From positions 1 through 33,036 of the IMG/VR virus record IMGVR_UViG_3300048921_000140: DNA of 33,036 nt; one strand, given 5' to 3'. The DNA is from a virus. Under the pieces are notes generated by a model. That model worked only from the letters and a program-made list of their open reading frames with translations, did no database searches and was not told the origin of the DNA. The position numbers and the translations under genes were made by a program. This document shows positions 1 to 33,036 of the stretch, piece by piece; the stretch's first letter is position 1; each line of letters starts with the position of its first letter.

Positions 1-55
1 TTACGACATTACTGCATATTGCTTTTATTTTATTAGATTTTCTTCGGCAGAAATA
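1..55. other. Presumed host chromosome flank
   Basis: AT-rich sequence to the left of the tRNA remnant, with no coding or RNA feature that I can support. The orientation of the tRNA fragment puts the element to its right, so this short stretch should be bacterial chromosome downstream of the original tRNA gene. This is inferred from att geometry only. Confidence 0.5.
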
Positions 56-112
56 TGGTGCCCGGGGCGGGACTTGAACCCGCACAGCCTTACAGCCGAG
101 GGATTTTAAATC
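56..112 (-). other. attL: displaced 3' half of tRNA-Leu(UAA)
   Basis: Read on the minus strand, this is the 3' half of a class II leucine tRNA: anticodon loop TTTAAAA, the 3' side of the anticodon stem, a long variable arm, a T-arm with GCGGG/CCCGC around TTCAAGT, and a CCA end at 58-56. The match stops inside the 5' side of the anticodon stem (a complete gene would continue TCCC; here it reads TCAG), so no functional tRNA is present. Tyrosine recombinases commonly integrate in the 3' half of tRNA genes, and the phage then carries a copy that repairs the gene at the other junction. The geometry puts the prophage to the right and the repaired tRNA beyond the right edge. The call as tRNA-Leu(UAA) is strong; the exact core boundary is uncertain by a few bases. 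Confidence 0.8.
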
Positions 113-276
113 AGGCGACATATCCTTTAGTATCAATAAGATGGGATAATTTTTCATAATATTCTTGATAAATTCACACCTTATCAATCATAGGCTTACA
201 AAGGCATCAGTGCTCATATTATGAAAAAAACGCCCTTCTTTTTCGCCAATCATTTCTCAGTTTTACCGCAAAATAT

Positions 277-318
277 TTGCTCCAAACGAATTGCTCCGAT
301 AGGATTGCTCCGAAAGAT
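277..318. repeat. Three direct repeats with 14-bp period near att
   Basis: TTGCTCC occurs at 277, 291 and 305, exactly 14 bp apart, and the following bases are partly conserved (AAACGAA, GATAGGA, GAAAGAT). The 279-bp stretch 113-391 has no gene and is AT-rich. Such repeats just inside an attachment site could be integrase arm-type sites, or regulator sites for the plus-strand gene that starts at 392. The repeats are plain in the sequence; the role is inferred. Confidence 0.5.
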
Positions 319-331
319 TACATAAATCTTT
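313..331. promoter_or_regulatory. Inverted repeat upstream of the Rex-like pair
   Basis: AAAGATT and AATCTTT form a perfect 7-bp inverted repeat around ACATA, overlapping the last copy of the 14-bp repeats and lying 61 bp before the ATG at 392. It could be an operator or, less likely at this stem stability, an RNA hairpin. I see no convincing -35/-10 pair to anchor it. Confidence 0.3.
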
Positions 332-391
332 CTAACCAACCTGCCTCACTTTCTGAGGGCGGAATTTAATTCTTTTACTAGGTCATTAAAG

Positions 392-1408
392 ATGGTTGAT
401 GAAATCAAGGATGCCAAGCCTTCAACTAAGCCAAAGGATGTCACGCTTAGGGCTTTCGAAATTAAGAATGTAAATATTTCAAAGCCTTCAAGCGAAGCCA
501 AGTCTATCCTTTTAAAAAAATTAGAATCCGTCAAGATTGCTAAAGACCGATGCATGCAGCTTAACAATGACGACCCGAATAAAGAGAAGGATCTAATCTC
601 TTATTATAAAAACTCGGATGCTTCAAACAGTATTTTTTGCACTATGCTTCGTATAAGTACTGAAAATGATATACAACATGTTACTGATACATTGTTTGAA
701 AAAGAAACCTTCACTATGGAAGATATTGCGACGGCTCACATTGATACATCAGCCATTTGCAAAGGGCATTATTATTTTTCTTTGAACGATGATTTTGTAG
801 TTACTAATTTACCACTCAACAAAACTATTGCTCGTCTTCAAACTTATATCGGCTGGTTTACTGACAATGAGTTATTTGAACTTACGCCGATGATTTCGCC
901 AAAGGATAAGACAAGGTTAAGTGACCTCAAGGGGATTGTGGTCAAAGACCCTGAACCTTTAGCAATTTCGAGCGGAACTGCAAACTCAGATGGTAACACT
1001 AGTTCACCAAATTCTTTATCAACTGAGTCTCATAAAAAGGTGCATCTTGGACAGCAAGTATTAGACATAATCCGAAAATCACTGTCTGATACAAAAACAT
1101 TAGATGACATAACGCTCAGTCAAATGATTTCTGCTGAACTATTAATCAAGTTCAAGAAGCCTAGAAAGATGTCTGATGAAGAGTACAAGAGAGTTTTAGG
1201 TGCTTATCTTAAGCCGGTTAGCGATCTTGAGAATATCTCGTTCAAACGTACAGACAATAAGACTGAGATTAAAGGTAAAGATTTGCTTAAAACTAAGCGT
1301 GTTTCGATCGAAACAACGGCTAGCGGAAAGATAGTTGAACAACAATTACTCAAACAAATGAGCGCATTTCTGGTAGAATTATCAGATGAGAAAAATCGTT
1401 CTAAGTAG
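392..1408 (+). CDS. RexA-like phage exclusion sensor (putative)
   Basis: 338-residue soluble protein without signal or membrane segment. It shows two blocks (about 80-190 and 218-330) joined by a Ser/Thr/Asn-rich linker (about 191-215). From memory of lambda RexA (279 aa) I see a matching order of motifs: an F-x-F beta segment followed by D, then an L..(F/Y)I helix, an (E/T)P(L/M) motif near 166 and VK near 184; then in the C-terminal block KFKK (253-256), NISFK and a long charged helix. Its partner is a 149-residue four-helix membrane protein whose ATG lies 23 bases inside this gene, as expected for RexA/RexB-type coupling. In lambda, RexA is a cytosolic DNA-binding sensor that triggers the RexB channel. 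Divergent orientation, low GC and position at the prophage end suggest cargo expressed in the lysogen. Homology is by eye only; an unrelated two-gene abortive system is possible. Confidence 0.55.
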   Translation: MVDEIKDAKPSTKPKDVTLRAFEIKNVNISKPSSEAKSILLKKLESVKIAKDRCMQLNNDDPNKEKDLISYYKNSDASNSIFCTMLRISTENDIQHVTDTLFEKETFTMEDIATAHIDTSAICKGHYYFSLNDDFVVTNLPLNKTIARLQTYIGWFTDNELFELTPMISPKDKTRLSDLKGIVVKDPEPLAISSGTANSDGNTSSPNSLSTESHKKVHLGQQVLDIIRKSLSDTKTLDDITLSQMISAELLIKFKKPRKMSDEEYKRVLGAYLKPVSDLENISFKRTDNKTEIKGKDLLKTKRVSIETTASGKIVEQQLLKQMSAFLVELSDEKNRSK

Positions 1409-1835
1409 CCTCATAATCCTTGTGATTACGACACTTGCTAGCTCTGTCTGGGATATCCGCCCGGACAGCTTTTTCTCGTCAACAATCTTTACCATAGCAG
1501 GGATCATGTTCTCTGTAGGTATAGGGTTGATCGTAACTTTCAATCCTAGCGGTGTTAAGAACAAAGACTACTTAATTCAACTACGTTCTAACATTGAGCA
1601 CATACGCAATTCATTCTTGATACATTTCTGCTTACTATCCGTATATTTTATTATAAATCAATATGTTGCGGACAAAAAATTCGATCTCCACTTTAAAGTG
1701 CATTTTGAAATTACCTTTAGTTTCTCAATTTTATTCTGTTTGCTGATGATTTATTCATCAATATATTTTGTTGTTAATTTCCTTGAAATTCAAAAACTTA
1801 ACAATGACATTTTTGACCGTTTAAACAGTGAATGA
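1386..1835 (+). CDS. RexB-like four-helix membrane protein (putative)
   Basis: 149 residues with four hydrophobic helices at about 4-22, 29-51, 76-94 and 108-132 and a charged, helical C-terminal tail. Lambda RexB (144 aa) has the same size, four membrane helices and a final helix that runs into a short charged tail with L-x-x-L-type spacing. The start overlaps the end of the RexA-like gene by 23 bases and has a weak Shine-Dalgarno, so translation is probably coupled. If the assignment holds, it is an inner-membrane ion channel that depolarises the cell when the partner senses a superinfecting phage. Base composition is clearly lower in GC than the tail genes, which suggests separate acquisition. 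The membrane topology is firm; the family name is inferred. Confidence 0.55.
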   Translation: MRKIVLSSLIILVITTLASSVWDIRPDSFFSSTIFTIAGIMFSVGIGLIVTFNPSGVKNKDYLIQLRSNIEHIRNSFLIHFCLLSVYFIINQYVADKKFDLHFKVHFEITFSFSILFCLLMIYSSIYFVVNFLEIQKLNNDIFDRLNSE

Positions 1836-1922
1836 TTTCTCTACCAGTCCGTTAAAACGTTTTTGTAAGTATTTTTCGATGAAAATTTCGTAACAGCACT
1901 CTTAGTAACAATGGATTCTGTA

Positions 1923-2243
1923 TTAAAAAGGCCGGTTCCCGAGCCATACACTCAAGACTTCGCAAGTCACCTTGCCCAGCACGATAATCCCCTCCAGGCC
2001 ATCTCCGTCGATCGTCTCACCGTCCAAAGTAATGATGCCAGTCCGGAAAAGCCTTCCCAGTTGAGGTAATTCGCCTGCCTGAAATGCAACTTTATCGCCC
2101 GACTTTGGCTTCACTGATTTGTCGGCCAGCACGAATCCGTCCGGCGTCTCAATCAGAATCATATTGTTGCGGTGCGGCATCAGCACGTCGTTCAGGTCGA
2201 TGCGCTTTTCAATATAGTCGTTTGCAGGTGATGGAAATCCCAT
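1923..2243 (-). CDS. UmuD'-like protein lacking the protease dyad
   Basis: 106 residues. The N-terminus reads GFPSPANDYIEKRIDLN right after Met, which matches E. coli UmuD from Gly25 onward, the residue exposed when UmuD cleaves itself to UmuD'. The protein therefore starts as pre-processed UmuD'. The region that would hold the SGDSM serine is missing (about 20 residues shorter after residue 32), and the lysine region VKKL corresponds to LGRL, so no self-cleavage is possible. The rest keeps the S24/UmuD pattern (ADK....SGD.VAF; DGLEG...LGKV). Start: ATG two bases after the upstream TAG, with GAGG ahead of it. It is the second gene of a LexA-boxed operon. Phage P1 HumD is a known UmuD'-only homologue. 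No UmuC is in the window, so the partner would be host UmuC or RecA, or the fold is reused for another job. Confidence 0.7.
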   Translation of the reverse strand: MGFPSPANDYIEKRIDLNDVLMPHRNNMILIETPDGFVLADKSVKPKSGDKVAFQAGELPQLGRLFRTGIITLDGETIDGDGLEGIIVLGKVTCEVLSVWLGNRPF

Positions 2244-2245
2244 AT

Positions 2246-2485
2246 CTACCTCACGTATCCCATATTGCGGAGCGCCCAGGTTTTATTCTCACTCTGCTCG
2301 GTGACCAGCTCGAAGAAGAAATTCTGATAGCGCCGAATCCACCTGTTGCACTCTGCCAGCGTCCATACGTGATTGACGTCATCAAGCCGCTTCTGGAATG
2401 CCGCAGTGGTGAGCGTCTGCCTGCCACGTCCATCCAGCGTCAAAGAACTCATAAACGCTGCCTGTATGTCACTCTCTCTCGCCAT
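2246..2485 (-). CDS. SOS-operon hypothetical protein
   Basis: 79-residue small protein, charged and mostly helical in appearance, with a W-TL-ECN-WIRRYQ-FF segment in the middle and an aromatic end (NKTWALRNMGYVR). No domain recognised. Excellent ribosome binding site: GGAGGAGG 7 bases before the ATG. A perfect LexA box lies 24 bases upstream of the ATG, and the UmuD'-like gene follows after two bases, so both are probably made only after DNA damage. It could be a small modulator of replication, RecA or the UmuD'-like protein, but nothing in the sequence decides this. Confidence 0.75.
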   Translation of the reverse strand: MARESDIQAAFMSSLTLDGRGRQTLTTAAFQKRLDDVNHVWTLAECNRWIRRYQNFFFELVTEQSENKTWALRNMGYVR

Positions 2486-2508
2486 GATAGATCCTCCTCC
2501 GATTAATA

Positions 2509-2524
2509 CTGTATGGATAAACAG
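2509..2524 (-). promoter_or_regulatory. LexA box (SOS operator)
   Basis: CTGTATGGATAAACAG fits CTGT-N8-ACAG exactly. It sits 24 bases upstream of the ATG at 2485 on the minus strand; TAGACA, a good -35 match, lies just upstream and the AT-rich TATTAAT just downstream, so LexA would cover the core promoter. This marks the 79-residue/UmuD'-like operon as part of the SOS regulon. Confidence 0.85.
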
Positions 2525-2609
2525 TAGTGTCTATCGATACTTTTGATCAAGGCTGAGGGGTGGACAGATTTGTAAAGGCTTTGAGGAGAAAGGGTTTTTA
2601 GTTGGCGAT

Positions 2610-2697
2610 GGCTGCGGTGAGTGACTAATCTCAAATTACATCCGCAGCCCGCTGAGACTGGCGCGGTACACTCTGCCCCGTCGCCGGGGCTTTTTTA
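2610..2697 (+). ncRNA. Candidate structured small RNA with terminator
   Basis: Plus-strand transcript candidate. GGCTGCGG (2610-2617) pairs perfectly with CCGCAGCC (2642-2649); inside it TGAG (2618-2621) pairs with CTCA (2630-2633). About 25 bases further comes a strong intrinsic terminator. No open reading frame with a ribosome site lies between 2525 and 2697, so the terminator seems to serve a short non-coding RNA rather than a gene. The promoter is not clear; TTGATC at 2542 is a weak -35 candidate. Prophage antisense RNAs (for example C4-type) have comparable stem pairs, but I cannot assign a family. Confidence 0.35.
2675..2697 (+). terminator. Rho-independent terminator
   Basis: GCCCCG-TCGC-CGGGGC stem-loop followed by six T and ATTT. 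It is directed to the plus strand and lies upstream of, and codirectional with, the gene at 2833, so it ends whatever transcript comes from about 2530-2670. Confidence 0.8.
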
Positions 2698-2832
2698 TTT
2701 CAACTACTTAGTTGCATTAATGCTGAGAAACAAATAATCACAAAATAACTTTAAATTTAGTAATGTTTTATATAAATTGAGATTTTGGGCTATTGATTTC
2801 CCAATTTTACATTACCGAAGCGGTGAGGCTCT

Positions 2833-3210
2833 ATGTTTAATACTCTTGTGGCTATTAAAAAGAACAACCGATCTCCTCATGCAGGCAGGCTTGAGTTAAG
2901 GAGATCGATACTTTCTCTAATCAATACCATCAATGACATCAAAATATTTTGGTCTCAGCGTCAGGAGTTTCTTTACGGTGAGCTTCCTCATCATCATGTG
3001 ACCGCTGTCACTAACCTTCTGCAGGGTGAGCAAAGATCTCAATTCGTTTCTGCACTTCGCCGATATGATAACTGCCGGGCTAATCACTCTGGCGCACCGT
3101 ACCCGGACTTAGTGTCGGTAGATGGAGTGGCCGGGAACCACAGGGTTGCGTACCCTGAGTGGTATTCCCGACTCAGTGAACTGCAAAGGCTTCTTGAGTC
3201 ACACTTTTAA
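2833..3210 (+). CDS. Hypothetical protein, convergent with tail operon
   Basis: 125 residues, basic N-terminal third (RLELRR, KKNNR), no signal peptide or membrane segment. Not recognised. Ribosome site GGTGAGG five bases before ATG. The upstream 130 bases are very AT-rich with TATAAA at 2771-2776, a possible -10. Its stop overlaps the stop of the convergent tail fibre assembly gene by four bases. It lies in the conversion locus at the phage end, on the strand opposite to the late operon, which suggests independent expression, perhaps in the lysogen. Confidence 0.6.
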   Translation: MFNTLVAIKKNNRSPHAGRLELRRSILSLINTINDIKIFWSQRQEFLYGELPHHHVTAVTNLLQGEQRSQFVSALRRYDNCRANHSGAPYPDLVSVDGVAGNHRVAYPEWYSRLSELQRLLESHF

Positions 3211-3806
3211 TCTTTAGGCTTCTGCGGCCACTTGATGTCAGGGGCTCCTGACGTATCAATAGACTGCACCTGCTGGTAATACTTCATCCAGGCAGTGAGT
3301 GATGCCTTATCTTCATCGGTAATGATGCCCAGCATAAGCTGAGTTTGCCATGGCTGGGTAAAGCTGTTTGCTTCCGCCAGAAGTGACTGCTTTAGGCTTT
3401 TTGCGGAAGCCAGGTCAGCTTGCTGTTGCGCACCTTTATCAGTAACCCATTTCTTCCCGTTCCAGGTGTCATATTTTGATGATGGTTTAATTGTGGTAGT
3501 GTTTTCAGGGTAAGCGCCAATAGTAGTCACCCTCTGCTCGCTTCCATTTTCAGTGCTATAAACCACCTCTCCACGATAATCATCTACAACTGACCAACTT
3601 CCGTCTTTGAATGCGGCAGCCTTTCCCTCCTCTACTGAGGGAGGCTCAATCAAGGTTGAAGAAGCAGGGATACCCGAGCCTATGAGAGTCCAGAAATCGA
3701 ATGAACTCAGATACTCTCCAGTTTTAGCATCGTATGCATAGCAGGTAGCCATTCCTGTTTGCGTTGCATTTCTAGATTCGTCAAAAATCGCTTTTTCATC
3801 TGACAT
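3207..3806 (-). CDS. Tail fibre assembly protein (Tfa/Mu U-like)
   Basis: 199 residues. The C-terminal half has the usual Caudo_TAP pattern: T.KPSSKYDTWNGKKWVTD, a helical ADLASAKSLKQSLLAEAN stretch and a final WM.YYQQVQ.IDTS...IKWPQKP. These chaperones are needed for folding or trimerising the adjacent fibre and stay near its tip. The ATG overlaps the fibre stop as TAATG, so translation is coupled. It is the last gene of the late transcript. The N-terminal half is fibre-specific and varies in this family. Confidence 0.88.
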   Translation of the reverse strand: MSDEKAIFDESRNATQTGMATCYAYDAKTGEYLSSFDFWTLIGSGIPASSTLIEPPSVEEGKAAAFKDGSWSVVDDYRGEVVYSTENGSEQRVTTIGAYPENTTTIKPSSKYDTWNGKKWVTDKGAQQQADLASAKSLKQSLLAEANSFTQPWQTQLMLGIITDEDKASLTAWMKYYQQVQSIDTSGAPDIKWPQKPKD

Positions 3807-4468
3807 TATGCTGCCCTTACAATGTAGTTAAACGATACGTTTCTTGGCCTTACAAAACTAACGCCAGCGCCAGATGAGTTTGTTGTTTGGTTTGCATTCC
3901 TGGCTACCGCCCATCCTGAGTCATAACCGTCTGGTCCGTCAGCGTTTATCAGTTGAGTAATTCCCAATCCCTGGAATTGCACGTCGTTATTTCCGGTAAA
4001 CTGACGGACCCCCGTTGGTAGCTGCTCATTCAGTAATACCCTGGATGGATCTAATCCTCTGCCGTTATCCCAGCCCCTGATAAACATGCCTCTGAGGTCA
4101 GGCAACTTCGTGCCGTAAGCTGCAAAAAGCTTGGGGTATTGTGCCTGGGTGATTGTCTGTCCTGACATGGTAATCCATCCGGTTGGCGGTGTGCTTGTTG
4201 GCCACGGAACCGGAACTCCTACTGGTAAAGCAGAGCCTTCTTTGGTAGTGATTTTTATTAGTGCGGATAAAAGTTGACCGTTATCATTTTTTGCCAGCTC
4301 AATCCCAGCTCCCTCAATAACCGCAGCGATTTCTTCTTGAATGCTGTCAAAGAAATCCTGATCCAATGCGGTTGGTAGCTCTCCCGTCTGCGGGTTGCCG
4401 CCGGTAAAACCGTTTTTACCAGCCCCGAATTTATCTTTCTGGGCTGTAGACGTATCGATACGATGCAT
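3806..4468 (-). CDS. Tail fibre with collar domain
   Basis: 220 residues from the ATG at 4468, which follows the TAA of the upstream baseplate gene by two bases; a longer in-frame start at 4531 would overlap that gene by 61 bases and is unlikely. The N-terminus (HRIDTSTAQKDKFGAGKNGFTGG, split here for length only) is the Mu-type baseplate attachment segment; the middle (about 95-160) is a phage tail collar domain with GWITMSGQTITQAQYPKLF and PDLRGMFIRGWDNGRGLD. The short C-terminus would form the receptor-binding tip. It is far shorter than Mu S (about 500 aa), so it is a compact fibre with only the attachment and collar parts. No alternative fibre set or DNA invertase is visible in the window. 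Confidence 0.87.
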   Translation of the reverse strand: MHRIDTSTAQKDKFGAGKNGFTGGNPQTGELPTALDQDFFDSIQEEIAAVIEGAGIELAKNDNGQLLSALIKITTKEGSALPVGVPVPWPTSTPPTGWITMSGQTITQAQYPKLFAAYGTKLPDLRGMFIRGWDNGRGLDPSRVLLNEQLPTGVRQFTGNNDVQFQGLGITQLINADGPDGYDSGWAVARNANQTTNSSGAGVSFVRPRNVSFNYIVRAA

Positions 4469-4470
4469 GC

Positions 4471-5052
4471 TTACTCCGGGTATCTGAAAATAACGTAGGT
4501 ATGTGAGGGCGCCAGCTTGTTGAGGACGCATTCTGCAATGGTGTCACCCCACATTCTCAGGCTGTCTGTGCTGTTGCTGATGGCTGTCATTGGAGTGATC
4601 TGCGTGGACGCGGGCATGTTAACCTGCCAGTAATAACGCCATTCATCGCTGTAAAGTGAATCAGTGCAGGCTGACGTGCAGTTGAACTGGCTTTTGTTGT
4701 AGCGGGTGATGGTGACGCCCGTGTAGCCCAGCGCTTCAAGCTGTGCCAGATAGAAAGCCTCATTAATACCGCCAGCCAGATTTATTTTTGCATCCAGCCG
4801 CTGGCGTCTCTGCTGCAGGGTCTGCACGCCTGCAGGAGCGCAACTGTCCGGCAGCCCGCTGATACTCTCATAACGGTCAATCAGCTCTGTCACTGAGCGT
4901 GGGTCCGTTTCCAGCATCAGAGCATCACCGCGGCCATGCACCGCTGCCAGCGAGGGAGCCAGGCCGGTCAGCAGCATGTCGTCACTGTCCCACGCTGGTC
5001 CGCGCGGCAGCAATGCTCCAAGCATCTGCCGGTACTGCGCCGTTAAGTCCAT
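4471..5052 (-). CDS. Baseplate protein, Mu gp48-like (DUF2313)
   Basis: 193 residues of the YmfQ/gp48 family: [12 protein letters not shown] near the N-terminus, [16 protein letters not shown] with the typical D/E-rich loop, [16 protein letters not shown], and an aromatic end ([11 protein letters not shown]). In Mu-type tails this protein joins the gp47 wedge to the tail fibre. Its ATG overlaps the end of the gp47-like gene by 10 bases and its stop is two bases from the fibre start. Six cysteines are present, more than usual for these genes, but all lie in the intracellularly assembled baseplate. Confidence 0.9.
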
Positions 5053-6110
5053 GAGATTGCCCCCACCACACCCACTTCGCCTTTCCCAATGGTAATATCA
5101 GTCGTCGGGCTGACCAGCGTATGACTGTACTCACCCGTTGCGATGCTAATAGCTTCGCTGATGCGGGACGGCTTCAGCACGCTCTCAGGCCCGCCATCGC
5201 GCAGCATCATTGAGAGCAACTCCGCCTCAACGGCATAGCGTATTGCTGTGGTGTTCGGGTTAAGTCGAATCTGGAAATTCACGGTGTGGGGCGTGGGCGC
5301 AAATACGTAGATATCAGCTCCGGCCACCGGCGCAAGCGGTTCGATGTATGCTTTTACGGCAGCAACCGTGGCAGCATCGGGGATAGGATTGATGAGGTCG
5401 CTGTTCGCCACCATCACGCCCACCGTTCCACGGCCGCTCCAGTGCCGGTAAGTCCAGGCACGTGTGATGCCAGCCACTTCTTTAGCCCAGACTTCATAAT
5501 CACCGTCAGCGCCGCCCTGCGGGGTCCAGTACCACCTTTCAATGACGCGTGCGCGCCAGAGCTCCAAATCCTCAACGTCAGCGCCGCCCTGAATGCTGTC
5601 CGCCACACCAGCTGAGGTTAGGCCTGTAATCGGGCTGACCAATCGCATAGCAAGTCCATCATCGGTGTTGCCCGCTTTTCCTGCCGTATCGCAGACAACC
5701 GGCACGCGCAGAATGCCACCCGCCGAGGTCGCTTTAGCTGTCGTGGTGAATGAAACAAGATCGTCACGCTGAATTGTGACACCGGCAGGAATAGGGATGC
5801 CGCTCGTTGCCACATCCCAGCGCACATAACCGGTTGCTGCTGTAGCCGCTTTTCGCGGGCATCGCTTCATGTTGGCGTGGCGAGTCAGCCATTCCTCATC
5901 CGCAAGGTCTGGCAGAAGGTTGCGCGCCAGATAGTCAATGTAGCCATACACGGTATGCACCGCCGCCGCCTGGACCCGTCCATAAACTTCTGCATCGGTA
6001 CGGCGCAATACGGCCAGTGTGGCGTCTGCAGCCAGGCGGGTGAGAATATCGTTGCGGACGGTGGTGATTAACTGAGGGAGTGTCGGGCGGGTAAATCCAC
6101 TGTCAGCCAT
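5043..6110 (-). CDS. Baseplate wedge protein J-like (Mu gp47)
   Basis: 355 residues of the Baseplate_J family: N-terminal [17 protein letters not shown], central [14 protein letters not shown] with G.PIPAG..., and the conserved [15 protein letters not shown] plus [17 protein letters not shown]. It forms the outer wedges that trigger sheath contraction, as T4 gp6 and P2 gpJ do. I chose the ATG at 6110 because GGAG lies 8 bases upstream; a TTG eight codons earlier has no ribosome site. It overlaps gp46-like by 8 bases. Confidence 0.92.
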
Positions 6111-6516
6111 TAAGTTCACTCCATAAATCGTCAAAGGAAAATGCCGTGCGGTTGCCGTCTTTCTGGCTGATAACTACTGAAGCACTGAGTGTGTTAATCC
6201 CGGTCCGCTCGGCCTTCACGTCCACCCGAACCGCCACGCTGTCATCCACCAGCCACTGAAGCGCCTGGCTGATATATTCGCGGGCTTTGAGCGGCGTTTT
6301 ATTGGTGAGCGTCTGCCGACTGAGAAGATATAGACGTGAGCCGATTCGGTCATTTTGCACGGTCGGGAAGCTGTCACCCCACCAGCCGTTTTCCTGTTCC
6401 GGGCTGTCGTCAGGCTCAGCCTTTCGCCAGGAGAACAGCGAGATAATTACCGCGCGTGTAAGAGGATCGGGCGGCCACGTCACATCACGCGGCACTCCAT
6501 TAATTACAATAATCAT
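6103..6516 (-). CDS. Baseplate protein, Mu gp46-like
   Basis: 137 residues of the GP46 family, functional equivalent of T4 gp25/P2 gpW that nucleates the sheath on the baseplate. Typical features: PDPLTRAVIISLFSWRKAEPDD, GWWGDSFP, GSRLYLLSRQ, and YISQALQWLVDD. Start overlaps the upstream stop as ATGA, showing translational coupling with the spike gene. Confidence 0.9.
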   Translation of the reverse strand: MIIVINGVPRDVTWPPDPLTRAVIISLFSWRKAEPDDSPEQENGWWGDSFPTVQNDRIGSRLYLLSRQTLTNKTPLKAREYISQALQWLVDDSVAVRVDVKAERTGINTLSASVVISQKDGNRTAFSFDDLWSELNG

Positions 6517-7070
6517 GACGCCACCATTTTCTGCGTGGGCGCGTCGGTAGTGCCGCCACCAGAGCCGTTCTCTTTATGATTGTGATCGTTATAGGAGAAG
6601 CGCATGGCTGACATGGTCAGGCCGGAAGAGTCACACTTATCTTTGATCTCGCCTGTCGATTCAATGTCCATTTCGAATCGGGCCTTTGTAGCATTGGTGA
6701 ACGTGATTGGCTTGCCTGCACCATTGACGACTATCCCAGCGCGGGTCAGAGTGACCGACTGTCCCTGATCGTCATATACTGCCACCTCACCGGAAGTCAG
6801 ACCTTTGATACGGTAACGCCGGTCAGAGACAACCAGCACTACCCCGTGTGACCTGTCACCGTCAAAGTAAGCGGCCACGGCCTCAGCCCCGATGAGCGGC
6901 GCAGCCGTAAATCCGTAAGGCTCCATATGCTCAATATCGCTTTTGCCCTCGCCACCGGCCATTTCAACCTGAAGCATCTGGCACTTTGTTGCCGTATTCA
7001 GTCCGCGAACGACCGCACGTGCCAATAGGTTCGACAAAGCACGCCCCATACCTGAAATCGGGTTAGCCAT
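6513..7070 (-). CDS. Baseplate spike protein, Mu gp45/P2 gpV-like
   Basis: 185 residues. N-terminal OB-like part, then a beta-helical stretch (about 95-145) with repeated short strands, and a C-terminal tip ending in NDHNHKENG (about 161-169) and a Gly-rich tail. H-N-H fits the HxH metal site known from the iron-binding apex of P2 gpV-type spikes, so I infer a metal-capped membrane-piercing needle. It is coupled by one-base overlap to the hub gene upstream. Confidence 0.9.
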   Translation of the reverse strand: MANPISGMGRALSNLLARAVVRGLNTATKCQMLQVEMAGGEGKSDIEHMEPYGFTAAPLIGAEAVAAYFDGDRSHGVVLVVSDRRYRIKGLTSGEVAVYDDQGQSVTLTRAGIVVNGAGKPITFTNATKARFEMDIESTGEIKDKCDSSGLTMSAMRFSYNDHNHKENGSGGGTTDAPTQKMVAS

Positions 7071-8140
7071 CAGAAATCATCCTCTTCTTTCTTTTTCTTA
7101 CGCTTGCCGGGTTTCGCCGGCTCAGGAAGATAAGCATCAGGCGGCCCAACCCGGATTTCGGTGACGGTGCCGTTCTCATCCTGCTGATAGGTCACCTCCG
7201 CGATTACCATCTGACGGTTGTTAAAACCCAGAACGGGATCGAAGACGATCACCTGCAGGTTTGGCAGCCAGAGTGAGCCGTCACCCTGCCGCCAGCCCTG
7301 CACGGTATAGGTCACCTCATCGGTACGTGCTGCACGCTGGCGCATTTCAAATTCTGCACGTGCGCTGCAGGTTGCCGTGGTGGCGTTGCCGGTCTGGCGG
7401 ATAATCATCGGGCGGTAGCGCTTCAGGCCACCATCAATAGTTTTTGAACGAATGGCCGTAGTTGTAGCCTCGCCAAAGTCGTCGTCGTTACCCTTGCGCT
7501 GACCGGACACCTGATAATCGCTGAAACGGTCGCGGATACTCTTTTCCGTGTCGCAGGAAAGAATGTTTTCACCCAGCACCAGCGCTGTATGCGCCTGCTG
7601 ACTGCCGATGCCACCAATAACCAGATTGCCCTGGGCGTTGTCGTACGCCAGCGCCTGCTGCAGCCCGAGCATTTTGTTCAGAACGTCCATGACGGTTTCG
7701 CCCTGGTCAGCCTGAACTCCCTGAAGTGCGCCGGATGCGCCGCCTGCATCCACCACTGTGATACTGAATGGCTTTGCCAGCTCAGCGGCCACCTGCGCCA
7801 GCGAACGACCGGCATACTGTGACGGCGTGGCTGAGCAGTCGATGAGGTCAGCGGTTTTACTGCGCCCGGATATTCCCACGCTGATGCTGCGTGCGTCATA
7901 CCGGACAGGCGTCGCCTCAATGTAGCCGGTCAGCACTTTGTCTGTGCCTATCAGGACTTCAACGAGGTCACCGTTTTTAATCCGGTTACTGCGGTTTGCC
8001 TGGTCGGTATCACCCGGCCAGCTGCGGGTAATCTCAACAGTGAAGTCGCGTGCAATGCGCTCAATACCGGCGGCGATACGGACAGAAGTCCAGCCGCCCC
8101 ACTCCTGACCGTTCACCCGAAGAATAACTGTGTTGTTCAT
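7070..8140 (-). CDS. Baseplate hub protein, Mu gpP/gp44-like
   Basis: 356 residues with the GPD/gp44 hub pattern: N-terminal MNNTVILRVNGQEWGGW, RDFTVEITRSWPGD, GYIEATPVRYD, SVGISGRSKTADLIDCSA and QYAGRSLAQVAAELAKPF. It corresponds to T4 gp27/P2 gpD, the ring that holds the spike and ends the tube. The C-terminus is a Lys/Glu-rich tail (GKRKKKKEEDDF). Start overlaps the end of the DNA-circularisation gene by four bases. Confidence 0.9.
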   Translation of the reverse strand: MNNTVILRVNGQEWGGWTSVRIAAGIERIARDFTVEITRSWPGDTDQANRSNRIKNGDLVEVLIGTDKVLTGYIEATPVRYDARSISVGISGRSKTADLIDCSATPSQYAGRSLAQVAAELAKPFSITVVDAGGASGALQGVQADQGETVMDVLNKMLGLQQALAYDNAQGNLVIGGIGSQQAHTALVLGENILSCDTEKSIRDRFSDYQVSGQRKGNDDDFGEATTTAIRSKTIDGGLKRYRPMIIRQTGNATTATCSARAEFEMRQRAARTDEVTYTVQGWRQGDGSLWLPNLQVIVFDPVLGFNNRQMVIAEVTYQQDENGTVTEIRVGPPDAYLPEPAKPGKRKKKKEEDDF

Positions 8141-9513
8141 CGCACCGGCACCCTCAGTGACTGAACCGGCACGAAGCCGGGATGGCGGATGCCGTTACGC
8201 GCGGTTATATCACCGGACCGGGATGCAGAGTCGTACCAGTCAGCGGCCAGCACCAGCGCGGGCATCACCTGTGAAGGTGTGCGCTCCGTCATCCGCTCAA
8301 CCTGCTCCAGACGGGCTGAGATATCGCGGTTAACATCGGTGCGCACAGTGACCAGCGCCTGATAGAGCCCGTCATCAGAGACGCGCTCCATCTCAAGGTC
8401 AATCGCCTCATTGAGACTGTCACGCACCTGCGCGAGATCATCCCATGAAATAACGGTGCCGTTATCCAGAGACGTGGTGACGCCCGAAGAAGCGGAAACG
8501 GTTGAAGTCGCTGTTGTGTCTGAATCTGAAGCCAAACTGCCTGAATCAGTCCGTATGTTGCTGACGGCAGGATGCGATACCATGACCGGCTGCTGCGGGT
8601 CCTGCTGGCGCGTGACAGTCCGGTTTGCAGGCTGCGGCAGACTGGTGACCGTTGCGGCCGCCTCGCTAATGGCCGTGGTGCGTAGCGCCTGCGCAACGTA
8701 ATTGCGCTGCGTGGTCTGCGCCTGTGCTGTCTTGCTTTCGGTTTTCCAGACGCCGCGCGGAGCCAGACCGGAATCAACCGTGATACCGGTCAGCCCTTTA
8801 ATCATCGACATCAGATCGGAAGCGTTACCATTAAGGCGAGAACCTGCCCGCCACATGGTCTGAAGCCGGTTAACAAAATTCATACCGCTGGACGGCGGGC
8901 TTAGCAGCACCGACAAATCACCCTGCATCAGACGTGATGCGGCGCTGATACCAGAATCAACATACTGAAAGGCACTGGTTACGGTATTGAACATACCGGT
9001 TGCCTCATCCAGCACGCCGTCCTGCAGGAAGTCAGGCATGCCATCCATACCAAAGGCACCGAACGCCGATGAAATTGCATCGTCCAGGAATGAAACTGAC
9101 GATGTGAGTTTCTGTCCGGTTGCCAGTCCAGCGGTGGGAAACGATAATTCACCGGACTCAACGAAGCTGAAGCTGACGCGGCACATACGCCCTTCGCTCT
9201 GTGAATGGCTGACGCGAACGGCATCATCAACTACCACGGTCATCTCGCCGTAGTAAGGATGAACCAGCGTGCATGATCCCGGCTTTTCAATGGCTTCAAT
9301 CAGCCGGTTACGCTGCTCAAAGAAGTCATCGCCAATCAGATACGCCTGAACGCTGAAGCGGCGCGTCGAGCGGCCCAAATCTTCCGCCCACGGTTTGTCG
9401 CGATTGGGGTACTCATGCACCTGCACGCGACGCCCAAAGGTTGCCTCATCGCTGTCCACCTTAAACGCGATGCCCCGCAGTGAGGCATCCTGCAGATTAT
9501 CTTTCCAGGTCAT
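8137..9513 (-). CDS. DNA circularisation/tail protein, Mu gpN-like
   Basis: 458 residues. Residues 1-100 form the DNA_circ_N domain (WKDNLQDASLRGIAFKVDSD, RRVQVHEYPNRDKPWAEDLG, FSVQAYLIGDDFFEQRNRLI). The family name comes from Mu N, once thought to circularise DNA; in contractile tails it is a structural tail-tip protein next to the hub. The remaining sequence is Ser/Thr-rich in the middle (about 290-345), probably flexible. It is the first gene after the terminator at 9531-9552. Confidence 0.88.
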   Translation of the reverse strand: MTWKDNLQDASLRGIAFKVDSDEATFGRRVQVHEYPNRDKPWAEDLGRSTRRFSVQAYLIGDDFFEQRNRLIEAIEKPGSCTLVHPYYGEMTVVVDDAVRVSHSQSEGRMCRVSFSFVESGELSFPTAGLATGQKLTSSVSFLDDAISSAFGAFGMDGMPDFLQDGVLDEATGMFNTVTSAFQYVDSGISAASRLMQGDLSVLLSPPSSGMNFVNRLQTMWRAGSRLNGNASDLMSMIKGLTGITVDSGLAPRGVWKTESKTAQAQTTQRNYVAQALRTTAISEAAATVTSLPQPANRTVTRQQDPQQPVMVSHPAVSNIRTDSGSLASDSDTTATSTVSASSGVTTSLDNGTVISWDDLAQVRDSLNEAIDLEMERVSDDGLYQALVTVRTDVNRDISARLEQVERMTERTPSQVMPALVLAADWYDSASRSGDITARNGIRHPGFVPVQSLRVPVR

Positions 9514-9530
9514 GGCTTACTCCGGGCATA

Positions 9531-9552
9531 AAAAAACCCGCCGGAGCGGGTT
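9531..9552 (-). terminator. Rho-independent terminator inside the tail operon
   Basis: On the minus strand AACCCGC-TCCG-GCGGGTT is followed by TTTTA: a 7-bp GC-rich stem and U-run directly after the secreted-protein gene (stop at 9558) and before the gpN-like gene. Late transcription must pass it, which fits a Q-type antiterminated polymerase; a lysogen transcript of the upstream gene would stop here. Confidence 0.8.
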
Positions 9553-9557
9553 GGTGT

Positions 9558-10052
9558 TTATTTCAGTTGTATCTGTATCGAATAGGAGTCGCCAGTTTTC
9601 ACAAATAAAGAGTTGGCTTTTTCGTCGTAAGATTCAAACCGCTGAACGTCCTTAAACTTCTCCAGCTTATTCTCGAAAATTGTACTGTTGGTTCCGGTCA
9701 GGTATTCAAAAGCCTTACCGGCCAGCGCAACATTAACCTGATTCATCGAATCATCTTCATTTGAATAAAAATGAATTGAGATGCGTTCAGGACAAGGAGG
9801 ATTATAAAGAGTGACGTAAATCTGAGGTTCATACTCGGCATTTTTACTCTCGTCAAAAGCATCTTCAAGGCTTTGCTCTTTCCTGAAAGAGTATTGATGC
9901 CTCAGCCTGCCGCCATCCCTGAAGACCTGCACCTTCTCAGGCTTTTTCCCAATTGAAGCAATGAAGTCTTTTTCGTTAAACGAGGGGTAGCACTCGCTTG
10001 CCGCCACCCCGTTAATAAAGAACAAAGCCATCAAGATAGCAAACAGGCGCAT
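9558..10052 (-). CDS. Secreted protein of unknown function (moron)
   Basis: 164 residues from the ATG at 10052, with AAGGA about 10 bases upstream; an in-frame start 52 codons earlier would lie inside the tape measure gene. Residues 1-19 are a clear Sec signal peptide (MRLFAILMALFFINGVAAS) with a likely cut after VAA or AAS; the following Cys is not in a lipobox, so a periplasmic or secreted protein is expected. Two mature cysteines (in ECYPSF and NPPCPERI) could form a disulfide. No family recognised. It is not needed for tails and no Mu counterpart exists at this place. With its own terminator it looks like lysogenic-conversion cargo, for example superinfection exclusion at the periplasm, but that is inference. 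Confidence 0.75.
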   Translation of the reverse strand: MRLFAILMALFFINGVAASECYPSFNEKDFIASIGKKPEKVQVFRDGGRLRHQYSFRKEQSLEDAFDESKNAEYEPQIYVTLYNPPCPERISIHFYSNEDDSMNQVNVALAGKAFEYLTGTNSTIFENKLEKFKDVQRFESYDEKANSLFVKTGDSYSIQIQLK

Positions 10053-10065
10053 GCTGGTATTTTCC

Positions 10066-11949
10066 TTAATTTGGAGTTGAGAACCGATTATAACCCACAT
10101 CGAGATCAAACCAAGGAAGTGCACTACCAGAAGGCTCAACTCGCATTCCGGGAGGAGCGTTTTCGAAGGAAACCTTAATCTCTCCCTTTTGTGATGTTGC
10201 ATCGTCACGCATTAATGGACCGCTCATGCTTTGCGGATTTAGCGGAACGCTACCACCCTTTAACTGCTGCTCATTGTTATACCAGCCTCCAGCCTTCCAT
10301 CTCTTCTTAAGTGACTCCCAGAATGATTCCGTGCCATCTTTCTGGGTAGTCGCATCAGAGATTTCTTCCAGCTTTTTAAACATGTAAAGTGCGACCGCTA
10401 TTGAAACAGTCAGAGCGCTCAACTTTCCTATTTTGGTAAGAACAGCTAGTAGCCCGCTTGCTTTAGTTGTGGCTGTGGTGAGCGATCCAATAACCTGAAG
10501 CGTGAATAACCCAGCCATCACCCCACCAATTCCGGTGATGATTCCGTTCATGCCACCCAGCGCCTCTGTCAGGCCATCGATCTTAGTCCAGACTTTCTCA
10601 ACAACAGGACCGAACTTATCCCAATCAGAAATCAAGAGACCGATTCCCAGTGCTGCAAGTCTAAGGAATATGCCCATCGGAGAAAGCTTCAGTCCTTGCC
10701 CCAGAATACCCAGCGCAAAGTTAATTCCCAGCAGCCCCAGTTTCATACCGACAAATCCGGCGGCAATACCGAAAGCGCCACGGATGACTTTGGGATTTTT
10801 TTCAGCAAATTCGCTAAAGCGTTGTGACATGTCACCCAGCCAGCCAACTAACTTTTTAGCATCACCAGAGAAAGCCCCCCCAATTGCTGCTAAGCCGTTA
10901 ACCGCCGTGCCTGTCATGGAGTCCCATAAATTCGTAAGCGTGCCAAGCTGAGCGTTCACTCGCTTATTTAGGTCAGCCTGCTTATTCATTTTGGCCTGAA
11001 TTTCATCGTAGCCACTCTTCCCTTTGTCGATTAAAGCATTCAATACAGAAAGAGTGTCTCCATCGTCGCCGAAAATCTCCTTAATGATTCTGGTTCTGTT
11101 CAGTGTGCTAAGGGACTGAAGTTTTTTTAGCTGCTTGAAAAGATTTTCAATACCACCAAACTCCCCTTTTCCATCAGTGAAATCCAGCTTGATGCCTTTA
11201 CGCCCCAAAAGCTTATTGGCAGCCTTCATCTTCTTAGTGTCAAAGCCAGCCTGGAATATTTTCCTGATTGCATTGCCTGCTGTTTCACCCTGAGTTCCCA
11301 TTTGATCCATCATTACTGCAATGGGAGCCAGGGATCGGGCAGCAGTCAGGCCATCCTTGCTTACCATTTTTGTAACTGAACTGACGTTAGTGAAAAATGA
11401 AAGCATGTTTGTATCATCAACACCCAGATAAAAAGCCTTCTGGATCGTGTCGAATAATCCCATCATATCTTCTGAAGCTGTGCGCGTTGCATCCTGCATT
11501 TTGGCCGCAAACTCTGCGGCGTCTTCTGGGGTCTTTTTAAGCTGAACCGCCAGATAAGCGGATGCCTCACCAACACCATTCAGTATGTTCTGAGCCGGAA
11601 TACCCTGCCTGACAAGCATCTGCATCATGTTCTGAAAGTCAGCAGTAGTGCCAGGCAGTTTGTTACCCAGACCGATAGCCAGCTTATTAATTTTCCCAAA
11701 ATCAGAACTCACAGCGCCGCTGGCGTCCATCATGGCAACTTTCAGGCCTGTCGCGGCGTCTTCCTGTTTGCCAAAGGCAACCAGCGAACCTGTCAGCCCG
11801 GCTGCCAGCCCACCAGCCATTGCCACACCGCCCCGACCGGCCTCCTCTGCATCTTTACGGAACCGGCGCAGGTTCTTTTGCATACGGCCAAGTGCAGGCG
11901 AAAGTCTGTCAACGCCAGTAATAAGCGCTTTCAGTTCAAATTCAGCCAT
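10066..11949 (-). CDS. Tape measure protein (Mu gp42/TP901 family)
   Basis: 627 residues. The N-terminal coiled region (MAEFELKALITGVDRLSPAL) is followed by the TP901 core (about 60-270: TGLKVAMMDASGAVSSDF, LPGTTADFQNMMQMLVRQG, KTPEDAAEFAAKMQDATR) and hydrophobic segments at about 385-440 and 465-530 that fit membrane contact on DNA ejection. Length sets the tail length, about 1.5 Angstrom per residue in known phages. The ATG overlaps the stop of the frameshifted chaperone product, and the secreted moron begins 13 bases after its stop codon. Confidence 0.92.
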   Translation of the reverse strand: MAEFELKALITGVDRLSPALGRMQKNLRRFRKDAEEAGRGGVAMAGGLAAGLTGSLVAFGKQEDAATGLKVAMMDASGAVSSDFGKINKLAIGLGNKLPGTTADFQNMMQMLVRQGIPAQNILNGVGEASAYLAVQLKKTPEDAAEFAAKMQDATRTASEDMMGLFDTIQKAFYLGVDDTNMLSFFTNVSSVTKMVSKDGLTAARSLAPIAVMMDQMGTQGETAGNAIRKIFQAGFDTKKMKAANKLLGRKGIKLDFTDGKGEFGGIENLFKQLKKLQSLSTLNRTRIIKEIFGDDGDTLSVLNALIDKGKSGYDEIQAKMNKQADLNKRVNAQLGTLTNLWDSMTGTAVNGLAAIGGAFSGDAKKLVGWLGDMSQRFSEFAEKNPKVIRGAFGIAAGFVGMKLGLLGINFALGILGQGLKLSPMGIFLRLAALGIGLLISDWDKFGPVVEKVWTKIDGLTEALGGMNGIITGIGGVMAGLFTLQVIGSLTTATTKASGLLAVLTKIGKLSALTVSIAVALYMFKKLEEISDATTQKDGTESFWESLKKRWKAGGWYNNEQQLKGGSVPLNPQSMSGPLMRDDATSQKGEIKVSFENAPPGMRVEPSGSALPWFDLDVGYNRFSTPN

Positions 11950-12360
11950 TGGCTTTTCGCTCCCGTTCTATCCGGTTCGCCTGGTCAATAAGCAATTGCA
12001 GGCTTTTTAAGTCCTCGCTCAGGACTTCCAGAGGATTTATGCGCCAGTAACTGGCGCAGTCGAAATACAGATTAAGCAGTTCTTTAGCTGTCAGGCCTGA
12101 AGGAAAAAACCGGCAACTACCCAGCCAGCAGCATTCAGGTCTGACGGCGACATGTCATCAACTGAGCTGGGTGGAATGCCGCCCAGCTGGCTAATGTATT
12201 TAGCCACAACGTGAGCCAGCAGCTTAACTGACTCATCCTGATTCATCTGGTAGGGATAGCCCAGTTCACGGACATCCTTGCCCGTTGGATCGCGCAGCTC
12301 CAGCACATGAATTGTTTCACCATGTGCCGTAATAGGTTTTGAAAGCTGAAGTTCACTCAC
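11942..12360 (-). CDS. Frameshifted tail assembly chaperone (Mu gp41-42-like)
   Basis: A -1 frameshift at 12109-12103 (minus strand T TTT TTC, codons GGT TTT TTC) moves ribosomes out of the 89-residue frame three codons before its stop, into a frame that adds 53 residues (PSGLTAKELLNLYFDC...ERERKANG) and ends at 11942 inside the tape measure start (ATGGCTGA). The product would be 139 residues. Tail genes of this kind make a short and a long chaperone (lambda G and GT, Mu gp41 and gp41-42) at a fixed ratio to coat the tape measure. The downstream frame has no start codon or ribosome site of its own, and the motif AKELLNLYFDCASYWR...LEVLSEDLKSLQLLI is typical of the second part. Confidence 0.8.
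12091..12360 (-). CDS. Tail assembly chaperone, short form (Mu gp41-like)
   Basis: 89 residues; the unshifted product. Pattern LSKPITAHGETIHVLELRDP, GKDVRELGYPYQ and LNAAGWVVAGFFLQ belongs to the gp41/gpE tail chaperone family. Its start overlaps the tail tube stop by four bases. The heptamer used for frameshifting lies in its last codons (GFF). Confidence 0.87.
   Translation of the reverse strand: MSELQLSKPITAHGETIHVLELRDPTGKDVRELGYPYQMNQDESVKLLAHVVAKYISQLGGIPPSSVDDMSPSDLNAAGWVVAGFFLQA
12103..12109 (-). promoter_or_regulatory. Programmed -1 frameshift heptamer
   Basis: Minus-strand TTTTTTC in the register T TTT TTC, which permits full re-pairing of both tRNAs at least at the first positions after a one-base slip. 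It is located where Mu-type tails shift. I did not find an obvious strong downstream hairpin. Confidence 0.8.
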
Positions 12361-12713
12361 TGATAGAATCCTTCTGAGCCGTGGAATTCGAGGTCTACCG
12401 TACCCTCTTCCGCATTGTGGTTAGCTTCACCAAACTGGAAAGCTTCTGACAGCACGTAAACCATGCCGTTAGCCAGTTCGGCGGTGATGGTCATCTGGTC
12501 TGAGTCCATCAGCTTGGTGACCGGAAACGCCTTCGGCACTTTGAAGGTGCCTTTGACGTAAGGCGCACGGTGCGTCTCTTTGTAATCGACGTCACCGGCT
12601 AGGCCGATCACGTCATCACGCACTTTGGTGTTCATCGGCACCTCAATGCCGCCGGTCAGCGACAGCTGCTGGCCGTCCACCTTGACGTATGCTGTACCCG
12701 CAATCTTTGCCAT
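12357..12713 (-). CDS. Tail tube protein (Mu gpM-like)
   Basis: 118 residues of the contractile-tail tube family: MAKIAGTAYVKVDGQQLSL, GGIEVPMNTKVRDDVIG, GDVDYKETHRAPYVKGTF, then a run of beta strands to the end. Hundreds of copies stack as hexameric rings inside the sheath. It sits directly after the sheath gene with a one-base overlap, the fixed order in Mu, P2 and SfV tails. Confidence 0.92.
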   Translation of the reverse strand: MAKIAGTAYVKVDGQQLSLTGGIEVPMNTKVRDDVIGLAGDVDYKETHRAPYVKGTFKVPKAFPVTKLMDSDQMTITAELANGMVYVLSEAFQFGEANHNAEEGTVDLEFHGSEGFYQ

Positions 12714-14209
12714 TACGCGGTCTCCTCGCTGTATTGCAGACGGAACTGATTAAGCAGCGCAAACACGCGCAGCTGGTTGACGTAATCCGGCGGGAAAAGC
12801 ACATCTACGCGGCTTGGATCGCTCACGTTGCGCTCCACCATCAGATGCTGCTTGAAGAGATCGAAGTTCTCCACGATCCCAGCGCGCTCCATGGTGCGAT
12901 AACTGGCGCACATCTCACCCTTTAGCACTGCAGGCGTAACAATGGCCTGACCCGGGCCGAAGCGCGTACCGTCATTTGCCAGCTTGTGGCGCGGGTACTT
13001 ACTGGTAATGATGCTTTTCAGCTGACGGATAACGTAAGCGCTGGTATGCAGTGTTTCACTGTCCAGGTAGCTGTTGTCCGCCACGCCATAGGCGTTTTTT
13101 TGATAGGTGGTAATATCGCGCTGAATGCGCAGCACGCCGCTCTCAGCGTAGGCCGTGGCAATACCGTGTTTCAGCAGTGACTGCTGCTCAGTCAGGGTAA
13201 AACGGCTGCCTGCCGGTGCCGGTAATGCGCCGTTCAGCTCACCGGTCTGAGTCGGTCGGGCCGGGTCATTGCGGATAAACACCGCGTTACGGGCGGTACG
13301 CAACGCGACCAGCTCATCTGCTGCTGTCTGAACAGAAAGCTCATAACCGGCAACGGTAATATGCTGGTTGTTCATGGTGTCGCCGAAGGCCACCAGGTCG
13401 GAGAGCGTGCCGATTTTTGCAGTGTAGACGTGACCGTAAAGTTGTCGTGCATAGCCCCAGCGCCCGGACGAATCGTTCATTTCCAGCGCCAGCGTCGTCA
13501 GCGAGGCGGAATCACTGAACGGCGTGCCGATGAAGTCAAACCGCTCATCGCCCATCGCGGCCACGGTTGCAGTCAGTGACGGTGAACCCGCACCGCCTGC
13601 CATCGCAGCAATCACAGCGTTAACCCCGTCAGGCGTGGTTTCGCTCCCTACTGTGCCGTAGTAGTTCAGCGCCAGAGGAATGCTGTTGCCGGTAAGCCCC
13701 TTGTGGCGGGCAGTGAGCGTCACCACACCAGCTGCTGCTGCTGCTGTCACGGGCAGGTCTGCGTTAGCGTTAATTGCGGCTGCAAGTGTGGCGGCCACTG
13801 CTGCAGGGGCATCGCCGGTTACCACAGCGGCCTGAACGCGTACCGCACCAATATAAAGGCTCAGCGAACCTGACGCCTGTGCGTAGCCGGTTAGCGTCAC
13901 AGTCCCTTTGGCGGTCTCGCCATCAGGCTCAGTTACCGCGATAACCCACAGCTCACCAAATGGATCGACGGCACGATAGCGCGCCACCATACGGGCTAAC
14001 TGGCTGCCACGACCTGCAACCTTGCCCGCCAGTGCCGCTGACGGCATGATGGTGAGCTTATTTTTAACGATGGAGCTGTCGGCAGAGGCAAAGCCAATCA
14101 GCAGCGATGGGCCGCTATCTTGCGTGGTGTTCGCTTCGCTGTTGTCCATCTCCGCCCAGAACAACGGCACACTGAGGTCTGACGGAATATTGGGGAACGA
14201 GACTGACAT
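12713..14209 (-). CDS. Contractile tail sheath protein (Mu gpL-like)
   Basis: 498 residues of the Mu sheath family: VSFPNIPSDLSVPLFWAEMDN at the start, a variable Ala/Thr-rich insertion (about 120-200), and the conserved C-terminal domain with SYLDSETLHTSAYVIRQLKS, TKYPRHKLANDGTRFGPGQ-type segments and DVLFPPDYVNQLRVFALLNQFR. The sheath contracts to drive the tube through the envelope and settles that this is a myovirus. Confidence 0.94.
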   Translation of the reverse strand: MSVSFPNIPSDLSVPLFWAEMDNSEANTTQDSGPSLLIGFASADSSIVKNKLTIMPSAALAGKVAGRGSQLARMVARYRAVDPFGELWVIAVTEPDGETAKGTVTLTGYAQASGSLSLYIGAVRVQAAVVTGDAPAAVAATLAAAINANADLPVTAAAAAGVVTLTARHKGLTGNSIPLALNYYGTVGSETTPDGVNAVIAAMAGGAGSPSLTATVAAMGDERFDFIGTPFSDSASLTTLALEMNDSSGRWGYARQLYGHVYTAKIGTLSDLVAFGDTMNNQHITVAGYELSVQTAADELVALRTARNAVFIRNDPARPTQTGELNGALPAPAGSRFTLTEQQSLLKHGIATAYAESGVLRIQRDITTYQKNAYGVADNSYLDSETLHTSAYVIRQLKSIITSKYPRHKLANDGTRFGPGQAIVTPAVLKGEMCASYRTMERAGIVENFDLFKQHLMVERNVSDPSRVDVLFPPDYVNQLRVFALLNQFRLQYSEETA

Positions 14210-14397
14210 TATTCACCGCCCTTTTTCTTGGCGTCAGCTGCGGGCTTTTCTTCTTCCGCACTGACTTCTTCGACATCACCATCCGCAATGCGGCGGTGCC
14301 AGTAGCTGCTCTCTTCGACGTTCCGGCCTTCTGAAGGCAGCAGATCGCCCCGGGCAGGGTCAGGGACTGACCGCCCGCGTTTGGGTCTGAGTTGCAT
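14209..14397 (-). CDS. Small tail protein, Mu gp38-like (DUF2635)
   Basis: 62 residues; LRPKRGRSVPDPARGDLLPSEGRNVE is the DUF2635 signature, followed by an acidic/Lys-rich tail (SAEEEKPAADAKKKGGE). Always between the tail terminator and the sheath in Mu-like tails; role not established. Start lies three bases after the upstream stop; end overlaps the sheath ATG by one base. Confidence 0.85.
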   Translation of the reverse strand: MQLRPKRGRSVPDPARGDLLPSEGRNVEESSYWHRRIADGDVEEVSAEEEKPAADAKKKGGE

Positions 14398-14400
14398 GAT

Positions 14401-14961
14401 TTACTCGCTGAGGTTGATTTTGGTGTGGTGCTCAATGATGCCGTCAGGCCCGTTACCCGGATCGATGTAGTCAACGTCGATTTCGACCGTTTTCAATTCA
14501 TCCAGGGCGTCAAGGTCATCCTGCTGGCGCGAGTCCTCTTCGGTGATTTCCCGCGTCAGCATGAATTCAAACTGGTAGTAGAGTCGGCCCCTGTCCATAT
14601 CCAGAAGCTGTCCGCCGGAATACGCCACCGGGCCTGCATCTGAATCAGGTTCCCAGCCCAGCAGCGCCTTCCAGATTTGCTGCCGCACATCATGTACGGC
14701 GTCATACCCTGCTGCCTGACCGCGCTCGTCGCGCGTATTATCCAGCACCACCACCACCGCAAAGCCTTCAGTCACTTTCTGCCAGTAGTCGGTCAGCGAC
14801 TTCTGCTCAGCAGTTACATCTTCGGTCGGCACAACATACGCCGCCGGCAGCCGCATTTTGCCGGTTTCGGGAATGGCTTTAAATTCAGCCGCCCCGGCTA
14901 CGTTACCCGCGAACATAGGACATCGCGCCCGGAGTGCGGCGATCACCAGCGATAGTTTCAT
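14401..14961 (-). CDS. Tail terminator-like protein (Mu gp37, DUF1834)
   Basis: 186 residues: LSLVIAALRARCPMFAG, LPAAYVVPTEDVTAEQ, FAVVVVLDNTRDERGQAAG and LYYQFEFMLTREITEED match the gp37 family that caps the tail tube and connects it to the neck. Overlaps the neck gene upstream by four bases. The assignment to the tail-to-head interface also follows from its place between HK97-type neck genes and the sheath. Confidence 0.85.
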   Translation of the reverse strand: MKLSLVIAALRARCPMFAGNVAGAAEFKAIPETGKMRLPAAYVVPTEDVTAEQKSLTDYWQKVTEGFAVVVVLDNTRDERGQAAGYDAVHDVRQQIWKALLGWEPDSDAGPVAYSGGQLLDMDRGRLYYQFEFMLTREITEEDSRQQDDLDALDELKTVEIDVDYIDPGNGPDGIIEHHTKINLSE

Positions 14962-15464
14962 TTCTTTTTCCTTTCAGGACGCAGTGAGGTACGCAGCGCA
15001 CGGGTCAGCACATAGCGCGTCCATGTTTTGCGCGCCTCCAGCACCTCAGTCATATAGTTTTTACGGGGGGCAACGCGCCAGCCATTACCGCCGGATTTCC
15101 CTTTGTGATGGCTCTTTTTGCGCTTAGAACCACGCTTCACGCCATAGAACAGAAACGCGGGGTAAAAGTCGCCCTCAATTAGTCGGTTACCCTCGCCACG
15201 CTTCTGGTTTGGCGCGATGCGCACCATCAGGCCCGGACGGCTTTTTGATGCGCGGGGAACGTAATAGCCGATTGACCGCGCCAGCCTGCCGGTCCTGAAT
15301 CCCGGATACTCACCTGGAGCGGAACGACCACGACGCATGACCAGACGCCTGGCATCACGCATGTGAACCTGACCAATCTGAATGAAGGCGCGGCGCATTT
15401 TGGCCCGGTTAAAAACGAGGTCCTTGGGCTGCTGAAAATCAACGTGCAGAAGCGGCTTAGCCAT
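14958..15464 (-). CDS. Neck protein, HK97 gp10-like
   Basis: 168 residues, strongly basic, with AFIQIGQVHMRDARRLVMRR, PGFRTGRLARSIGYYVP, YPAFLFYGVKRG and RKNYMTEVLEARK. The RTGRLARSI and APRKNYM elements are characteristic of HK97 gp10-type minor tail or neck proteins, which complete the head-tail junction. Its start overlaps the adaptor gene by 8 bases. Very high pI may reflect binding to DNA or to acidic adaptor rings. Confidence 0.82.
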   Translation of the reverse strand: MAKPLLHVDFQQPKDLVFNRAKMRRAFIQIGQVHMRDARRLVMRRGRSAPGEYPGFRTGRLARSIGYYVPRASKSRPGLMVRIAPNQKRGEGNRLIEGDFYPAFLFYGVKRGSKRKKSHHKGKSGGNGWRVAPRKNYMTEVLEARKTWTRYVLTRALRTSLRPERKKK

Positions 15465-15846
15465 ACATATCTCCGTCGCTGTTCACAGCCCTCAATTCCT
15501 CGCACTCCAGCAGCAGGTAACGTCCTGCTGAGTTGAGGTCGCGCAGGCGCTTAACGCGATATACATAACCGCCGTAAACCACCTCAAAATCTGAAGTGAT
15601 GCCCCGTAGATAACGGATCGTCATATAGTGGGTGATGGTGTCATCAGCCTGAACGGATTCGTGATAGGTGGTAGCTCCCACCTGCCGGACCTTCGCCCAC
15701 ACGTCCTTTTCATTCTGATAAACCGAGTCAGTACCACCATCACTTGCTGGCTGGTCGATGCGCTGGCGCAGGTGAATGCGCTTATTCAGCTCGCCGGGAT
15801 CGGGCAGCGTGTAAACGGCACTGGTATTTGATGAGCGTCGCTGCAT
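15457..15846 (-). CDS. Head-tail adaptor (SPP1 gp16-like)
   Basis: 129 residues from the ATG at 15846, one base after the TAG of the gp6-like gene; the longer in-frame start 16 codons earlier overlaps it. DPGELNKRIHLRQRID, DVWAKVRQVG, ADDTITHYMTIRYLRGIT and GYVYRVKRLRDLNSAGRYLLLECEEL fit the Phage_H_T_join family. It seals the DNA-filled head below the connector. Confidence 0.87.
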   Translation of the reverse strand: MQRRSSNTSAVYTLPDPGELNKRIHLRQRIDQPASDGGTDSVYQNEKDVWAKVRQVGATTYHESVQADDTITHYMTIRYLRGITSDFEVVYGGYVYRVKRLRDLNSAGRYLLLECEELRAVNSDGDMYG

Positions 15847-15847
15847 G

Positions 15848-16177
15848 CTAATACCCCGACACCGGCAGACGCCGCGAATAGAGCAGGAACTCAAACGCCT
15901 GCGGCGTCTCCGTCATCTCCAGCTCTGACACTGAACTGCGATGCTCATACCAGTGACTGACCAGCATCAGCAGGGCAAGCCGGATATCTTCGGTTATCAC
16001 CATGCCGTCCGTATCAAGCGGTGCAATATCTGCCACCGTTTTATAAAGATTGCGGTTGAGGTAGGTCACCGCCTTTGCCTCAGCTGCCAGTGCAAAAAGC
16101 TCAAGCAGCCGATCTTCTTCCGTGAAGTCGCTCTCCAGTCGGCACTGCTGTTTAATTTCATCAAGTGTCAGCAGCAT
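15848..16177 (-). CDS. Head-tail connector, HK97 gp6-like
   Basis: 109 residues, all helical in appearance: LTLDEIKQQCRLESDFTEED, LLELFALAAEAKAVTYLNRN, IRLALLMLVSHWYEHRS. This is the gp6-like family that forms a dodecameric ring under the portal. Gene order portal-protease-capsid-gp6-adaptor-gp10 is that of HK97 heads. Confidence 0.9.
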   Translation of the reverse strand: MLLTLDEIKQQCRLESDFTEEDRLLELFALAAEAKAVTYLNRNLYKTVADIAPLDTDGMVITEDIRLALLMLVSHWYEHRSSVSELEMTETPQAFEFLLYSRRLPVSGY

Positions 16178-16186
16178 GACAACGCC

Positions 16187-16486
16187 TTATTTTTTGGCTT
16201 TTTCCTTCGCCTCAGCTGCCGCTTTCGCGCTGGCTTCAGCATCCGCTTTTTCCTGGGCTTCAGCAGCGGCCTTTGCTTTGGCCTCTTCTTCAGACTTCGC
16301 AAGCGCTTCGGCTTCGGCTTTTTCCTTCGCCTCAGCTGCCGCTTTCTCCGCTGCGCTGTCATCCACCTCACTGGCATAGCCCAGCTTAATCAGCTCGCGA
16401 CCGTGCTGTTCGGTGGTCTCAATGGTGTTGCCTTCGGACACGACCGTGCCGCCGAAGTAATTCGGTTTAATCAAAAGCAGTTTCAT
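16187..16486 (-). CDS. Small head-region protein with Ala/Lys/Glu-rich tail
   Basis: 99 residues. A folded N-terminal 40 residues (MKLLLIKPNYFGGTVVSEGN, ELIKLGYA) followed by about 55 residues of Ala/Glu/Lys repeats (EKAAAEAKEKAEAEAL) that should form one long helix or coiled coil. The N-terminal part resembles small proteins found downstream of HK97-type capsid genes whose role is unknown to me. The repeats are also visible in DNA as a 31-bp perfect duplication. Confidence 0.75.
   Translation of the reverse strand: MKLLLIKPNYFGGTVVSEGNTIETTEQHGRELIKLGYASEVDDSAAEKAAAEAKEKAEAEALAKSEEEAKAKAAAEAQEKADAEASAKAAAEAKEKAKK
16196..16226. repeat. 31-bp direct repeat, copy 1
   Basis: Perfectly identical to 16316-16346, 120 bp apart, inside the Ala/Lys/Glu-rich coding tail. 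Spacing is a multiple of three, so gain or loss of a unit keeps the frame; a likely slippage or recombination-prone segment. Confidence 0.85.
16316..16346. repeat. 31-bp direct repeat, copy 2
   Basis: Second perfect copy of the repeat at 16196-16226, encoding the same AAAEAKEKA-type heptad segment in the coiled-coil tail. Confidence 0.85.
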
Positions 16487-16502
16487 ATGTAACTCCCGGA
16501 AA

Positions 16503-16520
16503 GGCGGCCTGGAGGCCGCC
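16503..16520 (-). terminator. Hairpin after the capsid gene (weak terminator)
   Basis: GGCGGCC-TCCA-GGCCGCC, a perfect 7-bp GC stem, lies 8 bases after the capsid stop codon on the minus strand and is followed by only TTTCC. More likely a 3' stabiliser or partial terminator that keeps capsid mRNA abundant than a full stop. Confidence 0.5.
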
Positions 16521-16527
16521 GTTGCTG

Positions 16528-17742
16528 TTATGCAGCTGCAGCAGGTGCGGTAAAGGAACCGTAAACGAACGCTTCAGGACGCTTAACGGCCAGCGCCAGA
16601 CGCTCTTCACAACGGATTGAGATCATGTTTTTCTCAAAGTCGTCGGCGTTTTCGGTTGAAATAACCACGTTGGCATCTTCGCGGTCGAAAATCTGCGCAC
16701 CGGCATTGAACGCACCGGTCATGAATTTACCCTGGAACGCAGCCGCTTCGGTCGCCACTACCGGCAGCCCCCATAGCGTAGGACCGGCCAGCCCAGCCGG
16801 GTTCGCCAGAATGTAGCGGCCCAGAGAGTCTTTGGTCAGCTCGATCTTCGCCCAGTCCATAAAGTGCAGAACATGGCCGGACGCCGGGAAACGTGCCAGT
16901 TGCGCCTGCAGCATAGCCAGTCGCAGATCGTCGATACCGGTCTGATTCGCCACACTGAAAGCGGGAGCATAAGCAGATGCCTGCGGCACAATGCCATTCA
17001 GGTGCGTGCCGGTGCCGTCACCGAACAGAATCTCCTGCTCTTCAACGTATTTCAGGCCGTAGCGCAGCTCGGCGTCAATCGTAGACTGAAGCTGCGGCAT
17101 GTCGTCCAGAATCTGCTTCGCGGCTTTGAACAGGTGCGCAATGGTTCGAACCGGCGTGATTTTTTCCGCAAAGGTGATACCGCTGTACGGTTTGGTGGTG
17201 TTCTCAGCGACCGTCGCTGCATTATTGGTAAAGCCGGTCTGCTGAACCCAGTAGATGGTATTGGACTCGGTGCGCCCCGGTGCAATAAGGTCGCGGATAA
17301 ACAGGCGCTGTTTCGGCTGCTGATCGATGCCCGGCAGGCGGTCTGGCGCTACGATCTGACCCGGCACGTTAACGGACAGCAGCGCGGCCTTAACCGGAAT
17401 GCTAAGGCGCTTGTTACCTTCGATACTCGCCGAAAAAGCTTTCAGCGCTTCGGAAGAAATAACTTGGCTACCTACGGTTTCGATAACGCCTTTAGCATTT
17501 GCCAGCGGCATCTGCGCAACGTGTTGTTCCAGATCACCAAGCGCAGCCTTCAGCGTTTTTTCTGCTTCACGCATGGCGTTAAGCTCACTCGCCATTTTAT
17601 CCACTGCCGCTTTGGTCTCAGTTGACAGCGAACCAGATTTTTTCGCCTCAGCCAGCGCTTCCTCAGCTTTCGCATTAAACTTGCCGCTGGCTTCGTTGAT
17701 GCTGGCAGTAACCTGCTTCAGTACTTCATTTACTTCAGACAT
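16528..17742 (-). CDS. Major capsid protein (HK97 gp5-like)
   Basis: 404 residues. Residues 1 to about 95 are a charged coiled-coil delta domain that scaffolds assembly and is removed by the protease encoded next door. The rest is the HK97 fold: RLFIRDLIAPGRTESNTIYW (E-loop/N-arm region), AATVAENTTKPYSGITF, DDMPQLQSTIDAELRYGL (spine helix), GDGTGTHLNGI, and GRYILANP...LWGLPVVAT...FMTGAFNAGAQIFDRE (A domain to P domain). Length and order match HK97-like capsids with a fused scaffold, not Mu's capsid. Confidence 0.95.
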   Translation of the reverse strand: MSEVNEVLKQVTASINEASGKFNAKAEEALAEAKKSGSLSTETKAAVDKMASELNAMREAEKTLKAALGDLEQHVAQMPLANAKGVIETVGSQVISSEALKAFSASIEGNKRLSIPVKAALLSVNVPGQIVAPDRLPGIDQQPKQRLFIRDLIAPGRTESNTIYWVQQTGFTNNAATVAENTTKPYSGITFAEKITPVRTIAHLFKAAKQILDDMPQLQSTIDAELRYGLKYVEEQEILFGDGTGTHLNGIVPQASAYAPAFSVANQTGIDDLRLAMLQAQLARFPASGHVLHFMDWAKIELTKDSLGRYILANPAGLAGPTLWGLPVVATEAAAFQGKFMTGAFNAGAQIFDREDANVVISTENADDFEKNMISIRCEERLALAVKRPEAFVYGSFTAPAAAA

Positions 17743-17751
17743 TGTTGATCC

Positions 17752-18600
17752 TTATTTGCCGAACGCGGCCAGCGCGTTTTTAAGTTGTGCAATATTTTCG
17801 GGGTTGATTTCGTCGGTAGCGCCCGGCATACCTTCAGGGGTGGCAGCAGCGCCAGGCTTGCCGCCGGTTAATGCTTTAAGAAGTTTTCGACGCTCGGAGC
17901 GCGGTGCATCGGTTTTTGCCAGCATCGCGTCCAGCTTGCGCAGCGCAGCTGCAGGACTATCGTCGCCGTCAGCAATCTCATCTGCCGCCAGCAGGCGATC
18001 TGCAAAACCTTTTTCAACCGCATCGTTGCCGCCGATATAGGTTTCCGCATCCATCATCGCGTCGATGGTGGCGGCATCCAGACCGGTCCGAGCGCTATAG
18101 ATATCGTTCATCGCCTTATCAAAAGGCACCATGTCCGCCGCAATCTGCTGCAGGTCGTGACGGTTGCCCATCGCGTAGACCCAGCAGTTATGGATCATCA
18201 GAAAGGCACCGCGCCCAATCTGCACCTCATCACCGGCCATCGCGATAATCGACGCAGCAGAAGCAGCCAGGCCTAGCACCTTGACGGTGACTTTCCCTTC
18301 GTACTCACGCAGCAGGTTGTAAATCGCCAGGCCTTCAAACATGTCGCCGCCCGGCGAATTGATATTCACGGTAACGTCAGCACCGCCGATTGAGCGAAGC
18401 GCGGCAGCAATACGGCTGGCGGTGACGCCGTCGCCGTACCAGTCAGCGCCAATGACGTCGAACACAGAAATGCTGTTGTCATCACTCTTTGCGGCCTTGA
18501 TGCTGCCATTCCAACGATCCATTGCAGAAGACGGCAGATCGCGATTTTCGCGCGCAAAAGGCCGCCCCTCCGGCGCTGCCGGAAGACTTTTTACTGTCAT
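17752..18600 (-). CDS. Head maturation protease, ClpP-like
   Basis: 282 residues. Residues about 45-205 form a ClpP/crotonase-type serine protease: INSPGGDMFEG, GLAASAASIIAMAG with Ser114 in the ClpP nucleophile position, and FLMIHN with catalytic His137. It digests the capsid delta domain during prohead maturation. The C-terminal 70 residues are Ala/charge-rich and may serve as assembly tail. It lies 9 bases before the capsid gene and 11 after the portal gene. Confidence 0.92.
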   Translation of the reverse strand: MTVKSLPAAPEGRPFARENRDLPSSAMDRWNGSIKAAKSDDNSISVFDVIGADWYGDGVTASRIAAALRSIGGADVTVNINSPGGDMFEGLAIYNLLREYEGKVTVKVLGLAASAASIIAMAGDEVQIGRGAFLMIHNCWVYAMGNRHDLQQIAADMVPFDKAMNDIYSARTGLDAATIDAMMDAETYIGGNDAVEKGFADRLLAADEIADGDDSPAAALRKLDAMLAKTDAPRSERRKLLKALTGGKPGAAATPEGMPGATDEINPENIAQLKNALAAFGK

Positions 18601-18611
18601 TGGGGATGCTC

Positions 18612-19916
18612 CTAAGCCGCCTGTTTAAGCGGTGATTGTTCGAAAGGAATGTCCGGGAAAACGGCGTTGTGAACTTCGCGTAACAGTGTGGCCCTTGCGG
18701 CGGTGCTGTTTTTGCGCAGGTCTTCAAGCGGTGTAAGGTTCAGCTGTACGGTGTAGATATCACCACCTTCAATCGGTGGCAGATTCTCCAGGCGGCGCAC
18801 GTCATTACGGGACATCCAGCCGTTCTGCAGCGCGGTGGTGTAATAAGCGGAGCGCCCTGCGCTGTCGGCACGCAGCAGACCTTCAACGGAGAACTCAGCA
18901 AACAGGTCTTCATCACCGTTCAGCAGGCAACGTGATATCTCCTGTTCAATATTCACCAGCATCGGGCGAAGCGTATTAGTCAGGAACAGAAGGTTCATGC
19001 CTTCAACGCTCGACGCCCAGCTACTCTGCTTATCAACGTGACCGACCATAAACGGCGGCACGCGGAACCAGCGGCAGATTTCCTCAATACTGAATGATCG
19101 TGACTCCAGCATCTGAGCATCTTCAGGGTTAAGGGTGATGCCCTGGTAGGACATGTCGCCCTCAAGAACCATCACCTTGCCCGCGTTTTTCGAACCGACG
19201 AACCGGTTAAGGTTTTCGCGATTTTTTTGGCGCTGCTCTTTGGTCAGTAGGTTCTTTGACAGAAAGAAGCCTGACGTCTGAATACCGTTTTCAAAAATTT
19301 TTGCGGCTGACTCTTCGACCGCCATCGCTGCACCAAACACGTCACGCCCGGTACGCATCGGCATCATTCCGCATACGCCATCCAGACCAAAGCCCCGGAT
19401 ATGCATCATGTTTTTAATCGGGATGATGCGCGGCACGCCTTTCTCTGTGTAGGTGTACTGCAGTTCGCCACTGTCCAGTCGCTCCACCTTCATGCACTGA
19501 GGAAGAAGCGGAACCAGTGAGACCAGCTTGGTGCCGATCATCTTTTTCTCAACGTAGGCATTACCACGCAGGCATATGCTGGCAACCACCATCAGCATGA
19601 AGCGCGACGGCGTCATTTCGCTGTTGGGACGACGGCACAGTAACTGATAGGCCGGATGATTAAGCGCCAGCTTGCGGGAACCGTCAGCTGCTCGCTCATA
19701 TACCTTCATCGGCAGAGTTGAAACTGACTCACTCAGCAGGCGCACACAGGCCCAGACAGATGCCAGCGCCAGCGCTTTCTCTGCTGTTACGACCTTTCCG
19801 CTGCTGCTTGTGCCGTACCATTCCTGCCAGAACGCAGCATCATTCAGTCCAATTGACTCACCGAGCCAGTTAACAATCGCGCTCTTAATGCGACCCGGCT
19901 GTTTTTTTTCCTTCAT
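18612..19916 (-). CDS. Portal protein (HK97 gp3-like)
   Basis: 434 residues: VTAEKALALASVWACVRLLS, ESVSTLPMKVYER, HPAYQLLCRRPNSEMTPSRF, MHIRGFGLDGVCGM, and SFSIEEICRWFRVPPFMVGH are the HK97-type portal signatures. It forms the dodecameric entry vertex, nucleates the head and docks the terminase. Start overlaps the TerL stop by one base. Confidence 0.94.
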   Translation of the reverse strand: MKEKKQPGRIKSAIVNWLGESIGLNDAAFWQEWYGTSSSGKVVTAEKALALASVWACVRLLSESVSTLPMKVYERAADGSRKLALNHPAYQLLCRRPNSEMTPSRFMLMVVASICLRGNAYVEKKMIGTKLVSLVPLLPQCMKVERLDSGELQYTYTEKGVPRIIPIKNMMHIRGFGLDGVCGMMPMRTGRDVFGAAMAVEESAAKIFENGIQTSGFFLSKNLLTKEQRQKNRENLNRFVGSKNAGKVMVLEGDMSYQGITLNPEDAQMLESRSFSIEEICRWFRVPPFMVGHVDKQSSWASSVEGMNLLFLTNTLRPMLVNIEQEISRCLLNGDEDLFAEFSVEGLLRADSAGRSAYYTTALQNGWMSRNDVRRLENLPPIEGGDIYTVQLNLTPLEDLRKNSTAARATLLREVHNAVFPDIPFEQSPLKQAA

Positions 19917-21661
19917 CAGATACCTACCATGATCGGGTCATCAAAAAAGTCATCAGGATCGCCGCTGTCCACCAGCACCGCATCCTCTGCTGCACCGATT
20001 GCCATAGCAGAAGCCACCACGCCATCGATACGGCCGGTGCTTTTCTTTTTGGCAAATATGCGGTTGTCCTTCTGGTCAGCCTCAAGAACCGCAGAGGCGG
20101 CATTCCAGCGAAGGCAAGGATTAGGCCGGATAACCAGCACCCGGTTATTCAGGTGCTCTTCAAACAGTTCAATTGATCTTGGCATCCATAGCCCGGACTC
20201 CTGGGCCTTATAAAAGCCCTGACCATGCGGAACAAGGTCAACGCTCACAGACTCGCTTTCGAGTTCTGGCTCCAGATACTTAATGCGGTACTGGTCAAAC
20301 GCGATGCACTTAATATCGTATCTGGCCGCCAACTCACCGATGCGCACCGCCACAAAACCGTAGTTAACCGCCTTACCAGGCGGCGCGTGAATAAAGCCAT
20401 TACGCAGCCAGGCGTCATAAGGAACGTGGTCAGTTTTGGCACGCTCCAGCAGAGAATCTTTCGGCGTCCAGAACTCAACTAACAGTTTTTTGGATTTAGG
20501 AAAGTAAAGCGCAAGCGCCGTCAGGTCACGTGAGCCGGACAGGTCCAGACCGCCATAGCACTCTTCACCTGCTAAATCCTCCGGATCAAACTCCTGTTCG
20601 CAATTCATCCAGGTGTCGCTGTCAATCCACGGATCGGACGCTTCCACCCACTGGCAAAAGTTCAGGCGGCGAACGATGCTCTCTTTTGATGGCATGCCGC
20701 GCGCCTGCGTCACCTGCTCCCGCAGGTATTTATCCGTGAATGTCTGACCCAGAGACGGATTCGCTTTGCCCCAGCAGGACTCATCCTTAAACGGATCGTC
20801 GCCCTCATCCAGTGAACAGATGAAGCTGAAAAAGCTGTCATCAATCAAATCACCGGCTGCCACCTTGCGACCGTATTCGTGATATTCAAAACAGACGCTG
20901 GTTTTATCGTGGCCACTGTTAGTTATAAGGAACATTAGCGCCTGGCGACGACCCTTCGTACCAGCACGCATCATTTCAACAACGGCGTTTGTTTTGTGCT
21001 CATGCACTTCGTCAATCAGCGCGCCATGCGGACGCGGGCCTGACTGACCATCATCGGAGCTGATCGGCTTAAAGAAAGAGCCTGTCTGCAGGAACGCAAG
21101 GTTCCAGACGTTCAGCCCGGTCCCGGATTTGGTGATGCGCTGTGCCAGTGCGGGCGACTGATCGACCATCGTTACCGCATCGCGGAACAAGATCATCGCC
21201 TGGTCTTTTTTCGTAGCAGCCGCGTAGACTTCGGCGCGCGGCTCTTTATCCGCCATCAGCAGGTAAAGACCGACTCCGCCCGCAAGCGGCGACTTGCCGG
21301 AACCCTTGCCTGACTCGATGTAGCTCATGCGAAAACGGCGCGTACCGTCCTCCGCCTTCCAGCCAAACAAAGAGCCAACGATGAAACACTGCCACGGTAG
21401 CAGGATAAAAGGTTTACCCTCATGCTCACCGCCGTTGAGCTTCAGAACCTGAGCGAAGAAATTAACGACACGCGTTACAGCTTCAACATCCCAAAACAAG
21501 CCACGCTTCGGACCCTCTTCCAAATCGCTTATGTGGCGAGCGCAAGCGGCGCGAATGTCTGGTCCGGCAATGACCGTCCCGCTGGTAACATCCAATGCAT
21601 ACTGCGTCGCCGGATCAACCGAAGAACTGGTTGAGCGGGTCTTCTTCTTTTTCTCCACCAT
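19916..21661 (-). CDS. terL: Terminase large subunit
   Basis: 581 residues of the HK97/P27-type TerL. ATPase: Walker A SGKGSGKS (117-124) and Walker B ALIDEVHEH with D217 E218. Nuclease (RNase H-like): YGGLDLSGSRDLTAL with D373 and a C-terminal RIDGVVASAMAIG motif. It cuts concatemers and pumps DNA through the portal. It starts 47 bases inside terS, with AAGGTGA 7 bases before the ATG. Confidence 0.95.
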   Translation of the reverse strand: MVEKKKKTRSTSSSVDPATQYALDVTSGTVIAGPDIRAACARHISDLEEGPKRGLFWDVEAVTRVVNFFAQVLKLNGGEHEGKPFILLPWQCFIVGSLFGWKAEDGTRRFRMSYIESGKGSGKSPLAGGVGLYLLMADKEPRAEVYAAATKKDQAMILFRDAVTMVDQSPALAQRITKSGTGLNVWNLAFLQTGSFFKPISSDDGQSGPRPHGALIDEVHEHKTNAVVEMMRAGTKGRRQALMFLITNSGHDKTSVCFEYHEYGRKVAAGDLIDDSFFSFICSLDEGDDPFKDESCWGKANPSLGQTFTDKYLREQVTQARGMPSKESIVRRLNFCQWVEASDPWIDSDTWMNCEQEFDPEDLAGEECYGGLDLSGSRDLTALALYFPKSKKLLVEFWTPKDSLLERAKTDHVPYDAWLRNGFIHAPPGKAVNYGFVAVRIGELAARYDIKCIAFDQYRIKYLEPELESESVSVDLVPHGQGFYKAQESGLWMPRSIELFEEHLNNRVLVIRPNPCLRWNAASAVLEADQKDNRIFAKKKSTGRIDGVVASAMAIGAAEDAVLVDSGDPDDFFDDPIMVGI

Positions 21662-22079
21662 TCACGTTCACCTTTGACCGGGCAGCCGGTGTAAGGCCGA
21701 ACTCTACCAGGTAGCTTTTAAATCGCCGGTCTGCATCAGCCAGCATTGAAACAGCCGGGTTGGCTTTAATCAGAAATCCGCCATCGGTCTGGACTGTGTA
21801 AGTTCTGCCCTCTTCGGCAATCGTGATCCGCAGCTGAAGAATATCGGCGTAGATATCACAGAGCCTCTCCAGGGCAAGAACATCGGCGACGGTCAGCACG
21901 CCCATTCCATCAAGTAGAACGGTCAGCTTTCCCCACGCAACCTTTCCCCAATCAGTGAGGTGTGAAGGCGGGCTGGGGATTTCTCTCGCAGGTGAAGGCT
22001 CTTTGTCGTTGAGTTTTCGCTTACCCGGATTGCCGGTAACGACCTTAAGATGGGTCGGTTTTGGTCGTCTTCCGGCCAT
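21615..22079 (-). CDS. terS: Terminase small subunit, P27 family
   Basis: 154 residues: GRRPKPTHLKVVTGNPGKRK is the P27-type N-terminus, followed by a helical core with LTVADVLALERLCDIYAD and LVEFGLTPAARSKV. It recognises the packaging site and positions TerL. The adjacent HNH gene is the usual partner in this packaging type. Confidence 0.92.
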   Translation of the reverse strand: MAGRRPKPTHLKVVTGNPGKRKLNDKEPSPAREIPSPPSHLTDWGKVAWGKLTVLLDGMGVLTVADVLALERLCDIYADILQLRITIAEEGRTYTVQTDGGFLIKANPAVSMLADADRRFKSYLVEFGLTPAARSKVNVNGGEKEEDPLNQFFG

Positions 22080-22250
22080 AAAAACCTCCCAGAAAAAAAC
22101 TTTTCATTTCGCGGTTGTGCATAAAAAGGGGGGCGGGCGGTCAGAAGGTCGTTAGCCCCTGAACTCTGATCCCGCCCTCCCGAGTAGTGATGATAATTGC
22201 TCTCATTTGACCTCAACCCCATCACAACTGATATCAAATGATATTAATTC
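22080..22250. other. Non-coding gap, probable packaging (cos) region
   Basis: 171 bases without a gene between HNH endonuclease and terS, the usual place of cos in HK97-type phages. It contains a purine-rich G tract (around 22128-22139), a nearby GGTCAGAAGG, and an AT-rich end with repeated GATATNA elements near 22230-22245. I cannot define the cut site from one integrated copy. Confidence 0.4.
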
Positions 22251-22589
22251 TCATTTTCGCCAATGGGATGACGGGTCGAGGGGCAGTCCATTCTCATCGC
22301 ACCCGATGACGTGACCGCGCTTCTCTTCGCGCTGCTTGGTCGAGTCATGGTGCTGCTTACAGAGAGGTTGCCAGTTGGCCTTGTCCCAGAAGAGCTTCTG
22401 AGCCTCCGCTATCTCGTTCTGATTGCCGCCGTTGATAGCTTCCTTCAGCCTGTGAGGCTTGATGTGATCAACGACCGCAGCTGCCACCGCTCTGCCCTGC
22501 CGATGACACATTGCGCAGAGAGGATTTGATTTGAGGAATGACAGTCTGGCTTTGTCCCAGCGGTTGTTATAGATGCGTGGCTCGGACAT
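22251..22589 (-). CDS. HNH endonuclease (HK97 gp74-like)
   Basis: 112 residues from the ATG at 22589, with TTGGAG five bases upstream; a GTG two codons earlier overlaps that site. Zinc knuckle C25-x2-C28, D41-H42 of the HNH core (VVDHIKPHR), N72 in KANWQPL and C77-x2-H80-H81. HNH proteins of this type stimulate terminase cutting at cos in many tailed phages. It follows a terminator and opens the packaging-head block. Confidence 0.9.
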   Translation of the reverse strand: MSEPRIYNNRWDKARLSFLKSNPLCAMCHRQGRAVAAAVVDHIKPHRLKEAINGGNQNEIAEAQKLFWDKANWQPLCKQHHDSTKQREEKRGHVIGCDENGLPLDPSSHWRK

Positions 22590-22601
22590 ATTCACTCCAA
22601 T

Positions 22602-22624
22602 AAAAAACCGCCCTAAGGCGGCTT
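22602..22624 (-). terminator. Rho-independent terminator before the HNH gene
   Basis: Minus strand AAGCCGCC-TTAG-GGCGGTTTTTTA: 8-bp stem (one G-U) and a run of T. It overlaps the stop codon of the 88-residue gene and sits 13 bases before the HNH start, separating the lysis/accessory block from packaging unless antitermination is active. Confidence 0.82.
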
Positions 22625-22889
22625 ATTTTTTTATGTTATTAAACGTTTCTTCAACCATGGCTTTGCCAAAATCGCCCATTCCTTGATACATGGTTCGTAA
22701 AAATTGCAGGGTGTTAGCTGCTGCACCCTCAAGCTTCCATTGGCAGTCATAAAACTTGCAGCCGATCAAGTTAACACCACTTGTTCCTTTATAAATGATC
22801 ACACACTCCCTAAAAGTGCAGTTTTCAAAATGATGACCATCAAGCACAACAGTAGTTTTTTCAAATATAGAACTGTAACTTTTTAGCAT
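22623..22889 (-). CDS. Conserved small protein with Cys/aromatic repeats
   Basis: 88 residues. The first half has pentapeptide-like spacing (FENCTFRECVI, LIGCKFYDCQW), suggesting a short right-handed beta solenoid; the second half is helical (ANTLQFLRTMYQGMGDFGKA). Four cysteines lie on the repeat faces. Function unknown. Start overlaps the stop of the two-helix membrane gene as TAATG, so the two are co-translated. GC is low compared with flanking head and lysis genes, which points to an acquired pair. Confidence 0.7.
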   Translation of the reverse strand: MLKSYSSIFEKTTVVLDGHHFENCTFRECVIIYKGTSGVNLIGCKFYDCQWKLEGAAANTLQFLRTMYQGMGDFGKAMVEETFNNIKK

Positions 22890-23251
22890 TACAAATCAAA
22901 TCCTTTAACCGGAGCAGTGCTCTCGACATCGTTATTCTTAACTACGCCGTTGGCCTGCATAAATCCACTATCATCTTTGTAGTCGCTAGGCGCATATAGA
23001 GCAACGTGATTAAAATTGAGAGTTATAAAAAAAACAATCACCAGTCCTGCCGGGAAAAGCATCAGAAACCACACATAAACATTTTGCTGTGCAGGCTCTA
23101 GAAACGGCAGGACAAGATTTGCAGAAACCTCAACTATCCCAGCAAAAATACCGACTATTGTTAATGGATTTTTTATATGACTTATATTAGACACATCTAA
23201 CCCCTCTAATTGTTGAGGGATATTAAACTTTACATAAAGTAATGTCATCAT
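22889..23251 (-). CDS. Two-helix membrane protein of unknown function
   Basis: 120 residues with hydrophobic helices at about 30-50 (LTIVGIFAGIVEVSANLVLP) and 60-80 (VWFLMLFPAGLVIVFFITL), followed by NFNHVALYAPSDYKDD, a motif I associate with a widespread uncharacterised small membrane family. Start is uncertain: ATG at 23251 or 23248, or GTG at 23260, which falls in a 7-bp hairpin (23253-23274). No strong ribosome site. Coupled to the 88-residue gene downstream. Possible roles (defence effector, exclusion) are guesses. Confidence 0.7.
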   Translation of the reverse strand: MMTLLYVKFNIPQQLEGLDVSNISHIKNPLTIVGIFAGIVEVSANLVLPFLEPAQQNVYVWFLMLFPAGLVIVFFITLNFNHVALYAPSDYKDDSGFMQANGVVKNNDVESTAPVKGFDL

Positions 23252-23284
23252 CAAGCGCACTTACAAATGCGCTTTGTGATGGAA

Positions 23285-23524
23285 TCAGCAATCATCATCC
23301 GGCTGAGCAACTGCACGGCACGCGAACATGCAGGCATGCTGCATTGATGTTTTTGCCTGGGCAATCCAGCGAGGATCGTAGTCCTTAGCGCCTTTCAGGT
23401 ATTCCAGTTGGGCGATAAACTGACGACTGATCTCTTTAAGACGATTCATTTCCAGAATGTCTTTGTCGGTCAGTGTGCGATAACCCTGCACTTTGCTGCC
23501 GTCCTGCGGTTTTGCTTCGCTCAT
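23285..23524 (-). CDS. Acb2-like cyclic-nucleotide sponge (putative anti-CBASS)
   Basis: 79 residues, two helices in a hairpin. The pattern GYRTLTDKDILEMNRLK, a 20-residue helix, then DPRWIAQAKTSMQHACMFA and RAVAQP fits the Acb2/Tad1-domain family (GYR-L...MN.IK...D.RW.a.A...lQ..fM...RAvA.P). Acb2 proteins form hexamers that bind cyclic di- and trinucleotides made by CBASS and related immune systems, so host effectors stay silent. It lies 8 bases after Rz1, a frequent place for this gene in enterobacterial phages, and would be made late. A C-terminal DDDC tail replaces the usual TTF-like end. Family recognised by eye; binding residues were not verified. Confidence 0.72.
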   Translation of the reverse strand: MSEAKPQDGSKVQGYRTLTDKDILEMNRLKEISRQFIAQLEYLKGAKDYDPRWIAQAKTSMQHACMFACRAVAQPDDDC

Positions 23525-23532
23525 GCATTTAC

Positions 23533-23820
23533 CTATCTGGTGGATTCAATTTTATGGATTGCAGCGCGATCAATGTTGCACTGCCCCAGCACGCCATAAA
23601 GCTCTGCGTTTAACGCCACGCTGTCACCGAACGTCATATCCTGTGATGGCGCTGGCACGTCAATCGGGCTGGTCAGTTCAGCCGGAAGGCTTAGCTGTGG
23701 CTGTTTTACTGTCCGGTACTCCACCAGCGGCTTTTGCTGCGTCTCGCAGCCTGTCAGCAGCATAAGGGGGAACAGGAGCAACAGCACACTTGTCCGCCGC
23801 AAGGTAACGCTTGATTTCAT
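23533..23820 (-). CDS. Rz1: Rz1-like o-spanin (lipoprotein)
   Basis: 95 residues: signal sequence with lipobox LLTGC (Cys25), then a Pro/Gln-containing linker. It is nested out of frame in the end of Rz and runs beyond it, longer than classic lambda Rz1 (60 aa). As an outer-membrane lipoprotein it pairs with Rz to fuse inner and outer membranes at the last step of lysis. Extra C-terminal 45 residues include a second pair of conserved-looking segments (LNAELYGVLGQCNIDR). Confidence 0.85.
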   Translation of the reverse strand: MKSSVTLRRTSVLLLLFPLMLLTGCETQQKPLVEYRTVKQPQLSLPAELTSPIDVPAPSQDMTFGDSVALNAELYGVLGQCNIDRAAIHKIESTR

Positions 23821-24112
23821 TCTGTAGTTTCCGGTTCTGCTGGGCTGTTACGGCACGCTGCTCTGTGACCTGACTCATCACAACGTTCTGCTGCTTAACG
23901 GCTGTTACCAGCTCAGTGACGCTTGATGCTAGGCCATCGTTCTTAGAGCGTAGGTCGTTAATCTGATCGTCTTTACTGTTGGCTAGCTTCTCCAGACGCT
24001 GGTTGGTTGCCTCAAGCTGTGAGCTACGGGCGTTCAGCATCCAGAGTGCCAGGCAGATAAGACCGATGACGATAACGGGTGAAAAAGTTTTGATGAGGCT
24101 TAACGGGCTCAT
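23678..24112 (-). CDS. Rz: Rz-like i-spanin
   Basis: 144 residues: one N-terminal membrane helix (about 10-28, SPVIVIGLICLALWML), then long coiled coil (SQLEATNQRLEKLANSKDDQ, QQNRKLQNEIKRYLAADKC) and a Pro-rich C-terminus in the periplasm that contacts Rz1. Start overlaps the endolysin stop as ATGA. Confidence 0.88.
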   Translation of the reverse strand: MSPLSLIKTFSPVIVIGLICLALWMLNARSSQLEATNQRLEKLANSKDDQINDLRSKNDGLASSVTELVTAVKQQNVVMSQVTEQRAVTAQQNRKLQNEIKRYLAADKCAVAPVPPYAADRLRDAAKAAGGVPDSKTATAKPSG

Positions 24113-24534
24113 GTCAGAAATACCTCTCTTTCAGCAGCACGGCGTTTAACGAGTCCGGGCAGCTTCTTACCACCAGCGTTAACCCATTTGCTGAACTCAT
24201 CAACTGCGCCAGCGTAGTCACCAGCATTGAGCTTTTTGATAAGAGTCGATTTAACGAAGTTGCCAGACCCGAGGTTAAACACGAATGACACCAACGCATC
24301 GAATTGCCCCTGGGTGAGCTTTACCTTTACGTTGGTATTAACGGTCAGTTCTGCCACCTGCAAATCTTCACGAAGAAAAGCATCGGCCTGTTCGCCAGTG
24401 ATCACGTCCCCTGCTTTGACTGCGTGGGTATGCCCGTAGCCGATAGTCAGAATGCCAACGCTGTCTTTGTAAGACTTAAGCTCCAGGCCTTCAAAGCGCT
24501 TGATGAGGTTGATGCCGTTATTGCTGACCTTCAT
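24109..24534 (-). CDS. Endolysin, T4-type lysozyme (GH24)
   Basis: 141 residues with the E-x8-D-x5-T catalytic triad: Glu15 (FEG), Asp24 (KDSVG) and Thr30 (LTIGYGHT). Later VKLTQGQFDALVSFVFNLG and FSKWVNAGGKKLPGLVKRRAAER complete the family pattern. It hydrolyses the glycan of peptidoglycan. No signal-anchor at the N-terminus, so release depends on the holin upstream, whose gene overlaps by 17 bases. Confidence 0.93.
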   Translation of the reverse strand: MKVSNNGINLIKRFEGLELKSYKDSVGILTIGYGHTHAVKAGDVITGEQADAFLREDLQVAELTVNTNVKVKLTQGQFDALVSFVFNLGSGNFVKSTLIKKLNAGDYAGAVDEFSKWVNAGGKKLPGLVKRRAAEREVFLT

Positions 24535-24871
24535 TTGTATCCCCTGCCTTTCTGTCTATCCACCCGCGCAGTCTGGCGCTGATGTAGTCATTGCCGACAT
24601 ACCCGATGTAGACCGCGAAGACCTGTGCGGCTGCGTCAGGGATGCTCCAGTTGAATAGCGCTCCGACCACCTGCAGAGTGGGCGCTGCAAAGAACGCCAG
24701 AGCACTGCATGAAACAGCGTCCAGAACGCGCTTACTCCAGGAGCTTTTTGCATAAGCACTACGTAATAGTGAAAACATGCCCGCTACCCCGGCATATCCC
24801 CATTCTGTTTTGTGGGCATACAGCCACAGCAGCACTGTGGCCCAAAAGCCCGGGTCTTTTTCTGGAGGCAT
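24518..24871 (-). CDS. Holin, lambda-family type
   Basis: 117 residues: PEKDPGFWATVLLWLYAH, then three hydrophobic segments (about 24-40, 52-72, 80-97) and the family motif IGYVGNDYI before a basic, polar tail. It accumulates in the inner membrane and opens at a set time to release the endolysin. It is the first lysis gene after the leader with terminator. Confidence 0.85.
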   Translation of the reverse strand: MPPEKDPGFWATVLLWLYAHKTEWGYAGVAGMFSLLRSAYAKSSWSKRVLDAVSCSALAFFAAPTLQVVGALFNWSIPDAAAQVFAVYIGYVGNDYISARLRGWIDRKAGDTNEGQQ

Positions 24872-24979
24872 GCTCTATTCCCGCCACCGGAATGATGGCG
24901 GCTTACTGTCGTTGAAAGAATTGCGCAGCACCACGGCGTCAAAAGTGTGTGGGGGGACTGATTGGTGTGCGCAAAAACG

Positions 24980-25003
24980 AAAAAGGCCGCTCTAAGGCGA
25001 CCT
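24980..25003 (-). terminator. Terminator in the late leader (tR'-like)
   Basis: Minus strand AGGTCGC-CTTAGA-GCGGCCT followed by TTTTT: 7-bp stem with one G-U. It lies 109 bases before the holin start, in the 337-base gap 24872-25208 that holds no other gene on this strand. In lambdoid phages the late promoter transcript stops at such a site unless Q has modified polymerase. Confidence 0.75.
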
Positions 25004-25057
25004 CTTTATGTAGGAACCCTGACGCAATAGCGGTAAACGCCTGACTCGTCAGTCACA

Positions 25058-25087
25058 GGGTGTGTTCTGGTGTAAACTGGTATAAAC
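25058..25087 (-). repeat. Three tandem decamers, candidate Q-binding element
   Basis: Plus-strand decamers GGGTGTGTTC, TGGTGTAAAC and TGGTATAAAC follow each other without gap; the last two agree in nine of ten bases, the first less well (six of ten). They lie upstream of the leader terminator in the region where the late promoter and the Q-binding element are expected. I do not see a clean -35/-10 pair, so the promoter itself is not annotated. Confidence 0.4.
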
Positions 25088-25208
25088 GATCCCCATCTTA
25101 AATGCCTTTTGCAAGCGACAGGATCTGTTCTGATAAAGCTTCTGGCAGCACATTTCTCCATCTGATATGTTTAAATCGCTACAACTAATACATAGCTAAA
25201 GGAGAAAT

Positions 25209-25361
25209 ATGAGCAACAATAACAATCCTTCAGATAACGAAAAGCCTCTACCGGAAAAGCAGCCTACGCCGCCACCGGTTCCACAACCAGATAGGAATCT
25301 TCGCCCGGGCCGAACATTTGTTGGTGATTCTGCGGACGAAATCAGAAAAAAAGATAAGTAA
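25209..25361 (+). CDS. Small Pro-rich protein (50 aa)
   Basis: 50 residues, MSNNNNPSDNEKPLPEK followed by a run of Pro and Gln and a charged C-terminus (GDSADEIRKKDK). Strong ribosome site AAAGGAG four bases before ATG. Disordered, function unknown. It runs on the plus strand against the late operon and its end overlaps the convergent 189-residue gene by 20 bases. The good ribosome site and sensible composition argue for a real gene, although it is short. Confidence 0.55.
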   Translation: MSNNNNPSDNEKPLPEKQPTPPPVPQPDRNLRPGRTFVGDSADEIRKKDK

Positions 25362-25911
25362 GCGCTGAAATGATAAGTGCGCAAAATGGGGTAAGGATTG
25401 TTGCGATCCTTGCCCTTTCCAAAGCCATTCCAACCCTCAAGTTTTCCCTCAAATAACCACGCGCAATCTCTTCGAGCTCAAACAGGCGATAACGCCTCAT
25501 TATATTTAGCTCAGTAGGTTCAGCCTTAAAACCTTTTTCTCTGAAGCGGTCATAATCTCCTTGGTTAAAATTCTTATAGCCAGCATGGTAGAGAGCGCAT
25601 GGAGATGACGTAGCCAGCGCACGCTGTCTAACACTCAATACCCGGACGATTAGATAAGCGGCACATAACGACCAGTACAGAGTGAACACACCAAGACCAG
25701 CAGTTAGAAATTTTTCTGGGCGGTTCTGGGTAAGCAACAAAAAGGATGATCCGATTCCAACTATGAGCAGACTGAGCAACTTTTGCCCACTCTCTTTGTT
25801 AGCAAGATTAGAAAGATGAATTTCCCTAACAGTCTCTTCGCCCTGCTTTTCAAGAAAATTGAGCATGTCATCATCAATATCCAGAAAATGGTCACCAGAC
25901 TCAACGTCCAT
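25342..25911 (-). CDS. Membrane protein of unknown function (moron)
   Basis: 189 residues from the ATG at 25911, chosen because GGTGGA lies 6 bases upstream; an ATG four codons earlier has no ribosome site. Acidic N-terminus (to about 40), membrane helices near 45-60, 68-92 and 166-188, and a 75-residue cytosolic segment with NFNQGDYDRFREKGFKAEP and RYRLFELEEIARGYLREN. No family recognised. It lies between the terminator after Q and the late leader, so it could have its own promoter. Exclusion or signalling at the membrane is possible. Confidence 0.65.
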   Translation of the reverse strand: MDVESGDHFLDIDDDMLNFLEKQGEETVREIHLSNLANKESGQKLLSLLIVGIGSSFLLLTQNRPEKFLTAGLGVFTLYWSLCAAYLIVRVLSVRQRALATSSPCALYHAGYKNFNQGDYDRFREKGFKAEPTELNIMRRYRLFELEEIARGYLRENLRVGMALERARIATILTPFCALIISALTYLFF

Positions 25912-25943
25912 TACATCCACCATACATTGATAAAAGAATGAAC

Positions 25944-25968
25944 AAAAACCCCGCTAGCTGGCGAGGTT
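25944..25968 (-). terminator. Rho-independent terminator after Q
   Basis: Minus strand AACCTCGC-CAGCTA-GCGGGGTT followed by TTT: 8-bp stem with one T-G pair, 37 bases after the Q stop codon. It would end the Q transcript and insulate the membrane-protein gene downstream. Confidence 0.8.
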
Positions 25969-26005
25969 CTCAAAGTTAAGGAGCGTTGCGTTGTTACGAC
26001 CCTTA

Positions 26006-26434
26006 TCAGATTACTAAGGAAAATGCGGACCGCGTGAGAGGTTTTTTCAATATTTTTTTCGGGGTCAGTTCGGCATCCATATCCAGCCGAACATCAAGCA
26101 TCGCCAGACAGCCTTCAATGAACCCCTCAGCCATCTGAATTTCAATTCTCACTATCTTCTCGTCGCGCTTAGCCTGCTTTGCCAGGGTGCGCTTTGAGAT
26201 GTTGAAGAAGTAATGCAGCACAATGATCGCATGCTCATCCGGGCGCTTTTCTTTAAGCCGTGCCAGACAGCCCTCAATAATTAACCCGTCATTGTCGCTG
26301 CAGGTGAGCGTTAATTTTGAATCTTGCGACAGCAAACCTTTAAAGCCCGCCGCTATCGATGAGTAATCCACACCGCTGCTGTCCGATTTTGCCCAGCCCG
26401 CCCAACGCTCCAATACCTGTGACATGTCACGCAT
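26006..26434 (-). CDS. Late antiterminator Q-like protein
   Basis: 142 residues from the ATG at 26434 with AGAGGA 7 bases upstream; a GTG six codons earlier coincides with that ribosome site. MRDMSQVLERWAGWAKSDSS is the classic start of the phage 82-type antitermination Q family, and the central CLARLKEKRPDEHAIIVLHYF...SKRTLAKQ is a helix-turn-helix-like core seen in this family. It should bind DNA near the late promoter, load on polymerase and read through terminators in the lysis, packaging and tail genes. Confidence 0.87.
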   Translation of the reverse strand: MRDMSQVLERWAGWAKSDSSGVDYSSIAAGFKGLLSQDSKLTLTCSDNDGLIIEGCLARLKEKRPDEHAIIVLHYFFNISKRTLAKQAKRDEKIVRIEIQMAEGFIEGCLAMLDVRLDMDAELTPKKILKKPLTRSAFSLVI

Positions 26435-26455
26435 ATTTAATCCTCTCCACACACT

Positions 26456-27472
26456 TTATTTTTTGTCTGTCCCGATAACGCCGACTGCAATCGCGAAATC
26501 CAGGAACCTGAAGAGCAGCTCAACCTGACTGCCGTATTTTGTTTCAAACGCTTTCATATCCCGGTGCAGTTCATCGTGATGCGCCCTGCAAAGCGGTATC
26601 ACGAATAAATCATGGGCCTTTGTCCCCATTCCCCCCTGACCGTGTCCGATGATGTGATGAGGATCGTCCGCCTGACTACCGCAACATGCGCAGCTCTGCG
26701 ACTTTACCCATCGTGTGTATTTCTCACTTTCCCAGCGCTTACGCTTAGGCCGCTTCATGAAGGACTCTGGTGATTCTGGGTCGGCATGAAGGCTGATTAT
26801 CTTTTTGACGACCTGTGCAGCGTCCTGAATCACCTCGCGGGCCGGACGCGCCGGAACAATTCTGGCCTCTTTGAGTTCGCCAGCCTGTATGAGCTCTTTT
26901 GGCATGCGCAGAACGCGCCGGGCCGGTGCCTCCGGTATGAGATCAATCAGGTCATTCAATGAGGCCCACCAACACAGTTCCGGTAATGTCAGCTGGTGGT
27001 CACCGCTGAGCGCCATCTGGCTGCATGCAGCCCTGATTATCCAGAGAGCGGTATTGCCTTTGGCGATATTCTCCAGGCTACCGGGTGCGCCGTTTTCCCT
27101 GAATTCATTATCGTGGGTATAGCAAAGGGACACCAGGCCGTTTTCGATTTCTGACACTGTAAATTCATGGTGATGCCACACTCCCAGCTGCTCCCACTGG
27201 CAGCACCCGAAGGACTGGACGAAGGATGCCAGCGCATTCGGTCCACCAGCGGCCTTTATCACGCGTTCGTGACTGAAGAAGGGAATCAGTGAGGGCTCAT
27301 CAAGTAAGGGCTGTGTCCCATCATTCAGGCGGCCTGATGGCAGGTCTGCCATATCCATTGTCGGTGTGCTGACCACCACCCTGCCCTTAAACAGCTTCAA
27401 CAGGTCTGGTCCTGGCTTCAGCAATACAATCCCGGTGCGAGGTGCTACCTCTGGCGTAAGTAATGCTCTCAC
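26456..27472 (-). CDS. DUF968 HNH-type protein
   Basis: 338 residues from a GTG at 27472, seven bases after the KilA-N stop with GAGG before it; family members begin RALLTPEVAPRTGIVLLKPG exactly there, while an in-frame ATG upstream overlaps the previous gene by 71 bases. The C-terminal part is an HNH/zinc domain: C261-x-C-C264, H272-H273 (DDPHHIIGHGQGG), C295-x2-H298-H299. DUF968 proteins sit before Q in lambdoid phages and probably act as structure- or recombination-related nucleases in place of Nin functions. Confidence 0.88.
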   Translation of the reverse strand: MRALLTPEVAPRTGIVLLKPGPDLLKLFKGRVVVSTPTMDMADLPSGRLNDGTQPLLDEPSLIPFFSHERVIKAAGGPNALASFVQSFGCCQWEQLGVWHHHEFTVSEIENGLVSLCYTHDNEFRENGAPGSLENIAKGNTALWIIRAACSQMALSGDHQLTLPELCWWASLNDLIDLIPEAPARRVLRMPKELIQAGELKEARIVPARPAREVIQDAAQVVKKIISLHADPESPESFMKRPKRKRWESEKYTRWVKSQSCACCGSQADDPHHIIGHGQGGMGTKAHDLFVIPLCRAHHDELHRDMKAFETKYGSQVELLFRFLDFAIAVGVIGTDKK

Positions 27473-27479
27473 AGTCACC

Positions 27480-28259
27480 TCAATGCACGGTGTCGAGCAG
27501 GCGGAGAAGCTCGGCAAATTTTGATTCGAAGAAATGAGGCTGAGTTTCACGCGGATTAGCCGGGCTGGTGATGTTCTTCCCGTACATGCAGCCTTTAGAC
27601 GTCAGTGACCAAAATAGCTTCACACCATCGGTGCCTGACCGGCTGGCTCTACTTTTATGTTCAACGATCCCCAGCTTCTCAAGCTGACGATAGGCCTGGC
27701 TCGAATTCATTCGAATACTGTTGGCCTTAAGAAGCGCACTCAGTGAGAGCGTGGGACGGCTTGACCCGTCTTGTGCGTCAATGGGTGCATCAATAGCATA
27801 CGCAGGCATCATGTTGGGGATACCGTAATGCTGTTGAATCTTCTGATATGCGCCAAGCTTTGAGGAATTTGAAAAGTTCAGCATTCGGGAGGCTGATTCA
27901 AGCAGGATGATACTGGCCTGCACTTCTTCTGGCATTGAAACTACGGGGGGCTTTGATGCCAGAGAATCGTACGTGCGGATTACTTTTAAACTGAATTCGG
28001 CGCTGATCCACATCGCATATGAGTAGACCAGCTCTTTGCATACGAACGTGCCTTGGTTCATTCCTCCCTTAATTACCGATACAGGAATTCCTGTATCGCT
28101 CAGAAGCTGAACGAGTTCATTGGTCTGTTGAAGGTTACGCCACAAGGAAGGTTCATATCTGCGTTCGCCGCCTGCTGCACGATGAAGATCGTTAAGGCAA
28201 TAACGGCCGGAGTTGTCCTGACGAACGGAAACCCCATCAATCACTAAAAGCTGATTCAT
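27480..28259 (-). CDS. KilA-N domain protein
   Basis: 259 residues from the ATG at 28259, with GTGTGTGGAGA just upstream; the longer in-frame start adds 29 residues without a ribosome site. Residues 1-103 are a KilA-N DNA-binding domain (RYCLNDLHRAAGGERRYEPS, LVYSYAMWISAEFSLKVIRT). The C-terminal half holds a winged-helix-like segment (LSALLKANSIRMNSSQAYRQ, LEKLGIV). Such proteins act as antirepressors or regulators in the delayed-early region. It starts the run KilA-N, DUF968, Q. Confidence 0.85.
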   Translation of the reverse strand: MNQLLVIDGVSVRQDNSGRYCLNDLHRAAGGERRYEPSLWRNLQQTNELVQLLSDTGIPVSVIKGGMNQGTFVCKELVYSYAMWISAEFSLKVIRTYDSLASKPPVVSMPEEVQASIILLESASRMLNFSNSSKLGAYQKIQQHYGIPNMMPAYAIDAPIDAQDGSSRPTLSLSALLKANSIRMNSSQAYRQLEKLGIVEHKSRASRSGTDGVKLFWSLTSKGCMYGKNITSPANPRETQPHFFESKFAELLRLLDTVH

Positions 28260-28280
28260 GCTTTCTTCTCCACACACTGC

Positions 28281-28310
28281 TTTATAATGGTCCCGCCCCA
28301 TCATCTGCAA
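28281..28310 (-). promoter_or_regulatory. Candidate promoter for KilA-N/DUF968/Q
   Basis: Minus strand TTGCAG, 18 bases, TATAAA, ending 21 bases before the KilA-N ATG. Because the plus-strand insertion at 28562-29752 and its terminator cut this block off from the early transcript, a local promoter would be needed. Confidence 0.4.
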
Positions 28311-28364
28311 ATGAACGGGACCAACCTTTATCAGCACAGACTGCAATTCTATCCTGACATTTCC

Positions 28365-28396
28365 AATATAATGGTTTTTACTGGATATGTAACCAG
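28365..28396 (-). promoter_or_regulatory. Second promoter candidate with CTGG-N8-CCAG operator
   Basis: Minus strand TTACAT, 16 bases, TATATT; the -35 lies inside the inverted repeat CTGG-ATATGTAA-CCAG (28381-28396). The spacing of half-sites is that of LexA boxes but the half-site is CTGG, so a phage regulator or weak LexA binding are both possible. Both elements lie in the AT-rich 302-base gap between the divergent KilA-N and CoiA-like genes. Confidence 0.3.
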
Positions 28397-28561
28397 CAAG
28401 TTTACATTTAATATTAGATAATTAGTCCTTGCTTATGGAACAATGGATAAGTAAATATCAATTGATAAAAAAACTTGCTCAAAAATTCAATTGGGCCAAA
28501 GTTAAGCGACAAAAACTGATAACGTAACGCAACAACCCTAGCCACATTGGAGTTACAACCT

Positions 28562-29752
28562 ATGACAGATACTGCCTACTCCCTTGAACTAAAGAAAGAA
28601 GTAGATGCAGAGCAATATATCGAACTTTTAGATATAGATGACTCAAGAATACATGAATTCGCACATGGCGATATCATATGCCCTATCTGTGAAGCTAACG
28701 GTGGCACATATGTAAGAGCTTCAAAAACAGGCACTCATCATAAAAAAGCTCATTTTAGATTCACTAAAGCTGGTGAGGAAAGTGCTCATCATCCTTCATG
28801 CGATTTTTATGGCGACAGACTGTCCACTGAAATTAGCGGTTATCTAATCCCATTCACTACAGATAGAACAAAGATAACCAGGGTCATCAGAAAAATGGTT
28901 TGTGCAGCTTTGCAGGCTGGAATCATTTCTCAGGAATCCATGAGGCTTATGCGTCAATGGTTTTTTGAAAAAAGAGTTAACTCAACATTCTCCGTAACAA
29001 TATCTGAGGAGGAAATTAGCTGGCTGAGTTCTATAATTAGCCTGAATGGTTACTATAATTTAAACCTTAGAAATGAAATAATACCATTCAAACCAGTACA
29101 AGCCACCATTACTGGCTTTTCTTGGAGAGAAGCGATTCTTAGAGAAGCTGTCAGAATTCATCAGCCTACTTTAAAAGCTCTTCACGACCTTGAACTATGG
29201 CCAGCGAGAATCTATGAGCTTGAAAAGTTTATAAATAGCCCTAGACCAAAAATTATAATTGATCCTGCTCTCCTAGAAAATGAATACAAGAAAACACTGC
29301 AATTGACAAATTTTATAATTTCTAATCTTGCAGAGTTCAAATCAGACTCTGTAAGACAACGAGCCCATAATGAAGAGAAACTCCTTGCTTTTTCAGCGCT
29401 CATACTATTTGTATCTGACTGGGAAATCGATGGAGCTATTGAAAAAATCGCTAAGATTTCAAACATTGAAAATGTTAATGACATGTTGGCTGGTAATTTT
29501 ATAGGATTGAATCCCTATCTGAAATTTTCCCTAGCAGACACAGCAAAAAAAATACAAGATCATGCCGATATACCTATAAATAAAATTGAATTATGGGAAA
29601 TAGAAAGCTTGATGCGCAACTCATACACTAAATTCCTATCAAATTCCAGCGAGAACCATCCTCCGCTAGGCCCCGATATTCACATTAGTAAACATCTTGA
29701 AGCAGAAGCATTTGAGAAAAGGGTTCAAAATATGATTGATGGGAAATTTTAA
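28562..29752 (+). CDS. Protein with CoiA-like zinc N-terminus (inserted gene)
   Basis: 396 residues from the ATG at 28562, with GGAG 9 bases upstream. Residues 37-82 carry C40-x2-C43, H59-H60, H64 and H76-H77-x2-C80 in the order seen in the N-terminal zinc-finger part of CoiA-like proteins (DIICPICEANGG, AHFRF, HHPSCDFYG). The remainder is mostly helical without recognised domain; I do not see an obvious PD-(D/E)XK nuclease core. AT-rich, opposite to all neighbours and followed by its own terminator, it splits the early region. This is typical of a defence or conversion cargo gene. What it binds is unknown; a nucleic-acid role is suggested by the zinc module only. Confidence 0.65.
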   Translation: MTDTAYSLELKKEVDAEQYIELLDIDDSRIHEFAHGDIICPICEANGGTYVRASKTGTHHKKAHFRFTKAGEESAHHPSCDFYGDRLSTEISGYLIPFTTDRTKITRVIRKMVCAALQAGIISQESMRLMRQWFFEKRVNSTFSVTISEEEISWLSSIISLNGYYNLNLRNEIIPFKPVQATITGFSWREAILREAVRIHQPTLKALHDLELWPARIYELEKFINSPRPKIIIDPALLENEYKKTLQLTNFIISNLAEFKSDSVRQRAHNEEKLLAFSALILFVSDWEIDGAIEKIAKISNIENVNDMLAGNFIGLNPYLKFSLADTAKKIQDHADIPINKIELWEIESLMRNSYTKFLSNSSENHPPLGPDIHISKHLEAEAFEKRVQNMIDGKF

Positions 29753-29785
29753 ACCCAATAAAAAAACCCATTCGGAATTAGATAA

Positions 29786-29818
29786 CAAGGATAAGTTTAT
29801 AATTACACTTATCCTTTT
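29786..29818 (+). terminator. Bidirectional terminator after the inserted gene
   Basis: Perfect 10-bp inverted repeat AAGGATAAGT / ACTTATCCTT with a 10-base loop, followed by TT on the plus strand and preceded by CAA. It lies 33 bases after the plus-strand stop and 45 bases after the end of the convergent ParB-like gene, so it may stop both. Confidence 0.7.
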
Positions 29819-29863
29819 ACCATTACCTGAACCATCTAAGATATTTGCAAATAAGAATGTATG

Positions 29864-31171
29864 TTATTCAGCACGCATCTGAATTTTCGCAAATTCTTGC
29901 CGCAGCATTCGGATATTATACCAGCAATCACGGTCAGTCTGCTCCACCAGCCCAATGAACTCCTGAACCGTGCATGGCCTGTCCTGGCGAATCTCTGACA
30001 ATACCGCTGAGAATCGCATCAGTTGCTCCGTTGCCACCTCTGAATCATCGTGCTGCTCTGACAGCCACAGCTTCAGTTCAAGATCGTCATGATGCTCTTT
30101 GATGAGGCGCACCGCTTTAGCAATGGTCTCTGCCGGAACTGTCACACAGGTAGGGTTCTCAACGGAGTCGGCCGCCCAGGTATGCGCGTACTTTGATTCG
30201 CTGTAGGTGTACTCAGCTTTCATTTTGAACGCGGCAATAACGCACGCCCACGCTTCAACACCGCTTTGCTCAAGGATTTCGTGCTTCAGCAATGGCAGGT
30301 CATCACCGTCCTCTGCCTTATCTGCTGCCGGTTGTTTGCTTACTGATTGAGTCACACCGTAGTGCTCTTTGGCGATCAGGATAATATCCATCAGCTCAGC
30401 GGCCTGCAGGTCAGTTTCAAACGTCAGCGTAATGCGTGCGCCTTCATCGCTCTGCTCTGTCTGAGAATGTTTAGCAATCAGTTCTGCAAGCTTACGTGCC
30501 TGGGCAGCACTGAACTGCGGCATAGCATCGGTCTTTGTCAGTTTCTTCTTCCCTGCTGCTTTCGCCTTCTGCATCTGCTCCTGAGCAACGGATGAGGCTT
30601 TAACGCCATGTTCGCGCTGCAGGGCTACTGCTGTGGTTGCGGCCACTTCGCCGGACTTCACCATCTCAATCAGAGGCTCGCCCACGGTCAGCAGCTGCAG
30701 GTGTTGCTCAACGTCGGTGATCGACCGCTTCACCTTGGCGGCGATCTCGGCTGGCTCTAAGCCCTGGTTAACAAGGCGCTGATAGGCTGCTGCACGTTCC
30801 AGCGGCAACAGGGCGCGACCCTGACTACTGGTGACCATGAATGCCACGCTGTCCGCTTCACTACCCACGAAATCCTTACATTCAAGGCGCAGCGTGTAGC
30901 CCGCTTCCTGAGCCAGCTTCGCACCGTAATAACGGTGATGGCCATCGATGATCTTAATGCCCTTTTCGGTGACCTTAACAGCCAGCGGAGGCACATGTTC
31001 ACCAGCGATAAAGGCGTCGCGGAATTCCTCGACATGGGTCTGATCGATATCACGGATGTTGTAATTAGTTTCAACATACAGCTCATCAACGCCCAGCAGG
31101 TAGGTTTTGCGGGTAGTGATATCGGTGTCGCTGTTTTTCTTGTCGTCGTAAATGCGCGCTAAAGTACTCAT
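29864..31171 (-). CDS. ParB-like protein
   Basis: 435 residues from the ATG at 31171, which overlaps the stop of the 40-residue gene as ATGA. N-terminal ParB/Srx-type domain with a DGHHRYYGA box (76-84; the GERR region of ParB), followed by a helix-turn-helix part (PAEIAAKVKRSITDVEQHL) and a long C-terminal region of unknown fold. No ParA gene is near, so it is not a classical partition pair; such ParB-like proteins in phage early regions may bind DNA or act as nucleases. It follows the replication gene in the same operon. Confidence 0.82.
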   Translation of the reverse strand: MSTLARIYDDKKNSDTDITTRKTYLLGVDELYVETNYNIRDIDQTHVEEFRDAFIAGEHVPPLAVKVTEKGIKIIDGHHRYYGAKLAQEAGYTLRLECKDFVGSEADSVAFMVTSSQGRALLPLERAAAYQRLVNQGLEPAEIAAKVKRSITDVEQHLQLLTVGEPLIEMVKSGEVAATTAVALQREHGVKASSVAQEQMQKAKAAGKKKLTKTDAMPQFSAAQARKLAELIAKHSQTEQSDEGARITLTFETDLQAAELMDIILIAKEHYGVTQSVSKQPAADKAEDGDDLPLLKHEILEQSGVEAWACVIAAFKMKAEYTYSESKYAHTWAADSVENPTCVTVPAETIAKAVRLIKEHHDDLELKLWLSEQHDDSEVATEQLMRFSAVLSEIRQDRPCTVQEFIGLVEQTDRDCWYNIRMLRQEFAKIQMRAE

Positions 31172-31290
31172 ACTGTGGTCAGCTCCCATGTCAGGACAAA
31201 AATCAGGGCGGCAATCATCACCGCTGCGGTGCGGATGGCCTGGTAGAAAATCTCATTGAGTTGGTAGTGGCTCTTCAGGTGCGCTTTCAT
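31168..31290 (-). CDS. 40-residue single-helix membrane protein
   Basis: MKAHLKSHYQLNEIFYQ, then a hydrophobic helix (about 20-36, TAAVMIAALIFVLTW) and a short tail. GAGG lies 7 bases upstream. Its ATG overlaps the PerC-like stop and its TGA overlaps the ParB-like ATG, both as ATGA, which strongly argues for a real translated gene between them. Function unknown. Confidence 0.65.
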   Translation of the reverse strand: MKAHLKSHYQLNEIFYQAIRTAAVMIAALIFVLTWELTTV

Positions 31291-31721
31291 TGGCGATCCT
31301 CACTCAGGAAGCTTTCGCCAATACGGCCTGTATCAAGCCCACCGTAGCTGCCGCATTGCAGAGAACCCTTCACGGCGCAGCGGTCGCAGTTCTCTTTGGC
31401 TTCGTTACGTGATGCATCGAACTTCGCCACCAGCATCGCTTCACGCCAGACCTGCGCGGCACGCAGCCAGAACCCTTTCGCCTCCAGTTCGCCGGCCTGC
31501 TTCGCCTTTTGGCTGTATCTCTCACTCTCAGCCGGTAACGGCGCAGTGTTGATCGAGTAGCTCCAGTCGCTGGCCCGCTTCAGCAGTCCCTTGGTGAACA
31601 GCGGTTTGATAAAGCGCTTCACTGAGGTCTCATGCAGGCCGGTAAGCTTGCAGAGTTCGCGAACCTTCAGCGGGCCATTGCGGGTAATCAGTTCAAGAAT
31701 TTTTGATTCGTGGTTGATCAT
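31287..31721 (-). CDS. PerC-family regulator
   Basis: 144 residues. Residues 4-50 form a helix-turn-helix (ILELITRNGPLKVRELCKLT, LHETSVKRFIKPL). Residues 72-97 carry the PerC pattern KAKQAGELEAKGFWLRAAQV plus W-x-EAM. The C-terminus has four cysteines (NCDRCAVKGSLQCGS), a possible metal site. PerC-like proteins in phages activate host or phage genes. It begins 13 bases after the replication gene stop. Confidence 0.85.
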   Translation of the reverse strand: MINHESKILELITRNGPLKVRELCKLTGLHETSVKRFIKPLFTKGLLKRASDWSYSINTAPLPAESERYSQKAKQAGELEAKGFWLRAAQVWREAMLVAKFDASRNEAKENCDRCAVKGSLQCGSYGGLDTGRIGESFLSEDRQ

Positions 31722-31734
31722 GATTTATCCCCCG

Positions 31735-32628
31735 TTAACCGCGAAAGCCGTGAGGCACTGAGCTGTCAGGCTGCGAAATGACCGTTATATCCCGCTGCAT
31801 GTTGCGCTTCAGGGCATTCCACTCAGAGCGTGGTGGGCGACCCGCCTTATCCCACTTGGTAGCTGACTGGAGATAGCCAGGCAGATTGCCGGGGATGAAC
31901 AGCGTCTTGGGACGCATGTACTGGTATTCCTCAGTGCCTTCCCAGTGGGCGTGTTTGTAATCCACCACCAGACAAAGCTCTTCCACCGTAAACGAGTCTT
32001 TCAGGCGGGACTTGATGTGACCCATCGACGACTGTGCTTCGGTGTGCTTTGCGCCGGTGATTTTGTTCAGGTGACGTAAAACCTGACGGGAGCGATTGAT
32101 AATTGACCACTCATCGTCTGGTTGCGGCGCAACCTGACAAAAGGTTTTTTTATCTGATGGATCATGTTTTGAATTTACTGACGGATCGTCGCCAGATTCT
32201 GGCGGGTCAAAACTGTTATTTTTGCTGGATTCTGACGGGTGAAAATTTGATGCGTCAAAATTCGGTGCATCAGATTTTGATGCTTCATATTTTGATGTGT
32301 CAGATTCTGACGCCTCAGATTCTGACAGGTGAGCGGCAGCTGATTCGCGAAGCTTTTTGACGTTAAGCTGATACATATTTGAGTTGTTACGATTACCCTT
32401 GCGACGTGGCGTGCTGGTGAGCCAGCCTTCACTTTCCAGCTTGCGGATCGAGGTACGAACGGTACTCGGACCAGCGCCAATCTGACGGGCAATGGTAGCG
32501 ATTGACGGCCAGCAAACGCCTTCGTCGCTTGAGAAGTCAGCCAGGCGAGCCATGATGGCAACCATAGTGATCTTCATGCCGGATGAAGCGCAGCCGTCCC
32601 AGACGAATGCTGATAATTTAACGCTCAT
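31735..32628 (-). CDS. Replication initiator (lambda O-like role)
   Basis: 297 residues. N-terminal winged helix (about 19-88: VCWPSIATIARQIGAGPSTV), a Ser/Asp-rich linker (100-160) and a C-terminal conserved phage replication domain (183-253: VLRHLNKITGAKHTE, RLKDSFTVEELCLVVDYK, YMRPKTLFIPGNLPGYL) of the Phg_2220_C type. The linker is encoded by tandem 15-bp repeats, as the lambda O gene encodes its own origin between its domains. No lambda P or DnaC-like helicase loader is visible downstream, so the host primosome is probably engaged directly or the loader lies outside. Overlaps DUF4222 by 11 bases. Confidence 0.85.
   Translation of the reverse strand: MSVKLSAFVWDGCASSGMKITMVAIMARLADFSSDEGVCWPSIATIARQIGAGPSTVRTSIRKLESEGWLTSTPRRKGNRNNSNMYQLNVKKLRESAAAHLSESEASESDTSKYEASKSDAPNFDASNFHPSESSKNNSFDPPESGDDPSVNSKHDPSDKKTFCQVAPQPDDEWSIINRSRQVLRHLNKITGAKHTEAQSSMGHIKSRLKDSFTVEELCLVVDYKHAHWEGTEEYQYMRPKTLFIPGNLPGYLQSATKWDKAGRPPRSEWNALKRNMQRDITVISQPDSSVPHGFRG
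32195..32332 (-). repeat. Tandem 15-bp repeats, candidate replication origin
   Basis: Seven contiguous 15-bp units at 32228-32332 (for example GATTCTGACGGGTGA, GATTTTGATGCTTCA, GATTCTGACAGGTGA on the plus strand) and one more at 32195-32209. They share ATT-TGA-G--TCA and translate to S-(E/K)-S-D-A-type repeats in the linker of the initiator. Position and form resemble the iterons of lambda ori in gene O. Confidence 0.6.
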
Positions 32629-32800
32629 GGTTTACCCCAACCTCTCTGAAATATTGCTTGAACCGTTCGAGAGAGCTGAAGCACTCGCCATGTTCATAGT
32701 CGTCACGCAGGTAGATAACCCTGTCGTTCTCTGGCTCCCAGCGAATGACCCGCACAGGGATGCCGCGCTTATCTCGGAAGATACGGTCAAGCTCTCGCAT
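32618..32800 (-). CDS. DUF4222 family protein
   Basis: 60 residues: MRELDRIFRDKRGIPVRVIR, NDRVIYLRDDYEHGECFSSL and RFKQYFREV are the DUF4222 pattern of enterobacterial prophages. Small beta-rich protein of unknown role, always in the early replication region. Ends 11 bases inside the initiator gene. Overlaps, in another frame, the less certain gene at 32632-32982. Confidence 0.78.
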   Translation of the reverse strand: MRELDRIFRDKRGIPVRVIRWEPENDRVIYLRDDYEHGECFSSLERFKQYFREVGVNHER

Positions 32801-32982
32801 TTGGTCGCCTTCATTCGCTGGTTAGCATCGCCCACAGCCCAGTCAACAAAGCTGTGGTTAACTTCCTCGGTGCCGCCTGGTACATTAAGCACATACCGCA
32901 GCGCCTCACTGCTGAGGCGTCCACCAGCTGAAGGAAGGCAACGGAATTGCGGTAACCCTGATAATCTGATTAAATTGATCAC
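32632..32982 (-). CDS. Possible protein overlapping DUF4222
   Basis: 116 residues from a GTG at 32982, with GTGTGTGGAGA upstream, as for KilA-N and Q in this window. The first 65 residues look natural (MINLIRLSGLPQFRCLPSAG, VLNVPGGTEEVNHSFVDWAV), the last 50 are Ser/Ala/Thr-rich and coincide with DUF4222 in another frame, so this tail may be translated only as a by-product. Real or partly spurious; no family recognised. Confidence 0.35.
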   Translation of the reverse strand: MINLIRLSGLPQFRCLPSAGGRLSSEALRYVLNVPGGTEEVNHSFVDWAVGDANQRMKATKCESLTVSSEISAASLCGSFAGSQRTTGLSTCVTTMNMASASALSNGSSNISERLG

Positions 32983-32986
32983 GCGA

Positions 32987-33036
32987 TTAGTTCTCCACAC
33001 ACGTTGATTTAGTCGCATCGAACGCCGCGGGCTGCA
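32987..33036 (-). CDS. C-terminal end of an upstream early gene (partial)
   Basis: An open frame enters from the right edge and ends QPAAFDATKSTCVEN-stop at 32987, five bases before the GTG at 32982. By position in a lambdoid early region it could be a CII-type regulator, but the 15 visible residues do not prove it. Confidence 0.4.
   Translation of the reverse strand, partial: QPAAFDATKSTCVEN

Follow-up and report, generated by a model that had tools for sequence, protein, structure and literature searches.

Why would a phage encode, behind a LexA box, a UmuD-like protein that already begins at the UmuD cleavage site and can no longer cut itself? Cleavage of UmuD is a timing step that delays error-prone repair. 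It is aided by RecA and must occur before UmuD can activate UmuC (PMC5342242). We addressed this question in a 33,036-nucleotide stretch of viral DNA (the window), which derives from a temperate contractile-tailed phage with tail sheath, Mu-like baseplate, terminase, portal and O-like replication protein genes. The tail module ends in a two-gene operon on the minus strand (Table 1); in relatives, the cassette is flanked by tail-fibre genes on one side and by attP/integrase on the other. Because the best relatives of the window are IMG/VR contigs (UmuD'-like protein identity up to 90%) and Pantoea phage AH07 (68.6%), the host is likely of the Pantoea/Erwinia type.

Table 1. Coordinates of the operon features in the window.
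Feature	Position	Strand	Basis
LexA (SOS) box TACTGTTTATCCATACAGTA	2507..2526	-	Site in window; position and sequence kept in relatives
LexA box 16-bp core CTGTTTATCCATACAG	2509-2524	-	Perfect CTGT-N8-ACAG
Ribosome-binding site GGAGGAGG of the 79-aa gene	2493..2500	-	Read from sequence; GG core conserved
Gene 1: 79-aa predicted winged-helix protein, phrog_3893	2246..2485	-	ORF, family match, model, dN/dS 0.077
Likely ribosome-binding site GAGG of the UmuD'-like gene, within the end of gene 1	2249..2252	-	Read from sequence
Gene 2: 106-aa UmuD'/HumD-like protein, phrog_3469	1923..2243	-	ORF, profile, model, dN/dS 0.078

A preliminary description of this DNA had proposed a LexA-controlled operon, with a perfect CTGT-N8-ACAG box ahead of a 79-residue gene and a UmuD'-like gene, and the box and both reading frames are indeed in place. 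The box lies 39 bp before the 79-codon gene 1, which is separated from gene 2 by 2 nt; this spacing is 2, 1 or -1 nt in nearly all relatives, and we infer translational coupling from gene 1 to gene 2. The 16-bp core is the sole exact match in the window, where 0.44 matches are expected by chance, and taken alone it is weak evidence. The extended pattern TACTGTNTATNNANACAGTA (2507-2526), composed after the site had been seen, had no match in 100 shuffles. We judge the box to be real because it is conserved in relatives: among those collected through their proteins, a perfect box stands 29-42 bp from the first start codon in 191 of 210 distinct operons with a short UmuD'-like gene and enough upstream sequence, and many of the others differ by one mismatch. 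No other conserved block upstream is as long as the box, and 226 representative loci hold only 236 perfect boxes in total over 1.29 Mb. Two layouts recur: in 151 distinct cases the box precedes the 79-aa gene, and in 40 it stands immediately in front of a solo UmuD'-like gene. The proposed LexA control of the operon is supported by this conservation. Simple scans for promoters and terminators were uninformative.

The gene 2 product begins M-GFPSPANDYIEKRIDLN, that is, with Met followed by UmuD residue 25 onward (M-GFPSPA); it has no SGDSM motif and carries Gly at the position of Lys97. A single-sequence search reaches UmuD' via residues 2-33 only, and a profile of 64 relatives aligns end to end with E. 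coli UmuD' residues 25-137 (E 5.6e-11). In 77 of 77 non-redundant short relatives, UmuD residues 57-67, including Ser60, are missing as one clean deletion, and Lys97 is replaced (Ala in 45, Gly in 22). Both the start exactly at the cleavage site and the absence of the serine and lysine regions had been pointed out in the preliminary description; the second now extends to the whole set of short relatives, which also lack UmuD 105-111. Sequences of UmuD and LexA from E. coli served as rulers, and that of UmuD agrees with PDB alignments where they overlap. The most conserved part is the arm, with G25, F26, S28, P29, A30 and D32 present in 77 of 77; conservation of MGFPSPAxD partly reflects the search pattern, but is also present in pattern-free sets. 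Outside the arm the core of the short proteins has diverged, and UmuD positions 81 and 95, which have been linked to RecA contact or to recombination (PMC5342242), are not conserved. The family is phrog_3469 'UmuD-like protein' (E 4.9e-20). Since purifying selection on gene 2 is strong (median dN/dS 0.078), its product appears to be a working protein and not a remnant.

The predicted structure fits this assignment. An AlphaFold2 model of the gene 2 product (pLDDT 86.9) has UmuD' (1umu and 1ay9) as its best PDB matches, at probability 1.00 and with a moderate TM-score of 0.60-0.63; the structural match to UmuD' on which the initial reading had been staked is thereby found in the model, next to the full-length profile match. 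A Pfam search with the protein returned no match, and the Ser-Lys dyad of Peptidase S24 (PF00717) is absent from it. Compared with E. coli UmuD', gene 2 shares the arm (GFPSPAxDYxExR), the predicted fold and LexA control, but its product is only about 22-27% identical, would be made already processed and without self-cleavage, and comes from an operon that contains no umuC.

The nearest characterised relative is HumD of phage P1, a phage-borne UmuD' homologue that likewise starts at the cleavage product, as do N15 gp26, phiKO2 gp23 and the HK639 protein. In these phages, too, a perfect LexA box lies 32-62 bp upstream and no umuC partner is nearby. Profile comparison of the gene 2 family with P1 HumD gave 98.8% probability over the full length, so the suggested likeness to HumD holds as homology, although gene 2 scores 28.8 bits, over residues 1-32 only, against the cut-off of 120 for the NCBIfam HumD equivalog NF051876. 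The protein is not a HumD in the sense of that model, but may work like one. The P1 HumD record is annotated with functional complementation of E. coli UmuD' and a LexA site, and McLenigan et al. 1999 (cited in PMC4713147) state in their title that HumD facilitates SOS mutagenesis. HumD differs in having 129 aa and the loop, whereas gene 2, with 106 aa, has lost both the loop and the second segment; P1 HumD also appears, in our reading of the alignment, to keep the Ser and Lys that gene 2 lacks, and the 79-aa partner is absent from the HumD phages. Because HumD-type proteins of 123-130 aa recovered by the same searches mostly lack the serine as well yet keep the loop, the short, loop-deleted form reads as a further step in the same decay of protease function. 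From its sequence, we take gene 2 to encode a HumD-type UmuD' that is shortened and non-proteolytic, within a prophage accessory operon under predicted SOS control. The principle is already known from P1 HumD (1999); to it we add a large family that has lost the protease loop completely, the predicted winged-helix partner with conserved LexA control, and the spread to plasmids. Phrog_3469, gene 2's own family and of the same length (106) with no difference from it, is functionally unstudied as far as we found.

What would such a protein do? We think it probable, with a good deal of doubt left, that the operon provides a HumD-like supply of active UmuD' that feeds host pol V. As a prophage accessory locus (moron), it would be repressed by host LexA until DNA damage and RecA-triggered LexA cleavage release its transcription, which would in one step yield an already processed UmuD'-type protein incapable of cutting itself. 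This protein would form UmuD'-like dimers, as for P1 HumD, and bind host UmuC (and RecA), so that an active pol V-like complex would arise before and beside host UmuD' and raise translesion synthesis, helping damaged prophage and host DNA to survive. The response would most likely be modulated by the 79-aa partner through DNA or protein binding. We favour this supply of UmuD' because the protein is born cut, cannot cut, keeps the arm, in which mutations change UmuD's effect on recombination (PMC5342242), and has a precedent in HumD, and because the hosts encode a UmuC domain. No UmuC gene is annotated beside the UmuD'-like gene in any region inspected, so the protein would have to rely on host UmuC; the UmuC C-terminal domain (PF13438) was found in 17 of 17 host genomes and 2 of 14 controls, a domain that is probably common in these bacteria and whose presence in hosts is only permissive. 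Binding to UmuC may have changed, since the core has diverged and UmuD 105-111 is deleted.

The same combination of a well-kept arm and a diverged, trimmed core would also suit a decoy or brake, in which the gene 2 product sits on UmuD/UmuD' dimers, UmuC or the RecA filament but supports no translesion synthesis, and so keeps mutagenesis or RecA activity (recombination, repressor cleavage) in check during SOS. We consider this main rival unlikely. The cassette often adjoins a dinI-like gene in E. coli phages, and DinI is a modulator of RecA. The UmuD arm changes G25D, S28T, P29L and E35K alter its effect on RecA-mediated recombination, and arm mutations enhance its inhibition of that process (PMC5342242), which again would agree with a brake. 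P1 HumD, however, is reported to replace UmuD' and not to block it, and the 79-aa family is paired with HumD-type proteins as well, both of which argue for supply of UmuD' over interference.

The partner itself belongs to phrog_3893 (E 1.5e-24), a family with no function assigned; its earlier portrayal as undescribed is right for function and wrong for family, to which we add the fold prediction and LexA control. It too is under strong purifying selection (dN/dS 0.077). Its AlphaFold2 model (pLDDT 88.3) has the order helix-strand-helix-helix-strand-strand, and Foldseek places winged-helix folds (TubR, forkhead domains, Fur, MarR) among the top matches, all weak (best E 0.025), so that a winged helix is predicted; the median net charge of the family is only +2. 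No convincing relative was found in Pfam, NCBIfam, PADLOC or PDB sequences; a match to antitermination Q was weak (E 0.22), and when the full 79-aa family was used for an alignment-based search of loci, no sufficiently conserved stretch emerged. Some records, including some plasmids, label these proteins 'DNA polymerase V', an unlikely name for a predicted winged helix.

How tightly the two genes belong together bears on a further alternative. When loci were searched for by the 79-aa gene alone, all 78 that had downstream sequence contained a UmuD'-like gene; phages HK225 and LLS carry the 79-aa gene with no UmuD'-like gene detected. The 79-aa proteins of HK140 and of locus L180 are 89% identical and their UmuD'-like partners 26%, and identities of gene 1 and gene 2 across pairs correlate at r = 0.44. 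The family is found with HumD-type as well as loop-deleted proteins, as if these were interchangeable. Solo genes, exchanged partners and the modest correlation together speak for a shared regulon over an obligate complex. Among the solo UmuD'-like genes with a LexA box directly in front (L176, L196-L203 and similar), that of BUCT554 (L176) lies just upstream of the terminase genes, unlike the attP-side cassette.

Together, the two products would match the two-domain plan of LexA, a winged helix plus an S24 fold, and could form a two-piece LexA-like or UmuDAb/DdrR-like transcription regulator. Acinetobacter does offer UmuD homologues that act as repressors with a small partner (PMC11332147), and the UmuDAb/DdrR pair resembles our cassette in joining a UmuD homologue to a small accessory protein in DNA-damage control; UmuDAb, however, has its own DNA-binding domain, which gene 2 lacks. 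Such a split regulator is improbable given the 40 distinct solo UmuD'-like genes with their own LexA box, the exchange of partners, the correlation of identities at only r = 0.44, and a sole fused frame (L322) that is a damaged gene. Homology of the 79-aa family to the LexA N-terminus was rejected, as there is no profile similarity. An SOS-controlled antirepressor that induces the prophage, like Tum of phage 186 or the N15 antirepressor, is very improbable: a small LexA-controlled gene at the prophage end near integrase and tail-fibre genes would suit one, but 22 of 26 cassette phages also carry an S24-family protein of 219-260 aa, the size of a self-cleaving CI repressor, so that, by this indirect test, they have no obvious need for the antirepressor that a prophage without such a repressor would require, and the same gene pair sits on conjugative plasmids.

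The cassette with its LexA box recurs in hundreds of related viruses and prophages, and the 79-aa family is found on about 1,000 plasmids (about 945 of them conjugative), mostly IncX3-like; several are exactly 46,161 bp long and of IncX3 type where inspected. A broader form of the supply of UmuD' is conceivable, and we put it forward tentatively: a mobile Enterobacterales phage/plasmid SOS cassette whose proteolysis-free UmuD' and winged-helix factor redirect or take over host pol V/RecA, making mutagenesis early and independent of UmuD cleavage. A widespread phage family that would bypass UmuD cleavage under the same LexA switch offers a direct test of whether prophages speed host SOS mutagenesis, and the 79-aa partner, present on so many plasmids including an IncX3 lineage, makes an obvious subject for further work. 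On two plasmids (IncX3 and IncFIB; L354 2895-3010 and L340 3895-4010), which carry different alleles, ISKox3 has inserted into the LexA box that precedes the 79-aa gene, and only the right half of the box is left; these operons may be uncoupled from SOS. In the IncX3 record with ISKox3, the HumD-type gene also ends short, beside IS26.

Several other features of the window stand apart from the operon. At its left end, positions 61-111 resemble the 3' portion of a tRNA gene, by eye one for tRNA-Leu, and are probably the attachment site; ARAGORN found no whole tRNA there. An orphan 125-aa gene without family matches occupies 2833-3210 (+), and a 401-aa gene of phrog_12525, function unassigned, lies at 28547-29752 (+) on the strand opposite to its neighbours. 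At the prophage end, two overlapping genes at 392-1408 (+) and 1386-1835 (+) encode proteins of 338 aa and 149 aa, a possible defence or exclusion module. The 149-aa product is likely a membrane protein; the 338-aa product has a very weak HEPN AbiA C-terminal match (E 0.043), and its gene has relatives in Escherichia phage PhiR68_2 (49%) and Acinetobacter phage TCUAN1 (43%).
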